A stretch of DNA of 64,000 bases from Methanolobus sp. (GTDB lineage: Archaea; Halobacteriota; Methanosarcinia; Methanosarcinales; Methanosarcinaceae), in assembly GCA_030154025.1 (NCBI GenBank), contig JASKKT010000004.1, positions 1 through 64,000 of the forward strand, written 5' to 3'. The notes beneath the pieces are model-generated. The model did no database searches. It saw nothing but the letters and a program-made list of their open reading frames with translations, and was not told the origin of the DNA. Position numbers and translations under genes: made by a program. Positions 1 to 64,000 of this stretch are shown piece after piece (position 1 is the first letter of the stretch; every line of letters begins with the position of its first letter).

Positions 1-528
1 AACAGGGCAGGCTGCGCTATTCTTATTGATGCCATGCGCCAGATCTCAAAGATGGACATCAAGGCCACTGTCTATGCTGTGGGTACAGTGCAGGAGGAAG
101 TTGGCCTCAAGGGCGCCAGGACATCCGCATTCGGCCTCAACCCCGACATTGCCATAGCAGTTGACACCACCATCCCAGGAGACCACCCCGGTATCGACAA
201 GAAGGACTCCGTGCTGGATATCGGCAAGGGAGGAGCCATAACCATAGCCGATGCTGCAGGAAGGGGCATAATAGCCTCACCGCAGGTCGTCAAATGGCTG
301 GTCGAGACCGCGAAGAAGAACGACATCCCATTCCAGACGGATGTAGGGGACGGCGGCACCACCGATGCCACAGCCATCCACCTCACAAGGGAGGGTATCC
401 CATCCACGGTCATCAGCGTGGCAACAAGGTACATCCACTCACCTGTGGAAGTGCTTGATGTTGCCGACCTCAAGCACTGCTCGGACCTTATTGCAAAGGC
501 AGTGCTCAGTGTTAACGACTATTTCTGA
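1..528 (+). CDS. M42 family metallopeptidase, C-terminal part (5' end outside the window)
   Basis: This is the C-terminal 175 residues of an M42 (TET/endoglucanase-like) aminopeptidase. The frame is open from base 1, giving NRAGCAILIDAMR before the first ATG of the ORF track, so that ATG is internal. Visible family features are the GTVQEEVGLKGA segment, where the paired glutamates are the catalytic base and a metal ligand, AVDTT with a metal-binding Asp, and the C-terminal YIHSPVEVLD segment with a metal-binding His. Members form dodecameric cytosolic cages that trim N-terminal residues from peptides released by proteolysis. A G+C hairpin followed by T-rich sequence lies directly after the stop, so the transcription unit seems to end here. 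The family call is firm; the exact substrate preference cannot be read. Confidence 0.9.
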   Translation, partial: NRAGCAILIDAMRQISKMDIKATVYAVGTVQEEVGLKGARTSAFGLNPDIAIAVDTTIPGDHPGIDKKDSVLDIGKGGAITIADAAGRGIIASPQVVKWLVETAKKNDIPFQTDVGDGGTTDATAIHLTREGIPSTVISVATRYIHSPVEVLDVADLKHCSDLIAKAVLSVNDYF

Positions 529-529
529 G

Positions 530-557
530 TAGGGGTAATTTCCCCTTTCTCCTTTTT
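530..557 (+). terminator. Hairpin plus T-run after the M42 peptidase
   Basis: AGGGG-taatt-TCCCCT forms a short stem just after the stop codon. It is followed by a CTTTCTCC stretch and five T residues. This fits an intrinsic terminator for the peptidase gene. Confidence 0.5.
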
Positions 558-669
558 GTGAGAAAAACGGACAACACAAAAAGACTGATTCAAACTGTAG
601 GAGTTTCTTGCAGAGAACGAACTGAATTCCTGTATGATCAACCCTAATTGCAAAATGCCGAAATGGTGG

Positions 670-1018
670 TTAAAGATGATCATCCATTTTTACTTCAGCC
701 TGTAATAACCCAAGTCGTTCTTTGAGTTCCGGTAGTTCATTTTCGAGAGTGTCCCACACCAGTTCATAGTCTATAGCAAAATAGGCATGAATCAGTCTGT
801 CCCGCATTCCTGCGATCATACTCCATGGAAGTTCCGGTGCAAGTACCCTCACCGTTTCAGGTATTGCCTTGGCTGCCTCTCCTACAATCTCGAACTGCCT
901 TACCACAGCACTCTTGGTCTTTTCATCGCGGAGGAAAGCGTTCTTGTCCATTCCCCGTGTGAAATCCTCAATCAATCCTGCTGCTTCGATCATCTCTGAA
1001 AGATATAGTGACGGAGTC
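670..1018 (-). pseudogene. hepT: HepT-type RNase toxin, start codon lost by element insertion
   Basis: HepT (DUF86) is a HEPN-fold ribonuclease toxin normally neutralised by AMPylation by the nucleotidyltransferase MntA. The signature RX4HXY is present as RDRLIHAY, and GEAAKAIPE and LPWSMIAGMRD are typical HepT blocks. The ORF track starts at an internal ATG (993), but the frame continues upstream as RTPSLYLSEMIEAAG, which is the usual HepT N-terminus. In place of a start codon there is an in-frame TAG from the neighbouring tnpB element. The original start was very probably a GTG overlapping the mntA stop (GTGA). Translation could restart at 993 and yield a 107-residue protein lacking about 11 N-terminal residues. 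Whether that product is toxic is unknown. Confidence 0.8.
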
Positions 1019-1020
1019 CT

Positions 1021-1120
1021 CGTGAACTACCACCGGTTAAAACCGGTGGCTTCCTACTTCTTTCCCCTGACTTGTGCCAGTGAGTCCATAGGCTCTTCCC
1101 GCAGTTCCTGCGGTGTTTAA
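1021..1120 (-). ncRNA. Probable omegaRNA region at the tnpB 3' end and right element end
   Basis: In the family, guide RNAs start within the 3' coding end of tnpB and run through the right end into flanking DNA, where the first bases outside become the guide. Here the region ends with the perfect 9-bp hairpin at 1030-1049. The guide would therefore be read from hepT (AGGACTCCGTC...). The limits are inferred from family knowledge, not from a distinct signal in the sequence. Confidence 0.4.
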
Positions 1121-2296
1121 GTCATTCAATGCCATTTTCTTGATGTTGATGGCGGCATTGAGATCTCGATCATGTAATGTCTTACAGGAAGGACATTCCC
1201 ATTCCCTTATATCAAGAGTAAGTTCCTTGAACTTATATCCACATACATTACACAACTTTGATGATGCTTGAAACCTGCCTATCTTCAGGATAGTCTTCCC
1301 TAACCATTCTGCCTTGTAGATCAACTTGTCAACAAATCCAGACCAGCCAACATCACTGATGCTTTGAGCTAAACAATGATTTCTAACCATTCCTTTTACA
1401 TTCAGGTCTTCTAGTACAATGGCTTGACTTTCGCGAATTATCATTGCTGAGACCTTATGCTGGAAATCGTTTCTCTGGTTCACTATCAACTGATGATGTT
1501 TTGCAAGTTTAGCAACAGCTTTTTTCCTGTTCTTTGAACCTTTCGGTTTTCTGGATACACTCCTCTGTAATTTGACGAGTTTTTTCAATGACCTTTTCAG
1601 GAACTTGGGATTTTCAATCTTTTCTCCGGTTGAGAGAACAGCAAAGGTCTTGATACCAACATCAATTCCAATTGTTGTTTCCTCTGTAAATGATTCAGGT
1701 TCCGGATAAGGTTCATGGTCTTCGATCAGAATACTTACATGATATCTTCCAGCTGATGTCCTGGAAACAGTTAATGTCTTGAGAACCTTGAATTCTTTGT
1801 TCAATTTCTGGTCAAGAATAATTTCTCCGTTAATCTCCTTGGTTACAAGGTTATTCTCAATGAATTCCTTGTTTAGAAAATCCCGATGAAGAATAATCTT
1901 CATCCAACCTATTTTTGGGAGATATATTTGAGAGGAAGTCAGGTTGATCTGATAGTTTTGAGGGATCTGAAATGAGAAATGGTTGTCTTTCTTACTTTTC
2001 CAGGTTGGATAAGAACCATTCCCTTCAAAGAAGTTCTTGAATCCAGTCAGCAAATTCCGGTTGGCTTGTTGCAATGATTGAGAATTAATATCTTTTAACC
2101 AGGGAAACGTTTCCTTGAGGGAAATAAGATGGTTATTAAGATCTATCTCCGTAACGTTTACTCTGAACTTTTCATACATCAGATTCTTGATCGAAAGAGA
2201 ATGATTGTATACGAATCGAGCAGCTCCAAAATGCTGCTCTAACAAATTTCTTTGTTCCTTGTTAGGGTAGATTCGATATACATTTCCTTTTTTCAT
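1037..2296 (-). CDS. tnpB: TnpB, RNA-guided RuvC nuclease of an IS605-type element
   Basis: This 419-residue TnpB has all three RuvC residues: Asp212 in IGIDVGIKTF, Glu296 in IVLEDLNV and Asp378 in DRDLNAAINI. The zinc ribbon CNVC...CPSC (349/352 and 368/371) lies between RuvC-II and -III. The N-terminal helix-turn-helix/WED region (YPNKEQRNLLEQHFG) is intact. The family is known to use an RNA from the 3' end of the gene and right element end (omegaRNA) to cut DNA next to a short motif. The stop codon lies inside the right-end hairpin, so the last codons (GLTGTSQGKEVGSHRF) probably overlap the omegaRNA scaffold. The gene looks fully functional. Its A+T content is higher than that of the neighbours, consistent with a mobile gene. 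Confidence 0.93.
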   Translation of the reverse strand: MKKGNVYRIYPNKEQRNLLEQHFGAARFVYNHSLSIKNLMYEKFRVNVTEIDLNNHLISLKETFPWLKDINSQSLQQANRNLLTGFKNFFEGNGSYPTWKSKKDNHFSFQIPQNYQINLTSSQIYLPKIGWMKIILHRDFLNKEFIENNLVTKEINGEIILDQKLNKEFKVLKTLTVSRTSAGRYHVSILIEDHEPYPEPESFTEETTIGIDVGIKTFAVLSTGEKIENPKFLKRSLKKLVKLQRSVSRKPKGSKNRKKAVAKLAKHHQLIVNQRNDFQHKVSAMIIRESQAIVLEDLNVKGMVRNHCLAQSISDVGWSGFVDKLIYKAEWLGKTILKIGRFQASSKLCNVCGYKFKELTLDIREWECPSCKTLHDRDLNAAINIKKMALNDLNTAGTAGRAYGLTGTSQGKEVGSHRF

Positions 2297-2412
2297 TCAA
2301 ACCACTTAATTGAGAATTAGTTAATTATGTATTACATGTTTGCATGAGATATATGCTTTTTTTAGTTTGGGACGCAATTCATCCACCGTTTAAAAACGGG
2401 GGTCTTCTTGCT

Positions 2413-2748
2413 TCACGCTGATAAAGACACCATCTCTTTCAGTACTTCATTCTTCATCATTGGATGCAAGGCTCTCATGGAAACCACATCGACAGGTAAT
2501 CCGAACATGTTTTCCAGGTAATCACCAAGCCCTGCAAGATCAAAGAGGGTGGCACCATCATCAAAATTTACAAGTACATCAACATCGCTACCAGCTTTCT
2601 CTTCTCCCCTCGCATAAGAACCGAAGATACCAATAACCTCAGCTTTGAACAATTGCCTGATCTCGCCCCTGTGCTCTTTGATCAGGAGCTTGATATCACC
2701 CATTTTCATACGGTTTTTCTCTGATCCATCCATTGATGAACTCTCCAT
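2413..2748 (-). CDS. mntA: MntA-type minimal nucleotidyltransferase antitoxin
   Basis: This is a minimal nucleotidyltransferase (MNT domain), the antitoxin partner of HepT. It neutralises HepT by transferring AMP to the toxin's RX4HXY tyrosine. The signature GSYARGEEKAGSDVDVLV gives the GS...DxD metal site, with a third acidic position likely in LPVDVVSM. The ORF-track start is at 2748; Met6 (2733) has a better placed GGAGAG upstream and is the more likely start. The C-terminus LSA-stop ends exactly at the tnpB element boundary and is intact, since the insertion restored the stop. The antitoxin is therefore complete while its toxin is truncated. Confidence 0.85.
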   Translation of the reverse strand: MESSSMDGSEKNRMKMGDIKLLIKEHRGEIRQLFKAEVIGIFGSYARGEEKAGSDVDVLVNFDDGATLFDLAGLGDYLENMFGLPVDVVSMRALHPMMKNEVLKEMVSLSA

Positions 2749-2846
2749 TCTCAGCTACCATTTACTTTCGGTCAGTTCAGGGAATATGATCTTTTTATCT
2801 CTCCTTATTCCTATTGGCGATTATCCATACTAAATTTCAGGTATAG

Positions 2847-3020
2847 TCAAATAGTGCTTAAGCTTCCTTTACATAGCCGGATTGGAGGAGCCCGTTTAGG
2901 ACTTAGTCTGACATTCCCATGAACAATCGTGATAAAATAATCGTCACGCATATATAGCACTTCAGTATATCCCTCTACGCTGTTATTCAAAACAGACAAC
3001 AGATCGTGAGGGATTATATT
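2847..3020 (-). pseudogene. Start-less protein-like remnant, function unclear
   Basis: On the minus strand the frame reads HDLLSVLNNSVEGYTEV then LYMRDDYFITIVHGN and VRLSPKRAPP before a stop at 2847. The composition is protein-like, whereas the rest of this long ORF is only antisense to cimA. No start codon exists at the junction with cimA, so this looks like a fragment of a longer gene. The order of hydrophobic and acidic residues weakly recalls the N-terminus of TldD/PmbA-type proteins, but I cannot assign it. It abuts the start-less 5' end of cimA, suggesting a rearrangement joint at about 3010-3025. Confidence 0.3.
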
Positions 3021-4491
3021 ATTTGAAAATGTCCGGTTTTTAGACACTACTCTCAGAGACGGCGAACAGACACCAGGTGTGGCACTTACCAGCGAGGACA
3101 AGGTGGCGATTGCCAGGAAGCTGGACGAGCTGGGTGTGAATGTGATCGAGGCAGGATCTGCCATCACATCCGAAGGTGAGCGCGAGTCCATTAGAGCTGT
3201 GGTGGCAGAAGGGTTGAACGCTGAGATCTGCAGCTACTGCAGGATCATGAAGCAGGACGTGGACTTTGCCCTGGAAAGCAATGTGGACTCCATTCACCTC
3301 GTGGCACCTGTATCCGACCTGCACATCAGCGTGAAGCTGCGCAAGGACAGGGAGACCGTGAGGCAGATGGCCATTGAGACCACAGAGTATGCCAAGGAGC
3401 ACGGCCTCATCGTGGAGTTAAGCGGCGAGGACGCCTCAAGGGCCGACATGGAATTCCTCAAGTCACTGTACATCGACGGAGTGGAAGCAGGAGCCGACAG
3501 GTTATGCTTCTGTGACACCGTGGGGCTGCTTGTCCCGGAAAGTACAGAGGTCCTGTTCAGGGACATCACATCCGCAGTCCGCGCACCCTTAAGCATTCAC
3601 TGCCACAACGACTTCGGACTCGGCACAGCAAACACCATTGCAGCCCTTCGCGGAGGCGCCAGACAGGCCCATGTGACCATAAACGGTATCGGGGAGCGCT
3701 CCGGGAACACATCTCTGGAAGAAGTGGTCATGACCATTGAATGGTTATACAAAGAGAAGACCGGCATTAACACCAAGGAGATCTTCAAGACCTCCAGGCT
3801 TGTGAGCAGGCTGACAGGCATACCTGTGGCCCCGAACAAATCCCTCGTAGGAGGGAACGCATTCACCCATGAGGCAGGTATCCACGTACATGGCCTGCTG
3901 GCAGACACATCCACCTATGAACCCATCAGGCCCGAGGTTATCGGCAGGGAGCGCAAGATAGTACTTGGCAAGCACGCAGGCAAGAGCTCTGTCACCCTGG
4001 CACTGAAAGAGATGGGGGTCAGCGTGGATGATATCCAGCTCCACGAAGTGCTTGACAGGGTAAAGGAGATGGGAGACCATGGAAAGCGAGTGACGGACGC
4101 AGACCTGCAGACAATAGCAGAGACCGTGCTCAACATCCAGAAGGAGGCAAAGGTCATCCTGGAAGAGTACACTGTGGTCTCAGGAAACAAGGTCATCCCT
4201 ACGGCTTCCGTGAGAATGAAAGTTGACGGCAAAGAGGTCATCGAGGCAAGCATAGGCGACGGACCTGTGGATGCAACCCTTGCAAGCATCAAGAAAGGCA
4301 TCCAGAGCCTGGGAGACGTGCAGCTTGAGGAATACCACGTAGATGCTATCACCGGAGGTACGGATGCGCTCGTCGAGGTGCTTGTGAAGCTCTCAAAGGA
4401 CGGAAAGATGGTAACATCCAGGGGCGCACGCACGGACATAGTCATGGCATCCGTGGAAGCTGTCCTGAACGGTATAAACCGCCTTATCTGA
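3013..4491 (+). CDS. cimA: (R)-citramalate synthase / 2-isopropylmalate synthase family
   Basis: This enzyme condenses acetyl-CoA with pyruvate (citramalate synthase) or 2-oxoisovalerate (isopropylmalate synthase). The position before ilvB-ilvN-ilvC and the methanogen setting favour CimA, the pyruvate route to isoleucine. The catalytic block [14 protein letters not shown] lies upstream of the ORF-track start (GTG 3079), so the real protein begins earlier. After an in-frame TGA at 3007 the frame reads [20 protein letters not shown] and contains no ATG, GTG or TTG. ATT 3013 or ATA 3016, preceded by GTGAGG, are the only upstream options. Other seen motifs are [14 protein letters not shown] (metal-binding HxN type), [14 protein letters not shown] and a C-terminal LeuA regulatory domain from about residue 380. 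The enzyme is intact apart from the unresolved start. Confidence 0.85.
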
Positions 4492-4535
4492 AACAGACCC
4501 CATTACCTATTACAAAAAATGATCAGAGGATTCAT

Positions 4536-6233
4536 ATGACCGGACCTACCGAAAGAATGACAGGCGCCCGAGCCTTTATCGAGTGCCTGTACAGGGAGGG
4601 AGTCGACACCATCTTCGGATATCCCGGAGGCGTGCTGCTCCCCATTTACGACGAGCTGTACAGCTCCAATATCCGCCACATACTTGTACGGCACGAGCAG
4701 GCTGCAGCACACGCTGCCGAGGGGTATGCCAGGGCAACCGGCAAGACAGGGGTGTGCCTTGCAACATCCGGGCCCGGGGCAACCAACCTTGTCACTGGCA
4801 TAGCTAACGCATACATGGACTCCGTACCCATGGTGGCGTTCACAGGGCAGGTGCCCAGCTCACTCATAGGCAATGACGCGTTCCAGGAAGCGAATATTAC
4901 GGGCATAACCATGCCCATCACCAAGCACAACTACCTTGTACAGGATGTGAAGGAACTGCCCCGCATCATCAAGGAGGCGTTCCACATAGCATCCACAGGA
5001 AGGCCTGGTCCTGTGCTTGTGGACCTGCCCAAGGACATCACAACGGACATGATAGACTTCCATTACCCGGAAAAGGTGGAACTGAGAGGCTACAATCCCA
5101 CCTATCAGGGCAACCTGCAGCAGATAAAGAAAGCGGCAGCAGAGATCGAGAGGTCCAGTAACCCCGTAATATACGCAGGCGGAGGTGTCATCAGTTCAGG
5201 TGCGGCAGCGGAACTTAAAAAGTTCGCCGAGAAGATCCAGGCACCTGTGACCACAACTCTCACAGGCATGGGCGGTTTCCCGGGAGACCATCCCCTGTTC
5301 ATGGGAATGCCGGGAATGCACGGCACTAAATATGCGAACTATGCCATCCAGGAAGCAGACCTGCTCATCGCCGTGGGCGTGAGGTTCGATGACAGGGTAA
5401 CAGGCAAGATAAAATCCTTCGCATCCAACGCAAAGATAATACACATCGACATTGACCCTGCAGAGATATCCAAGAATGTGAAGGTCGATATCCCCATTGT
5501 GGGAGATGCTAAGTGGATCCTTTCTCATCTGCTCAAGCATACAGGAAAGGCACAGTCAGAGGAATGGCTGAAGAAGATAGCCGGGTGGAAGGAACTGTAT
5601 CCCCTCCACTATCTGGAAGCTGCCTGCAAGGACGATATCAAGCCCCAGTATATCATCGAGCAGATCAACGAGGTCTGTCCCGATGCCATCATAGTCACCG
5701 AGGTCGGCCAGCACCAGATGTGGGCTGCCCAGTACTTCAAGTATACTGAGCCCAGGACATTCATTTCCTCAGGCGGGCTCGGGACCATGGGTTACGGCTT
5801 CCCTGCAGCCATAGGAGCAAAGGTCGCCAGGCCGGACAAGGTGGTCATTGATGTTTCAGGTGACGGCTCCTTCCAGATGAACTCACAGGAGATGGCCACA
5901 ATCGTGCAGAACAATATCCCGGTCATCATTGCCATCTTCAACAACGGCTTCCTGGGTATGGTCAGGCAGTGGCAGGAGATCTTCTACGGCAGAAGATATT
6001 CATCGACCTGCATAAGGGACAGCGTGGACTTTGTCAAGCTTGCGGAAGCATACGGTGCCCTGGGAATAAGGGTCACAAAGTGCAGCGAAGTGCGCCCGGC
6101 CCTTGAGAAGGCCATAGCTTCAGGCAGGCCCACGCTCATAGACTTCATAGTCGAGTGCGAGGAGAATGTTTCACCCATGGTGCCTGCAGGTGCTGCTATC
6201 AACGAGATACTTGACCTGGAGAGAAAAGAATGA
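4536..6233 (+). CDS. ilvB: Acetolactate synthase, large (catalytic) subunit
   Basis: This ThDP enzyme joins two pyruvates to acetolactate, or pyruvate with 2-oxobutyrate, the first common step of valine, leucine and isoleucine synthesis. At 565 residues it has normal length. The catalytic Glu54 lies in [17 protein letters not shown], the FAD/ThDP middle domain follows, and the ThDP/Mg motif starts [10 protein letters not shown] near residue 441 and ends at FNNGF. An AGAGGATTCAT leader precedes the ATG. It lies 44 bases after cimA, and its stop overlaps the ilvN start in ATGA, which implies translational coupling to the regulatory subunit. Confidence 0.96.
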
Positions 6234-6721
6234 GGCACACACTTTCAGTCCTGGTGGAGAACAGGCACGGTGTACTGGCAAGGGTCGCCGGCATGTTCGC
6301 AAGGCGTGGTTACAACATTGACAGCCTGACAGTAGGGGTCACTGAAGACCCGACCATTTCCCGCATGACCATCGTGGTCAGGGGAGACGATGAAGTCCTG
6401 GAGCAGGTCACAAAACAGCTCAACAAGCTCATCGATGTCATCCGGGTCAGTGACCTGAAAGCCGAGGACACGGTGGAGAGGGAAATGGCCCTGTTCAAGG
6501 TGAGCTCGGATGTCAGCAGCCGCTCCGAGATCATGCAGATAGTGGACATATTCCGCGCAAGGATAATCGACGTGGCCCCAAAGTCCATGATCGTCGAGGT
6601 GACAGGCGACGAGACAAAGATAGAGGCCATAGAGCAGCTCCTGCGCCCCTTCGGGATAAAGGAAATGGTAAGGACAGGCAAGGTCGCCCTGAGGAGAGGG
6701 GCGAAAGGTGTTTCAAGCTGA
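6230..6721 (+). CDS. ilvN: Acetolactate synthase, small (regulatory) subunit
   Basis: This 163-residue subunit activates IlvB and confers feedback inhibition by branched-chain amino acids. The N-terminal ACT domain starts [21 protein letters not shown], with [12 protein letters not shown] as the typical second block. A C-terminal ALS_ss domain contains MALFKVSSD and ends near [12 protein letters not shown]. The start overlaps the ilvB stop by four bases. The length and both domains match the long archaeal/bacterial IlvN form. Confidence 0.95.
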
Positions 6722-6785
6722 AGGTACAGTTTACAGCAAATTCAGTAGTTAATTTAGATCAATTCACATAGAGAGGTACTAGATA

Positions 6786-7793
6786 ATGGCACAGATGTTT
6801 TACGATAATGATGCAGACCTGAATATCCTGAAAGGTAAGAAGATAGCAGTTATGGGTTACGGGAGCCAGGGACACGCCCAGGCCCAGAACCTCCATGACT
6901 CCGGCCTTGATGTGGTCGTGGGCCTGAGGAAAGGTAGCAAGCGCTGGAAGCAGGCAGAAGATGACGGGCTTAAGGTCATGACAGTGGCAGAAGCTGCAAA
7001 GGCTGCAGACATCATACAGATACTCCTGCCCGACGAGAACCAGTCCCAGGTATACTACAGCGAGATCGAGCCCGGTCTTGAAGCAGGGAACGCCATTGTG
7101 TTCTCCCACGGCTTCAACATCCACTACAACCAGATCGTACCCCAGAAGGACATCGACGTCTACATGGTGGCACCAAAGAGCCCCGGCCACCTGGTAAGAA
7201 GGACCTACAGGGATGGAGCAGGAGTACCCGGCCTTATCGCAGTCTACCAGGACGCAACCGGTAATGCAAAGAAGCTGGCACTCGCACATGCAAAGGGTGT
7301 GGGATGCACACGCGCAGGAGTTTATGAGACCACCTTCCGCGAGGAAACCGAGACCGACCTCTTCGGAGAGCAGGTCGACCTCTGCGGTGGTGTCGCCTCA
7401 CTTATCAAGATGTCCTTTGAAGTGCTCACCGAGGCAGGATACCAGCCCGAGATGGCATACTTCGAGACCTGCCACGAGCTCAAGCTCATCGTAGACCTCA
7501 TCCACGAGGGCGGTCTTGAGAAGATGTGGTACTCCGTTTCCAACACTGCCGAGTACGGCGGCATGACCGTGGGCCCCAAGATCATAAACGAGCTCTCCAG
7601 GGAAGCCATGTACGAGGCTCTCGACAGGATCCAGAACGGCGAGTTCGCCCGCGAGTTCGTGCTTGAGGGCAAGGTGAACAGGCCGGTGCTCACAGCCATG
7701 GAAAGGATGGACAGGGAGCACCCTGTGGAAGTCATCGGCAAGCAGATCAGAGCAAAGATGCCCTGGCTCAACAGCGGGCTCAACGAGAAGTAG
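6786..7793 (+). CDS. ilvC: Ketol-acid reductoisomerase (class I)
   Basis: This enzyme rearranges and reduces acetolactate or acetohydroxybutyrate to the dihydroxy acids, using NADPH and Mg. The protein is 335 residues, the normal class I length. The Rossmann motif [13 protein letters not shown] is at residues 24-36, and [12 protein letters not shown] supplies the phosphate-binding Arg/Ser residues that favour [18 protein letters not shown] and the C-terminal helical KARI domain with [12 protein letters not shown] and [12 protein letters not shown] carry the Mg-binding acids. An AGAGAGGTACTAGATA leader precedes the ATG. The gene ends the cimA-ilvBNC operon, with a terminator hairpin right after the stop. 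Confidence 0.96.
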
Positions 7794-7824
7794 GCCTACA
7801 GCCTACTACCTTTTTCTATTTTTG
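7790..7824 (+). terminator. Intrinsic terminator of the ilv operon
   Basis: GTAGGC-ctaca-GCCTAC forms a 6-bp stem that includes the ilvC stop codon. Two runs of five or more T follow. The position fits the end of the cimA-ilvBNC transcript. Confidence 0.6.
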
Positions 7825-7863
7825 GTCACAAAATACTTTTTACCGCATAACCGGAGGTTTTCA

Positions 7864-8388
7864 ATGCCAGGAACTATAGATACTATTATTTCAAGACGCA
7901 GCATAAGGAAATATACGCAGGAGAAGATCTCAAGGGAAGAGATCACTACTATCCTGGAAGCGGGCAGGTGGGCACCCTCAGGCCTCAACAACCAGCCCTG
8001 GAAGTTTATCGTCATCCAGGAAAAAGAGACCGTGGAAAAACTGGCCGGGTGCACCCACTACGGCAACATCGTCAGCAATGCACCGCTGCTCATAGCAGTG
8101 TACCTTGACCAGGCTGCTATGTATAACAGGACAAAGGACCTGCAGGCCATCGGTGCTGCCATACAGAACATGCTGCTTGCCTGCTGCGAGCTGGGACTCG
8201 GAGCGGTCTGGTTGGGAGAGATCCTGAACCAGAAAGATAAAGTTAACTTGATTCTGAGTTGCCCCGATTCCATGGAACTCATGGCGGTGCTGGCCATAGG
8301 ACATCCTGCGGAAAAGAACGCTGTGTCCTCAAGAAAGGAACTAAGGGAAATATGCTATGAAGAAACGTATGCAGAAGAGTGGAAGTAA
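7864..8388 (+). CDS. Nitroreductase family protein
   Basis: This is an FMN-dependent nitroreductase-fold protein of 174 residues. The family start IISRRSIRKYTQEKIS is typical, with the FMN-phosphate-binding arginines in RRSIRKY. AGRWAPSGLNNQPWKF is the second FMN-binding block, and LGLGAVWLGEI is the conserved core region near residue 115. The ORF-track start at 7822 lacks a ribosome site, while the ATG at 7864 follows CCGGAGGTTTTC, so it was chosen. The small size suits members that reduce nitroaromatics, quinones or flavins; the physiological substrate is unknown. It is transcribed towards topA. Confidence 0.9.
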   Translation: MPGTIDTIISRRSIRKYTQEKISREEITTILEAGRWAPSGLNNQPWKFIVIQEKETVEKLAGCTHYGNIVSNAPLLIAVYLDQAAMYNRTKDLQAIGAAIQNMLLACCELGLGAVWLGEILNQKDKVNLILSCPDSMELMAVLAIGHPAEKNAVSSRKELREICYEETYAEEWK

Positions 8389-8404
8389 AACACTATGGAG
8401 GTAG

Positions 8405-8520
8405 GGAGACGAAGACTGTGATTGTGGAGAAAGGAGGCAGATGTTTCGCAGACCCAACCGATGAAGGTTAATGATTGCGATTTATCTTTATGGTGTAGTT
8501 ATGGATTGCTCTTCGTCTCC
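8405..8520. repeat. Long-spaced inverted repeat in the nitroreductase/topA intergenic region
   Basis: GGAGACGAAGA (8405-8415) is perfectly repeated in reverse complement as TCTTCGTCTCC (8510-8520), 94 bases apart. The spacer contains no credible gene. It may close a structured RNA between the two convergent genes or act in termination; no known RNA family was recognised. Confidence 0.4.
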
Positions 8521-8612
8521 AAGTTCTAAAATGTGTTCCATATATTTAAGTTTTTGTCAGATTTGGAGCAATTCAAGATTGATTGATTTAAGAGTAAATC
8601 AAATTTGCTTGA

Positions 8613-10988
8613 TTAGGCTTTACGGACCACTCTGGAGGCACATCGAAGGTTGATGCAGAGCTCCCTCACATCCGCTTCTTTTTGTGGCTTCTCGGCGCCT
8701 TTTCCCTTCTTATCCTTTCCAGTCTCTTTTATGCGCAGTCTCTTCCAGCCGCACTGCTCACATTCACCGGCTATTGACAGCTTACCTTCCTTTGGAAGGG
8801 ATTGCGTGTACCCACACTTCATGGTACAGGCAAGGAAACGGTTCTCCTTCATTTCAAGGATGAACATCGAGCCTTCACACTTCGGGCACTGGCCTACGAC
8901 ATCAGGCGGGAAGCACTCTTTCTCATACTCGCACTTAAAGCAGGGACCTACGCCCACGGACCAGAAGTACCTGGTGCCGACTTTCAGCACGGCCATCCCT
9001 GCTTTTTTACACTCCTTCGACCTGGCCACTGTAAGAGCACCCTCCTTTGGCAGCGGATAGGTCTTCCTGCAATCGGGATAGCCGCTGCAGCCCACGAACC
9101 TGCCATTGTCGGTTTTGACCATACGCAGCATCCGGCCACATTCAGGGCACTGGCCTATGAAGTTCTTCTTATCCGCGGCTATCTGCTCGTCGGTTATGGT
9201 GCCTGCTATATTCCTGACTATCTGGTCCTTGTTTGTTACCAGATGTGAATACATATCCCGGATAAGCACCGAGCCTTCCTCGAGTGCATCCTCAAAGCCT
9301 TTCTTCCCGTCCTCCACTTCCTGGATAAGGGCCTCGATACGGGAGCGGACATCAGGCTTTACAAGTATAGGCACGCTGGAGTCAAGAGCTTCCATGAGAG
9401 TAAAACCGGTGTCAAGGATGGAGATGGTCTTGCCTTTTGTTTCAAAATAGCCGCGCTTCTTGTTAGTCTCTATGTGGGATGGGGCCGTGGCCTTTGTGCC
9501 TATCCTGTTCTTATCCATCAATGTAAGAAGCTCGGCCTCGGTCAGCCTCTTGGGAGGGGTCGTCTGGGATTTGGTGTTGCTCAGTTTCTTGATAGCCACT
9601 TCTTCCTTCACGGCTATGTCCGGAAGGAACTTATCGTTCTTGGTCTCGAAAGGATATGCAGCCAGCCAGCCAGGGTCCTTCATTACAGAACCCGTGGTGT
9701 CGAATATCTCCTCCTTCACTCCGATCTCAAGGTGGGTCTTCTCGAACACGGCAGGCTGCATCAGGTTAGCAAGGAAATGCCGGGCCACCAGGTCGTAAAT
9801 CTTCCAGGCGTCCGGGATCCTCACGCTCTTCTCAATATCGGCTTTCGTTGCAGCCTTAATAGGATATATGGGCGGGTGGTCGTGACCATCGCGCGTCCCG
9901 TTCCTGCATGTGATGGGCGGCTTTGAGAGTATCGCCAGGGCATACTCACGGTATTCTCCCGAAGCAAAACCTAAGACCTTGGTCTGGAAATCGAAATCAT
10001 CGGCATACTTATTGGTCTCGGTCCTCGGGTAGCTGGTAAAGCCTGACAGGTAGAGCTGTTCCGCGATCTCAAGGGCATTCTCAGGGCTTATCCCGAGGAA
10101 CTTGGAGGCGCGCTTGAGGAACTCGGTGGTGTTCAGCGGATAGGGAGGACTCGTCGTGGACTCCTTGACTCTCTTCTTTACAAGGATACCGGTCTTGGAA
10201 CCTTTAATGCGGCTGAATATCTCGTCGGCTTTGGCCTTGTCGTGTATATGGCCGCTGCGGTGCATGCCTGCAAAATCCACACCTGAATGGCTGAAAGTAG
10301 CTTCTATCTTCCAGAAGTCCTTGGACTTGAAATCCCTGATGAGTTTCTCACGCTCGTAAACAAATCCGCAGGTGGGCGTCTGGCAGGGACCGATGGAGAT
10401 TATGTCCTTGGTACGGGCTCTCTGCTGCACCGCCAGGGTCAGGAAACGTGTAAAGGCCGCACCCATCTTCAGGTCCAGTATCTGGCGTGCCTCTGCAGAC
10501 ATCGCCAGGTTGGCATCAGGCTCCACAAGGTTGCTGAATGCCTGCTTTATCTCGCCAGGGGAGAGGGTGGAGAAGCGCGCCCTTTTCATAGGACAAACAG
10601 ATACCTTCTCAGCAAGGGATTTGGCCTCAAAGCCAATGTTCTCACCTTCCCTGTCAAAGTCGCATGCCAGTATTATCTCATCGGCACCACTACAAAGCAA
10701 AGCTATGGCCGACGCGAAGGGTGGTTTTGTGACGGTCTTGACAGGAGGGGTATCAAGCAGCACGGAGGGGTCGCAGCCACGCCAGTTGTTGAGCTCGGGA
10801 GGGAAATCATATCCCATGATGTGGCCGGAGAGGCCCATTATCCTCCATTCCTTGCCATCCTTCTTAAAGTCGTATACGGGAACGCCTTCTATGGATGCAC
10901 GGCTGAAACCCCCTTCGCTCAGTATGCCGGCTATCTGCGCTGCTGCCTTGTTCTTTTCCGTGAATACGACGATGGACATGCACGCCAT
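8613..10988 (-). CDS. topA: DNA topoisomerase I (type IA)
   Basis: This enzyme relaxes negative supercoils through a 5'-phosphotyrosine intermediate. It has 791 residues. The Toprim domain is at the N-terminus, with the DxD metal motif at Asp110/Asp112 in ILACDFDREGENI. The catalytic Tyr320 lies in GFTSYPRTETN. The C-terminal third carries zinc-ribbon repeats, for example CPECGRMLRMV...CSGYPDC and CPKCEGSMFIL. No reverse gyrase helicase domain is attached, consistent with a mesophile. Two starts are possible (ATGGCGTGCATG); neither has a clear ribosome site. A degenerate copy of the first codons seems to lie about 100 bases upstream. Confidence 0.95.
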   Translation of the reverse strand: MACMSIVVFTEKNKAAAQIAGILSEGGFSRASIEGVPVYDFKKDGKEWRIMGLSGHIMGYDFPPELNNWRGCDPSVLLDTPPVKTVTKPPFASAIALLCSGADEIILACDFDREGENIGFEAKSLAEKVSVCPMKRARFSTLSPGEIKQAFSNLVEPDANLAMSAEARQILDLKMGAAFTRFLTLAVQQRARTKDIISIGPCQTPTCGFVYEREKLIRDFKSKDFWKIEATFSHSGVDFAGMHRSGHIHDKAKADEIFSRIKGSKTGILVKKRVKESTTSPPYPLNTTEFLKRASKFLGISPENALEIAEQLYLSGFTSYPRTETNKYADDFDFQTKVLGFASGEYREYALAILSKPPITCRNGTRDGHDHPPIYPIKAATKADIEKSVRIPDAWKIYDLVARHFLANLMQPAVFEKTHLEIGVKEEIFDTTGSVMKDPGWLAAYPFETKNDKFLPDIAVKEEVAIKKLSNTKSQTTPPKRLTEAELLTLMDKNRIGTKATAPSHIETNKKRGYFETKGKTISILDTGFTLMEALDSSVPILVKPDVRSRIEALIQEVEDGKKGFEDALEEGSVLIRDMYSHLVTNKDQIVRNIAGTITDEQIAADKKNFIGQCPECGRMLRMVKTDNGRFVGCSGYPDCRKTYPLPKEGALTVARSKECKKAGMAVLKVGTRYFWSVGVGPCFKCEYEKECFPPDVVGQCPKCEGSMFILEMKENRFLACTMKCGYTQSLPKEGKLSIAGECEQCGWKRLRIKETGKDKKGKGAEKPQKEADVRELCINLRCASRVVRKA

Positions 10989-11054
10989 TATGAGTTGATA
11001 TTAGATAAGAGTTGAGCCTGCGGGGTGAAAGTAATGTTATCGTCGCTTCCTGTG

Positions 11055-11097
11055 TGCACCGCTGCATCCTCCTTTTCGGTGAATATGACTGAACTCT
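11055..11097 (-). repeat. Degenerate partial copy of the topA 5' end
   Basis: On the minus strand this segment reads SSVIFTEKEDAAVHTG, against MSIVVFTEKNKAAAQIAG at the start of topA. The nucleotide match is strong around TATTCAC-GAAAAG and GCAGC. It lies upstream of topA in the same orientation and has no start codon. It may be a small duplication or chance similarity. Confidence 0.35.
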
Positions 11098-11152
11098 TAA
11101 AAAAGCAGACTGCGATTAAATATAGTAATGACACAGCACATAAGAATATGAA

Positions 11153-11163
11153 ACATATATATC
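11153..11163 (+). promoter_or_regulatory. TATA box for thiC
   Basis: AACATATATATC lies about 55 bases upstream of the thiC ATG, giving a leader of roughly 30 nucleotides. That is too short to hold a TPP riboswitch. Confidence 0.45.
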
Positions 11164-11215
11164 TACCTAAACTATACATGCTGCCGTAAACAGACATAAT
11201 GCAGGAACAGTAAGA

Positions 11216-12502
11216 ATGACATTAATGGAAGACGCAAAGAAAGGTGTGATCACCTCCGAGATGGAAGCTGTGGCCAGGAGCGAAGGAGTGGAGGCAAAGA
11301 CGATATGTTCCTGCATTGCGAAGGGCACGATAACCATCCCTAACAACACGCAGAGAGAATGCCGGCTCATAGGCATCGGGAAGTACCTGAGCACCAAGGT
11401 CAACGCCAACATAGGCACTTCCAGGGACTACATAAACATAGATGACGAGGTGGAGAAGGCAATAACAGCACAGAGATACGGCGCTGATGCCATCATGGAC
11501 CTCTCCACGGGCGGCGACCTGGACCTTATAAGAAAGAGGATCATGGATGCAGTGGAACTGCCCATCGGCTCCGTCCCCATTTACCAGGCAGCAGCGAGCC
11601 AGAAGGCTGTTGTTGACATGACCTCCGATGACATGTTCAATGCAGTACGCAAACACGCCCGGGATGGCGTGGACTTTGTAACTGTGCACGCAGGTGTCAA
11701 CCTCAACTCCATCCAGCGCCTCAAAAGGGGAGACAGGATCACGAATATCGTTAGCAGGGGAGGCTCCTTCACTTACGCATGGATGATACACAACGGAGAA
11801 GATAACCCATTCTATTCAGAATATGATTATCTCCTCGAGATAGCCCGTGAGTACGACATGGCCGTGAGCCTTGGAGACGGCATGAGGCCGGGCTGTATCC
11901 ATGATGCATCAGACAGGCCCTCGTTCATGGAGTTCATCACCTTGGGAGAGCTTGTGAAAAGGACAAGGGAAGCGGATGTGCAGTGCTTTGTGGAAGGTCC
12001 CGGACACGTGCCCATTGACGAGATAGAGCTTAGTGTCAAAGGAATGAAGAACCTGTGTGACAATGCACCCCTTTACCTGCTCGGCCCCCTGGTAACTGAC
12101 ATCGCACCCGGCTACGACCATATCACCGGAGCTATCGGTGGAACATTCGCTGGCATGTGCGGCACAGATTTCCTTTGCATGACCACCCCTGCAGAGCACC
12201 TGGCCCTTCCCACCAACGATGACATCCGGGAAGGCACTATCGTTACAAAGATAGCAGCCCACGCAGCCGACCTTGCAAAGGAAGGGCAGAAAGAGCGTGC
12301 GAGAGCCATTGACGACAGGATGGCACATGCCCGCAGGAATCTCGACTGGGACACACAGTTCAGCATTGCCATAGACGGCGAGCGCGCAAGGCAGATCAGG
12401 GAAAGCAGGATAACCGGTAGCGGAGCATGCTCCATGTGCGGAGACCTCTGCGCGATGAAGATCGTGAACAAGGCGCTTGAAGAGGAAGAGGGAAATAAAT
12501 AA
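11216..12502 (+). CDS. thiC: Phosphomethylpyrimidine synthase ThiC
   Basis: ThiC converts aminoimidazole ribotide to hydroxymethylpyrimidine phosphate for thiamine, using a radical SAM mechanism with a C-terminal Fe-S cluster. The protein has 428 residues, the shorter archaeal type without the bacterial N-terminal extension. Core blocks are [48 protein letters not shown] and [13 protein letters not shown]. The cluster cysteines are in [12 protein letters not shown] near the C-terminus; the spacing as read is C-x2-C-x3-C. No other thiamine gene is adjacent. ThiC paralogues making benzimidazole (BzaF) share the fold, but the sequence blocks fit ThiC better. Confidence 0.93.
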
Positions 12503-12537
12503 GATCCATCTTCGTGTTAAATGATCGTAAAAAACAT

Positions 12538-12557
12538 AGCGGATAGAAATATCCGCT
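12538..12557 (-). terminator. Perfect GAAA-loop hairpin between convergent thiC and peroxiredoxin genes
   Basis: AGCGGATA-gaaa-TATCCGCT is a perfect 8-bp stem with a four-base loop. It touches the peroxiredoxin stop codon. On the minus strand it is followed by a run of six T, so it mainly terminates the peroxiredoxin transcript. Confidence 0.6.
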
Positions 12558-13423
12558 TATTCGGCCCTCTCTTTCCTTAGACACATGAACCAGTCGAGGC
12601 AGTACTTGCCTTCCTCAGCGGCCTCCATCCTCTCCTTTGCAACACCGCATGAACCCGGCGGCGGGATTATCACATCGTCACCCGGCTGCCAGTTCGCAGG
12701 TGTTGCGATGCCCTCGGCATCTGCTTTCTGGAGCGCTATGAGCAGCCTCTTTATCTCGTCCATGTTCCTGCCGGTCGAGAGCGGGTAATAGAGTATGGCC
12801 CTTATCTTGGCCTTCGGGTCTATCACGAACACTGCCCGCACGGCCTGGGTATCTGAAGCTGTGGCCTGGAGCATTCCGAACTTCTTTGCCACTTCCATCT
12901 TGAGGTCTGCGATCACAGGGAAAGTTATCTCCACATCCTTCATTCCCCTGTACTCTATCTTTTCCTTGATGGTGCGCAGCCATGCTATGTGGGCATAGAT
13001 GCTGTCGATGGACAGGCCGATAAGCTGGCAGTTGAGTGCATTGAACTCACTTTCCATGCTCGCGAATGTCATGAACTCGGTAGTGCATACGGGCGTGAAG
13101 TCTGCGGGATGGCTGAACAGGATCACCCATTTACCTTTATAGTCACGAGGGAAGTTTATCTCTCCTGCAGTGGTGACAGCTTTGAACGAAGGAGCGTCCT
13201 CGCCTATCAGAGGCACTCTGCTTAGCTCTGGCTCGCCTGCTGTACGCTCGGCGATGCTTTCCTTTATCCTGCGGATATTGGTCTCCATATACTCGTTCAG
13301 ATCCTTTGTCTGCCTGTCGAACTCCTTATCCAGCTCAAGCTCCCGGATGTTACGGGAGATGTTATCCTTCAGTTCCCTGAACTGATCCTCAATATATGTT
13401 CTTGTATCTCTTTTCTCATCCAT
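12557..13423 (-). CDS. Peroxiredoxin (Prx6/AhpC-like) with a long N-terminal helical extension
   Basis: This thiol peroxidase reduces peroxides. The peroxidatic Cys113 is in HPADFTPVCTTEF, and LIGLSIDSIYAHIAW, FPVIADLKMEVAKKFGML and LYYPLSTGRNMDEI match archaeal Prx6-type enzymes. The C-terminus holds further cysteines (PPPGSCGV, KYCLDWFMCL) that could resolve the disulfide. The ORF-track start (13849) overruns into the divergent gene; the ATG at 13423 follows GAGGTGACCCTC and was chosen, giving 288 residues. The first 70 residues are charged and helical (DTRTYIEDQFRELKDN), probably a coiled coil, which ordinary Prx proteins lack. It may tether or oligomerise the enzyme. Confidence 0.9.
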   Translation of the reverse strand: MDEKRDTRTYIEDQFRELKDNISRNIRELELDKEFDRQTKDLNEYMETNIRRIKESIAERTAGEPELSRVPLIGEDAPSFKAVTTAGEINFPRDYKGKWVILFSHPADFTPVCTTEFMTFASMESEFNALNCQLIGLSIDSIYAHIAWLRTIKEKIEYRGMKDVEITFPVIADLKMEVAKKFGMLQATASDTQAVRAVFVIDPKAKIRAILYYPLSTGRNMDEIKRLLIALQKADAEGIATPANWQPGDDVIIPPPGSCGVAKERMEAAEEGKYCLDWFMCLRKERAE

Positions 13424-13586
13424 GAGGGTCACCTCGCAGAATGCAGAGATAAAGCAGGAGTAACTCAAGACACCCTGGTACTTCGTCCCCACATCCCAAG
13501 AACATCCTATGTTCATCAAATAAGTACTTAACTCTACAAGTAACATTAGGTAAAAATAAAAACAAAACTCAAGGGAGCAGGAATAA

Positions 13587-14441
13587 TTGATAACAGAGGA
13601 CATCCTGAGGATACTGGAACTGAGCTTCCTTGAAATGCTGGCATTCGTGGGGCCTGTGCTGCTGCTCGGCCTCCTGCTGGGAAGTATGGAAAAACATGCA
13701 AACAAATACTGGGGTAAGAGCCTTGGGAAAACTGCCCTTCTGCTGACCGCCTGGATAGGAGTGCCTGTGCACGAGACAGGACACCTGCTGATGTGCTGGC
13801 TCTTCAGGCACAAGGTCACAAAGGTGAAGCTGCTTGACCTCAAGGGCAAGGATGGAACTCTGGGCTATGTAAAACATACTTATAACAGGAAGAGCCTCTA
13901 CCAGAACATGGGCAATTTCTTCATCGGAATCGGACCCATCATAAGCGCCAACATATTCCTTATCCTGAGCATGTACCTGCTGCTTCCCGGCATCTTCAGG
14001 GATGTCACAGGCAGTATGCTGCTGTTCAGTAGCAGCAGTGCACTCGGACCTTCCGGGTTCGAATATGTTACAGGCTTTTTAACAGGCCTTCTTTCGGGCC
14101 TGTTCAGCTTATCCAACACAGCCAACATCAATTTCTGGATATACATGTTCCTGGCCCTGGGTGTTGCATCCCACATGGCCCTGAGCACTGCTGACCTCAA
14201 AGGAGCCGCAAAGGGACTGCCTGCATTATTTATTCTTCTGCTGGTGGGCAATGCACTGGCATTTGTGTTGAGAGTGGATACAGAGGATGTGCTGACAAGG
14301 ATATTACTCTACACCATGTACCTGCTGGTATTCACTGTGCTGTCCGTGGTGTTCTCAGCGATCAACCTGGCCCTGGCATATTTTGTCTATAGCTTCAGGA
14401 ACACGTTCAAAGGTCTTTTCTTGCACGACCATTCAAAATGA
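13587..14441 (+). CDS. Multi-pass membrane protein with HETGH metalloprotease-like motif
   Basis: This is a 284-residue hydrophobic protein with about six to seven predicted membrane segments. Near residue 60 it carries VPVHETGHLLMCWLF, an HExxH zinc motif inside a membrane helix, as in M50-type intramembrane peptidases. The usual second M50 motif (NxxPxxPLDG) is not seen, so it may belong to a different branch or be non-proteolytic. The start is a TTG at 13587 preceded by GGGAGCAGG, the only well placed site. It is divergent from the peroxiredoxin gene. I do not recognise a named family; a membrane metallopeptidase is the best guess. Confidence 0.6.
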   Translation: MITEDILRILELSFLEMLAFVGPVLLLGLLLGSMEKHANKYWGKSLGKTALLLTAWIGVPVHETGHLLMCWLFRHKVTKVKLLDLKGKDGTLGYVKHTYNRKSLYQNMGNFFIGIGPIISANIFLILSMYLLLPGIFRDVTGSMLLFSSSSALGPSGFEYVTGFLTGLLSGLFSLSNTANINFWIYMFLALGVASHMALSTADLKGAAKGLPALFILLLVGNALAFVLRVDTEDVLTRILLYTMYLLVFTVLSVVFSAINLALAYFVYSFRNTFKGLFLHDHSK

Positions 14442-14579
14442 ATGAAAAAGAGACAAGCAAAACTACAAGGGATAACAATCGGGATAATGGAACGGTTTGT
14501 GGAGAAGAGAGCCCCGCCATCTGCGGAACTCTCCCTTAGTGGATGGGTTAGTGGAGGTATTATTTAGGAGGTAGTTTAG

Positions 14580-14660
14580 ATGGAGATAGACCACATACCA
14601 CTAATACCCGAGTATTACTCTACTCAGGTTGACACCGTTATTATAATAACTTATATTTAA
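14580..14660 (+). CDS. Small 26-residue ORF with a strong ribosome site
   Basis: ATG at 14580 is preceded by TTAGGAGGTAGTTT, one of the best Shine-Dalgarno sequences in the window. The product reads MEIDHIPLIPEYYSTQV and ends in a hydrophobic DTVIIITYI tail. It sits in a 428-bp gap that otherwise contains no gene, between the HETGH protein and the CDF transporter. It is too short for family recognition and may be a small protein, a leader peptide or chance. Confidence 0.3.
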   Translation: MEIDHIPLIPEYYSTQVDTVIIITYI

Positions 14661-14804
14661 TTGTTGCCCTCAAATAAAGCTCCTATCAAAAATACTTACG
14701 CAAATAAGTTTGATTTAGCAGTATAAGCATAATCGGTTGCCGATATTTGATAGAAAGCAAATGCAGGTAAGTCTGACATGGTCCGATGCTGCAAAAAAGG
14801 GAAC

Positions 14805-14818
14805 AAGATATATACATA
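14805..14818 (+). promoter_or_regulatory. TATA box for the CDF transporter
   Basis: AAGATATATACATA lies about 55 bases before the ATG at 14870 and is preceded by purines (AGGGAACAAG) like a BRE. The upstream 150 bases are A+T-rich with no other gene. Confidence 0.4.
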
Positions 14819-14869
14819 TCGCTACAAAATCAAAGGAATGGAAGCGGATGGTAGTGGAAAGGAGGGAAA

Positions 14870-15829
14870 ATGTCTATGAAGGTCTTTCCGGATGAGCCGA
14901 ATTATGCACACAGTACTGAGCACGGGACGGTCGACCCGTTAATACTCAACACGGAAAGGGGCAAAAAGGCCATCAAAGTGTCTTTCCTGGGACTGGCGGC
15001 GATCGCATCAGCACAGATAGTGATTGCACTCATTTCGGGGAGTTCGGCTCTGCTTGCCGATACCTTCCACAGTTTAAGCGATGCTGTTACTGCTGTCCCT
15101 TTATGGATAGCCTTCTCCATTGCGAACAGGAAGCCTGACAAAAGGTTCACATACGGCTACGGACGTGCAGAAGATGTGGCAGGGTTGGCCATTGTCTTCC
15201 TGATCCTGATAAGCGCGTTGTTTGCTGCATATAACGCCATCAGCTTAATACTTGAGCCTGCCGCCATAGCCTATGTGGAGGTCGTCGCTATTGCAGGCAT
15301 AGTGGGTTTTGCGGGTAACGAGATGATAGCGCAGTACAGGATCAGAACAGGAAGGGAGATCGGAAGCGCAGCATTGATAGCCGACGGGTATCATGCCAGA
15401 ACTGACGGCCTGACAAGCCTGGCAGTCGTGCTGGGAGCCATCGGTGTCTGGCTCGGCTACCCCCTGGCAGACCCGGTTGTTGCGATCCTTATCACCCTTG
15501 CCATACTGAAGGTCTTCTGGGACTCAGGAAAACTGGTCTTTGGCAGGCTCATGGATAGCGTGGACCCGGAGGTGGTTGATGACATCGTACATGCCATCGG
15601 CCATATTGAAGGTGTCCTGGAAGTCGCGGATGTGAAGGTCAGGTGGATAGGCCACAGGATGCATGCGGAGATCACAATTGCCGTAGACTCCGGGCTCTCT
15701 GTCAGTGAAGGTCACGACATAACCATAGAGGTAAGGGAATCACTTGCCCGGCATGTGACCTACCTTTCCGGTACGACGATCCACGTCGAACCACTGGAGG
15801 CGACAGGAAAATGCAGCTTACAGGTCTGA
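14870..15829 (+). CDS. Cation diffusion facilitator (CDF) family transporter
   Basis: CDF proteins export divalent metals such as Zn, Fe, Mn or Co in exchange for protons. The protein has 319 residues with six expected membrane helices. Metal-site motifs are seen in helix 2 (LLADTFHSLSDAVT, the HxxxD pair) and helix 5 (DGYHARTDGLTSL, again HxxxD). The C-terminal cytoplasmic ferredoxin-like domain follows (EVADVKVRWIGHRMHAEI). An HHxxD-type first site would suggest zinc; here the pattern does not decide the metal. AAAGGAGGGAAA precedes the ATG. The first 40 residues form a soluble His-containing N-terminus. Confidence 0.93.
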   Translation: MSMKVFPDEPNYAHSTEHGTVDPLILNTERGKKAIKVSFLGLAAIASAQIVIALISGSSALLADTFHSLSDAVTAVPLWIAFSIANRKPDKRFTYGYGRAEDVAGLAIVFLILISALFAAYNAISLILEPAAIAYVEVVAIAGIVGFAGNEMIAQYRIRTGREIGSAALIADGYHARTDGLTSLAVVLGAIGVWLGYPLADPVVAILITLAILKVFWDSGKLVFGRLMDSVDPEVVDDIVHAIGHIEGVLEVADVKVRWIGHRMHAEITIAVDSGLSVSEGHDITIEVRESLARHVTYLSGTTIHVEPLEATGKCSLQV

Positions 15830-15924
15830 ACTACTTCCCAGGTAACAGAGTGCCATCAAGGACAATAAAAAAGCATTAACAGTGTGAGTTATCCCTATGT
15901 GGATAATAAAAAGGTAGATCAGAT

Positions 15925-16110
15925 CTGTTTTTATATCAGTAGGTCCACCCTAGGCAATAAAACAGGAGAAATTCAAGGTAAGATGAGGCGCCCGGAAACC
16001 ACCACGCTTTAAGGCGCCTCTCTCCTTAACGAATCCGAGATGTTCCCCAACATCTCTCCAGCATTCCACTCCCATTGCAGTTCATTCCCCACGACCCGCT
16101 ACACATAGTA
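15925..16110 (+). ncRNA. Candidate structured RNA with two tandem perfect hairpins
   Basis: This 540-bp gap has no credible ORF but holds two strong stems in series. The first is GAGGCGCC (15985-15992) paired with GGCGCCTC (16013-16020). The second is GAGATGTT-cccc-AACATCTC (16037-16056). A TATA-like CTGTTTTTATATC at 15925 would place a start near 15955, just before them. The same TCTGTTTTTATAT string recurs at about 16114. No known RNA family was recognised; the orientation is inferred from the TATA-like element. Confidence 0.4.
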
Positions 16111-16367
16111 AGTTCTGTTTTTATATAACCTAAACCTCATTTAATTTGCTGTGGCTGCTTAACATTGCATGGAAGATCATATTCATGAGGAAGCTGCTTT
16201 TTTAATGCCATTGGATATTAAGCTTACATTGTTAGTATACTATAAATAAAAAGGGCAGACTAATAAGTATAATACCTTTGGATAAATGTGAATAAGTTTG
16301 AACCCGAAGACCACAACTGATATGTATAGAAACAATAGCATCTTAAAAACAGGACGGAGTTATCAAC

Positions 16368-17009
16368 ATGCAGGATATGGCATTCTTTCTTGGTTCTTTT
16401 CTTTCCCTTTTTGCAATAGTCAGTCCTCTGAGCGGGGTCGTAACTTTTGTTTCACTCACTAATAATATAACGTTCCAAGATAAGAATACGCTTGCAAACA
16501 AGTCTGTAGCACTTGCCTGCATCATCGCCCTGTTCTTCGCATTCACTGGAGGCCTTATCCTGGACTTTTTCGGGATAACCGTTGACGCCCTCAGGATTGC
16601 AGGTGGTGCTCTGCTCTTTGTTGTGGCTTTCGACATGATACTCGGGAAAGTGTCCAGGGAAAGCATAACCGAGAGCGAGATAGATAGCTCCATAGACCGC
16701 AGTGACATATGGATATTCCCGATAGCCCTGCCCCTTCTCACCGGTCCCGGTACGATATCCACGGTTATCGTGCTGATGAGCACTGCCGACTCCATTATCC
16801 AGAGCGCCGGTGTGATTGTAGCAATATTGCTGACATTTCTGATCAGCCTTATACTGTTCAGGTTCTCAAGGAGGATATACAAGTTCATGGGATACACCGG
16901 CATGCTGGTCTTCACAAGGCTCATGGGACTTTTGCTTGCAGCCCTGGCTGTGAACTTTGTTGCAACGGGGGTCTGGAACACCTACATGGCATTCAGCAGC
17001 CTGAATTAG
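16368..17009 (+). CDS. MarC family (UPF0056) integral membrane protein
   Basis: This is a 213-residue hydrophobic protein with six predicted membrane segments. The family opening FLGSFLSLFAIVSPLSGVVTF is typical, with FALTGG-like FFAFTGGLILDFFGI and the central PLLTGPGTISTVIVL that marks MarC proteins. The biochemical role of the family is not established; early links to antibiotic resistance were not confirmed. AGGACGGAGTTATCAAC precedes the ATG. It stands alone between the RNA candidate and the P-type ATPase debris. Confidence 0.9.
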   Translation: MQDMAFFLGSFLSLFAIVSPLSGVVTFVSLTNNITFQDKNTLANKSVALACIIALFFAFTGGLILDFFGITVDALRIAGGALLFVVAFDMILGKVSRESITESEIDSSIDRSDIWIFPIALPLLTGPGTISTVIVLMSTADSIIQSAGVIVAILLTFLISLILFRFSRRIYKFMGYTGMLVFTRLMGLLLAALAVNFVATGVWNTYMAFSSLN

Positions 17010-17075
17010 AATCCTTATTTCGATTTTAAAATCAACAACCCTTTTATGCCAACCTCACATAACTTCCTGATGGTT

Positions 17076-17800
17076 ATGGGGACAGGACAGCAGAAGAGAA
17101 GGGATTCCAGTGCACTTCCAGGGGCGATGAGCATCACATCGGGCTGATGAATTCCTGCAAAGGCTGAACACCACAGCCGAGGGTCTCTCCAGCGAAGAGG
17201 TTCTCCGGCCAAAGGAGATCTGTGGCCCTAACCTGTTTGGAAAAAGAAAAAAAGAGAGCCTGCTGAAGAAATACCTGAAACTGTACGGGAACTTTTTCGC
17301 CATCCTCCTGCCCTTTGGCTCTGCACTTTCCTTCGCTGCGGAATACCTGGACCCCGGACAGGGCAATATATTCATCGCCATCGCCCTGCTGGGAGTGGTC
17401 ATACTCAATGCGACCTTCACGGTCATCCACGAATACCAGGCCCAGAAGATAATGGAGAGTTTCCAGTGCGACCGCATAATGTTGGAGGGGGAAGAGCGGG
17501 AGCTGGCCGACTCCAAGAAACTGGAGCTGGAAGAGGAGTACCTCAAAATGGCGAAGCGAGGAGAAAGAGTGCTGGCATACGCTTTCAGGAAAGCCGGTGA
17601 GGTTAGGGAATACAAGGAGCATTTCATCTTCCTGGTTTTCTCCGGGGCACTCGACCCTGCGCGTCCCGAAGCCAAAGAGACCATCAACAGGTGCTACAGG
17701 ACCGGCATCAAGGCGAACGGTGATGATCACCGGCACGGATCGGTACCCGTGCGTAATGTGCTGGGATGGTGATCGTCCTGTCATCACGTCAGTACAGACG
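17076..17800 (+). pseudogene. Decayed P-type cation ATPase (internal deletion and frameshifts)
   Basis: Pieces of a P-type ATPase occur in the normal order. DEFLQRLNTTAEGLSSEEV and FGKRKKESLLKKYLKLYGN are the N-terminal cation-ATPase region, and a first membrane pair runs to TVIHEYQAQKIMESF. The frame then jumps to CDRIMLEGEERELADS and FLVFSGALDPARPEAKET, which belong to the nucleotide-binding/phosphorylation domain. The phosphorylation motif DKTGT, the actuator domain and all later helices are missing. The frame shifts between the N-terminal MGTGQQKRR and DEFLQ, and again before VMITG near 17715. It is a remnant, not a gene. The only visible ORF of useful length starts at 17395. Confidence 0.8.
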
Positions 17801-17862
17801 ATCAGGATACTTTTCATCCGTGGATATCTATTCCGGATCTATCCTTCCCTGACTTTTGAGAT

Positions 17863-17895
17863 ATTCTCATATATAAGTGTCAATATAATGAGAAT
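17863..17895 (+). promoter_or_regulatory. Inverted repeat over the TATA box of the glycogen operon
   Basis: ATTCTCAT (17863-17870) and ATGAGAAT (17888-17895) form a perfect 8-bp inverted repeat with a 17-base spacer. The spacer contains the TATA element ATATATAAGT. The first gene starts at 17910. A dimeric repressor bound here would block TBP/TFB or polymerase, so it is a good operator candidate for the whole alpha-glucan operon. Confidence 0.5.
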
Positions 17896-17909
17896 GGGAG
17901 TTATCAATA

Positions 17910-19706
17910 ATGGAAAACAGGTTCATAGTCATAGCAGGTGAGGAAGCAGGACCAAGATCTAACAAGATGGGAGGAATCTGGAATGTCATTGATGCTGAGG
18001 CCAGGAACCTTGCACAGATGATAAGTGATGGTGTCATAGGGGATGAAAGGAAAACGCAGATAATAGTTGCAGGGCCTTATTACGGACACTCGGGAGCTGA
18101 CTGGAACAAGGGACTGAACAGAATAACTGACATGAGCGGGTTCGGTGAGTACGAGCCGGAAGGGGAACTGCTCTTTGCCCTTGAGCAGCTTGGCTCAAGA
18201 GGTATAGAAGCACATACCGGATCCGTCAAAGTAGATGATGTGGACATCATTTACATCATGTTCAAAACCAACGACTTCAATATGATCAGTTCTGAATACA
18301 AAGGTCAGAAAATGTGCCTTTCCGGCAAAGTGAAAACTGAGGCATACGAACTCACAGGACTGGACTCGCTCCACTACGAAACCATGAATAACGGCATGGA
18401 ATACACTCACTACCTCAACCTGTCCTACGCCATATCCGAACTTGCCCGGCTGCTTGTGGATGCCGGCAGGTCGGCCTCGCCTGTATATAGTGACAGGGCG
18501 ATATCTGATTTTGCGGCTTCCCTGATGCCCTCCGTGGAGGTCTCCCTTCACTGCCACGAGTTCGGGGTATTCTATGCGGCTGCACGGCTTGAGAGACTTG
18601 GTGTGAGCGTGCACACGGTTGCAACTTACCATGCGACAATCCCAGGAAGGGTGGCAGGCCATCGATCCATCCGGAAAATAAGGGACAAGGACAGTTCCTG
18701 GGACAGCGGGGTACCTGTCAATTTCGCAAAGCTGGAGTCACTTTCATCATATACCGATGTAGTGACTGCCGTGGGTGATTCCACGCGCAAGGAAGTGAAG
18801 CTGTTCTATGGCATCGATGCCATGGTAGTGCGCAATGGCATAGACCTGGAAAGCAGCGACGTTGACTGGCCCAAGAAGGCCAGGAACCGGAAAAGGATAC
18901 AGGAATTCCTGTCAGAGAAGATATATAATGTATTCAACAGCAGGGTGATCCCCCCGGACAGGATCGTGCCTATCTTTTCCATATCCCGTATAGAGATCGA
19001 GAACAAAGGATATCCTGACCTGCTTGATGCCCTTGTGGTACTGGACAGGATGGTCAGGAACGAGATAGATGCAGGTCATCTTGATGAGAACTTCAGGGTC
19101 ATATGTTTCATTGTTGCAGCCCACGGGCCAAAGACAAACACACCGGAGAACTTCCCCATCTACCTGCCCGAAGAGATACTGATAGGCGAGGAGATGAGGC
19201 TTCAGCAGATGATAAACTCCAGGGGACTTGAGTGCTCCAGGATCCCGGACGGCAGCCGGCATGTGGCGGCCGTGCTATACCCACAGTGGCTGTCGGACCA
19301 TGACGGCGGCCTGAACATGACCACGGATGAGTTCATGTCCGGATGTATCGCCGGGGTCTTCCCCTCCAGGTACGAGCCGTTCCTGCTCACCGGGCTGGAG
19401 GCCGGGAAAGAGGCGACCCCCAGTATAGTCAGCAAGGTGTGTGGCTTCAGCGATGCCCTCAGCACCCTCAAAAGGCTTGTGATGGGCATGGGAGGCGTGA
19501 TCGTGGTAGACAACATCAACCTCTCCTATATCGAGTCAATAGCGGATTATGCTCTTGCAATGGACTATTTCATCGATACCTATACGGATGATAAGGTCAA
19601 GTACAACCTCCTCTGCCAGGAAGCGAGCCTGCTTGCAAAGGACATGAACTGGAAAGCACCGGCCAGGGAATATTTTGAGCTCCTCACAGGTACACGCATG
19701 GAGTGA
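17910..19706 (+). CDS. Glycogen synthase-like glycosyltransferase (GT3 type)
   Basis: This protein probably elongates alpha-1,4-glucan from a nucleotide sugar. It has 598 residues, with two Rossmann-like halves. SLHCHEFGVFYAAARLERLG and VATYHATIPGRVAGH resemble the eukaryote-type glycogen synthase (GT3) N-domain. PSRYEPFLLTGLEAGKEATP in the C-domain carries the E-x7-E retaining-enzyme motif. The N-terminal EEAGPRSNKMGGIWNVID replaces the KxGGL loop of GT5 enzymes. GGGAG before the ATG is the ribosome site. It opens the operon; its stop overlaps the following gene. GT3 versus a related family could be decided only by alignment. Confidence 0.8.
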   Translation: MENRFIVIAGEEAGPRSNKMGGIWNVIDAEARNLAQMISDGVIGDERKTQIIVAGPYYGHSGADWNKGLNRITDMSGFGEYEPEGELLFALEQLGSRGIEAHTGSVKVDDVDIIYIMFKTNDFNMISSEYKGQKMCLSGKVKTEAYELTGLDSLHYETMNNGMEYTHYLNLSYAISELARLLVDAGRSASPVYSDRAISDFAASLMPSVEVSLHCHEFGVFYAAARLERLGVSVHTVATYHATIPGRVAGHRSIRKIRDKDSSWDSGVPVNFAKLESLSSYTDVVTAVGDSTRKEVKLFYGIDAMVVRNGIDLESSDVDWPKKARNRKRIQEFLSEKIYNVFNSRVIPPDRIVPIFSISRIEIENKGYPDLLDALVVLDRMVRNEIDAGHLDENFRVICFIVAAHGPKTNTPENFPIYLPEEILIGEEMRLQQMINSRGLECSRIPDGSRHVAAVLYPQWLSDHDGGLNMTTDEFMSGCIAGVFPSRYEPFLLTGLEAGKEATPSIVSKVCGFSDALSTLKRLVMGMGGVIVVDNINLSYIESIADYALAMDYFIDTYTDDKVKYNLLCQEASLLAKDMNWKAPAREYFELLTGTRME

Positions 19707-19708
19707 GA

Positions 19709-20686
19709 ATGTCCGAGATACGTAAGCACTACTTCCTTGACGAGCACTGCATCATTGCCACCGGCAGGGCTAAAAGGCCATCAGCACCGGAGGCATGCAG
19801 TGACAGCAGGCCTTCGGGACCCTGCGTGTTCTGCCAGGGGCAGGAAGATAAGACACCTCCTGCAACTGCAGTTTATAAGGACGGACATGTGTTAAGGGAT
19901 ACAGAAGATGAAAGGGTCACCGGGTGGGATGTCAGGTGCATCCCCAACATGTATCCTGCACTCTCTCCTGATGCGCCTGAACCGGTAAAACCTGAGTTTG
20001 AGGCCTTACGAGGCTACGGTTTTCACGAAGTGATCATTGAGCACCCTGCACATGACAGCAGGCTGCACCTGTTCTCCGATGAGGAGATACTGCTCCTGAT
20101 GCAGGTATACAGGGACAGGGTCATGCACTACGGAGCACAGGGAGGGATAAAGTATGTATCCCTGTTCAAGAACTGGGGTAAGAAGGCAGGAGCCTCGATC
20201 GAGCACACCCATTCGCAACTCATTGCACTGCCTTTCATGCCTGCCTATATCCAAAGGGAACTTGATGCGGTAAAGAATCTTGATAAATGTCCATATTGTG
20301 ACATGATCGGGAAGGAGAAGAACGGCAGGAGGCAGGTATACATTAACGGGCACTTCATTGTGATAGCACCTTACTGCTCGGGGGTGCCCTACGAGCTCTG
20401 GGTAATTCCATTAAAGCATGTGCATCACCTGTCAGGCTTTACCCGGGAGATGCTCTCTTCTCTGGGGGATAGCATCAGATTCGCCATTTCAAGGCTGGAT
20501 GCAACGATTCCCGGACTTGCATATAATTACATGTTCTTCCAGACAGAAGACTGCCGGGACTACCATCTCAATCTGAGGATACAGCCGGTCACATCCGTGG
20601 CTGCGGGATTTGAGAGAGGTACAGGGATATACATAAACACGATGCCACCTGAGATAGCAGTAGAACACCTTCTGGAAAGAGCCTGA
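19709..20686 (+). CDS. galT: Galactose-1-phosphate uridylyltransferase-like (GalT/HIT superfamily)
   Basis: This nucleotidyltransferase moves NMP between a nucleotide sugar and a sugar-1-phosphate. The active-site histidine string is IEHTHSQLIALP (HxHxQ) near residue 165. Zinc-type cysteine pairs occur at CVFCQGQ and CPYCDM. FKNWGKKAGAS precedes the catalytic loop as in GalT. There are two starts: GTG 19703 overlapping the previous stop, and ATG 19709 with GGAGTGAGA before it, chosen here (325 residues). In this operon it could use ADP-glucose, like ADP-glucose phosphorylases, rather than UDP-galactose. That is inference from context. Confidence 0.85.
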   Translation: MSEIRKHYFLDEHCIIATGRAKRPSAPEACSDSRPSGPCVFCQGQEDKTPPATAVYKDGHVLRDTEDERVTGWDVRCIPNMYPALSPDAPEPVKPEFEALRGYGFHEVIIEHPAHDSRLHLFSDEEILLLMQVYRDRVMHYGAQGGIKYVSLFKNWGKKAGASIEHTHSQLIALPFMPAYIQRELDAVKNLDKCPYCDMIGKEKNGRRQVYINGHFIVIAPYCSGVPYELWVIPLKHVHHLSGFTREMLSSLGDSIRFAISRLDATIPGLAYNYMFFQTEDCRDYHLNLRIQPVTSVAAGFERGTGIYINTMPPEIAVEHLLERA

Positions 20687-20711
20687 TGTTAATACTAATG
20701 GGAGTGAAATA

Positions 20712-21875
20712 ATGAAAACCTTAAGAATTGCCATGTTCTCATGGGAAAGCCTGTATTCAGTCAATGTTGGAGGGCTTGCGCCTCATGTCTCGGAACTTGC
20801 GGAGGCCCTTGCACAACATGGCCATGAAGTGCATATATTCACCCGTAACCAGGACATGATCCCCTACGAGATAGTTAACGGAGTCCATTATCACAGGGTC
20901 AGCCATTCGCTCTCCGGTGGTATAGTCCAGCAGATGGACAGCATGTGCGATGCCATGCATTCAGCGTTCTGGGAAAGCGTGCAGAAGTTCGGGGATTTTA
21001 ACGTAATGCATGTCCATGACTGGCACCCTGTGAACGTTGTCAGCAGGCTCAAAGCCGATGTGGGTCTGCCCTTTGTTACAACATACCACAGCACGGAGTG
21101 GGGCAGGAACGGGAACGTCCACGGCAGCTGGTGGGAAGCAATTGAGATAAGCCACCGGGAGTGGAGAGAGGGATATGAGTCATCCCAGGTGATATCCACC
21201 TCCCGTGCACTGAAAGCTGAGATCCAGCACCTGTACCAGATACCTGACTACAAGATATCTATAATACCCAATGGGCTCAATGAGAACAAGATGAGGATGA
21301 ATGTGGACCCTGGCAAGGTAAAGTCTGCCTATGGTATCCACCCCTGCGCCCCTGTGGTCCTGTTCGTCGGCCGCATGAACTACCAGAAAGGCCCCGACCT
21401 CCTTGTGAGGGCCATACCGGCGGTTCTCAGTAACAGGTGGGACGTGAGATTTGTCCTGATAGGAGAGGGTGAAATGCGCCCTGTCTGTGAGGATCTTGCC
21501 CGTAAGCTCGGAGTCTATAATAGCTGCCATTTCCTCGGTTACGCTAAAGAGAGCGTAAAGAAGGAATGGGTGAACGCATGTAACCTTATGTGCGTACCAA
21601 GCCGTAACGAGCCCTTCGGGATAGTGCTTCTGGAAGCCTGGGATGCCGGCAAGAACATTGTAGCCACTAATGCAGTGGAGCTCATTGACAACTTCCATAA
21701 CGGCATTACCGTCTACCAGACCCCTGAATCCATTGCATGGGGAATCAACCATGTGCTGGATAACTATGCTGACGGCCAGCTTGGCAGGGAAGGGAGGAAA
21801 CTCCTGAGGGACAGGTACAACTGGGAAAAGATAGCTGAAAAAACCATCGAGGTCTACCTGAAGGCAATAGAATGA
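20712..21875 (+). CDS. GT4 family glycosyltransferase, probable glycogen/alpha-glucan synthase
   Basis: This is a 387-residue GT-B fold enzyme of family GT4. The N-domain starts with FSWESLYSVNVGGLAPHVSELAEAL, the donor-loop glycine pair, and contains VMHVHDWHPVNV. The C-domain has VLFVGRMNYQKGPDLLV and the retaining motif PSRNEPFGIVLLEAWDAGK (E-x7-E). The GlgA-like VHDWH string and operon position suggest glucan elongation or glucosyl-1-phosphate transfer, a second synthase beside the GT3-type one. Its stop overlaps the corA start (ATGA). Confidence 0.87.
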   Translation: MKTLRIAMFSWESLYSVNVGGLAPHVSELAEALAQHGHEVHIFTRNQDMIPYEIVNGVHYHRVSHSLSGGIVQQMDSMCDAMHSAFWESVQKFGDFNVMHVHDWHPVNVVSRLKADVGLPFVTTYHSTEWGRNGNVHGSWWEAIEISHREWREGYESSQVISTSRALKAEIQHLYQIPDYKISIIPNGLNENKMRMNVDPGKVKSAYGIHPCAPVVLFVGRMNYQKGPDLLVRAIPAVLSNRWDVRFVLIGEGEMRPVCEDLARKLGVYNSCHFLGYAKESVKKEWVNACNLMCVPSRNEPFGIVLLEAWDAGKNIVATNAVELIDNFHNGITVYQTPESIAWGINHVLDNYADGQLGREGRKLLRDRYNWEKIAEKTIEVYLKAIE

Positions 21876-22927
21876 AAAAACATTACTCAAGAAAGGCCGG
21901 CCTTGCCCCCGGCACCATTGTCCACGTAGGCGAGGCAAGAGCAGAAAAACCGAAGATAACCCTGATAAATTACGACAAGAACAACTATGAGGAGCGTGTA
22001 GTTGAGGATATCGAGGCATGTTTCCTCTGCAGGGATTCCAGCTCAGTTACATGGATAAATGTCGATGGTGTCCACCAGGTAGACATTGTTGAGAAGATAG
22101 GAACGCATTGCGGGCTTCATCCGCTTGTAATGGAGGATATAGTCCACACAGACCAGCGCCCAAAGATGGAGGAGTTCGAATCCTACATATATCTGGTATT
22201 GAAGATGCTGCAGTTTGATGATGAAAAACTGGCAGTTACCGCGGAGCAGGTAAGCATCATCCTTGGGCCCAGCTTTATCCTGTCGTTCCAGGAAGCCGAA
22301 GGAGATACCTTTGAACCTGTGAGAGAGAGGCTCAGGAACTCAAAAGGACGTATCCGATCCGTTGGGCCCAGCTACCTTGCCTATGCGCTGATGGACTCGG
22401 TCGTGGACAACTACTTCATTGTGCTTGAGAAGATCGGCGAGTTCCTTGAGCTGCTCGAGGAGGACATGATCGAGAACCCGACCCCGGAGATCCTTGAGGA
22501 TATCCACGGGATCAAAAAGGAGATAATATACCTCCGCAGGTCTGTCTGGCCTCTCCGGGAAGTCATAAGCAGGCTGGAGCGCTCTGAGTCACCACTTATA
22601 GAAAAGGTTACACTGGAATTCCTCAAGGACCTGTATGACCACACCATCAGGATAATCGAGACTGCGGAAACCTATCGTGATATAACCTCAGGTATAATGG
22701 ATGTTTACCTGTCAAGCGTCAGTAATAAGATGAACGAGGTCATGAAGACCCTGACAATAATAGCAACCATCTTCATCCCGCTCACTTTTATAGCCGGAGT
22801 GTATGGTATGAACTTCGAGCACATGCCTGAGCTGGGCTGGGAATGGGGATATCCTGCAGCCTGGATGGCAATGCTACTCGTATCCGTTTCCATGATGATG
22901 TATTTCCGCAGGAAGAAATGGCTGTAA
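21872..22927 (+). CDS. corA: CorA-type magnesium/cobalt channel
   Basis: CorA forms a homopentameric Mg channel. The protein has 351 residues: a soluble alpha/beta N-domain, a long helical stalk (KIGEFLELLEEDMIENP) and two C-terminal membrane helices. The signature GMN is in GVYGMNFEHMPELGW at the end of helix 1, and the basic tail RRKKWL follows helix 2. It overlaps the upstream GT4 gene by four bases and is followed by DUF432 and MscS genes. This places ion transport inside a glucan operon, an uncommon arrangement. Confidence 0.95.
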   Translation: MKKHYSRKAGLAPGTIVHVGEARAEKPKITLINYDKNNYEERVVEDIEACFLCRDSSSVTWINVDGVHQVDIVEKIGTHCGLHPLVMEDIVHTDQRPKMEEFESYIYLVLKMLQFDDEKLAVTAEQVSIILGPSFILSFQEAEGDTFEPVRERLRNSKGRIRSVGPSYLAYALMDSVVDNYFIVLEKIGEFLELLEEDMIENPTPEILEDIHGIKKEIIYLRRSVWPLREVISRLERSESPLIEKVTLEFLKDLYDHTIRIIETAETYRDITSGIMDVYLSSVSNKMNEVMKTLTIIATIFIPLTFIAGVYGMNFEHMPELGWEWGYPAAWMAMLLVSVSMMMYFRRKKWL

Positions 22928-22943
22928 TAAATGAATGATATAA

Positions 22944-23654
22944 ATGTATGACAAATATACGCCCCCTTTCACCCTGAACTTTGAAGGGCATGAGATATCG
23001 GTAGAGAAGGACAGAGAAAACCTCATATACAGAAGGACCTGCAATTACCAGACAGTCGAGAAGACACTCCTTAACACCCACGGCGAGTTCCTTATCAATC
23101 CCATTGAACCTGTGAACCTGCCAAAACCCATAACTTCTTCCCTGCTTATCGATTTTGAACATCCGGTAGTGATAGGGCCGGGAACAAAGCAGAAGATATA
23201 CCTGACATTCCCTGTGGAGACCGGGATATTCATTGTCGGCAGGAACGGGGACCATGAGCTTGTTGACATGCTTACCCTCAGCAATATAAAATACACTCTG
23301 TACGGGACACCTAACAACGGGGTTGTATGCAGATACTGGAAGAGTAAGGCCTTCACATCCTACCCCCATCCGGATACACGATACGAGGGAGATATAGAAC
23401 TTGATATCATCAATGACACAACCCATTGGATGGAAGTAACAAAAGCGGTGTTCAATGCATACGGCATGAAGATATATTACGGGAAAGAACAGCTATCAAT
23501 GAGGGCTTTCATGAGGATCATCAACAGGAATCTCGCTGAGACCGGGTTTATGACTTATACTACTACAGCGGAGTTCAAAAGGTCTATCGAGCTCTACACA
23601 TCCCGTAAGGTAATATTGAGCGGGAACAGGGGAATAATGGAGCATGGCCTATGA
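22944..23654 (+). CDS. DUF432 family protein
   Basis: This is a 236-residue protein of archaeal family DUF432. It has no membrane segment or signal peptide. Visible features are a beta-rich core with KQKIYLTFPVETGIFIV and NIKYTLYGTPNNGVVCRYW. Proteins of this family are often encoded next to MscS channels, and here it overlaps the mscS start (ATGA) and follows corA. A soluble partner or regulator of the channel is a reasonable inference, but no function is established. Confidence 0.8.
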   Translation: MYDKYTPPFTLNFEGHEISVEKDRENLIYRRTCNYQTVEKTLLNTHGEFLINPIEPVNLPKPITSSLLIDFEHPVVIGPGTKQKIYLTFPVETGIFIVGRNGDHELVDMLTLSNIKYTLYGTPNNGVVCRYWKSKAFTSYPHPDTRYEGDIELDIINDTTHWMEVTKAVFNAYGMKIYYGKEQLSMRAFMRIINRNLAETGFMTYTTTAEFKRSIELYTSRKVILSGNRGIMEHGL

Positions 23655-24598
23655 ATGTTACTGAAACCATCAGTTTCCTCCCGGAGACCCCTGAAACCGT
23701 GCTCAAGATAATAGGTGCCATACTGGTGCTTATTATCGCCATTGGAATGGGAAAAGCACTTACCATTTACCTGCAGAGGTCCCTCAAGGATAAGGTTGAC
23801 AAGGGGCATCTCGATATAATACTCAAGGTTGGTTATTACGGCCTCATTACACTGGTTATTGTGGTGTTCATTTTACCGCTGACAGGAATTGAAAGCTCCG
23901 GCCTTCTGGTTACAGGAGGTGTCTTCGGTATAGTCATTGGTTTTGCCAGCCAGAGTATCGTAGGTAATCTCATATCGGGTTTCTTCATCATAGTGGAGAG
24001 GCCTATCAAGATAGGCGACCAGATCAATATTGCCAATAACATCGGGTTTGTGGAAGACATCAATATATTCTCTACTATCATAAGGACATACGACGGCCTC
24101 TACATGAGGATACCGAACCAGACCGTATTTACGGCTAACATTACCAACTATGTCGCGAACGTTACAAGGAGATTCGAGTATGTTGTAGGCATTCGTTATA
24201 GCGACGACGCTGAGGAGGCCATCAGGATCATACGCGAGATCATTGACAACGAGCCCTTTGCCCTGAAGGACCCCTCCCCAGGCTTGTTTGTGGATACCCT
24301 CGGGGATAATGCGGTTAACATAATTGTCAGGATATGGGCGCCAATCACAGAATGGTTCGAGATGAAGACCAGACTCCTGTGGGTCATCAAAAAGACATTG
24401 GAAGAGAACGGGATAGAGATAGCCTTCCCGCAGAGGACCGTATGGTTTGCAGGCGAACTCCAGACAAGGAAAGTCACCGATACACAAACCGAACTTCTGC
24501 CTGAAGCCCCAAGCAGGTATCCTCCGGCGGAAAGGACAGATCTTACGGAGGAAATACACGGCCTTCCGGAAATGCAGGAAGGAACAAAGGAAGGTTGA
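23651..24598 (+). CDS. mscS: MscS-family mechanosensitive channel
   Basis: This is a small-conductance mechanosensitive channel of 315 residues with about three membrane helices and a cytoplasmic vestibule. GVFGIVIGFASQSIVGNLISGFFI is the pore-lining helix with the Gly/Ala packing pattern. ERPIKIGDQI begins the beta domain and the C-terminal alpha/beta domain follows. The last 45 residues are a polar tail (LPEAPSRYPPAERTD) not common in MscS. The channel releases solutes upon hypo-osmotic stress. It overlaps the DUF432 gene and precedes the GH57 genes. Confidence 0.93.
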   Translation: MNVTETISFLPETPETVLKIIGAILVLIIAIGMGKALTIYLQRSLKDKVDKGHLDIILKVGYYGLITLVIVVFILPLTGIESSGLLVTGGVFGIVIGFASQSIVGNLISGFFIIVERPIKIGDQINIANNIGFVEDINIFSTIIRTYDGLYMRIPNQTVFTANITNYVANVTRRFEYVVGIRYSDDAEEAIRIIREIIDNEPFALKDPSPGLFVDTLGDNAVNIIVRIWAPITEWFEMKTRLLWVIKKTLEENGIEIAFPQRTVWFAGELQTRKVTDTQTELLPEAPSRYPPAERTDLTEEIHGLPEMQEGTKEG

Positions 24599-24602
24599 AC
24601 CA

Positions 24603-25733
24603 GTGAAAGCTGTCTGCGTGTGCTTTGAAGTCCATCTTCCCTTACCTCTCAAATGGTACTGGCCGCGGGAGGGATACGGCGCCCCGGCGCTTGAAAAATA
24701 TTTTGAGATGGAAAGGAGCTATAACAGTTTCCTGAGACTCGAAAAGGATATCCGGGTACTTAACAGTGCCCTGATGGCATCCATGGAGGTGGGGGGTAGG
24801 TACACATTTGATATCTCCGGGATCTTCCTGGAACAATGCAAATGGGAACCGGCCATACTTGACAGTTTCAGGCAGCTTGCAGATAAGGGGGCAGGGCTTG
24901 TGGCATCGCCCTATTATCACTCCATCTGCCCTATGTTCCCGGACCTTCAGGAGTTCAGGGAGCAGGTCAGCATGCACATGGACTCCCTGAAGGACATATT
25001 TGGAGTAACGCCTGTAAGTTTCGCCAATCCGGAGCTGCTTCTTGACCAGAGGACGAACGATAGCTGCAGGGATCTTGGCTTTAAGTGCTTCATCTCGGAG
25101 GGATCCCATAATATCGTGAACGGATGCGATCCTGTGCACGTTTACAGGAACGAGGTTCCCACTCTGCTGCGCCATATAAACCTCAGCGAGGACGTGGAAA
25201 AAAGGTTATCCGACAGGAAATGGCCTGGCTATCCCCTGATAGCAGAAAAGTTCGCGTCATGGGTAGCCGGAATGGAGGGAGATGTTCTGACACTATACAT
25301 CAAGTACGATTCACTTCAGGTGCATCTCCAGAGGAATGCCGAGATCGTACAGTTCCTGATAGAGCTGCCTCTGTCACTGGCACGGCATGGCATTAAGATG
25401 CTTCTTCCGGAAGAGGCTGCCGGCAGGTTCAGGCAGGAGGAGCTGCCTTCCCTTTACTCAAAGAAGACAGCACGCTACGGCATGCACAATCTCATGGGGA
25501 ACCACGCCCAGCACCTCTACATGCATGAACTGCAGAGCATAGGAAATGAGCTTGGGAAACTTACGTCACATGAGGAACACGAAAAGCTGCAGTCCATTTA
25601 CCGCTACCTGCAGCAGAGCGACATATTCCTGGAAATGAACGCTGAGGGCAGGCGTCTTGGATACGAGAAGGCGGTAAACAATTTCTCCATTCTTTCCGAT
25701 ATGAAACGTGCATTGACAGAGGCGGGTACATGA
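24603..25733 (+). CDS. Degenerate GH57 family protein (probably catalytically dead paralogue)
   Basis: This 376-residue protein aligns along its length with the next gene, a GH57 amylase. The family N-terminal block VHQP is VHLP here. The nucleophile Glu is retained in ANPELLLDQ. At the acid/base position the intact paralogue has FMDYETFGEHQW, while this one has YIKYDSLQVHLQ, so Asp is replaced by Lys and the following Glu-x-x-Gly pattern is lost. Hydrolysis is unlikely. It may bind glucan or form a complex with the active paralogue. The ORF-track start (24447) overlaps mscS; GTG 24603 after AAGGAAGGTTGA was chosen. The stop overlaps the next start (ATGA). Confidence 0.8.
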   Translation: MKAVCVCFEVHLPLPLKWYWPREGYGAPALEKYFEMERSYNSFLRLEKDIRVLNSALMASMEVGGRYTFDISGIFLEQCKWEPAILDSFRQLADKGAGLVASPYYHSICPMFPDLQEFREQVSMHMDSLKDIFGVTPVSFANPELLLDQRTNDSCRDLGFKCFISEGSHNIVNGCDPVHVYRNEVPTLLRHINLSEDVEKRLSDRKWPGYPLIAEKFASWVAGMEGDVLTLYIKYDSLQVHLQRNAEIVQFLIELPLSLARHGIKMLLPEEAAGRFRQEELPSLYSKKTARYGMHNLMGNHAQHLYMHELQSIGNELGKLTSHEEHEKLQSIYRYLQQSDIFLEMNAEGRRLGYEKAVNNFSILSDMKRALTEAGT

Positions 25734-26932
25734 GATCGGTCTGTTTCTATTTTGAAGTTCATCAGCCCTACAGGCTCAAGTGGTTCTGGCCTGGCAGCAG
25801 ATCCGAGGGATTCGGCAGATACTTCGATGACGAGGTCAACAGGGAGATATTCAGGAGGGTGTCCGAGAAGTGTTACCTTCCCGCAAACCGAACCATCCTG
25901 GAACTGATGGACGAGAGTGAAGGAAAACTAAAGCTCAGCATGTCCGTCACCGGCACTCTCCTGAACCAGTGCGAGAGATGGGGCGAGGACGTGCTGGAAA
26001 GCTTCCGGGACCTTGCAGATACCGGATGCATGGAGTTCATAGACGAGACCTATTACCACTCCCTTGCGTCACTCTTTGAGTCAGGGGATGATTTCACAGA
26101 CCAGGTGATGGAACACCGGAAGGCCATGTCAGACCTCCTTGGAGTGAGACCACAGGTGTTCAGGAACACCGAACTGCTGTACAATAATACCATAGCCACC
26201 CTTGCCGCGAAGATGGGGTACAAGGCCATACTGATGGAGGGCATCGAAAGAGTGCTTGAAGGCCGCTCTCCCAATCATGTCTACAGGGCAAAGGACAGCG
26301 ATATCGCAGTGCTCCTGAGGAACTATAAATTGAGTGATGACATTGGATATCGCTTCTCATCACGCTGGTGGGAGGAGTACCCGCTCACTGCCAACAAATG
26401 GGCCGGGTGGTTATCCCGCAGTGCAGGGGAGACTGCGAACATATTCATGGACTATGAGACCTTCGGGGAACACCAGTGGACAGATACTGGCATATTCGAT
26501 TTCCTCAGGGCTCTCCCGGGAGAGGTCACAGACAGGGGAGTGGAGTTTCTAACTCCCTCGGAAACCGTCAGCAGGTACGCTTCTGCAGGCGATATCGATG
26601 TGGGAGATTTCTCCACGGTCTCATGGGCAGATATCGAAAGAGACACCAGCGCATGGCTTGGTAACGATATGCAGAGACGCTGCTTCGAAGAAGCTAAGCT
26701 GCTGGGACCTTACGTGAAGGCGACAGGGGACCAGGAGCTCATAAGTATATGGAAATACCTGCTCACCTCGGACCATTACTACTACATGAGCACAAAATGG
26801 CTCGGCGACGGGGATGTGCACTCTTATTTCAGCATCCACTCCTCACCTTACGATGCTGGGGTCAATTTCATGGCAGTCATGATGGACTTCAAGGAAAGAG
26901 TGTTCAGTAAACTGAAGAGAACAGGCCGCTAA
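25730..26932 (+). CDS. GH57 family alpha-amylase / glucanotransferase-like hydrolase
   Basis: GH57 enzymes cleave alpha-glucans with retention. The 400-residue protein shows VHQPYRLKWFWPG (motif 1), the nucleophile Glu in FRNTELLYNN (motif 3) and the acid/base Asp in FMDYETFGEHQW (motif 4). The short length, without C-terminal extensions, resembles archaeal cytosolic alpha-amylases. No signal peptide is present, so it acts on internal glycogen. It overlaps the degenerate GH57 gene by four bases, which suggests a coupled pair from a tandem duplication. Confidence 0.92.
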   Translation: MRSVCFYFEVHQPYRLKWFWPGSRSEGFGRYFDDEVNREIFRRVSEKCYLPANRTILELMDESEGKLKLSMSVTGTLLNQCERWGEDVLESFRDLADTGCMEFIDETYYHSLASLFESGDDFTDQVMEHRKAMSDLLGVRPQVFRNTELLYNNTIATLAAKMGYKAILMEGIERVLEGRSPNHVYRAKDSDIAVLLRNYKLSDDIGYRFSSRWWEEYPLTANKWAGWLSRSAGETANIFMDYETFGEHQWTDTGIFDFLRALPGEVTDRGVEFLTPSETVSRYASAGDIDVGDFSTVSWADIERDTSAWLGNDMQRRCFEEAKLLGPYVKATGDQELISIWKYLLTSDHYYYMSTKWLGDGDVHSYFSIHSSPYDAGVNFMAVMMDFKERVFSKLKRTGR

Positions 26933-26978
26933 TGTTACATGGGGCGGCACTGAATAAGATATAGGGGAGATATATCTG

Positions 26979-28943
26979 ATAAGGCAACCCAATTCTATAC
27001 TCGGGAACCGGGAACTGCTCGTTACCATGGGGAAGAGAGCAGAGATCTTCGGTTTCTTCTATCCCGGCAGGGACTTTGCCCAGCATGTGGAGGAATCGCA
27101 GGCATGCCTGCACGACGGGAAGAGGCTTATCTGGTCCAATGATCATGAATGGCAGGCGACCCAGAATTACATCGAAGATACAGATGTGGTGGTCACTCAC
27201 CTCCGCCGGCAGGGAGGACTGAGCATGGATATCCTGGACCTCGCCCATCCTAATCATCCTGTACTGGTACGTAATTACAGGATCAGCGCTTCTGAAGGAT
27301 TCCATGGCAAATTCTATTACTACTCGAAGTTCCAGGCAGGAGAGACCTTGAAAAAGAACTCCGCCTTCTGTGACACCGAATCGGGGATACTTGTACATTA
27401 CTGGAGGAACTATCACCTGGGGCTTAGCTCAAGGCCCGCATTCGAAGAATGGCAGGTGGGCAGAGCGCTTGAGTCGGATATCTGGACCAACGCCCTCTAC
27501 GATATGCAGGATGGGGGACTGCAGAACAAGCGAGAGGAAATAGGCAGGCTCAACAGTGCCATGGCATGGAAGCTGGACATCGAGCCTGGTTCAAGCAGGA
27601 AGATAACGGTTTTCATTGGTGCGGCACCCACAAGGGAGATGCTCTACAATAAGATGAGGACAGCAGGCACCGAAAATGTGGAAAGGATGATGAAGAAGGT
27701 TTACGACGAGCAGACCGGCTGGCTGGCTGGGAGCAGAAGGATCACGCTGCCACAGACTGAGGATAACAGCCGTGAGGAACTTACCAGCGCTTTCAAACGT
27801 TCCTTACTGACACTGTCCCTTCTGAGCGACCCGGAGGAAGGATCTTTCGTCGCGGCTCCCGAGTTCGACCATGATTTTGAGCGGAGCGGAGGCTATGGCT
27901 ACTGCTGGAACAGGGATGCTGCCGAGACAGTGCTCGCACTCCTCAGTGCAGGCTATCCGGACTTCTGCATGCGTTTCTTCAGATGGTGCAGGAAGACGCA
28001 GATGTCCGATGGCTCCTGGTTCCAGCGCTACTGGCTGGACGGGAGCCTTGGCTCTTCCTGGGGAAATTTCAGTTTCTCCACCCAGATGGACGAGACAGGA
28101 GCAACGCTCTTTGCCATGGACAGATACTTCCGGAGCCAGCAGCCAGTAGCCAGAACCGCCTTTCTCAGCGAGATCTGGCCAAGTGTGTTGCCTGCCACCG
28201 AATATCTCATGAGGAGGACTGCCGGGGGCCTTCACGATCCCTGCACCTGCCTCTGGGAATCTTACAAGGGCACATTCACCTACACAAACGCCGCCATATA
28301 TGGGGGACTGACAGGAGCTGCAGACATAGCTGCAGCACACGGAGAGCACGAGCTTGCAAACAGGTGGCTTACGAGAGCGAAGCTCATCAAGGAGGCCACT
28401 GTACGTGAGTTCTGGCTGCCTGAAGGATACTTTGCAAGGGGCAGGGTGGATGACAGGCTGGACACTGAGGCAGATGCCAGCATGCTGGGAGCCGTCGTCC
28501 CATTCGGCATGCTTGACGCGGATGACGAAAAGGAGAGAGAGATGATCCTCTCGATGATCCGCACGATCGAGAAGAGGCTAGGAGTGCAGGTGAACAGCCA
28601 TATCGGGATAAAGCGCTACGAGACCGATGATTACATTGAAGGCAATCCCTGGGTTGTGATAACGCTCTGGCTCTCGAAGGCGCTACTGACCCTGGCCGGT
28701 TCAGCTCAAAGGAAAGGGGACGAGGAGGAATGCAGGAGCATGAGAGCGGAGGCTCTGGAGTATATTAACTGGGCCCTCAGAGGCACGACCAGTACAGGTT
28801 TGTTACCGGAGCAGGTAAACAAGCACACCGGCAGGCCTGCCTGGGCAATACCCTTAAGCTGGAGCTGCGCCCTTATGATCGAGAACCTGATAATGCTGGA
28901 TGAGCTGGACAATGCACTGTTAATGGATCCTGGGCCAATATAA
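26979..28943 (+). CDS. GH15 family glucoamylase-like hydrolase
   Basis: GH15 enzymes release glucose from alpha-glucan ends with inversion. The (alpha/alpha)6 domain carries YCWNRDAAETVLALL and MDETGATLFAMDRYF with a likely catalytic Glu near CLWESYKGTFTYTNA. The ORF track starts at ATG 27027, but the frame upstream reads RQPNSILGNRELLVT, matching the usual archaeal GH15 N-terminus (NSILGN-type beta-sandwich start). Between the in-frame TAA at 26955 and 27027 no ATG, GTG or TTG exists. GGGGAG at 26964-26969 precedes CTG 26976 and ATA 26979; ATA would give MRQPNSILGN. If 27027 were used, the first strand would be missing. Confidence 0.85.
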   Translation: MRQPNSILGNRELLVTMGKRAEIFGFFYPGRDFAQHVEESQACLHDGKRLIWSNDHEWQATQNYIEDTDVVVTHLRRQGGLSMDILDLAHPNHPVLVRNYRISASEGFHGKFYYYSKFQAGETLKKNSAFCDTESGILVHYWRNYHLGLSSRPAFEEWQVGRALESDIWTNALYDMQDGGLQNKREEIGRLNSAMAWKLDIEPGSSRKITVFIGAAPTREMLYNKMRTAGTENVERMMKKVYDEQTGWLAGSRRITLPQTEDNSREELTSAFKRSLLTLSLLSDPEEGSFVAAPEFDHDFERSGGYGYCWNRDAAETVLALLSAGYPDFCMRFFRWCRKTQMSDGSWFQRYWLDGSLGSSWGNFSFSTQMDETGATLFAMDRYFRSQQPVARTAFLSEIWPSVLPATEYLMRRTAGGLHDPCTCLWESYKGTFTYTNAAIYGGLTGAADIAAAHGEHELANRWLTRAKLIKEATVREFWLPEGYFARGRVDDRLDTEADASMLGAVVPFGMLDADDEKEREMILSMIRTIEKRLGVQVNSHIGIKRYETDDYIEGNPWVVITLWLSKALLTLAGSAQRKGDEEECRSMRAEALEYINWALRGTTSTGLLPEQVNKHTGRPAWAIPLSWSCALMIENLIMLDELDNALLMDPGPI

Positions 28944-28967
28944 GCTTAAGAGGAGTGGGATAAAAGT

Positions 28968-30953
28968 ATGGATAATAGGGATAGTGAAACCCTGCTTGCA
29001 AAAGGCACAGGCAGGGAATGGATAATAACCAACGGCCTTGGCGGATACGCTTCATCCACAGCCATAGGGATGAATACAAGAAAATACCATGGCCTGCTTG
29101 TGGCGGCCATTAACCCCCCGGTACACAGGAGAGTGATGCTCTCATCCCTTGACGAGGAGATACAGGTCGGCAGCCGGGCATACCAGTTTGCAGCACACCA
29201 GTACCCGGGTACCTTGCACCCGCAGGGCGATCGCCATCTTGAGGACTTTTCCACAGAACCTTTTCCGGAATTCCGGTATTTTGCGGAGGATGTCTCTGTC
29301 AGAAAGAAGATAACCATGGTTCACGGGGAGAACACCGTAGTTGTCCGCTATGATATCTCAAACCCTGTGCACGACAGTATTATTTTCAGGGTGCTTCCGC
29401 TTGTGAATAACAGGGACATACATAAACTGACCAGATCGGTAGAGCTGCAGTTCAAGCAGCATCCACACGGAACCGGCACCGTTCTTGACAGTAAAGAAGG
29501 AAAGCTTTACATTGGTTCGGACATCCCCTTCACGCCTAAGGCCTACTGGTATTACAATATGGAATACATGACAGAGCTTTCAAGGGGATATCCATACAGG
29601 GAGGATAACTTCAATCCGGGTTACTTTGAGACTGAGGTCGGCAGGGGCGAGTCGTCTTTCTTCATTGCAGCATCCACTTCGGGGATATCACTTGATATGG
29701 ATGATATTGACAGGATATTTTCCCATGAAATGCAGCGCAGGAACCAGCTCACTGAAAAGCAGGCCCATAAAGATGATTTTATCAACAGGCTGACCAGAGC
29801 CGCAGACTCATTCATAGTACGCCGGCAATCGACCGGTTCAAGATCGATCATAGCAGGCTATCACTGGTATTCGGACTGGGGAAGGGATTCCATGATCTCA
29901 CTGCCTGGCCTCACCCTGGTTACCGGAAGATTTGGCGATGCCAGGAACATACTCGCAACATTTGCAGCCAGCTGCAGCGAGGGACTTATCCCCAACTTTT
30001 TCCCGGAGAGCCCTTCCGGTGAGATAGCATATAATACAGTGGATGCCTCCCTGTGGTTTGTTCAGTCCCTCAGAAAATACCTGGACTATACAGGCGACCT
30101 GGAGTTTATATCAGGAATCTGGGATACTGTCGAGAACATAATAGACTATTATTGCAGGGGAACAAAACATGATATAAGAATGGAAGCAGACGGCCTGATA
30201 TCACAGGGCGGGCAGCTTACCTGGATGGATGTAAAGGTAAGAGGCAGGGAACTGACATCACGCCGGGGAAAGACATGCGAGATCAATGCTCTGTGGTACA
30301 ACGCCCTGCTGCAGGCATCGGCAATGGGAGAGCAACTTGGCAAGGATACCTCCGCGTTCTATGAGATTGCGGAACTTACGAAAGAGAACTTCGAAGGCGC
30401 GTTCTGGAATGGGGACAAGGGCTGCCTCTATGACTGCATTCCCTGCCCCGAAAATCCCGATGACACTGAACCTGCATGTCCGAAAGATGCCTCTGTGAGG
30501 CCAAACCAGGTACTTGCCGTATCACTGCCTTTCACAATGCTTCCTTCTGCCAGTGAAAAAAGTATAATGCAGGTTGTGAAGGATGAATTGCTGACCCCGT
30601 ATGGCCTCAGGACACTTTCCCCGTCAGACCCGTTCTACATGGGTGTCTACCGGGGTGATGCGGAAGGCAGGGACACAGCCTATCATAACGGCACTGTCTG
30701 GCCCTGGCTGCTCGGCCCCTATATAACGGCATACATTAAGGTCAACGGGCATTCAAACAAAAGCAGGGATGAAATGAGAAGCCTGCTCAAGGGAATGGAA
30801 GTGCATCTGGAAGAAGCAGGCATCGGCACCATCTCCGAAGTATTCGACGGGGACACCCCCCACAGGCCCGGCGGTACTATTTCCCAGGCTTGGAGCGTGG
30901 CTGAAGTACTGCGTGCCTATGTGGAAGACATCGGCGCTGGTGACCTGACATGA
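28968..30953 (+). CDS. Glycogen debranching enzyme (amylo-alpha-1,6-glucosidase type)
   Basis: This 661-residue protein belongs to the archaeal/bacterial glycogen debranching enzyme family related to the C-terminal glucosidase half of eukaryotic AGL (GH133). The N-terminal domain has WIITNGLGGYASSTAIGMNTRKYHGLLVA. The catalytic barrel has WYSDWGRDSMISLPGLTLVTGR, TVDASLWFV and the C-terminal YHNGTVWPWLLGP. It removes alpha-1,6 branches, completing the degradation set with GH57 and GH15. It closes the glycogen operon. AGAGGAGTGGGATAAAAGT precedes the ATG. Confidence 0.93.
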   Translation: MDNRDSETLLAKGTGREWIITNGLGGYASSTAIGMNTRKYHGLLVAAINPPVHRRVMLSSLDEEIQVGSRAYQFAAHQYPGTLHPQGDRHLEDFSTEPFPEFRYFAEDVSVRKKITMVHGENTVVVRYDISNPVHDSIIFRVLPLVNNRDIHKLTRSVELQFKQHPHGTGTVLDSKEGKLYIGSDIPFTPKAYWYYNMEYMTELSRGYPYREDNFNPGYFETEVGRGESSFFIAASTSGISLDMDDIDRIFSHEMQRRNQLTEKQAHKDDFINRLTRAADSFIVRRQSTGSRSIIAGYHWYSDWGRDSMISLPGLTLVTGRFGDARNILATFAASCSEGLIPNFFPESPSGEIAYNTVDASLWFVQSLRKYLDYTGDLEFISGIWDTVENIIDYYCRGTKHDIRMEADGLISQGGQLTWMDVKVRGRELTSRRGKTCEINALWYNALLQASAMGEQLGKDTSAFYEIAELTKENFEGAFWNGDKGCLYDCIPCPENPDDTEPACPKDASVRPNQVLAVSLPFTMLPSASEKSIMQVVKDELLTPYGLRTLSPSDPFYMGVYRGDAEGRDTAYHNGTVWPWLLGPYITAYIKVNGHSNKSRDEMRSLLKGMEVHLEEAGIGTISEVFDGDTPHRPGGTISQAWSVAEVLRAYVEDIGAGDLT

Positions 30954-30992
30954 CCCATAAAAGCTTATAAGCAAGTAAGTCAAGTGACTATC

Positions 30993-31205
30993 ATGGATGA
31001 GGTGTGTCTTAATATCGGAGATGCAGCCGGCCACGTGTACAGGCTGCTTGAAAAGGGCGGGTCTAATCTTACCAACGTGAAGAATGTACTCAAGGAAAGC
31101 GGTTTTGATTCCCAGACTGTTTTCATGGCCATAGGATGGCTTGCAAGGGAAGACAAGATCTGCATGAGAAAGAACGGTAACGTCTGGTCCATCAGTCTCA
31201 AATAG
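30993..31205 (+). CDS. Small winged-helix protein (DUF2582 type)
   Basis: This is a 70-residue winged helix-turn-helix protein. The segment IGDAAGHVYRLLEKGGSNLTNVKNVL is followed by the likely recognition helix SQTVFMAIGWLAREDKI and a short wing KNGNVWSISLK. DUF2582 proteins of this size occur in archaea and anaerobic bacteria and are thought to bind DNA. GTG 30984 is an alternative start; the ATG at 30993 gives the usual N-terminus. It lies 40 bases after the debranching gene, so it could be co-transcribed and regulate the glycogen operon; that is inference. Confidence 0.75.
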   Translation: MDEVCLNIGDAAGHVYRLLEKGGSNLTNVKNVLKESGFDSQTVFMAIGWLAREDKICMRKNGNVWSISLK

Positions 31206-31403
31206 AACTCGGCCAACAACCATCAAGAACGGAAGGGCTGCCTGCAGGTGTACCGGCAGGATAAGATGATACAACCGGCCTTGGGACTGAGAGGACATAT
31301 CCCGCAATAAAAACAAGGCTGGAATTCTAACAGAATCCCTGCTGAAAGTTAACGTATGATATCACTATATCTGCAGCCTGTCATAACTGGCAGTCACTCC
31401 AAT

Positions 31404-31484
31404 TTAGAGCAGAAGCAGTAATATCTGCCATAGTATCACAAGGACGATTATGGCGATCAGAATACGAGTTATCCAGTAAAGCAT
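31404..31484 (-). CDS. Tiny single-pass membrane protein (26 residues)
   Basis: ATG at 31484 follows GGGGAGTGATTTGA on the minus strand, a strong ribosome site. The product MLYWITRILIAIIVLVIL continues WQILLLLL, one uninterrupted hydrophobic helix with a single Arg. A TATA-like AACTATAAAACTTATAG lies about 50 bases upstream in the right orientation. The 350-bp gap 31206-31557 contains nothing else convincing. It may be a small regulatory membrane protein or type I toxin-like peptide; there is no homology evidence. Confidence 0.4.
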   Translation of the reverse strand: MLYWITRILIAIIVLVILWQILLLLL

Positions 31485-31557
31485 TCAAATCACTCCCCAT
31501 TAGACTTAGGTCACTATAAGTTTTATAGTTTCCTGCCTTCAGCTGAACTTATTCATA

Positions 31558-32000
31558 CTACTGGAGAACTTCCTGATTCACCACATTCTGCGGGCTTCCT
31601 TTAAGGAACTGACTGATATTGTCCACAGTCACTGACGTACACTCGTCCAGAGATTCCTCTGAAAGGAAAGCAATGTGCCGTGTCAGGAGCACATTGCTCA
31701 GACCAAGCAGCCTCAAAAACATCAAGCTCCGCGGCTGCAATATGACCACTGCGCAGTGAGCTCAGCAGGGCAGCCTCATCAACAACCTCGCCCCTAGCTG
31801 TGTTGATCAGTATGGAGGTCGGCTTCATCTTCAGGAGTTCCTCAGCACCTATCATCTTCTCAGTAGAAGGGGTCAGAGGTACGTGTAATGTGACGATATC
31901 CGGTATTATGACCCGGGCAGCCTGGCATTCACATTGTTCATAAGAAAAGCGCCAGCTGGCAAAATGTCCCCGAATGCAGAACCCATATCTCCCATGTAGG
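31558..32000 (-). pseudogene. Remnant of a D-2-hydroxyacid dehydrogenase
   Basis: On the minus strand the NAD-domain pieces of a D-isomer 2-hydroxyacid dehydrogenase occur in order but in shifted frames: MGDMGSAFGDIL (Rossmann glycine region), DIVTLHVPLTPSTEKMIG, LLKMKPTSILINTARGEVVDE and AAAELDVFEA. After a frameshift near 31690 come NVLLTRHIAFLSEESLDE and VTVDNISQFLKGSPQNVV. The catalytic Arg (NTARGE) and His (TRHIAF) contexts are still readable. The N-terminal half is absent. It is a decayed gene fragment; the original substrate is unknown. Confidence 0.75.
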
Positions 32001-32174
32001 GTTAATGAGGATATTACTTAAAACTACCTTTCACCCGGCAAATATATTTTCCTTATTTTGTATATATGTATATTTAAGCAATGCATCGAATGACTATAGG
32101 CAGACTGATAGATGGTAGACCGGACACTTGGAATAACCTGATGGATATCAGATGCTTCAGCACGGAAAGATAAA

Positions 32175-33470
32175 ATGGTAGATATAGCACTGAGGTTTGG
32201 CCTGGATCCGCTTATAGTGGATTTTGTGCAAAAGATCATTCTCTCACTGATGATAGGGATCCTCATCGGTCTTGAGAGGGAAAGGCAGAGAAGCAGGGAG
32301 AAACTTTTCGCAGGTGTCAGGACCTTTACACTCACATGTATCCTTGGCATGCTGTCTGCCTTCCTCATCGATTATGCCGGGACCTCTATCCTGCTGATAA
32401 CCACGATATTCACAGGAGTGGTCTGTATATTCCTTGCCTACAACATCAACAGAGTACAAGGGAGCCTGGGACTTACAACATCCATATCCCTTTTTTGCAC
32501 CTACCTTCTGGGAGTGCTCATAGCGGCAGACCTTTACATAATATCCATTGTCAGCGCGGTAATAATCACATTCCTGCTTATCGAGAAAAAACCGCTCCAT
32601 TCCCTGGCCGAGAATCTGGCCGAGAGGGATATCATTGACGCACTGCAGTTCGTAGCCATCGCCTTCATTCTGTACCCTGTGGTTCCGGAGGAGCCTGCCT
32701 TTGGGGTCATAGACCTGAAATCTACAATACTTATTATCGTGCTCATATCCTCCATCAGTTTTGTCAGCTATGTGCTCCTCAAGAGAATAGGCGCCCGCGG
32801 AGGAATAGCCTACTCCGGTTTCCTGGGAGGGCTGGCGAGCAGTGGAGCAGCTGTCATTTCACTTTCAAACCTTTCGAAAAGAAGAGTGTCCCTGACAGGT
32901 CATATATGCACGGGAGCTCTGCTGACTATTGTCTCCATGACCCTCCGGGATGTCACTTTCGCTTTCCTTATCGACACTTCCGGGAGGATGGCCTTCCTGA
33001 TGATACCGCCTTTTCTGGTGATGTCCTTAGTCACTCTTCTGATAGCATGGTGTAAGAGGAAAGCAACGACAGTCAACGAGACCATAGAACTCAGGTCCCC
33101 TTTTGCCGTTGTCCCAGCTTTGCGGTTCGGGATACTATTCATGGTAATAACAATGATCGCCGACATAGCCCAATCCCAGGGAGGGAACATGGGGATTTAC
33201 GCAACCGCCATAGGGGGGATAGTAAGCAGTTCAGCAGTCACTGTCTCTATGGCAACGCTTGCACTGAACGGCACCATCCCCTATAGCCAGGCTGCCCAGA
33301 TAGCAGTCATGGCAGGACTAATAAGCACCCTGGCAAAGCCGTTCTACATGAAGCTCACGGGCGCCGACCAGCTTTTCCGCAGGGCTGCAATCCATTTTGT
33401 AATAATAACTGCTCTTGGAGCCGTTTCTCTTCTTATATGGAGTACATATACAGTCTCGTTGAGATTCTGA
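32175..33470 (+). CDS. MgtC/SapB-DUF4010 family membrane protein
   Basis: This is a 431-residue membrane protein. The first 150 residues are MgtC-like, with LSLMIGILIGLERERQRS, LFAGVRTFTLTCILGML and a following set of helices. The remainder is a DUF4010 domain with IGARGGIAYSGFLGGLASSGAAV and GIVSSSAVTVSMATLAL. About ten to twelve membrane segments are expected. MgtC-like proteins are tied to Mg or phosphate stress; the function of this fusion type is not established. The stop is immediately followed by the F420-oxidoreductase remnant. Confidence 0.9.
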   Translation: MVDIALRFGLDPLIVDFVQKIILSLMIGILIGLERERQRSREKLFAGVRTFTLTCILGMLSAFLIDYAGTSILLITTIFTGVVCIFLAYNINRVQGSLGLTTSISLFCTYLLGVLIAADLYIISIVSAVIITFLLIEKKPLHSLAENLAERDIIDALQFVAIAFILYPVVPEEPAFGVIDLKSTILIIVLISSISFVSYVLLKRIGARGGIAYSGFLGGLASSGAAVISLSNLSKRRVSLTGHICTGALLTIVSMTLRDVTFAFLIDTSGRMAFLMIPPFLVMSLVTLLIAWCKRKATTVNETIELRSPFAVVPALRFGILFMVITMIADIAQSQGGNMGIYATAIGGIVSSSAVTVSMATLALNGTIPYSQAAQIAVMAGLISTLAKPFYMKLTGADQLFRRAAIHFVIITALGAVSLLIWSTYTVSLRF

Positions 33471-34407
33471 GCAGACGATTGCAGCAGAGGAAAACGGTTT
33501 TGACAGTATAGACGTAAGTGACCATTTCCATCCCTGGAGCGAGGAGGGGCAGTCCTGCTTCACATAGAGCTGGCTGGGAGCTGCTGCGGTCAGTACAAAG
33601 AAGATCAGGATAGGCACCGGTATCACCTGCCCTATCCTCAGGTACCACCCTGCCATCATTGCCCAGGCGGCTGCAACCGTAGCTTCGCTGGCCGGGGGAA
33701 GGACTTACCTGAGCCTGGGGACAGGAGAAGCCCTTAACGAATATCCCATGACATGCGAATGGCCTGAATATAATGAGAGGCAGGAGATGCTGGCCGAGTC
33801 CATTAAGCTCATCAGGGATCTCTGGAGCGGGGAAAAGATCACATTTGACGGCATGTACTATTGCACCCAGGACGCAAAACTATACACACTGCCTCCCCAG
33901 GATATTCCCATATATATCTCTACCATGGTACCCGAAAGTGCTCAGTTTGCAGGGTACCACGGGGATGGCATGATATCGGTCGGCGGCTCCAGGATGAAGG
34001 TATATAGGCAGATCATGGAGAAGTTCGAGTACGGAGCAAAAAGGGCCGGTAAGGATTTATCAGGCATGCCAAGGGCTATTGAGCTCTTTGTGGCATACGG
34101 AAACCGGCTTGAGGAATCTCTTGAAAGGCTGCATAAGTACTGGGCTGGCGCTTTCATTCCTGCCCAGTTCACTAATAAGATCCATACTCCCCAGATGTCA
34201 CAGCAGAACGGGGAGATCGTGGGTGATGATATCCTCAGGCAGAAGGCCTGCATCTCATCAGACCCGGAAGAGCACGCAAAGTACATAAAACAGTATATCG
34301 ACGCAGGTTTCACACATATCTACATTCATTGCGCCGGTCCCGATGAACTAAAGTTCATAAGGTCCTACGCGGATGATGTGCTTCCACTTATAAAAGAACA
34401 GAGATAA
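33463..34407 (+). pseudogene. F420-dependent LLM-class oxidoreductase, N-terminally truncated with in-frame UAG
   Basis: The frame from 33475 reads TIAAEENGFDSIDVSDHFHPW and continues through IRIGTGITCPILRYHPAI and YLSLGTGEALNEYPM into the ORF-track protein (from 33748). This is the F420-dependent glucose-6-phosphate dehydrogenase-like (Fgd/LLM) family. The first 20-25 residues of the TIM barrel are missing, cut at the end of the DUF4010 gene, and no start codon remains. An in-frame TAG (33565-33567) sits before SWLGAAAV, at a position that is often Trp in homologues. The C-terminal 219 residues are open to the end. Truncation plus stop point to a pseudogene; pyrrolysine readthrough is possible in this order but does not repair the missing N-terminus. 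Confidence 0.75.
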
Positions 34408-34545
34408 GCATGAGATCTTTGAGACCTCACTGGACGGGGAAATGCAGGAAAGACATAAGACCAGGCACACATATAGCAGCAATAAGAGTACGACCAAGAG
34501 ATCCTATGCAAAATATAAGGGAGAAAGACTGAAGGGAGAAGAACG

Positions 34546-35259
34546 ATGGGAAATTCGATCCAGATCGCCAGGATATTTGGCATACCTATTAAGATCCATG
34601 TATCATTCCTGATAGTACTGCCCTTCTTTGCCTGGGTGTTTGCAGTGCAGCCCGAGCCCTACGGATTTGCGGGAACACAGCCTGAGACGTTGAGGTATGC
34701 GTTTGCCCTGGCCACGGCAATACTGCTGTTCGCGTCAGTGCTTGTCCACGAGCTTTCCCATTCATACCTTTCTCTGAGATACGGGACCGGCATCAGGGAG
34801 ATATCGCTGTACCTTATAGGCGGAGTATCGGCAATGGAAGGAGAGCTCAGGGACCCCGCAAAAGAAGCAACCATGGCATTTGTCGGACCTCTTTCCAGCC
34901 TGATAATAGGAATCGTGCTTCTTGCAGTCAACTATCTCTTCAATCCTGCTGCAAGTACGGCGGAAGGAAATGCCCTGTTCATGATGATCTTCATCCTGGG
35001 TTATATCAACGTGATACTTGCATTGTTCAATCTCATACCTGCCTTCCCCATGGACGGTGGAAGGATACTGCGGGCTCTGCTTGCAAGCCGCATGAACTTT
35101 GTGGAAGCCACAGAGAAAGCAGCAACGTTAGGGAAAATACTTGCCCTCCTTATGGGAGTGGTCGGCCTGCTGACCAGCTTCTGGCTCGTGATCATAGCCA
35201 TATTCATCTATATGGGTGCAAGCGCAGAGGAAAGGCAGGTAAAGAGCCTCAGGTACTAA
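34546..35259 (+). CDS. Site-2 protease family (M50) intramembrane metalloprotease
   Basis: This intramembrane zinc protease has 237 residues and about six membrane helices. The zinc motif is LVHELSHSYLSLRYG (HExxH), near residue 69. The second motif NLIPAFPMDGGRILRALL carries the Asp ligand. GIPIKIHVSFL opens the family fold. No CBS domain follows, unlike the closest archaeal S2P forms. The family cleaves membrane-bound regulators or clears membrane peptides. AGGGAGAAGAACG precedes the ATG. Confidence 0.93.
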   Translation: MGNSIQIARIFGIPIKIHVSFLIVLPFFAWVFAVQPEPYGFAGTQPETLRYAFALATAILLFASVLVHELSHSYLSLRYGTGIREISLYLIGGVSAMEGELRDPAKEATMAFVGPLSSLIIGIVLLAVNYLFNPAASTAEGNALFMMIFILGYINVILALFNLIPAFPMDGGRILRALLASRMNFVEATEKAATLGKILALLMGVVGLLTSFWLVIIAIFIYMGASAEERQVKSLRY

Positions 35260-35277
35260 CAAAGTAAAAGAGGGATA

Positions 35278-35639
35278 TCATTCTGTCCAGTAGGGCTCGC
35301 ACTTATAATCTTCATAAAGGTCGCAGAGCCACCTCCGGTCGCTGAGAGGCCAGTTTGCCCGGTCAAAGCCCACCGACTCCTCAAGAGTGCTCTTGTGCAC
35401 ATTCAGCACAAATTGCTTATCCTCCTTCAGATAGGTGAGCGATTTCCAGGGGATGGAAAACAATTTCTCAGCTATGCCGAACAGGCCGCTGAAAGACAGT
35501 ACCGCATAAGCGATCCTGCCATACCGCAGGTCTATCATCAGTTCCTTTATCTTGCCAAGATCTTCACCTTCGGGATCCTTACTTTGACGTTTATCATCTT
35601 GTCCACAGGAAGAAAAACCTGCGCGATACCAGTCTTCAT
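35278..35639 (-). pseudogene. PRC-barrel domain protein, broken by a single-base frameshift
   Basis: The ORF-track piece (86 residues) starts mid-domain at MIDLRYGRIAYAVLSF. The natural start is ATG 35639, after the strong site GTGGAGGAAAGC, reading MKTGIAQVFLPVDKMINVKV. Adding one base near 35573 (AAGGATCCC to AAGGAATCCC) joins this to NPEGEDLGKIKELMIDL, a perfect PRC-barrel N-terminus. The full protein would have about 120 residues, with FSIPWKSLTYLKEDKQFVL as the central barrel. PRC-barrel proteins of this type occur widely in methanogens and function in RNA- or membrane-related processes that are not well defined. It may be a sequencing error or recent inactivation. Confidence 0.75.
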
Positions 35640-36023
35640 GCTTTCCTCCACTTATGCCCAGGTAAACTGCCTCAAGCCCGGCAGATGGGAAATGTGAACG
35701 GAATGTCCATCAGATCGTTAATTGGCGAGAGAGACGAGCGACGTGGCAATTTATCGTGGAAAGTTTACTATTCAAGGATACAGGCCCTGCATCAACTGCT
35801 TCTGCAGCTATTTGCACCGCTCTTCGCTCGTAATACAAACCCCAACTCCCTCTCGCAAGAAACTATCTGTCTCTGTTGCATATAAATCCTTAAGAAAGGA
35901 TGTTACACCTGTTTAAGGTATTTAAGACAGAACAAACTGCGAAAGGGATAAATAAGATTATTACATATTAACTGCGTATATTTAATTTATGAGTAGAATA
36001 CATATTAAGTGTGGTTATTATAT
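35640..36023. other. 384-bp intergenic region with divergent promoters
   Basis: No ORF is credible here. A minus-strand TATA-like GGATTTATATGC (about 35880-35890) could start a 240-base leader of the PRC-barrel gene. GCGAGAG (about 35722) and CTCTCGC (about 35849) form a distant inverted repeat. On the plus side TATTTAATTTATG (about 35979-35991) is the likely TATA element of the radical SAM gene. Confidence 0.35.
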
Positions 36024-37511
36024 ATGAAGGAACATACTCACTCAGTGTGCCCTCTGTGCGGGGAGTTGATAGACGCTGCCATATTGGAGGAGGATGGCAG
36101 GATCATCATGGAAAAGACATGTGCTCTTCACGGTCAGTTCAGGGATGTATACTGGTCGGACTCCGCAATGTACAGTAAATTCAGCAAGTTCTCACGCATT
36201 GGTTGCGGCCTTTTGAACCCTAATGTGAACTTAAACTCGGATTGTCCTTTCCAGTGCGGATTATGCACATCCCATAAGACAGGCACTATCCTGGCAAATA
36301 TCGACGTCACCAACAGGTGCAATATGTCTTGTCCCGTGTGCTTTGCAAACGCCCGGGTCTCGGGAAGGATATATGAGCCTGAAATGGAACAGATACGCAG
36401 CATGATGACAATGCTTAGGGACCAGAAGCCTGTACCATGCTTCGCGATACAGTTCTCGGGAGGAGAGCCCACTGTGCGTGAAGACCTCCCGGAGATAGTG
36501 GAGATGGCCAGAGACCTCGGTTTTGTGCAGATACAGGTCGCTACTAATGGGATAAAGTTTGCTCAAAGCGTTGCCTACGGAGAAAGGATGGTACAGGCAG
36601 GGATGCATACCATATACCTGCAGTTTGACGGGGTAACGCCTGAGCCATATATAAAGATGAGGGGATTCAACGCCTTTCCGATCAAAGAGAAGGCAATTGA
36701 GAATGCGCGTAATGCAGGCATCCGCAGTATCACCCTTGTACCCACTCTTACAAAAGGTGTCAATGATCACCAGGTAGGAGATGTGATAAGGTACGCGGTG
36801 AAGAACAGGGATGTTGTCAAAGGGGTGAATTTCCAGCCGATATCATTCACAGGACGTGTCCGGCAGGAAGAGAGGGAGATGGGCAGGATTACGATCCCTG
36901 ACCTTGCCAGACTCACCGAGGAGCAGACGGATGGGAGAATACCATGTGATTCCTGGTATCCTGTACCCTTTGTGGTGCCTATATCGAGATTCCTTTCAAA
37001 GGCCAGGCATAAACCCCTGCCTGAAATGACAGTACATCCACACTGTGGTGCAGCTACCTATATCTTCGTGGACGAAGGCAAGATCATTCCCATTACTGAA
37101 TTTGTGGACGTGGAAGGGCTCATGGAGATGATCGATGAAGCTTCCCATGAGCTTGACCACGACAGCAGGAACCTGCTCGTGCTGGCGGATGTGCTGCGCA
37201 AGGTACCCGGTTTCATAGATCATGACAAAGAACCAAAATCAGTCAATGTCACAAGGATGCTGCTCAATGTCCTGAGGGAAGGTGGGGAAAGTGTGGTAAA
37301 ACAATTCCACAGGGAGAGCCTTTTCCTTGGTGCCATGCACTTCCAGGACATGTATAACATGGACATGGAAAGGATACAAAGATGCGGGATACATTATGCA
37401 ACACCTGATGGCAAGGTCATACCATTCTGCACCTATAATACGCTTCACAGGGAAAGAGTGGAAGCCCGGTTCTCAAGACCTTATGCGCCAGCTAAAGAAG
37501 AGTACACGTAA
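36024..37511 (+). CDS. tes: Radical SAM protein, probable tetraether lipid synthase (Tes-like)
   Basis: This 495-residue radical SAM enzyme has the SAM-cluster motif CNMSCPVCFANA (Cx3Cx2C). The N-terminal CPLCGELIDAAILEEDGR...CALHGQF pairs, then SDCPFQCGLC, suggest additional metal or Fe-S sites. QFSGGEPTVREDLPEI binds SAM. C-terminal cysteines (HPHCGAAT, IPFCTYN) add another cluster. This layout matches the archaeal tetraether synthase family (MJ0619/MA_1486 type) that couples two archaeol tails into tetraether lipids; this is recalled family knowledge, so the assignment is likely rather than certain. ATG 36024 was preferred to GTG 36009. Confidence 0.7.
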   Translation: MKEHTHSVCPLCGELIDAAILEEDGRIIMEKTCALHGQFRDVYWSDSAMYSKFSKFSRIGCGLLNPNVNLNSDCPFQCGLCTSHKTGTILANIDVTNRCNMSCPVCFANARVSGRIYEPEMEQIRSMMTMLRDQKPVPCFAIQFSGGEPTVREDLPEIVEMARDLGFVQIQVATNGIKFAQSVAYGERMVQAGMHTIYLQFDGVTPEPYIKMRGFNAFPIKEKAIENARNAGIRSITLVPTLTKGVNDHQVGDVIRYAVKNRDVVKGVNFQPISFTGRVRQEEREMGRITIPDLARLTEEQTDGRIPCDSWYPVPFVVPISRFLSKARHKPLPEMTVHPHCGAATYIFVDEGKIIPITEFVDVEGLMEMIDEASHELDHDSRNLLVLADVLRKVPGFIDHDKEPKSVNVTRMLLNVLREGGESVVKQFHRESLFLGAMHFQDMYNMDMERIQRCGIHYATPDGKVIPFCTYNTLHRERVEARFSRPYAPAKEEYT

Positions 37512-37566
37512 CAGGATCCAATACCCACTGCTATAGAAAGAGCAAGTTACTGAAGAGGTTGCTGAA

Positions 37567-38055
37567 ATGATTGGAAGACAGATCGAGAGCGTGATCATCG
37601 AGATCCCTAAAGGAAGCCGGAATAAGTATGAATACGATAAGGAAAAGAAAATGATCAAGTTTGACAGAATGCTCTTTTCCTCAATGGTGTATCCGTGCGA
37701 CTATGGCTTCTTCCCGGACACTCTGGCGCTTGACGGTGATCCCCTTGATGTGCTGGTGCTTACATGGGAGCCTACATTTCCCGGATGTCTCATAGATGTG
37801 CATCCCGTCGCATTGTTTGATATGGAAGACGACAAGGGACGGGACGAGAAGATACTCTGTGTCCCGGAGAGCGACCCGCTGTGGAACCATATAGAGAGCA
37901 TTGAACAGGTTCCACCTCATCTGCTAAAGGAAATACCGCATTTCTTCGAGACATACAAGCACCTGGAAAATAAGCATGTGAAGATCATTGGCTGGGAAGA
38001 CCTGGATGCGGCCGTGCAGGTACTAAAGGAGGCTAAATCCAGATACAAGGAATAG
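37567..38055 (+). CDS. ppa: Inorganic pyrophosphatase (family I)
   Basis: This soluble enzyme hydrolyses pyrophosphate to phosphate and drives biosynthetic reactions. The 162-residue length is typical. IEIPKGSRNKYEYD holds the substrate-binding Lys/Arg/Tyr residues, and DGDPLDVLVL is the signature with the Mg-binding aspartates. Further residues are in YPCDYGFFPDTLA and KGRDEKI. AAGAGGTTGCTGAA precedes the ATG. It is the normal archaeal cytosolic form. Confidence 0.96.
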   Translation: MIGRQIESVIIEIPKGSRNKYEYDKEKKMIKFDRMLFSSMVYPCDYGFFPDTLALDGDPLDVLVLTWEPTFPGCLIDVHPVALFDMEDDKGRDEKILCVPESDPLWNHIESIEQVPPHLLKEIPHFFETYKHLENKHVKIIGWEDLDAAVQVLKEAKSRYKE

Positions 38056-38108
38056 AATAAGTGAAGAAACGCTACTTCAAATGTGCATAATGCCGATCTC
38101 CCAGACAT

Positions 38109-38435
38109 TCAGAAGTAGGTCTCTGTCACATACCTGCGCATCATCCTGTGGGTATTGAAATAATAGGCTATCATTCCTATGGAATTCTTCATTATGTTGA
38201 TCCACTCATCCCGCCTGTTGTAATATTCGGGGATGATAACGTACTCCAGTTTATAATAGAGGTCGTCAAGTTCCATGGATTCGGCTTCTTCAGGAGACCT
38301 CTCCGTACCCGGGGCCTCATAGGGCTGCTTGGGGGTGTTGAGCCATACGTCAACGCCTGCAATCATCGTCAGGGCCAGGTCCATGTCATAGTTCTCCAGG
38401 AAGACGATCTTCACGCTTTCCCTGAGTTCACTCAT
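38109..38435 (-). pseudogene. Glycogen phosphorylase remnant (C-terminal pieces joined in frame)
   Basis: The 108-residue ORF joins two parts of an alpha-glucan phosphorylase (GT35) C-terminus. VKIVFLENYDMDLALTMI and GVDVWLNTPKQPYEAPGT are the region just before the PLP-lysine segment. LDDLYYKLEYVIIPEYYN and MKNSIGMIAYYFNTHRMM form the extreme C-terminus. The segment between them, including the PLP-binding part (GTSGMKA in intact enzymes), is deleted in frame. It still has a start (ATG 38435), a strong ribosome site (GGGGGAGGTTAT) and no stop. It is catalytically dead but could be translated, either as a relic or as a re-used small protein. Confidence 0.78.
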
Positions 38436-38634
38436 ATAACCTCCCCCATGATATGACTGCTGACGAGAAACTGCCAGTCCTCTTTAACAAAATGGGCATG
38501 CAAGGTTAAAGATTCTTGGGTTTACTGCTTTTCACGCCTTTCCGGCCGTGTTCAAATAAGGAAAGATATACGGCCTTTTTGGGAATAAACTTATTAAACA
38601 TTAGAACGAAGGGTTATTGAGGTCAGGGGTTAAC

Positions 38635-41244
38635 ATGAGGAAACACATTAATGTATCTTTACTGGTAAGTGTATTAATAATCACAGCGATCTTTCTGGCA
38701 GTACCTGCCACAGCGCAGAACAACACCACGGGAAACCGCATCTGGTCTGCAGATGAGAACCTGTCCCTGCAATACACATGGACAGCCCAGAGTTATTCGG
38801 GATTCTACTTCGACCTTGATTCAGGCGAAGGATCGGAGACACTGACAGTCAGCCTGCAAAGTCCGTCTAGCAGGACAATACCTGCCGGAGCACTTGAATA
38901 TTCCACCACACCCATCAACACCAACTTTGATCGGAATGACTGGGGTTCCTACCAGGTCATAGGGTTCATGGCAGAGCGTTATTTTGCCGGCTATACCGAT
39001 AACTCACAGTTTGCGGATGACGATGTAAGCCTCATATCCAACGGACAGCTCACAAGGGTCCTTGTGGACGAGGACACACGAAGGTCCGTCTTTGCAGGTT
39101 CTGCGATCGTCCTTAATGAAGGCTACAGGCTCAACATTGTGGAAGTGGACCTTAACGGGGACAGTGTGCTGCTTAACCTGGTGAAGGACGGACAGGTGGT
39201 TGATACTGCCATTATCTCAGGTAACAGCGACTATGTATACGAGGCTGATCTGGGTACACAGCAGGATGTACCGTTGATAGCTGTCCATTTCAGCAACATA
39301 TTCCGGGGAACCGAAACCAACGCAGTGTTCATACAGGGTATTTTCCAGATATCCGAGAACTATGTGGAAATAGAGACCGGTGACAGGTTCGGCAGGATGG
39401 AGATCCAGTCGTTCAGCGAGAACGAGATAAGTATGGAGAATACCAATTCCATATCCCTTACAAGAGGAAACACCATACCTATCATGGGGAAGCTGCAGTT
39501 CGTTGTTGCGGATGACAGCATATTGAGATTTGGACCTGTAGTGGAGACATCACAGCCCGGTATCTATGAGCTCAGGGGGACTGTGGTCGAAGGAGAAACA
39601 TATACATGGACACCATTGAACTTCGAAGGATTCTACTACAATATTGACGAAGGAGTAGGCACCGAATCCCTGGAAATAACCGAACTGAACGGCAGGACTA
39701 TCAGTTCAGGGAACCTTGTATACAGGAGCGTACCTCAGCAGGTGGGCTTTGAATACAGCCCCTGGGGAAGCTTCAATGTGATCGGCTTCCTTGCAGAGAA
39801 GTACTTCGCAGGTTATGTGGAGAACAGCTTCACAGGCAACGAAAGCCTTCTCTCGGGCGGCCAGCTTTCCAGGGTCCTTATAGACAGTGACAGCAGGGCC
39901 TCCCTTTACACCGGCTCCTCACTTGTGCTGGACGAAGGATACAGGCTGGTGATCGAAGAGGTCGATCTTGACGGTTCACGGGTGCTTGTGAGGCTGGATA
40001 AGGACGGCAGCGAGGTCGATACAGGCATTGTCTCCTCAGGAAACGATTATGTATATGAGGCAGATGTTGGCGATGCCGACAGCATACCCATAATAATCGT
40101 ACACTTCAGGGAGATATTCAGAGGCACTGAAACGAATGCCGTATTCGTTGAAGGCATATTCCAGATATCGGAAAACGTGATAGATATCGAGTCCGGTGAG
40201 ACTTTCGGAAGGATGGAGATCTCAAGTGTCTCTTCGGATGAGATCGTCATGACAAGCGACCGCTCCATTACGCTTTCAAGAGACAGCAGTATATCTGTCA
40301 TGGACAACGTGAGGTTCAGGGTTGCAGATTCCAATACTGTGAGGTTCTATCCATACGTAGAGGTCACAACTGCAGAAGATGCCGATCCTCTCGAGATCAA
40401 TATTCCACGGGCTATCGCTCAGAACATGCCCGTGAGCATAGAGGTCACTTCACGTGGAGCGGCAGTGGAGAATGCAGTAGTGATGTTCGGGAACACGGAA
40501 GTAGGCAATACCTCTGCCAACGGCACAATATCATTCACTCCGGGAGAAGTGGGCACATTCACTGTTACAGCAGAGAAGGAGGGATTCGCGCCCGGAAGTG
40601 CCGAAGTTGAGGTCATATCCCCCGACGACCTGAGCAGGAGGCTTGCTATAGATGTATCACCCTCTGAAGTGAATGTTGGAGACAACATCAGCATAACTGT
40701 CACGACACTGATAGACGGAATACCTGTAGGGGATGTGGAAGTGTTGTATGACGGCAGGCTGGTGGGTACTACAGGTACCGACGGCAGGGTCAACCACACA
40801 GCAATGGATGCAGGCATGCACAGGATAAGCACTTCTTCAGACCAATACCTTGAAGCTGAACTGAACATAGAGGTTCAGGGGCCGGAAGCCAGGCACTCCT
40901 ACTCTAACCTTACTATAGAGCCCCTTGTTGCAGAGACAGGAGACGATGTAACGATCTCTGCAAGTATAAGGAACATAGGTACCGAAACCGGGGAAGAGGA
41001 TGTGCAGCTTCTCATCAACGGGAACGTTATGGCAACCGAACAGGTCATACTGGATCCCGGACAGGAAGAGACTGTGAGCTTTACAGTAAGCATGGATGAG
41101 GCAGGCGTTTATAATGCAAGCATAGGGAATCAAAATGGTACCTTTGAAGTTGAGGAGAGCCGTGGGATACCTGCAGCCGGCATCGCAATAGGCTTGCTTG
41201 TAGTGGTCATAGCAGCTGTATGGATACTGAGGAAGCGGAGCTGA
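38635..41244 (+). CDS. S-layer protein, Methanosarcina type (two DUF1608 domains)
   Basis: This is a cell-envelope protein of 869 residues. A signal peptide (NVSLLVSVLIITAIFLAV, cleavage near TAQ) is followed by two repeated S-layer domains of about 270 residues. Both contain the same strings, such as SGFYFDLDSGEGSETLTV versus EGFYYNIDEGVGTESLEI and ENYVEIETGDRFGRMEI versus ENVIDIESGETFGRMEI. Then come about 250 residues of Ig-like/CARDB-type domains and a single C-terminal helix (IAIGLLVVVIAAVWIL) with RKRS. It is anchored in the membrane and may be the main S-layer or a related protein. The long acidic tether seen in some is replaced by the Ig-like part. ATG 38635 was chosen over the upstream TTG, with AGGGGTTAAC before it. 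Confidence 0.88.
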   Translation: MRKHINVSLLVSVLIITAIFLAVPATAQNNTTGNRIWSADENLSLQYTWTAQSYSGFYFDLDSGEGSETLTVSLQSPSSRTIPAGALEYSTTPINTNFDRNDWGSYQVIGFMAERYFAGYTDNSQFADDDVSLISNGQLTRVLVDEDTRRSVFAGSAIVLNEGYRLNIVEVDLNGDSVLLNLVKDGQVVDTAIISGNSDYVYEADLGTQQDVPLIAVHFSNIFRGTETNAVFIQGIFQISENYVEIETGDRFGRMEIQSFSENEISMENTNSISLTRGNTIPIMGKLQFVVADDSILRFGPVVETSQPGIYELRGTVVEGETYTWTPLNFEGFYYNIDEGVGTESLEITELNGRTISSGNLVYRSVPQQVGFEYSPWGSFNVIGFLAEKYFAGYVENSFTGNESLLSGGQLSRVLIDSDSRASLYTGSSLVLDEGYRLVIEEVDLDGSRVLVRLDKDGSEVDTGIVSSGNDYVYEADVGDADSIPIIIVHFREIFRGTETNAVFVEGIFQISENVIDIESGETFGRMEISSVSSDEIVMTSDRSITLSRDSSISVMDNVRFRVADSNTVRFYPYVEVTTAEDADPLEINIPRAIAQNMPVSIEVTSRGAAVENAVVMFGNTEVGNTSANGTISFTPGEVGTFTVTAEKEGFAPGSAEVEVISPDDLSRRLAIDVSPSEVNVGDNISITVTTLIDGIPVGDVEVLYDGRLVGTTGTDGRVNHTAMDAGMHRISTSSDQYLEAELNIEVQGPEARHSYSNLTIEPLVAETGDDVTISASIRNIGTETGEEDVQLLINGNVMATEQVILDPGQEETVSFTVSMDEAGVYNASIGNQNGTFEVEESRGIPAAGIAIGLLVVVIAAVWILRKRS

Positions 41245-41285
41245 AACAGATAATAACAGGAAAAAGTAAGTCAGATGTAAACATG

Positions 41286-41325
41286 GATACCTGTTCACAG
41301 AGCAGGTATCTGTATCTCTGTTTTT
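41286..41325 (+). terminator. Intrinsic terminator after the S-layer gene
   Basis: GATACCTG-ttcacagag-CAGGTATC is a perfect 8-bp stem, followed by TGTATCTCTGTTTTT. It lies about 40 bases after the S-layer stop. It could also slow transcription arriving from the convergent EamA gene. Confidence 0.6.
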
Positions 41326-41360
41326 AGTTCAGTGTACCATTCCTGAAATTCCATGGATGC

Positions 41361-42340
41361 TTAGTATTTCCTGAATAGCCAGAAGGTCATCCTGGAAATA
41401 TATGGAGATCTGGCACTCGCTACATTAGGAAAGCCCGGAACCTGTTTTTCAACGTTGTCTATATATATCGCCCGGTCATCCCGGACAAGTATCAGGGCGC
41501 CAAGCAGAATCAACAGGCATCCCTGCATGGTCCTCATCAGTATGGGCTCGTGCAGGAAAAGGGAGCTGAATATGATGCCGCTCACAGGTTCGAGCAGTGC
41601 CAGCACGCTTACTGTCTGGGCCGGTATCTTTCCCGCACTGTTGAGATATAACAGGGATGCAAATGCTGTTGTGACGATACCGAAAACGATCAGCACCGGG
41701 AGATTCGGCTCAAGAACTTCCCCTGAGATCCTGCTCCCGAAAGGTATCAGTATCAACAGGCTTATGAATGATGGCCAGAAGAGCTGGGATGTGCCTGAAT
41801 AGTCTGTCTTCAGATAGCTGACAGTCATTATAGTGCCACTGTAGGAAAGGCCTGAAACAAGCCCAAACAGCACACCTTTTATAAGATGGTTGCCACTTCC
41901 GAAAAGTCCCCCACGGGCATCACAACCAGCAGGATGCCTGCAAGCGACAGGAACAATGACATCATGCTGCGCCTGGTGATCCTGTCTCCCAGGATAAGTG
42001 GCGACATAAGAGTAACATACACAGGTGCCGTATATAGCAGAAGGACAGCTGTGGAAAGCCCGGCATATGTGATGGAGCTGAAATAAGCGTATGCAGTAAT
42101 TACATTGAACACACCTATGAGCAAAACATACCGCTTCTTTATTCCAAGCCGGAAAACTTCATACTTCTTTGTTATGAGCAGGTAGGTCACCAGCAATGAA
42201 AAGCCGAACAGGAGCCTGTAAAAGATAACGGAGCTCACGCCCATTCCGCGGACATGCTTAAAGAAGACACCGCTTGAGCCAAAGATAGTGCATGCTATGA
42301 CCAGCTCAAGATAGGAGTAGCGTCCGTTTTTAAGTTGCAT
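41361..42340 (-). pseudogene. EamA-family (DMT) transporter split by a frameshift
   Basis: Two consecutive ORFs make one drug/metabolite exporter with ten helices. The first (42340-41879) covers helices 1-5, starting LELVIACTIFGSSGVFFKHV, and the second (from about 41905) covers helices 6-10, starting GVLFGLVSGLSYSGTI. Both EamA repeats are recognisable. The break lies at GACTTTTCGG near 41902: one extra T would give GDFFGSGNHLIKGVLF and restore the frame. The break in a T-run could be a sequencing error or a phase-variable/inactivating indel. The substrate is unknown. Confidence 0.78.
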
Positions 42341-42397
42341 ATCGATTGAGACCTGTAATGCATTCCAAATTTAAATGGGTATTCTTGAATAAAAATA

Positions 42398-42420
42398 TAT
42401 AGGTGTGCGCACCACCTATA
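42398..42420. promoter_or_regulatory. Nested palindrome upstream of the EamA gene
   Basis: TATAGGTG and CACCTATA form a perfect 8-bp inverted repeat around a TGCGCAC core, and GTGCGCAC at the centre is itself palindromic. It lies about 60 bases before the EamA start and overlaps an A+T-rich promoter-like stretch. It is an operator candidate in the divergent EamA/NYN promoter region. Confidence 0.45.
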
Positions 42421-42578
42421 ATATAGACATTGTATATTATTCCTATAGCAGCACACCCCTCTCCTGAAAATAATATAATTTTACAAGTATAAAATATTTA
42501 CAGAATATATGTATTCTCCACTGGAAATACAGGGGTTATTGATCTCATGCATATAATAGGTGGGGTACAATAGAGGGT

Positions 42579-42590
42579 GCTTATATATTA
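42579..42590 (+). promoter_or_regulatory. TATA box for the NYN gene
   Basis: GCTTATATATTA is placed about 50 bases before ATG 42637. It is followed by AAGGGAGTTAAGCA as the ribosome site. Confidence 0.5.
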
Positions 42591-42636
42591 CAGAGTAATA
42601 ACTACATGTATTACCAGAATATAAGGGAGTTAAGCA

Positions 42637-43152
42637 ATGTACACTTCTCAAAACGGAGGCGCCCCATACAAGAATCAAAGAGTGGCTGTATTTGCCGATG
42701 TACAGAATATGTTCTATTCTGCCAGGAGCAACTATTACGACAGCAGGCTGGACTATGAGAAATTGCTTGTTGCCGTCCTGAAAGGCAGACCGCTTGTGAG
42801 AGCTATAGCTTACCTTGTCGAGACAGAAGAAGTAGACCAGTCAGGATTCAAGTATCTGCTTAAAAGCATCGGCTGGGAGGTCAGGACAAAGCAGCTGAAG
42901 GTCCGCCCTGACGGTTCCACTAAAGGTGACTGGGACATGGGGATTGCGATCGATGCAATATCCATTTCCTCTAAAGTCGATACCGTGGCACTTGTAAGTG
43001 GCGATGGTGACTTCACTGCCCTCGTAAGCCACCTGAAAGCTTCCGGAGTGCGTGTGGAGGTGTATTCCTTTGAGAGGAACACGGCATCAGAGCTTATCAA
43101 CTCTGCCACTGAGTACTATCCTATTGACGAGAGTTTCCTGCGGAAGAAATAG
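42637..43152 (+). CDS. NYN (LabA/DUF88) domain protein, probable RNase
   Basis: This is a 171-residue NYN/PIN-like fold protein. The acidic pattern is AVFADVQNMFYSAR (first Asp and Asn), KGDWDMGIAIDAI (central Asp) and VALVSGDGDFTALV (SGDGDF signature), which together form the metal site of NYN nucleases. The C-terminal VRVEVYSFERNTASELI completes the fold. Members act on RNA; the specific target is unknown. It is monocistronic with its own TATA box and convergent with the P-type ATPase gene. Confidence 0.9.
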   Translation: MYTSQNGGAPYKNQRVAVFADVQNMFYSARSNYYDSRLDYEKLLVAVLKGRPLVRAIAYLVETEEVDQSGFKYLLKSIGWEVRTKQLKVRPDGSTKGDWDMGIAIDAISISSKVDTVALVSGDGDFTALVSHLKASGVRVEVYSFERNTASELINSATEYYPIDESFLRKK

Positions 43153-43186
43153 GTAATGTCAGAAATAAAAAATACCTGACATCCCG
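43150..43186 (+). terminator. Hairpin between convergent NYN and P-type ATPase genes
   Basis: ATGTCAG and CTGACAT form a 7-bp stem around AAATAAAAAATAC, with AGGTA/TACCT as an alternative pairing. It starts at the NYN stop codon. A weak T-run makes it a probable rather than clear terminator. Confidence 0.4.
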
Positions 43187-43202
43187 CTCCACTTGTATCA
43201 CT

Positions 43203-45851
43203 TCAGGAGATATATCCCTTTTTTTGCAGGTATTTCTCAAACTCGATCAGGAAGAACACCGTACTTGATACTAGCAGGATGTTCAGCCAGTCCGCCGGCA
43301 GGATGGGAGCCGTTGAAAACACCGAATTCATGGTCGGCTCATAGGTTATCAGCAGCTGCAGGAAGAGCACAATAGCAATGCCCAGCAGCATGAACTTGTT
43401 CGAGAACAGGTCCCTGTAGACATAGTCATAAAGGGACTTTGAGTTGAACAGGAAGAATATCTGGAAGAACATGATGGTATTCAATGCAACAGTACGCGCT
43501 GCATCCAGGTTTTCTCCACTGGGGTCCAGTTTCATGAAGAAATTGAAGTAAGCACCTGCTACTATGAGCAGTGAGACAAATACTATCCTTCTCTTTATCA
43601 GGCGTGTCAGTATAGGCTCTTTTGGGGGCCTCGGGGGTCTCCTGAGTATGCCTCTTTCCTTTGGCTCCATGGTAATGGGAACACCAAGGCCGACAGCTGT
43701 GACCGTATTCAGCCACAGGACCTGCAGCGGCACCAGGGGCAGTGTAAGTCCCATCAACACTGCAACCACTATGGACAGGCCCTGTCCTCCGTTGGTTGGC
43801 AGGGTCCACAGTAATATCTTCTGTATCTTGCTATAGACATCCCTGCCTTCCTCGATGGCTGCAACGATGGAGGAGAAATTATCATCTGCAAGCACCACAT
43901 TGGAAGCTTCCTTGGCAACCTCCGTGCCTGTTATGCCCATGGAGATGCCTATATCGGCGGTCTTGAGAGCAGGAGCGTCATTTATGCCGTCACCGGTAAC
44001 TGCAACTACCTCACCCATTCCCTTCAGGAGCTTGACTATCCTTAACTTGTCTTCGGGAGAGGTCCTTGCGAATACGGAGACCGATCTCAGATACTGCCTC
44101 AGCTGCTCGTCTGACATGAGCTCGATATCTTTCCCTGACAGGCCACCCTCGGTCTCAATGCCAATCTTGGTGGCAATAGCATACGCTGTGCTCAGGTGGT
44201 CTCCCGTAATCATTATTACCCTGATCCCCGCGGTCTTGCATTGTTGGACAGCTTCGGTCACTCCATCCCTCGGGGGGTCCATCATACCCTGCAGACCAAG
44301 GAAAACAAGATCCTTTACGTCTTCCGGTTCTATCCTGTCCAATTCGGCAGGCACCTGCCTGTAAGCCATACCCAGCACCCTTAATGCATCCGAAGCCATC
44401 TGTTCGGATGCCTGGGTGACACCCTGTATGTCCAGGGGACCCGTGCTTTCACCATCAAACTGCGAGACACAAAGCTGGAGGATCTTTTCAGGAGAGCCTT
44501 TCACATAAATTACCTTTGAGCCATCCTCATTCTCGTGCAGAGTGGCCATATACCTCTCCTCAGGCTCAAAGGGTACGATATCCACCCGCGGAAGGTAGAA
44601 CTTTCCGGCCTTGAGGCCTGAGATGAGCAGTGCACCTTCCGTGGGGTCCCCGTCGATGTTGTCCTCACCCCTGAAAGATGCGTCGTTGCACAGCACTCCC
44701 GCCTTAAGCGTTTCTGTCAGGGTCCTGTCAGCCAGCGGATCCACTTGGGCTCCGTTAAGCAGGAACTCACCTACAGGGTCATAACCTGCTCCTGTGACCT
44801 CATAAAGTTTGCCTGCAGCATATACCTGGGTCACTGTCATCTGGTTCTTGGTAAGAGTGCCTGTCTTGTCCGTACATATCACAGTGGCGCTTCCAAGGGT
44901 CTCCACGGCGGGAACCGTGCGTATGATTGTGTTCCTTGCTGCCATCCTGTTCACGCCAATGGCCATGGAGATCGTTATGACAGCAGGAAGCCCTTCCGGG
45001 ATAGCTGCAACCGCAAGGCTGACGGAGGCCATGAATATCTCGATGGTCTCAAGTCCCCTCAGCAGGCCTATGCCAAGGGTGAGCGCTGCCACTACAACGA
45101 TGACCACAGACAGTACAACACTCATCTGGGCCATCTTGCGCAGCAGAGGAGTGGATATTTCCTTACTCTCCCTGATGAACTCGGATATCCGGCCAATCTG
45201 GGTCGCACTCCCGGTGGCCACTACAATGCCCCTGCCCTGCCCCTGGCTTATCAGGGTACCCGCAAAAGAGATGTTCTTCTGGTCCCCAAAGGACGCGCAC
45301 CCGGTAGCAATAGCATCTGTGCTCTTTTCCACGGGAACTGATTCGCCGGTCAGTATTGACTCATCTGCCCTCAGGTTCTTGGTATAGAACAGGCGCATAT
45401 CAGCAGGCACCCTGTCACCTGCTTCCAGCAGCACGATATCACCGACCACAAGCTCCCTGCTTTGCAGTACCATGCTCATGCCACCCCTCAGGACCCTTGC
45501 TTCAGGTACCAGCAGCTTTGACAGGGACTCCAGGGCGTGCTGGGCCTTCCCTTCCTGGATGAAACCTATGACCGCATTTGCCAGAACCACGAACAGGATC
45601 ACTATGGTATCGACATACAGCTCAAGGAAGAAGGTAATGGCAGCAGCTATGAGCAGGAGGTATATCAGCGGACTGGCGAACTGCCGGAGAAATCTATAAA
45701 CAGGCCCGTGTTCCTTCTTCGACTCCACCTCGTTATACCCGTCCCGTGCAAGCCTCTTTTCAGCCTCTTCACGGCTCAGGCCATCCGGGTGGCTATTGAA
45801 CAAGGAAAAGACATCTTCCGAAGGTATACTGCACCATTGCTCTTCTGCCAT
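43203..45851 (-). CDS. P-type cation-transporting ATPase (P2 type)
   Basis: This is an ATP-driven ion pump of 882 residues. An N-terminal cation-ATPase domain (LSREEAEKRLARDGYNEV) leads to the actuator TGES in ILTGESVPVEKS, helix 4 IPEGLPAVITI, the phosphorylation site CTDKTGTLTKNQMT (Asp near residue 328), GDPTEGALL and TGDGINDAPALKTADIG. PEGLP in helix 4 is typical of Ca-type (P2A) pumps, but helix 5/6 residues (WTLPTNGGQG, LWLNTVTAVGLG) differ from SERCA, so the ion is uncertain. ATG 45851 was chosen; the ORF-track start extends too far. There is no ribosome site, and a TATA about 25 bases upstream suggests a leaderless transcript. A decayed related pump lies at 17.1-17.8 kb. Confidence 0.92.
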   Translation of the reverse strand: MAEEQWCSIPSEDVFSLFNSHPDGLSREEAEKRLARDGYNEVESKKEHGPVYRFLRQFASPLIYLLLIAAAITFFLELYVDTIVILFVVLANAVIGFIQEGKAQHALESLSKLLVPEARVLRGGMSMVLQSRELVVGDIVLLEAGDRVPADMRLFYTKNLRADESILTGESVPVEKSTDAIATGCASFGDQKNISFAGTLISQGQGRGIVVATGSATQIGRISEFIRESKEISTPLLRKMAQMSVVLSVVIVVVAALTLGIGLLRGLETIEIFMASVSLAVAAIPEGLPAVITISMAIGVNRMAARNTIIRTVPAVETLGSATVICTDKTGTLTKNQMTVTQVYAAGKLYEVTGAGYDPVGEFLLNGAQVDPLADRTLTETLKAGVLCNDASFRGEDNIDGDPTEGALLISGLKAGKFYLPRVDIVPFEPEERYMATLHENEDGSKVIYVKGSPEKILQLCVSQFDGESTGPLDIQGVTQASEQMASDALRVLGMAYRQVPAELDRIEPEDVKDLVFLGLQGMMDPPRDGVTEAVQQCKTAGIRVIMITGDHLSTAYAIATKIGIETEGGLSGKDIELMSDEQLRQYLRSVSVFARTSPEDKLRIVKLLKGMGEVVAVTGDGINDAPALKTADIGISMGITGTEVAKEASNVVLADDNFSSIVAAIEEGRDVYSKIQKILLWTLPTNGGQGLSIVVAVLMGLTLPLVPLQVLWLNTVTAVGLGVPITMEPKERGILRRPPRPPKEPILTRLIKRRIVFVSLLIVAGAYFNFFMKLDPSGENLDAARTVALNTIMFFQIFFLFNSKSLYDYVYRDLFSNKFMLLGIAIVLFLQLLITYEPTMNSVFSTAPILPADWLNILLVSSTVFFLIEFEKYLQKKGYIS

Positions 45852-45958
45852 AGGAAAAAGAGATTGCCAAAATGATAAATAAGTTACCGTTGTCTGGCTC
45901 CTGATAGTATATCTCAACTGTAAAAAAAGCAAAAGTTGTAAATAAGGTACATGGCAAA

Positions 45959-47428
45959 TTGAAAATGCTAGTCACTTTGATTATATGTACGGGTGGGGCA
46001 ACGGTGGTTCCTATGTCTGCTGGTTTAATTGGTATGAGCTTTCTTGTACTTGGCATAATCCTACTTGTGGGTAAATGGATAAGGCTTGTATCACCACCCC
46101 TCCAAAAACTGTTCATTCCCAGTTCACTCATAGGCGGCTTTCTGGGACTGATCCTTGGACCCGAGGTGCTTGGCAGTGTTGTTTCTATGACCGGAGTTTC
46201 TGGTAATCTGTTCTCAGGAGGGATCTTTCCCGGAGAGATGCTGGAAGTATGGGCAACCCTTCCCGGAATTTTTATAAACGTGATATTCGCTACTCTCTTT
46301 CTGGGAAAAAGGATACCTGGCATCAGGGAGATATGGCTGCTGGCAGGACCGCAGGTCGCTCACGGGCAGACCATAGCATGGGGGCAATATGTGTTTGGGA
46401 TACTTGCTGCTGTCCTTATCCTCAGCCCAATGTTCGGGATAGATCCCATGGCAGGCGCGCTTATTGAGATAGCATTCGAAGGAGGGCACGGTACTGCTGC
46501 CGGGATGGCTGCAACCTTTGACGAGCTTGGATTTTCCGAGGCTTCCGACCTGGCGCTGGGTCTTGCCACAGTGGGTATCCTCTTCAGTGTGATCCTCGGT
46601 ATAGTATTGCTCAACTACGGAGTGAGGACAGGAAGATCACAGATACTTAGCGACCCCTCTCAGATTACACTTGATGAGAACAGGCAAAGCGGTATTATCG
46701 ATTTTGATGCGAGGGAGCCTGCGGGAAGAATGACGACAAGGCCTGAATCCATTGAGCCCCTTTCACTGCACCTGGCCTACGTGGGAGTTGCCATAGGGAT
46801 CGGTTACGTGATCCTGCAGATACTTATCTGGATCGAATCGGTGACATGGGGACAGGCCAGTGGTGTTTATCTGCTGACCTATATACCGCTCTTCCCCCTG
46901 GCAATGATAGGAGGCATCCTCCTCCAGCTCTTCCTTGACAGGTTCGATATCCACCAGACACTTGACAGGGACCTTGTGATGAGGATACAGGGGCTGTCCC
47001 TGGACATACTGATAACCAGCGCCATAGCAACATTGTCACTGAGCGTTATAGGTGATAATCTGCTACCTTTCCTGACCCTTGCAGGAGTCGGGATTGCATG
47101 GAACCTTATAGCTTTCATGTTCCTTGGACCCAGGATGATGCCTTCTTACTGGTTTGAAAGAAGCATCGGCAATTTCGGGCAGTCAATGGGAATGACCGCC
47201 AGCGGCCTTCTGCTGATGAGGATAGCCGACCCGGATAACAGATCACCGGCTCTTGAGGGATTCGGCTACAAACAACTGCTTTTTGAGCCCATAGTTGGTG
47301 GCGGTATATTCACGGCAGCTTCCGTACCGCTGATATTCTACTTCGGTCCGCTGCCCGTGCTCATCCTGGCAGCTGCGATCATGATGTTCTGGCTGTTATT
47401 GGGAATATTCTATTTTGGCCGAAAGTAA
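45959..47428 (+). CDS. Sodium:glutamate symporter-like membrane protein (GltS/ESS family)
   Basis: This is a 489-residue protein with about twelve membrane helices in two inverted halves. IEIAFEGGHGTAAGMAATF is the typical GltS re-entrant loop, and LIGGFLGLILGPEVLG opens the first half. A polar insert near residue 240 (FDARE-type) separates the halves. The family imports glutamate with Na; a different organic anion is possible. TTG 45959 or ATG 45965 may be the start; neither has a convincing ribosome site, and ATG 46013 is a third option. It is divergent from the P-type ATPase gene. Confidence 0.82.
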   Translation: MKMLVTLIICTGGATVVPMSAGLIGMSFLVLGIILLVGKWIRLVSPPLQKLFIPSSLIGGFLGLILGPEVLGSVVSMTGVSGNLFSGGIFPGEMLEVWATLPGIFINVIFATLFLGKRIPGIREIWLLAGPQVAHGQTIAWGQYVFGILAAVLILSPMFGIDPMAGALIEIAFEGGHGTAAGMAATFDELGFSEASDLALGLATVGILFSVILGIVLLNYGVRTGRSQILSDPSQITLDENRQSGIIDFDAREPAGRMTTRPESIEPLSLHLAYVGVAIGIGYVILQILIWIESVTWGQASGVYLLTYIPLFPLAMIGGILLQLFLDRFDIHQTLDRDLVMRIQGLSLDILITSAIATLSLSVIGDNLLPFLTLAGVGIAWNLIAFMFLGPRMMPSYWFERSIGNFGQSMGMTASGLLLMRIADPDNRSPALEGFGYKQLLFEPIVGGGIFTAASVPLIFYFGPLPVLILAAAIMMFWLLLGIFYFGRK

Positions 47429-47475
47429 CTTACATTACTAAATTAGTAATAATGTGCTGATAATACGCTTTTTTG

Positions 47476-48093
47476 TCATGCATTTTTACTTTGGCCCCTA
47501 CCTGCGTCCTTCTTTCGGACCGGTGTGGGCATGATATGTTTATGGATATAGACGGTAAGCACGATCAGTGCCATGGCAAGCCAGATAACTTGCATCAGAG
47601 CATACCGAAGGTCCGTACCTATCAACCATGCATGGAAAAACACGAGTACGAATCCCAGGTAGTTCAGTGCATGGATGCTCCTCCATTTTTTTGGTATCCT
47701 CTTCCTGAAAACACCGGCCAGCACTGCTACCAGGATAATGTAGAATGCAGGCCTTCCTGCAAGCATCAGGAAATCCATTACCGGATAGAACACCGGCAGA
47801 AAAGCACTCAGACCAGACTGGTACGCAACAAGCAGGGGGTGAAGCAGGACAAGCACGACTCCTGCCCTTGCAAGGTGATGATGGGTATTCAGAAAAGGCC
47901 TGTCAAAGACCTTCTTCATCTGTATCCGGTACTCAGATGACAATATCCCCAGGAACAGGAAAAGGTAGCCAAACAGTGCTGCTGCCCTGACAATCATATT
48001 AATGGTCGAACTCGTTTCCTGATACAGGAAGAAAAGTATTATCCCAACCACTACCACTACAGAAGAAACTATGAGCTCACGTTCATATTTCAT
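47476..48093 (-). CDS. Ferric-reductase-like transmembrane protein
   Basis: This is a 205-residue protein with about six membrane helices. Histidines at regular spacing in FLNTHHHLARAGVVLVLLHPLL and IHALNYLGFVLVFFHAWLIG look like two haem-ligating pairs, as in ferric reductase/NOX or MsrQ-type cytochrome b domains. No FAD/NAD domain follows, so an electron partner must be separate. ATG 48093 was preferred to TTG 48114. In a methanogen it could shuttle electrons across the membrane, but this is inference. Confidence 0.75.
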   Translation of the reverse strand: MKYERELIVSSVVVVVGIILFFLYQETSSTINMIVRAAALFGYLFLFLGILSSEYRIQMKKVFDRPFLNTHHHLARAGVVLVLLHPLLVAYQSGLSAFLPVFYPVMDFLMLAGRPAFYIILVAVLAGVFRKRIPKKWRSIHALNYLGFVLVFFHAWLIGTDLRYALMQVIWLAMALIVLTVYIHKHIMPTPVRKKDAGRGQSKNA

Positions 48094-48168
48094 AGATAAT
48101 GTTCTTACAGGCAAACGATATGAATTTAACCAGAAGAGAATAGTGAAACCGCACTAAAAAACAAAGTT

Positions 48169-48196
48169 GTGAAGCCTTTGTTTTTTCAGGCTTCAC
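48169..48196 (-). terminator. Terminator of the zinc-ribbon gene
   Basis: GTGAAGCCT and AGGCTTCAC form a perfect 9-bp stem. On the minus strand it is followed by a CTTTGTTTTTT run. It lies just after the stop of the 38-residue gene. Confidence 0.6.
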
Positions 48197-48205
48197 TGAA
48201 TTCAT

Positions 48206-48322
48206 TTAAGCGTAGACCCATACTTCCTTTGTCCAGTATCCGCATTCGTTGCAGTGCTGAATACCTCTGGCAGCATTAAATAACTCCATACCACAGCTGG
48301 GACAGTTTATTAGTACTTCCAC
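48206..48322 (-). CDS. Zinc-ribbon mini-protein (38 residues)
   Basis: The ORF track shows a 95-residue ORF, but the real gene seems to be its C-terminal 38 residues. GTG 48322 follows GGAGGTGTTATCCC, a near-perfect ribosome site. The product contains two CxxC knuckles, INCPSCGMELFN and IQHCNECGYWTKE, one complete zinc ribbon. A strong terminator follows. Such mini zinc ribbons occur in archaea and may bind nucleic acids or partner proteins. The upstream part (MFREVCFISHRV) has no protein-like character. Confidence 0.6.
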   Translation of the reverse strand: MEVLINCPSCGMELFNAARGIQHCNECGYWTKEVWVYA

Positions 48323-48700
48323 GGGATAACACCTCCACTCCTTTTGACGATAGCTGGCCGGAAGAACAGCCTCGGCTATTTCATAGCCCGTATTCACAAA
48401 TAGCAGGTTTTCACAACCTGCTGCCATTTTGCTTCCACCAACTCCGACTGTTGAATGTACTCTGTGGGATATAAAACAAACCTCTCTGAACATAACACGC
48501 CATTGTAATTTCTATCAGCAGGCCATACAAAGAATAACGATTTTCGGTCAGTGTCAGGGACCCTCAGGTTTAAGACTGGAACCACCTAGTTCAATAATAT
48601 GCCCGGTTATAAGAACATGAAAAATAGGTCTGTTTTTGGCAGCTTATTATGCCTTTAAGTAAGAGCAAACACTTGAGAACATCCAGGCGGGCAGGAATAT

Positions 48701-48895
48701 TCACTCGGGTTGTAGCCAGATGGCCCTGATGCTATCTATATCGATATGAGTGTATCCTTCCTTACCGATATCCCATTTAAGGCTGAGGATACCGTCATTG
48801 CACTCTGCAGCTATACCCCTGTAATTTTCCTCTCCACCGATGTCGATCTCAACTTCCTTTTGCATATAGTACCTTTCAATGAAAGACTGCTTCAT
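48701..48895 (-). CDS. Conserved-looking small acidic protein, function unknown
   Basis: This is a 64-residue protein with no signal peptide. The sequence KEVEIDIGGEENYRGIAAEC followed by ILSLKWDIGKEGYTHIDID and RAIWLQ alternates hydrophobic and charged residues, as in a small beta-barrel with an Sm-like look; no family is claimed. GGGGGAGTTTCAG precedes the ATG, a good ribosome site. It stands alone before the tRNA genes. Confidence 0.6.
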   Translation of the reverse strand: MKQSFIERYYMQKEVEIDIGGEENYRGIAAECNDGILSLKWDIGKEGYTHIDIDSIRAIWLQPE

Positions 48896-49065
48896 CTGAA
48901 ACTCCCCCTCTGACTGCGAACAGAATGCAGCCTTAAATGTTGCTTACATCCTGTTCATTTGAAGAAGGGAAGTTTATCATACTTATACCTAAGCGAAAAG
49001 ATAAATCTAAACCGAGATTACTCAGGTGAAAAAGATCGAATGAAATGAAAACTAAAAAAAAGAAG

Positions 49066-49137
49066 TACATCAGCCGGGATTCGAACCCGGGTTCTAGCGT
49101 TGGCAACGCCAGGTGATGACCGCTACACTACTGATGT
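49066..49137 (-). tRNA. tRNA-Gly (GCC)
   Basis: A complete cloverleaf is visible: acceptor ACATCAG/CTGATGT, anticodon loop TTGCCAA (GCC) and T-arm CGGGTTCGAATCCCG. CCA is not encoded. The first base pair is A1:U72, where glycine tRNAs usually have G1:C72. Confidence 0.9.
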
Positions 49138-49155
49138 CCTGCGTTTGCTTCTAGG

Positions 49156-49229
49156 TGCCCAGACCCGGATTTGAACCGGGGACAACTGCCTCTTCAGGGC
49201 AGCGCTCTCCCGAACTGAGCTACCTGGGC
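49156..49229 (-). tRNA. tRNA-Phe (GAA)
   Basis: The acceptor is GCCCAGG/TCTGGGC, the anticodon arm CTGCC-CTGAAGA-GGCAG with GAA, and the T-arm contains CGGTTCAAATCCG. All arms are standard. It lies 18 bases upstream of tRNA-Gly in the same orientation. Confidence 0.93.
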
Positions 49230-49298
49230 TTGAGTGTCCTTGCACCTAATAGGTGTTTTCGCATTTAAACTTATCGAACCCTGCCAGAGGATTCGTGA

Positions 49299-49372
<74 letters not shown>

Positions 49373-49801
49373 ATGCCATTCGGTTTGCTGTCTCACATTC
49401 CCGATGATCGCATTGTGCCCTGCACATTACCGCAAGCATCAGGCGCCTAACAGCAACCCTCATAATGCATTATTGTTGATAAAGGTTTTGGGCTGACAGT
49501 CTTTCTACTGACCGTCACATGAAAACTGCAAGGTGATATGAGCATTCAGACAGGTCTTTCCCAGAATATCAGCAATTAAAGTGTCCCTTTTTCTGTAAAA
49601 CGGCACTATAAGAACTTTAATGCATAATAAAATCCTATAAGAGATATAAAGCACAGGAACTCACGGGAAGACCATGAGTGTGCCATCCTGCATATAACAG
49701 ATTCAATGCCCTGCCGGAAGGAATACGACTAAGAAAGGCGGCACCTGAGTGCCGGGCCTGGTGGATACAGGGATATAGGAAACAGATCAGATATCAGGCC
49801 C
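49373..49801. other. 429-bp intergenic region upstream of the tRNA cluster
   Basis: No gene is visible. CGGCAC-ctga-GTGCCG at 49739-49754 is a compact hairpin that, on the minus strand, ends in CCTTTCTT and may terminate the 49802-50248 gene. CCTATAAGAGATATAAAGC near 49634 is TATA-like. Confidence 0.35.
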
Positions 49802-50248
49802 TCATCCGCCATAGAATGTGTAAGGAGTCGCCGTGGCTCCGGGCACGTTCCTTGATGAGCCGTCAGGATACTGGAGTGTAAGCATGTCCACCCTTGCCCC
49901 AAGCGCGCGTGAATCGTGCAGGTAGTATTCTGAGTTCTGCCTGGAAATGTTGGTAACATGGACCACCGCATGATTACGGCCTATTTCCCTTACCTCCACG
50001 TGTTCAAAGTCGAACAGGACGTTCTCGATAGTAGGCTGGAGATTGTAACTCCCGAGAAGGAACACATACACCCTGGAGAACATATCCAGGTCATAATGAA
50101 ATGTCACCTCTGCATCTGTGCCTTCGAACTTAATGTTCATCTGGGTGAGATGTATATACTGCCCCTCCTCATTGAGGGCATACCCGGTCATGGACAGGGA
50201 AAGGACTGCAAACATCAAAACAAAGAGGAACAAGAGAGCCTGCTTCAT
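49802..50248 (-). CDS. Secreted/exported protein of unknown function
   Basis: This 148-residue protein begins with a clear signal peptide (ALLFLFVLMFAVLSLSM, cleavage after TGYA). The mature part is beta-rich: IHLTQMNIKFEGTDAEVTFHYDL, then FLLGSYNLQPTIENVLFDF and VDMLTLQYPDGSSRNVPG. There is no transmembrane anchor, lipobox or cysteine. It looks like one Ig-like or beta-sandwich domain outside the cell. I do not recognise the family. Confidence 0.65.
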   Translation of the reverse strand: MKQALLFLFVLMFAVLSLSMTGYALNEEGQYIHLTQMNIKFEGTDAEVTFHYDLDMFSRVYVFLLGSYNLQPTIENVLFDFEHVEVREIGRNHAVVHVTNISRQNSEYYLHDSRALGARVDMLTLQYPDGSSRNVPGATATPYTFYGG

Positions 50249-50367
50249 ATTATACCTGACATATTATTGAGGATAAGTAGATTCTTATACGGTGCCAGCA
50301 TTAATAGATGTTGGTTCTGTTTGAGGTACTTTGATATAAGGTGATTCACAAATTAATAAAAACCGTC

Positions 50368-50380
50368 AAGTATATATTTT
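50368..50380 (+). promoter_or_regulatory. TATA box for lonB
   Basis: AAGTATATATTTT lies about 50 bases before the lonB ATG, in an otherwise gene-free stretch. Confidence 0.5.
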
Positions 50381-50422
50381 GTACGTACTTCAGTGAACAA
50401 ACTTGAAACTTGTGAGTAGACT

Positions 50423-52324
50423 ATGGAGAATGAAATAACCGTTTCTGGCGATGAGAAAGAACTCTATGGTGATACTTTTGATACGACGGACTCCATTGAT
50501 GTTCCAAAACTCCTGATCGATCAGATCATCGGGCAGGAACATGCAGTAGAGGTTGTCAAAAAGGCAGCCAGCCAGAGAAGACATGTAATGATGATAGGAA
50601 GCCCGGGTACCGGCAAATCCCTGCTGGCCAAGGCCATGGCAGAGCTTTTGCCAAAGGAGGAACTTCAGGACATACTCGCCTACCCTAACCCGGAGGACAA
50701 CAATAACCCCAAGATAAGGTCCGTCCCTGCCGGAAAAGGCAGGGAGATCGTCATGGCCCATAAGATGGAGGCACAGAAGAAGGTGCAGTCCAGGAACATG
50801 CTGATGATGATACTGGTATTTGGTATCATCATATACTCGTTCTACGTTGGCCAGTTACTCTGGGGTATTATTGCTGCCATAATGATACTGCTGCTTACCC
50901 GCCAGTTCCTTCCGAAGGATGATCTGATGATCCCTAAAATGATAGTCTCTAATTACCAGAAGGAACACGCATCATTCATAGACGCAACAGGAACCCATGC
51001 CGGTGCATTGCTCGGTGATGTCAGGCACGACCCCTTCCAGTCCGGCGGACTTGAGACACCGGCCCATGACAGGGTAGAGAGCGGAGATATCCACAAGGCA
51101 CACAAGGGTGTGCTTTTCATTGACGAGATCAACACCCTTAGCATCGAGTCCCAGCAGAGCCTGCTCACTGCACTCCAGGAGAAGGAGTACCCGATCACCG
51201 GCCAGTCCGAGAGGAGCTCCGGGGCCCTGGTCAAGACAGAGCCTGTGCCCTGTGACTTCATCATGGTGGCGGCAGGTAACCTGGATGCCATGGAAAAGAT
51301 GCATCCTGCCCTGAGATCCCGTATAAAGGGATACGGGTACGAGCTGTTCATGCGCGAGTCCATGGAGGATACCCCTGAGAACCGTAAGAACCTTGTGAGA
51401 TTCGTTGCGCAGGAGGTCATGAGGGACGGGCATATACCGCCCTTTGACAAGAGCGCAGTGGACGAAGTGATACGCGAGGCGCAGAGGAGGGCAGGCAGAA
51501 AAGGCCACCTCACCCTCAAGCTACGTGACCTTGGAGGTCTTGTAAGGGTTGCAGGAGACATAGCACACTCAGAGGGTGTGCCCGTAGCTACTGCAAAGCA
51601 TGTTCTTGCAGCCAAGAAGATGGCAAGGTCCATAGAGCAGCAGCTCGCTGACAGCTATCTGGAGCGCAAGAAGGACTACCAGCTCTTCAAGAAGAAGGGA
51701 GGAGCCATCGGTCGTGTGAACGGCCTTGCGGTCCTTGGAGGAGATTCGGGTATAGTCCTGCCGATAATAGCTGAAGTGACACCTTCCCAGTCCAGTTCCG
51801 AAGGACGTGTCATTGCCACAGGTATGCTCAAGGACATCGCTAAGGAAGCCGTCCAGAACGTATCCGCGGTCATCAAGAACATTACCGGGAAAAATGTCAT
51901 CAACCACGACATCCATATCCAGTTCATAGGCACCTATGAAGGAGTGGAGGGGGACAGTGCCTCGATATCAATAGCCACGGCAGTAATATCAGCACTTGAA
52001 GGCATACCCATCGACCAGTCAGTGGCGATGACCGGATCGCTTTCCGTGCGCGGCGATGTGCTACCGATAGGCGGCGTAACCTACAAGATCGAGGCTGCAG
52101 CGCAGGCCGGGATAAAGAAGGTCATCATCCCCAAGTCCAATGAGGATGACGTGCTGATAGAGGAAGCCTATAAAGACAGGATACAGATAGTGCCTGTAAC
52201 AAGCATTATAGAAGTAATTGAGCACAGCCTGGTTGGCCCTGAAAAGAACCGCATCATGGAAAAGCTTCAGAGTATAACCAACTTTAAATTCAATCTGGAT
52301 ATGCCAGATGTGGTCCCTGCATGA
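50423..52324 (+). CDS. lonB: Archaeal membrane-anchored Lon protease (LonB)
   Basis: LonB is the main ATP-dependent membrane protease of archaea. The 633-residue protein has Walker A GSPGTGKS (59-66), two membrane helices inserted in the AAA domain (about 120-160: MLMMILVFGIIIYSFYV and GIIAAIMILLLT), Walker B VLFIDEIN, and a C-terminal Lon protease domain. The catalytic Ser lies in EGDSASISIATAV, with the catalytic Lys in GVTYKIEAAAQAG. The stop codon lies in the loop of a hairpin before tldD. Linkage to tldD/pmbA suggests a proteolysis cluster. Confidence 0.96.
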   Translation: MENEITVSGDEKELYGDTFDTTDSIDVPKLLIDQIIGQEHAVEVVKKAASQRRHVMMIGSPGTGKSLLAKAMAELLPKEELQDILAYPNPEDNNNPKIRSVPAGKGREIVMAHKMEAQKKVQSRNMLMMILVFGIIIYSFYVGQLLWGIIAAIMILLLTRQFLPKDDLMIPKMIVSNYQKEHASFIDATGTHAGALLGDVRHDPFQSGGLETPAHDRVESGDIHKAHKGVLFIDEINTLSIESQQSLLTALQEKEYPITGQSERSSGALVKTEPVPCDFIMVAAGNLDAMEKMHPALRSRIKGYGYELFMRESMEDTPENRKNLVRFVAQEVMRDGHIPPFDKSAVDEVIREAQRRAGRKGHLTLKLRDLGGLVRVAGDIAHSEGVPVATAKHVLAAKKMARSIEQQLADSYLERKKDYQLFKKKGGAIGRVNGLAVLGGDSGIVLPIIAEVTPSQSSSEGRVIATGMLKDIAKEAVQNVSAVIKNITGKNVINHDIHIQFIGTYEGVEGDSASISIATAVISALEGIPIDQSVAMTGSLSVRGDVLPIGGVTYKIEAAAQAGIKKVIIPKSNEDDVLIEEAYKDRIQIVPVTSIIEVIEHSLVGPEKNRIMEKLQSITNFKFNLDMPDVVPA

Positions 52325-52333
52325 ACAGGGACC
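52312..52333 (+). terminator. Hairpin across the lonB stop codon
   Basis: GGTCCCTG and CAGGGACC form a perfect 8-bp stem with the stop codon in the loop. It is followed by CTCTTGCTATTTTGGG, a weak T-run. It may be a partial terminator that sets lonB above tldD expression, or an mRNA stabiliser. Confidence 0.45.
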
Positions 52334-52356
52334 TCTTGCTATTTTGGGAGTAGATC

Positions 52357-53688
52357 ATGTACAGGGTTGACTTTTTTGATGCAAAGATAATTGAGGGGAC
52401 AACGACATCGATAGTCCTCGATAATGGTAATATAAAGGAAGTATCCGAGAACTACACGAAGGGAGCCGGAGTGCGTGCCCTGAGCGGAGGCTCATGGGGG
52501 TACACTTCCGTGGACGGGGATTTTGATCTTAACAAGGCCATCGGTGCAGCATCAGAGCTTGCGGTCGGAATGGACGAGAGGTCACACAAGGAGAAGGTGG
52601 AAATGCTTGACATCTCAAAGCCCGTCGCAAGGAACATGCCTAGGATAAAGGTCGATCCAAGGGACATCTCCCTTGAGGAGAAGGTCGGGCTGTTGAAAGA
52701 GATAGGCTCACGGGCAAAGATCGAAGGCATCTCCAGCACCAGTGCGGTCTACAGTGAATCCTCGTACAAGGTACTGTACACCGACTCCACAGGCATCGAG
52801 GGAGAATACGAGCTCATAAGGACAGGCTTTGCGATCAGCGCCGTGGCATCGAGGGAAGGCATGTACCAGGCAGGCAGAGAGAGCAGATTCGGGGTCAACG
52901 GGTACGAGATATTTGAAAAGCACAATGCATTCGAGCTTGCAGAGTCTGCTGCAAAGACAGCCCTCCAGCTGCTCGATGCAAAGCCCGCCAAAGGCGGCAC
53001 AATGCCTGTCATACTGGATCCGGAACTTGCCGGCGTGTTCGCTCACGAGGCCGTAGGCCATGCTTCTGAAGCCGATCTTGTGCTTGAAGGCAGCTCGATA
53101 CTTGAGAACAGGATAGGCCAGCAGATAGCCTCGCCGCTTGTTGATATAATCGATGACCCTACACTTCACGAGTATGGTTTCTTCCCCTTCGACGATGAGG
53201 GTACACAGTCAGAGAGAACTGTCCTGATCAAGGACGGTGTATTCAATTCATACCTGCACTCCAGGGAGACAGCTGCAAAGCTTGGAGGACAGGCCGGCCA
53301 CTGCAGGGCCCAGGGACATGCAAAGCCAATTGTCAGGATGAGTAATACCTACATAGACAACGGCACCTCCAGGTTCGAGGAAATGCTTGAAGAAATAAAG
53401 AACGGCGTGTATCTCATAGGCTCCAGGGGCGGACAGGTCAACACCGGCGAGGGAGTGTTCCAGTTCAATGCTGAAAAGGGCTACCTTATCGAGAACGGAC
53501 AACTTACTACCCTGGTCAGGGACGTCTCACTTTCAGGTAAGACGCTTGAGATACTCAATAACGTAAGAATGGTAGGTAATGACCTTACACTCAACTCCGG
53601 CAGGTGTGGAAAAGGAGGACAACTGGTGCCTGTGACAGACGGTTCACCCCATCTCATGGTCTCAGAAGCCCTGGTGGGTGGTGCCTGA
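52357..53688 (+). CDS. tldD: TldD-family metalloprotease
   Basis: TldD works with TldE/PmbA as a heterodimeric zinc protease that cleaves unfolded peptides inside its cavity; in bacteria it matures microcins. The 443-residue protein has the metal motif GVFAHEAVGHASEAD (HExxxH) near residue 229. The C-terminal IGSRGGQVNTGEGVF with further metal residues is intact. A TTTTGGGAGTAGATC leader precedes the ATG. The stop overlaps the pmbA start (ATGA), as expected for two subunits made together. Confidence 0.94.
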   Translation: MYRVDFFDAKIIEGTTTSIVLDNGNIKEVSENYTKGAGVRALSGGSWGYTSVDGDFDLNKAIGAASELAVGMDERSHKEKVEMLDISKPVARNMPRIKVDPRDISLEEKVGLLKEIGSRAKIEGISSTSAVYSESSYKVLYTDSTGIEGEYELIRTGFAISAVASREGMYQAGRESRFGVNGYEIFEKHNAFELAESAAKTALQLLDAKPAKGGTMPVILDPELAGVFAHEAVGHASEADLVLEGSSILENRIGQQIASPLVDIIDDPTLHEYGFFPFDDEGTQSERTVLIKDGVFNSYLHSRETAAKLGGQAGHCRAQGHAKPIVRMSNTYIDNGTSRFEEMLEEIKNGVYLIGSRGGQVNTGEGVFQFNAEKGYLIENGQLTTLVRDVSLSGKTLEILNNVRMVGNDLTLNSGRCGKGGQLVPVTDGSPHLMVSEALVGGA

Positions 53689-55001
53689 TGATGTACGAGC
53701 TTGCACGCAGGGGGCTTAAGGCTGCGATGAATGCCGGTGCCGATGAGGCCGAGATCCTTATCATTGAAGATCATAAGACTTCAGTGGACATCCGTAAGGA
53801 CGAGATCGAAGGTGCAAAGGAGAACATCTCCCAGGGACTGGGCATCCGTGCCATTGTCAACGGAGCTGTCGGGTTTGCAAGCACCAACATCATGAGTCAT
53901 ATAGAGGACGCAGCCAGGAGTGCTGTCAGGTCTGCCAGGGTCCGCGAGAGGGATCCCGACTGGAAGTCATTACCTTACGCAAGTGAATATCCTAAAGTAT
54001 CCGGCATTATGGACCCGGAACTTGAGCACATGGGACTGGATGCCTGTATCCTGCAGGCACTTAACATGGTTGAAGGGGCAAAGGAAGTCCATGGCGTTAT
54101 TGTAACCTCGGGTAGCTTTTCCCGCAGCGCCGGAAAGCGCGTGATAATGAATACAAACGGCGTGGAGGTTGAGGAATGCTCCACAGGCATCTCGGGTTTT
54201 GCGGATGTCATCACCACAAGCGGGGATGTGTCCACAGCCTATGACTTTGCCATCTCCCGAAGTAATAATATCGACTTTACTGCTATCGGCAGGAATGCAG
54301 CTGAGCTTGCCCGCAGTTCACAGCACGGGATCAGCATTGAGCCTCACCGGACAGATGTGATCCTGCACCCCTTTGCATTCGCTGACCTGCTGGGAAGCGC
54401 CTTTATACCGTCCATAGATGCGGACAATGTCCAGAAGGGACGCTCCAATCTGAAGGGCAGGCTCGGGGAGCAGATAGCCACTTCAAATCTCTCAATAACA
54501 GATGATGGATTGCTTGACGGAGGTATAGAGACCGGGAGGTCGGATGATGAGGGAGTGCCGTCACAGAGGACAAAAGTGATAGAGAGCGGCGTCTTCAGAT
54601 CATATCTTTATGACACTTATACCGCAGGAAAGGACAATGTCAAAAGCACAGGAAATGCTTCAAGGGGTTCATATTTCTCAACGCCCTCCGTCGGCCCCAG
54701 GAATTTCATCATAGACCATCCGGGTACTGATGTGATAGCGGATACCGACAGGGGGATCTATGTCAACACTGTTATCGGTGCCCATACAGCCAACTCTATC
54801 TCGGGGGACTTCTCTGTGGAGGCAAGGAACGCCTTTACAATAAGAGATGGCCAGATCGGCCAGCCAGTGAGATCCCTTATGATATCAGGCAATATATTCG
54901 AGATGCTTGGCAGGATCAACGGCGCGGGCACGGACATCCGCAAGGTTGGAGGCGTGGTCACTCCATCAATAAGGGTCCCCGACATGAGCGTTGTAGGCTG
55001 A
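53688..55001 (+). CDS. pmbA: TldE/PmbA-family protein
   Basis: This is the partner subunit of TldD, lacking the HExxxH zinc site. The 437-residue protein has the family N-terminal domain (ADEAEILIIEDHKTSVDIRK) and C-terminal NFIIDHPGTDVIADTDRGIY plus the HTAN-x-ISGDFS segment. The ORF-track start (53604) lies inside tldD; ATG 53688 overlapping the tldD stop was chosen (ATG 53691 is also possible). The gene ends in a hairpin terminator. Confidence 0.93.
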   Translation: MMYELARRGLKAAMNAGADEAEILIIEDHKTSVDIRKDEIEGAKENISQGLGIRAIVNGAVGFASTNIMSHIEDAARSAVRSARVRERDPDWKSLPYASEYPKVSGIMDPELEHMGLDACILQALNMVEGAKEVHGVIVTSGSFSRSAGKRVIMNTNGVEVEECSTGISGFADVITTSGDVSTAYDFAISRSNNIDFTAIGRNAAELARSSQHGISIEPHRTDVILHPFAFADLLGSAFIPSIDADNVQKGRSNLKGRLGEQIATSNLSITDDGLLDGGIETGRSDDEGVPSQRTKVIESGVFRSYLYDTYTAGKDNVKSTGNASRGSYFSTPSVGPRNFIIDHPGTDVIADTDRGIYVNTVIGAHTANSISGDFSVEARNAFTIRDGQIGQPVRSLMISGNIFEMLGRINGAGTDIRKVGGVVTPSIRVPDMSVVG

Positions 55002-55018
55002 GCGATCAGCCTTTTTTC
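54995..55018 (+). terminator. Intrinsic terminator of the lonB-tldD-pmbA cluster
   Basis: AGGCTGA-gcga-TCAGCCT is a perfect 7-bp stem holding the pmbA stop codon. Six T follow directly. It is the clearest terminator in the window. Confidence 0.75.
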
Positions 55019-55107
55019 CTTCAATTCATCCTGTTTTCCAGGCTATCTTACTGAACGTTCGATCCGATGACTGTGAGATATACACTTACTGTTGTTAAAG
55101 TAAATGT

Positions 55108-55122
55108 TAAAATATATATAAT
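55108..55122 (+). promoter_or_regulatory. TATA box for the histidine kinase operon
   Basis: TAAAATATATATAAT lies about 90 bases upstream of the kinase ATG (55211). Confidence 0.45.
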
Positions 55123-55210
55123 ACCATAAAGGAAGTTCAATTATTCTATGGACCAAAATCAATGAGATACCTCTACTGCATTAACCCTTCAATATAAGGA
55201 CCGTGCCAAC

Positions 55211-57247
55211 ATGACGACCCTGCGCAGAAAAACACTTGCTATCCTTGGTGCCACGCTTGCCGGGCTTGTCATAGTGCTCTTTCTGGGTTCTCAGATAATC
55301 ATAACAAACAGCTTTGACCATCTTGAAAAGGAAGAGCTGAAAAATGATGTGCAGAACGCAAGGAATACTCTTTACTGGGACATGAAGGACCTTGAAAGAA
55401 AAACTGCAGATTGGTCTGTCTGGGATGAGACCTATTATTTCGTCCTTGACAATAACAGCAGCTATGTCAGCAGTTACCTGATGGATGAGACTTTTATTAA
55501 TCAGAGACTGAACTTCGCCCTGTTTTACAACTCTTCCGGTTCCCTGGTATACTCTAAAAGTATGGACCTGTCAGGCGAAAAGCAGACATCTCCACCTCAA
55601 TTTCTTATTGAGCATCTTGAAAGTAACAGCTACCTGCTGGAGCATGATAACGCAGCCAGCCGGAAGACAGGGCTGCTGTATATTGCGGACATGCCGGTCA
55701 TGGTCACATCCCAGCCTATAGTCACAGGCAGTCGGGACAGCACCATCGGAGGGGTCGTTCTCATGGGACGTTTCCTGGATGAAGCTGAACAGGGACTTCT
55801 TGGTGAGAAATCAAACCTGTCACTGGAACTGCTTTCCTCACAGGCAGCTGCCAAGGAGAGGGAGGGTACCGGGCTGAGTCTTAGTTCCGGCGAGGAGGTC
55901 TACTTAAACTCCGTTGAAGAAAGTACGGTCACTGGAGGCATTTTTCTCGAGGATGTCTACGGACAGGACAACCTTGCACTCATGGTGGACAAGAACCGCA
56001 GCATACACATGCAGGGTAAAGCCACGATGACCTACATCCTTATGGTCCTGCTGCTCGTGGCCGGTACTTTCGGCTCCGTGACTTTGCACCTCTACGAGAA
56101 CTCCTTCTTCTCACGGCTCAATGATCTCAATACCAGCATAAAGAACATCGGAGAAAGCAGGGATCTCTCCCGGCGTATCTATGAGGAGGGAAAGGATGAG
56201 ATATCCGAGCTTTGCAGGTCCATCAACCTGCTGCTTGAATCGCTTGAGCACTCCAGGCACCTGATCATGGAAAAGGATGCGACGCTCAAAGCTATCATCC
56301 AGGCGATGCCCGATATGATATTCCGGATCAGAAGGGATGGGACAATATGCAACTATAAGCTTTCCACCGGGGAGTGCCTCTATGAATCACCGCAAGGCAT
56401 CCCGGGCATAAGGATTGATGACGTACTGCCTGCGGAGCTGGGTGCAAAAGAACTCAGCATCATCAATGAGGTTTTAAGCACAGGGAAGATGCAGACGATG
56501 CAATACCAGCTTCCCGTTAAAGGGGAGATGAGGGATTATGAGGCACGTATAGTTGTAAGCGGAGAGGAAGAGGTCATGTCCGTGGTAAAGGACATCACGG
56601 ATATCAAAAAGGCAGAAGAAGCCCGCAAAAAGGATATCCTGCTCAGGGAGATCCACCACAGGGTAAAGAACAATCTTCAGGTCATTTCCAGCCTGCTTAA
56701 CCTCCAGTCCAGGAAGTTCATTGACAGTGAAGTTGTCGGGGCATTCAGGGAGAGCCAGCACCGCGTAAGATCCATGGCACTGGCGCATGAGAGACTTTGC
56801 AGGTCACAGGACATCGAAAAAGTGGAACTTGAGGACTATATCAGGAGCATTGTGGAATATCTTGTCAATTCTTATGGTTTTTCCAGAAATACTGTCCGAA
56901 TCAATTTAAATATTAAAAACGTTATATTTGGTATAGACACGTCCATCCCCCTTGGTCTTATAATAAACGAGATCGTTTCGAACTCCCTGAAGCATGCTTT
57001 CCATAAAGGCGGTGGAGAGATAGCGATAGGGATATACCCGGAAGGAGATGATTTCGTCCTGAGTATCAGTGACGATGGAGAAGGATTCCCTGAGAATATA
57101 GATTTCAGGAACACGGATTCGCTTGGCATGCAACTGGTGAACTCGCTTGTGGAGCAGATAGAGGGGAAGATCGAGCTCTATAGGAACAATGGTACAGAAT
57201 TCAGAATAACTTTCAAGGAACTCTCCTACGTAAGAAGGGACTGTTGA
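55211..57247 (+). CDS. Membrane sensor histidine kinase (CHASE4-HAMP-PAS-HisKA_2 type)
   Basis: This is a 678-residue sensor kinase. Helix 1 (TLAGLVIVLFLGSQIII) and helix 2 near residue 280 (YILMVLLLVAGTFGSV) enclose an extracytoplasmic CHASE4-like domain with TADWSVWDETYYFV. HAMP (LNTSIKNIGESRDLSRRI), a PAS domain (IIQAMPDMIFRIRRDGTI), HisKA_2 and HATPase follow. The phosphoacceptor is in LREIHHRVKNNLQVISSLL, near residue 482. HATPase shows IINEIVSNSLKHAF and DDGEGFPENI. The ligand is unknown. It overlaps the response regulator gene. Confidence 0.93.
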   Translation: MTTLRRKTLAILGATLAGLVIVLFLGSQIIITNSFDHLEKEELKNDVQNARNTLYWDMKDLERKTADWSVWDETYYFVLDNNSSYVSSYLMDETFINQRLNFALFYNSSGSLVYSKSMDLSGEKQTSPPQFLIEHLESNSYLLEHDNAASRKTGLLYIADMPVMVTSQPIVTGSRDSTIGGVVLMGRFLDEAEQGLLGEKSNLSLELLSSQAAAKEREGTGLSLSSGEEVYLNSVEESTVTGGIFLEDVYGQDNLALMVDKNRSIHMQGKATMTYILMVLLLVAGTFGSVTLHLYENSFFSRLNDLNTSIKNIGESRDLSRRIYEEGKDEISELCRSINLLLESLEHSRHLIMEKDATLKAIIQAMPDMIFRIRRDGTICNYKLSTGECLYESPQGIPGIRIDDVLPAELGAKELSIINEVLSTGKMQTMQYQLPVKGEMRDYEARIVVSGEEEVMSVVKDITDIKKAEEARKKDILLREIHHRVKNNLQVISSLLNLQSRKFIDSEVVGAFRESQHRVRSMALAHERLCRSQDIEKVELEDYIRSIVEYLVNSYGFSRNTVRINLNIKNVIFGIDTSIPLGLIINEIVSNSLKHAFHKGGGEIAIGIYPEGDDFVLSISDDGEGFPENIDFRNTDSLGMQLVNSLVEQIEGKIELYRNNGTEFRITFKELSYVRRDC

Positions 57248-58077
57248 TGGCAAACGAAAAGATACTGGTTGTTGAGGATGAGAGGATAGTTGCCCTGGAC
57301 ATCAAGCATAGCCTGGAGAGTTTTGGTTATGTCGTACCATGCATGGCATCAACCGGAGAGGATGCCATACAGATGGCTAAGAGATACAAGCCTGATCTCG
57401 TGCTGATGGACATTGTGCTCAAAGGTGACATTGATGGTATCGAGGCTGCTACGGTGATACATAGCAATTACAGGATCCCCGTCGTATACCTTACCGCCTA
57501 TTCCGATGAAAGGACACTGCAAAGGGCTAAGATGACCGAACCCTTCGGCCACATACTGAAGCCTTTTGACAACAGGGAGCTCAGGACCAATATAGAGATA
57601 GCACTGCACAAGAGAGCACTGGAGCAGGAGAAGCTCTTCAACAATGACAGCTGGATCAACTCGCTGATGGATAATGTGGGAGATGCCGTTATTTCCACGG
57701 ATGCCGGCGGAAGGGTCACGCATATTAACCTCCTTGCCCAGGCGTTGACCGGCTACCGGCTTGAAGAGGCAATAGGAGAACCAGTTGACCGTGTCTTCAA
57801 GGTAATATGTGATACAACAGGAAAGGCCGTTCTGAACCCTACAGAAAAAGTCTTGAAGGAAGGAACATTTTATGGCCTCTGTGAAGGAACCGTACTTGTC
57901 TCAAAAGAACAGAACCACATACCGGTCGATGTTATCGGCTCGCCTATCAGGAATATCCACAATGAGACCATTGGAGCTATCATTGTCTTCTGCGACATAA
58001 CTGAAAGAAGGGATATTGAAAGGTCTTTTCTGGACTACATTACAGATCCGGGGCTCAGCCACACAGTCAACCACTGA
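57247..58077 (+). CDS. Response regulator with receiver and PAS domains
   Basis: This is a 276-residue regulator. The receiver domain has KILVVEDERIVALDI, the phosphoacceptor Asp55 in LVLMDIVLKG and LKPFD near residue 105. A PAS domain follows (NSLMDNVGDAVISTDAGG to FCDITERRD). There is no DNA-binding or enzyme domain, so it acts by protein contact, as is common in methanogens. ATG 57247 overlaps the kinase stop. It is the obvious partner of that kinase. Confidence 0.92.
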   Translation: MANEKILVVEDERIVALDIKHSLESFGYVVPCMASTGEDAIQMAKRYKPDLVLMDIVLKGDIDGIEAATVIHSNYRIPVVYLTAYSDERTLQRAKMTEPFGHILKPFDNRELRTNIEIALHKRALEQEKLFNNDSWINSLMDNVGDAVISTDAGGRVTHINLLAQALTGYRLEEAIGEPVDRVFKVICDTTGKAVLNPTEKVLKEGTFYGLCEGTVLVSKEQNHIPVDVIGSPIRNIHNETIGAIIVFCDITERRDIERSFLDYITDPGLSHTVNH

Positions 58078-58082
58078 GCGTT

Positions 58083-59303
58083 CTAAGTGTTACCGGGCTC
58101 TTTTACCTTTGCAAGTACCAGGAAGAAGGACAGAAGGATCAGCGCTGCACACAGGTAGAAAGGGGTTCGGAAAGATACATATCCCGCAAGCAGTCCCCCC
58201 AGAAGTGGCCCCAGCGCCATGCCGCCGGCCTGTGCCGCAGTTATGATGCTGACCCGCGAGCTCACAGCCCTTCCTCCTGTCAGTTCCACTGCCAGGGCCA
58301 TGACAGGGGTTTCCACTGCAGCCATGGAGATGCCCTGCAATGCACGCAGGATGATGAGCTCGGTTATGTTGCCGGCATAGGCAAGCCCTATCACTATGGG
58401 GACATTCAGCAGCAGACCGTAAGCCACCATTCTTTTCCTTCCCATCCTGTCCGAGATGACACCCATGGGGGTCTGGAAAAGCACTCTTACAAATACATAG
58501 GCAGACACCGCAATGCTAAGAGAAAGTTCGCTTGCGTCCAGTCTTATCTTGTATTCCGGCAGGAAAGCGAATATGATCATTATGCCTACCATCATCATGA
58601 ACATTGCAACGGCAAGGACGAAGAACTGCGAGTCTCTTGAGACCGATATACCGGCAGATACATCCTCCGGTACACTGCCATGTGTCTCACGTACAAAGAA
58701 AAGGACCAGGAATGTGCTCAGGATGCCTAGGGAAGCACATACGTAAAAAGCTGGTCCGAACCCGTAGTAGTTCACCACAGCACCCGCCACGATGGGACCG
58801 CTGCCAAAGCCCAGTCCCCTCAGGGAAGAATAGATCCCGATAGCCTTCCCTCGTGTCCTGCTTGTGGAAAAATGTGTTACCATCGCCACGATAGCAGGAA
58901 CTGCCGCACCTACGGTTATCCCCTGCATAAATCGAAAGAATACGATATATTCGAACTGGCTGGTGTTCGCATATATGAATGACAGGATAGTGAAACCTGC
59001 CATTCCCGCAAGTACAAACAGTTTCCTGCGGTCGAGGCTATCGGACAGCTTTCCCATAAAAGGCTGCGAGATGCTATTGGAAATGCCATAGGCTGTTGCG
59101 ACGATGCCTGCCTTTACAACAACGGGAGTCGATCCGAAGAAAGGACTGTACAGGTCTACTATATAGAGCGGGATCAGGAAGGCAAGCATTCCTGTGCCCA
59201 GATCCTTAAAGAACTTGGAAACGGAAAGGATGTAAAGCTGTGGGTCCAGACTATTTGAGGAGGAGGCAGCTGGTTCTTCAGGCCTTTGCGGGATCCATTC
59301 CAT
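58083..59303 (-). CDS. Major facilitator superfamily (MFS) transporter
   Basis: This 406-residue protein has twelve predicted helices. The MFS loop 2-3 signature occurs as GKLSDSLDRRKLFVLAG and its repeat GVISDRMGRKRMVAYG. It resembles drug/proton antiporters (DHA1), but the substrate is not known. It lies 24 bases after the PAP2 gene in the same direction, suggesting joint transcription. The stop is five bases from the convergent response regulator gene. Confidence 0.92.
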   Translation of the reverse strand: MEWIPQRPEEPAASSSNSLDPQLYILSVSKFFKDLGTGMLAFLIPLYIVDLYSPFFGSTPVVVKAGIVATAYGISNSISQPFMGKLSDSLDRRKLFVLAGMAGFTILSFIYANTSQFEYIVFFRFMQGITVGAAVPAIVAMVTHFSTSRTRGKAIGIYSSLRGLGFGSGPIVAGAVVNYYGFGPAFYVCASLGILSTFLVLFFVRETHGSVPEDVSAGISVSRDSQFFVLAVAMFMMMVGIMIIFAFLPEYKIRLDASELSLSIAVSAYVFVRVLFQTPMGVISDRMGRKRMVAYGLLLNVPIVIGLAYAGNITELIILRALQGISMAAVETPVMALAVELTGGRAVSSRVSIITAAQAGGMALGPLLGGLLAGYVSFRTPFYLCAALILLSFFLVLAKVKEPGNT

Positions 59304-59327
59304 TTTTAGTTCCCTGCGAATGAATCC

Positions 59328-60179
59328 TCACTCCGAAGAAGGATATGCTGTTTTCCTGACCGCTTTTATCGTCCTTACTATCCTGTCCCTGTACCTGACT
59401 GCAATGGCATAACTGATGGCCGCCAGCATCAGCCCTCCGAAGAAATCCGTTATCCAGTGTATGCCCAGGTAGAAGATAGTGAACTGTATTGCAATTGTCA
59501 GCAGGACAGCCACCACCTTATATTTCCTCAGGTCCGTCCTCAGTACAACAAGTAACATCGCTATGATGGAAAGCGCAGCGTGCAGGCTCGGGAAGCAATT
59601 ATCGAAATAAGGATCAACGCTCCTTAAGCCTTCCAGTATCACAGGGCTTAACTGATAAAGCAGGGGAACCACGTTGGGAAGTGTATAACCCGTTACCTTC
59701 ACCGGAGCCAGCACCTGGAAAGGGAAAGCAACTAGATAAGCTACCGTTATGGCGATGGCATATTCCTGCAGTACGGATACCTTACCGCTGCATATGAGAG
59801 CTACAAAAGTGAAGATGAGCAGGAACGAGAAACCGAACAGGTAGATGAAGGCACTGAAATATGTCAGTGCAGGACTTGCTATGGTCTGGAATGCACTCAC
59901 AGTGCTGCCTTCCAGTAAAAGTATGAGCTCAGCTATCCTCAGAGTGGGAGTTATCCCGAGGGCAGCTGTGATGGTCTCCTGGGACTTGGCAAAGATGTAT
60001 ACAAGAGAGACCAGTATAAGATAAGGAAGCACTTCAGAAACGACATTTACAGACTTTCCATGTTCACATAGCCTCACATCCAGCCTGTACTCCTTTGGCA
60101 TCAGCGTGAAATAAGCTATGAGACTCAATAGAACGACGACGGGTGCCATTACAGTCATCAGGGCAATAGCTGTCAGTAT
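59328..60179 (-). CDS. PAP2 superfamily membrane phosphatase/transferase
   Basis: This is a lipid phosphate phosphatase-like membrane protein with six or more helices. The active site is split into CFPSLHAALSIIAML (SxHA) and YLGIHWITDFFGG (HxxxD); it resembles inositolphosphotransferase/Aur1-like archaeal proteins. The ORF track starts at ATG 60158, which has no ribosome site. The frame is open upstream as ILTAIALMTVM, with GAGGAG placed five bases before ATA 60179, so a non-standard start there is possible; 60158 is the conservative choice. The substrate is unknown. Confidence 0.85.
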   Translation of the reverse strand: MLTAIALMTVMAPVVVLLSLIAYFTLMPKEYRLDVRLCEHGKSVNVVSEVLPYLILVSLVYIFAKSQETITAALGITPTLRIAELILLLEGSTVSAFQTIASPALTYFSAFIYLFGFSFLLIFTFVALICSGKVSVLQEYAIAITVAYLVAFPFQVLAPVKVTGYTLPNVVPLLYQLSPVILEGLRSVDPYFDNCFPSLHAALSIIAMLLVVLRTDLRKYKVVAVLLTIAIQFTIFYLGIHWITDFFGGLMLAAISYAIAVRYRDRIVRTIKAVRKTAYPSSE

Positions 60180-60275
60180 ATCCGCTCCTCAACAGTGTCC
60201 TTGAAACCTGATATTTATTAGTCCTTAAAGAAAATAATTGTTGTGCCTGGACCATGCACAAAATAGGAGAAAATG

Positions 60276-60641
60276 TCACTCCACGATGATCATTCCGCTC
60301 CCTGTCCAGGGATGTGAGAGCAGGTAATAGTTATAGGTCCCACGGGCATTGAAAGTGACATCGTAGCTGTCGCCTCTCCTGAGAGCAGGTGACTGGAATG
60401 AGCTGCCACTTATGACTAATGCGGCAGTATCATTGCTTATCCATCTTACCGTTTCACCTTCTGCTATTGTCACTGAGTCGGGATTGAAAGAGAAGTTATC
60501 TATATAGACTATCGTTACACCCGACTCTATATCGCTTACGGATGTATCCCTCTCATACACATTCTCCAGGCAGCCGGCAAGGATCAGGAAACCTGATATA
60601 AGGATAAGTGTTATCAGTTTTGTTATCAACTTTGTATTCAT
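60276..60641 (-). CDS. Cupredoxin-fold lipoprotein without an intact copper site
   Basis: This is a 121-residue exported protein. The lipobox is FLILAGCLEN; a hydrophobic signal peptide (KLITLILISGF) precedes it. The mature part is a plastocyanin-like beta barrel (VTIVYIDNFSFNPDSVTIAEGETVRW...YNYYLLSHPWTGSGMIIVE). In blue-copper proteins the last loop is C-x2-H-x-x-M; here the Cys is Leu (LLSHPWTGSGM) and the first His is absent (AALVIS). It is probably not a type 1 copper protein. ATG 60641 follows GAGGTGGCAG; it lies 10 bases after the ligase gene. Confidence 0.8.
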   Translation of the reverse strand: MNTKLITKLITLILISGFLILAGCLENVYERDTSVSDIESGVTIVYIDNFSFNPDSVTIAEGETVRWISNDTAALVISGSSFQSPALRRGDSYDVTFNARGTYNYYLLSHPWTGSGMIIVE

Positions 60642-60651
60642 CTGCCACCTC

Positions 60652-62361
60652 TTATGCAGTACCCGGACCAATCCCCCTTTCCCTTTGCAGGCGGTACATC
60701 TCTTCAAGCCTGCCCAGGGTCTCAACATCTTCCAGGGACTTGTCATCCCGCACATTCACAAGCCGGGGGAACCGGAGAGCATAGCCGGATTCGTAATTGG
60801 TGCTCTTCTGTATCTCCTCGAAGGCGACCTCAAAGATGACCTGGGGCTTGAGCTCTATCCTGATACCCGATTCCATTACTATGAGGTCCGAAAAGATTGT
60901 CGTGAGTTCAGCCAGCTGCTCGTCCGAGAATCCGGTAGCAACCTTTCCCACCGGCAGGAAGCGCCCCGTCCGGGGATCATGGCAGGCGAGGGCAAAAGAT
61001 CCCATGAAACTTGTACGCTTCCCATAACCCCATTCGGCACCGATCACAACCAGGTCCAGGGTCTCCATGACAGGCTTCTTTTTGAGCCAGTTCTTACCCC
61101 GCTTCCCTGGAGAGTAAGGGGACTGAGGGTTTTTGATCATGATACCTTCATGGCCTGCCTTGAGAGCCTCGGCATATATTACGCTGATCTCCTCGTAATT
61201 ACTGGTAAGCACTTGCCTGGCCACACTAATGGAATCGCCGTTCTCCACACAGCTTTCAAGCAGTTCCCTTCTTCTTATCAAAGGCAGGTCTATCAGATCC
61301 TCCCCATTTAGGTACATTATATCAAAGATGTTGATCGATAAAGGGATTTCCTTTGCAGTGGAGTCCACCTCGTACTTCCGCCTCAGGCGCCTGAGTATGT
61401 CCTGGAAGGCACGGGGATGACCTCTTTCGTCCAGGGCAACCGCCTCCCCGTCAAGAATGGCTGAATCCGCATGAACGTATTTCCTTATAGATGCAGCAAT
61501 ATCAGGCAGGGAACTGCTAATGTCCTCAAGCTTGCGGGAGTAAAGGGTCACCCTGTCGCCATCCTTATGGATCTGGACCCTTGCACCGTCGAACTTCCAC
61601 TCGATGGCCGCTTCGCCTACTTCCGCAATAGCTGACTCGATGGTGGGAGCGATCTGCGCAAGCATCATCCTGATAGGACGGTTCAGCTTAAGACCAAGTC
61701 CCCCCACAGCCTCAGTCCCACCTTCCCGAGCTGTAGCTGCCACAAGTCCCATGTCGTTGGTGAGCATGAAGGCACGCTCCACGGAAGCCACTGGGACATT
61801 GAACGCAGAAGCTGTGGCATCGCGCACAATACCTTCACCGACCCCTATCCTGAGGTCCTCCACGGCAAGCCTGGCGATATAGCCGACCTCTTCGGGGCCT
61901 GAGCAGTTGAAAAGATACTGGAGGTTCTTGATCTTGGATGTCTGGGAACCCTTACCGGAAGACCTGGAGATCGCCTGGAAACGTTCAAAGACCTCATGGA
62001 GGGAAAGCTCAGGGGCTTCCTCAAGGAATGATGAGAATGTTGCCTGGCCCTTTGACTTCCCTGCCAGTGCCTTCACTGCGGTCTTGCCAATATCTCCCGT
62101 ATCCTTGACAAGATTCTCGATATCACCTACAGAAAGCCCGGAAGACCTGGCAAGGGCGGCATACAGGATACCTGCGCCTACGCCCATTTCCTGGGAACTC
62201 CATGCAGGGAACACTTCACCCATGACGAAATGAGTAACGATTGGAAGTTCCTCAGGGCTCACTTTTTTCATCAGCTCTGCAACCTGCGAGGTCATCTCCA
62301 GTGAACCGGAGGTCGCCTCGATCACCTTACAGGCCTGTGCAAATTCCCTGAAACTCGTCAT
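60652..62361 (-). CDS. lig: ATP-dependent DNA ligase
   Basis: This is the archaeal replicative DNA ligase, 569 residues. The N-terminal helical DNA-binding domain covers about 1-210. The adenylation Lys256 is in [15 protein letters not shown] (motif I). Motif III and IV elements are [15 protein letters not shown] and HEGIMIKNP, and motif V is [13 protein letters not shown]-terminal OB domain follows. It is encoded in an operon after hom; the gap to hom is about 17 bases. Confidence 0.95.
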
Positions 62362-62377
62362 GTCGATCAGCTTAACC

Positions 62378-63373
62378 TTAGTTCCTGTAGATGCCGATGA
62401 TATCGCTCAGGATGGCACTGGCTGTCTCTATTGAGCCTGCGCCTCTTCCTGTGATGGTTATGGGACCCGCGAGGTCGGTCTGCACTGAGAACACATTCAG
62501 TGTACCGCCCACTGCAAGTGGATGGCTCAGCGGCACCAGCTTGGGTGCGACGTTGATATTGCTGTCGTTGACCTCGCCTATGAGCTTGATTGCAAAGCCA
62601 TCAGCGTTTGCAAGTGAGAGCGCCTCGGGAGTTATCCTGGTGATACCGGTCACTGTCACATCTTTATAAGAAACGTTCATCCCGAAGATGGAATTGGCTA
62701 CTATCACAAGCTTGGATGCGGTGTCAATGCCTTCAACATCATACGAAGGATCCTTTTCAGCTATCCCGAGTTCCTGGGCCTCGGCCAGCATCTGCTCGTA
62801 AGGGGCCTGCTCCTCCATCATGCGGCTGAGGATATAGTTGCAGGTGCCATTGAAAATGCCTTCCATACTGATCATTCTGTTACCTGCAAGCACATCACAT
62901 GCAAGGTTAATGACAGGCATCGCACCGCCTACGGTGGCTTCGAACCTGCAGTGTGAGCCTGAGCTCTTAGCTGCCGCCATCACCTCGCCGTACTTGAGAG
63001 CAAGGGGGCCCTTGTTGGACGTCACTACATCCATACCCCTCTCAAAGGCGGCCATCATATTGACAAGTCCTACGCCACCGGTCTCGATGTTCGTAGGGGT
63101 GGTCTCTATCACCAGCTCATGGTCCACTGTCCTTATTATCTCGGTACCGGAAATGGTATCGCTCCCCACTGCCCCGGTTTCCTTTTTGCGGGACAGTGCA
63201 GATGCAAGGTCCACACCCTGAGAGTCAACGACCGCTGTTCTCGAATCCGCTATGGCGATCACTTTCAGGTCGATGCCGATGCTACGCAGGTAGTCACGCT
63301 TGTCAAGAAGCACTTTTGCAACACCCCGGCCCACAGCCCCAAAACCTATTATTGATGCACGTATCGTTTTCAT
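62378..63373 (-). CDS. hom: Homoserine dehydrogenase
   Basis: This enzyme reduces aspartate semialdehyde to homoserine for threonine, methionine and isoleucine synthesis. The Rossmann motif is [26 protein letters not shown] and [17 protein letters not shown] with [20 protein letters not shown] are core parts. There is no ACT extension; a separate ACT gene lies directly upstream. ATG 63373 follows GAGGATGATGTA and gives 331 residues; the ORF-track start at 63394 overlaps the upstream gene. Confidence 0.94.
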
Positions 63374-63383
63374 TACATCATCC

Positions 63384-63884
63384 TCAGTTGACACATATAG
63401 GCTCTATGACCAGCAGGTCCTTCTCCTTTGCAATGGATTTCAGCAATTCTATGGCAGCGCTCATGTGCTGTTTGCTCACAGCATCTATCTTAAGGGAAGC
63501 TGAGGAAGGCCTGTTTATACGCGGCATTGCCAGGTTCAGGTCAACAACTTCAGCATATCCTGTATTGTCGATCTTATCAATGGTGTCCTTGATGTCAGTG
63601 TGCACTATGTGGCCTATAAGTATCACTGCACCGTGCTCAAGATACCTCTTCTCGTCCACGCTCACCACGCTGATCCCGCTTTCTTCCAGGAGGGATATTA
63701 TATTGTCAAGGTGATCGGACTTGATCTCGAATACAAGATGCACGGGGATCTTGCCGCGGGGCGTCTTCTTCTCATGGTGATGCACGACAGATATGAGATT
63801 GCCCTTAAATTCAGAAACGGGCTTCAGTGCAAGGACTAGTTGCCCCGGGATGTCTTTCAGTTCAAGGTCCATAGAAACTCGCAT
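63384..63884 (-). CDS. ACT-domain protein, likely regulator of homoserine dehydrogenase
   Basis: This is a 166-residue protein. The N-terminal ACT domain begins LELKDIPGQLVLALKPVSEF, with ISVVHHHEKKTPRGKIPV and VFEIKSDHLDNIISLLEE. The C-terminal half has RPSSASLKIDAVSKQHMSAA. ACT domains bind amino acids. The place next to hom, itself without an ACT tail, suggests that it senses threonine or methionine and regulates Hom. That is inference. The start follows GAGGTATAT. Confidence 0.82.
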   Translation of the reverse strand: MRVSMDLELKDIPGQLVLALKPVSEFKGNLISVVHHHEKKTPRGKIPVHLVFEIKSDHLDNIISLLEESGISVVSVDEKRYLEHGAVILIGHIVHTDIKDTIDKIDNTGYAEVVDLNLAMPRINRPSSASLKIDAVSKQHMSAAIELLKSIAKEKDLLVIEPICVN

Positions 63885-63946
63885 ATATACCTCGTAAGAG
63901 TCGATAAAATACTCTGGATGATTTCTGTATCCTTAGGCATCAAATA

Positions 63947-63960
63947 CAGTTATATATTTT
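63947..63960 (-). promoter_or_regulatory. TATA box for the ACT-hom-lig operon
   Basis: On the minus strand AAAATATATAACTG lies about 65 bases before the ACT-gene start at 63884. No other gene lies between this element and the window end. Confidence 0.5.
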
Positions 63961-64000
63961 GGTTTGTCCCTTCAGGCTGGATATTTTCAGCGCCATTCTT

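Follow-up and report, generated by a model that had tools for sequence, protein, structure and literature searches.

What the first of two adjacent GH57 proteins does, when it carries only part of the catalytic dyad of its family and its neighbour carries all of it, is the question raised by a glycogen gene cluster of Methanolobus (Methanosarcinaceae). The two genes, named A and B here, lie head to tail on one contig within the window, by which we mean the whole 64,000 nt stretch of DNA analysed (Table 1).

A tandem pair of GH57 genes in a glycogen cluster

Table 1. Coordinates in the window of the genes and sites discussed in the text
Feature	Position	Strand	Evidence
GT3-type glycogen synthase-like protein, cluster head	17910-19706	+	PF05693 52.5 bits; gene order
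GalT-like protein	19703-20686		PF01087, PF16268; adjoins the GT3-type glycogen synthase
GT4/GT5-type glycosyltransferase, glycogen synthase-like	20712-21875	+	PF00534, PF13439, PF08323
CorA-DUF432-MscS block	21872-24598		Inside the glycogen cluster
A, GH57 alpha-amylase-like protein, predicted pseudoenzyme	24603-25733	+	GTG start, 376 aa; PF03065 167.8 bits
A Glu144 codon, retained nucleophile position	25032-25034	+	Just after predicted strand β4; E in 75/79, Q in 4/79 orthologues
A Lys234 codon, acid/base position	25302-25304	+	End of predicted strand β7; orthologues N 35, K 33, D 6, R 4, S 1
ATGA, stop codon of A (TGA) overlapping start codon of B (ATG)	25730-25733	+	Exactly 4 nt in 78/81 genomes
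B, GH57 alpha-amylase-type enzyme, dyad complete by sequence	25730-26932	+	400 aa; PF03065 293.1 bits; Foldseek GH57 matches
B Glu148 codon, nucleophile	26171-26173	+	Family alignment and joint A+B profile
B Asp241 codon, acid/base	26450-26452	+	Family alignment and joint A+B profile
GH15 glucoamylase-type oligosaccharide amylase, next downstream of B	27027-28943	+	PF00723; TIGR01577 688 bits, under its own cut-off
GH133 amylo-alpha-1,6-glucosidase (archaeal glycogen debranching enzyme)	28968-30953	+	PF06202 434 bits, PF12439; TIGR01561 615 bits, over cut-off

Both proteins belong to GH57, scoring 168 (A) and 293 bits (B) against PF03065, far above its cut-off of 21.2 bits, and the preliminary description had thus placed a tandem GH57 pair correctly at 24603-26932. 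A PF03065 search of the whole genome of the window (G000) found A and B as its only GH57 genes, and neither protein matched a model in NCBIfam. An active GH57 enzyme has its nucleophile Glu at strand β4 and its proton donor Asp at β7 (PMC6037648), and in the predicted fold of A the two corresponding positions fall at these strands (Table 1). Judged by sequence, B has both residues (E148/D241), as do all 81 B copies aligned, while A has E144 and carries K234 in place of the Asp. The GH57 alpha-amylase fingerprint, for which we compared the closing Tyr-Tyr, the Thr at logo position 23 and the E/Q at position 1 with PMC6037648, is present in B in the family-conserved motifs SDHYYYM, FMDYETFGEH and FEVHQP, and the last of these has changed in A (HLP versus HQP). 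The retained nucleophile of the first copy, the Lys at its acid/base position and its altered VHQP motif, all noted in the preliminary description, were therefore borne out by alignment.

The nearest solved relative by sequence is the GH57 amylopullulanase of Aquifex aeolicus (9jlq, 8zyi, 9jlr), a single active enzyme with the same fold and dyad (E256, D352). An alternative Asp aligned with the catalytic position had been named beforehand as the finding that would speak against a pseudoenzyme, and an A-only profile did place the D236 column on D352, in a weak match (E 0.025) with a two-residue slip. The joint A+B profile matched the same Aquifex chain with an E-value of ~1.6e-6, and aligned E144/E148 with E256 and K234/D241 with D352. 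Furthermore, the D236 column contains Asp in just 33 of the 79 A proteins, and therefore offers no general replacement for the catalytic Asp. We rejected D236 as the catalytic Asp on the joint profile and this variability, and the assignment of A as a pseudoenzyme survived this challenge. The A-only and joint profiles were the only sequence routes to solved GH57 proteins, as phmmer searches of the PDB with A or B gave no matches and a B-only profile found nothing there at E 0.01. By fold, the models of A and B matched solved GH57 structures (1k1x, 3p0b, 2b5d and 9jlq) in a Foldseek search of the PDB; both are low-confidence models (pTM 0.65, built from 8 and 7 sequences), and served to judge the fold and the order of the strands, not pocket geometry.

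Catalytic residues across the family

Of 112 family genomes searched with PF03065, 94 had a GH57 match and 18 had none, and 80 loci carrying A and/or B were taken from these genomes and analysed together with the window. At least one catalytic residue is missing in 74 of 79 A proteins, with the joint states at the nucleophile and acid/base positions being EK (33), EN (32), ED (5), ER (4), QN (3), ES (1) and QD (1). The replacement of the acid/base tracks genus: it is Lys (21) or Arg (4) in Methanolobus, the genus of the window, Lys in 11/11 copies from Methanococcoides (g7), and Asn in g13, which we take to be Methanosarcina. Four A proteins, the three of g12 and one from Methanosarcina, have Gln at the nucleophile position. 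Conservation of the substitution in orthologues, which the preliminary description proposed as a check, thus holds for the loss of a complete dyad, but not for the Lys itself, since Asn occurs about as often (35 proteins, against 33 with Lys), next to Arg, Ser and Asp; as the replacement follows genus, Lys was rejected as a conserved functional residue.

Both Glu and Asp are kept in all five A proteins of g11, which may, on these residues, represent still-active forms. The same five proteins (L105-L109) have Asn where nearly all others have His after the acid/base motif. The A/B pair is also present in G407 and G270, which belong to the order but are more distantly related, with a full E/D dyad in the A protein of G407 and Asp at both positions in that of G270.

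Duplication history and selection

In a maximum likelihood tree of 72 proteins, obtained with a quick search without bootstrap, the A proteins formed one clade (SH-aLRT 100) on a long stem (1.22), and the B proteins formed another (SH-aLRT 97). G407 and G270 branch first in both clades, and this matching early branch order indicates one old duplication, the simplest reading of the tree being a single duplication before the order radiated, followed by joint descent of the two copies. The distances within A and B are correlated (r 0.96), which largely reflects shared species history. Parsimony places three changes between Asp and not-Asp, and three between Glu and not-Glu, on the A clade. Because the g11 proteins and the earliest-branching A protein, that of G407, retain E/D, the loss of the acid in A is, as reconstructed from alignment and tree, stepwise and later than the duplication.

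The divergence of A is approximately 1.5 times that of B. Pairwise dN/dS values were mostly 0.05-0.14 for A (around 0.1, with one pair at 0.29) and 0.03-0.16 for B, values that place A under purifying selection. We rejected a recent duplication and a pseudogene as explanations of A, given the old paired clades and the dN/dS of mostly ~0.1. At 45 of the 153 alignment columns that are near-invariant in B, A carries the B residue; in 22 it has conserved another one, 74 are variable in A and 12 are gaps, and A has a conserved set of its own, for example R291, Y292, G293, H301, Q337 and Q338. Judged from these columns, the pocket of A is remodelled and not simply decaying, and A has neither drifted freely as a relic nor preserved the active site.

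Coupling of A and B

Among the 80 loci and the window, every one that yielded both genes has A immediately before B in the same orientation, and both genes are absent from the 18 family genomes without a GH57 match. In the three genomes that lack the 4 nt overlap (Table 1), the genes are separated by 2 or 5 nt. Other spacings in the neighbourhood drift, including those of B-GH15, GH15-GH133, GT3-GalT, GT4-CorA and GT4-A, and DUF432-MscS alone shows a comparable constancy, over a much smaller number of genomes (4 nt overlap in 22/24). Since the overlap is fixed while most spacings in the cluster drift, the comparison of gene spacing suggests that translational coupling of A and B is itself selected, as would be expected of subunits required in a constant ratio. 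ATGA overlaps occur widely in archaeal operons, and indicate co-expression, not complex formation.

The glycogen cluster and its genome context

The order of the cluster is GT3-type glycogen synthase, GalT-like protein, GT4/5-type glycosyltransferase, CorA, DUF432, MscS, A, B, GH15 and GH133, of which the A-B-GH15 order is retained in nearly all loci. The CorA-DUF432-MscS block is present in the clusters of Methanolobus and g12, and is missing from those of Methanococcoides, where GT4 is followed by A. The GalT-like protein could, from its domain content, supply nucleotide sugar via an unusual uridylyl- or adenylyltransferase route.

Among 40 genomes tested, a GH15 orthologue (at least 538 bits) was found in the genomes with A, and additionally in G002, a 75%-complete relative in which the GH15 match begins at the end of a contig. 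The B-type genomes without A in this set contained GH15 paralogues of ~160 bits or less, or none. This co-occurrence of A and GH15 is suggestive only, and may represent one acquisition event.

G000 contains a phosphorylase, and had no match to GH13 (PF00128). Since PF03065 matched only A and B, there is no further GH57 gene, and the genome therefore has no classical glycogen branching enzyme, either of the GH13 (GlgB) or the GH57 (GBE) type. In four genomes from other families of the phylum (G113, G356, G419 and G131, loci L152-L155), we observed a divergent GH57 protein of ~500 aa with an altered dyad, ~4-5 kb from a second GH57 protein of 800-900 aa. These divergent proteins form a clade apart from A and may be an independent degenerate GH57, with long branches that make their placement unsure.

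Possible functions of A

We lean, by a modest degree, towards A being a non-catalytic, glucan-binding partner subunit of B, its enzyme in the glycogen cluster. A and B would be ancient paralogues of the GH57 alpha-amylase type, with B as the catalytic subunit, a retaining enzyme active on alpha-glucan that could act as amylase, glucanotransferase or branching enzyme. A would have lost the general acid but retained its fold, its nucleophile position and a particular group of pocket residues. The two proteins would be translated in tandem by termination-reinitiation at the ATGA and assemble into a hetero-oligomer, in which A keeps hold of a glucan chain that it does not cut; this would stabilise, position or regulate B on glycogen, and perhaps also the GH15 protein encoded next to it. 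We infer the complex, the binding of glucan by A and the effect on B from the conserved pairing and residues described above. The natural D-to-N and E-to-Q changes in A (the latter in the four proteins with Gln) equal the engineered D352N and E256Q mutations of the Aquifex GH57 enzyme, and PDB titles describe these mutants with bound oligosaccharide. The preliminary description had concluded from a conserved fold and lost catalysis that A is a regulatory or glucan-binding partner; in support of this, A is constrained, accompanies B and has an incomplete dyad in 74/79 proteins, but the loss of catalysis is not universal, as judged from the E/D dyad still present in g11 (5/5) and G407. Retention of the Glu in 75/79 A proteins is beyond what a mere scaffold should require, and also counts against a partner subunit.

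That same retained Glu is what would be expected if A were active with altered chemistry, with E144 acting on an activated donor (glucosyl phosphate or nucleotide sugar) or together with a substitute acid such as His241. Myrosinases are comparable in keeping the nucleophile and not the acid. Conservation of H241, H106, E166 and D197 in A, and of its own pocket residues R291, Y292, G293 and H301, would fit such an activity, but B conserves His241, E166 and D197 to the same degree, and these residues so do not constitute a specific replacement. The nucleophile is moreover Gln in the three g12 copies and one Methanosarcina protein and Asp in G270, and the acid/base position changes between N, K, R, S and D, and we consider an active A to be rather improbable. 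A little less improbable, and still unlikely, is a free A protein that binds or senses glucan and acts on GH15 or on the whole cluster, with the overlap with B merely fixing expression ratios. The GH15 orthologue does track A (plus G002) and is lacking in B-type genomes without A among the 40 tested, and the A-B-GH15 order is conserved in nearly all loci; against this, A and GH15 arise at one point in the tree, perhaps by one acquisition and not by repeated co-selection, and the tight spacing of A is with B instead of GH15. Finally, the near-invariant overlap and the ~1.5-fold divergence relative to B might indicate that A is a weakly constrained relic, retained solely for its reading frame, through which B is translated. 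A dN/dS of mostly ~0.1, and the family-wide set of 45 B-invariant residues left unchanged and 22 swapped for another conserved residue, make this highly implausible.

Relation to known systems

GH57 proteins without one or both catalytic residues that otherwise resemble GH57 alpha-amylases have been described as the alpha-amylase-like (AAMY-like) group, a set which in 2018 comprised 126 sequences, 60 of them archaeal, with exceptions noted that have the full dyad (PMC6037648). A falls within this definition, and the A proteins studied here may already be included in the published set. The text of that study mentions no tandem pairing with an active paralogue, overlap or lineage history for the group, and does not name Methanosarcina. 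B shares with GH57 alpha-amylases, such as that of Methanocaldococcus jannaschii (PMC11046441), the E/Q before HQP, the Thr at logo position 23, the closing Tyr pair and the E/D dyad, and differs in being encoded with a twin that is predicted to be inactive. In the Aquifex amylopullulanase, by comparison, the D352N and E256Q changes were engineered.

A joint action of a catalytic and a non-catalytic paralogue on branched alpha-glucan is known from plants, where ISA2 is a non-catalytic GH13 paralogue in an obligate complex with the catalytic ISA1, and is needed for the stability and activity of ISA1 (PMC3787081). A and B may, by analogy, act jointly in a similar way; the ISA proteins differ in being GH13 members, eukaryotic and encoded by unlinked genes, and the likeness is thus an analogy of mechanism and not homology.

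Glycogen is made by Methanosarcina (PMC6355812). A 2024 review asks whether, in archaea without a classical branching enzyme, the missing activity belongs to the GH57 amylase or amylase-like protein; it refers to a GH57 null mutant of Sulfolobus in which glycogen is strongly reduced, and its table on archaeal enzymes contains the entry 'one inactive isoform' (PMC11046441). A and B could together form a two-subunit glycogen branching enzyme of the Methanosarcinales, with B cutting the chain and transferring it and A holding on to the donor or acceptor glucan, which we rate as a slim prospect, slightly below that of an active A.

Our literature coverage, which is incomplete, yielded no published description of an obligate overlapping pair, of joint inheritance or of the link to GH15. 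Dyad-deficient GH57 proteins were already known, and it is the obligate, translationally coupled pair of enzyme and predicted pseudoenzyme that appears to be new. With its dyad-keeping forms, its mutant-like substitutions and the fixed overlap, A would provide a well-sampled natural case of the change from enzyme to partner subunit. As the genome contains no GH13 and has this pair as its sole GH57 proteins, the locus makes the question of the missing branching enzyme, here whether B has branching activity and requires A for it, directly testable.
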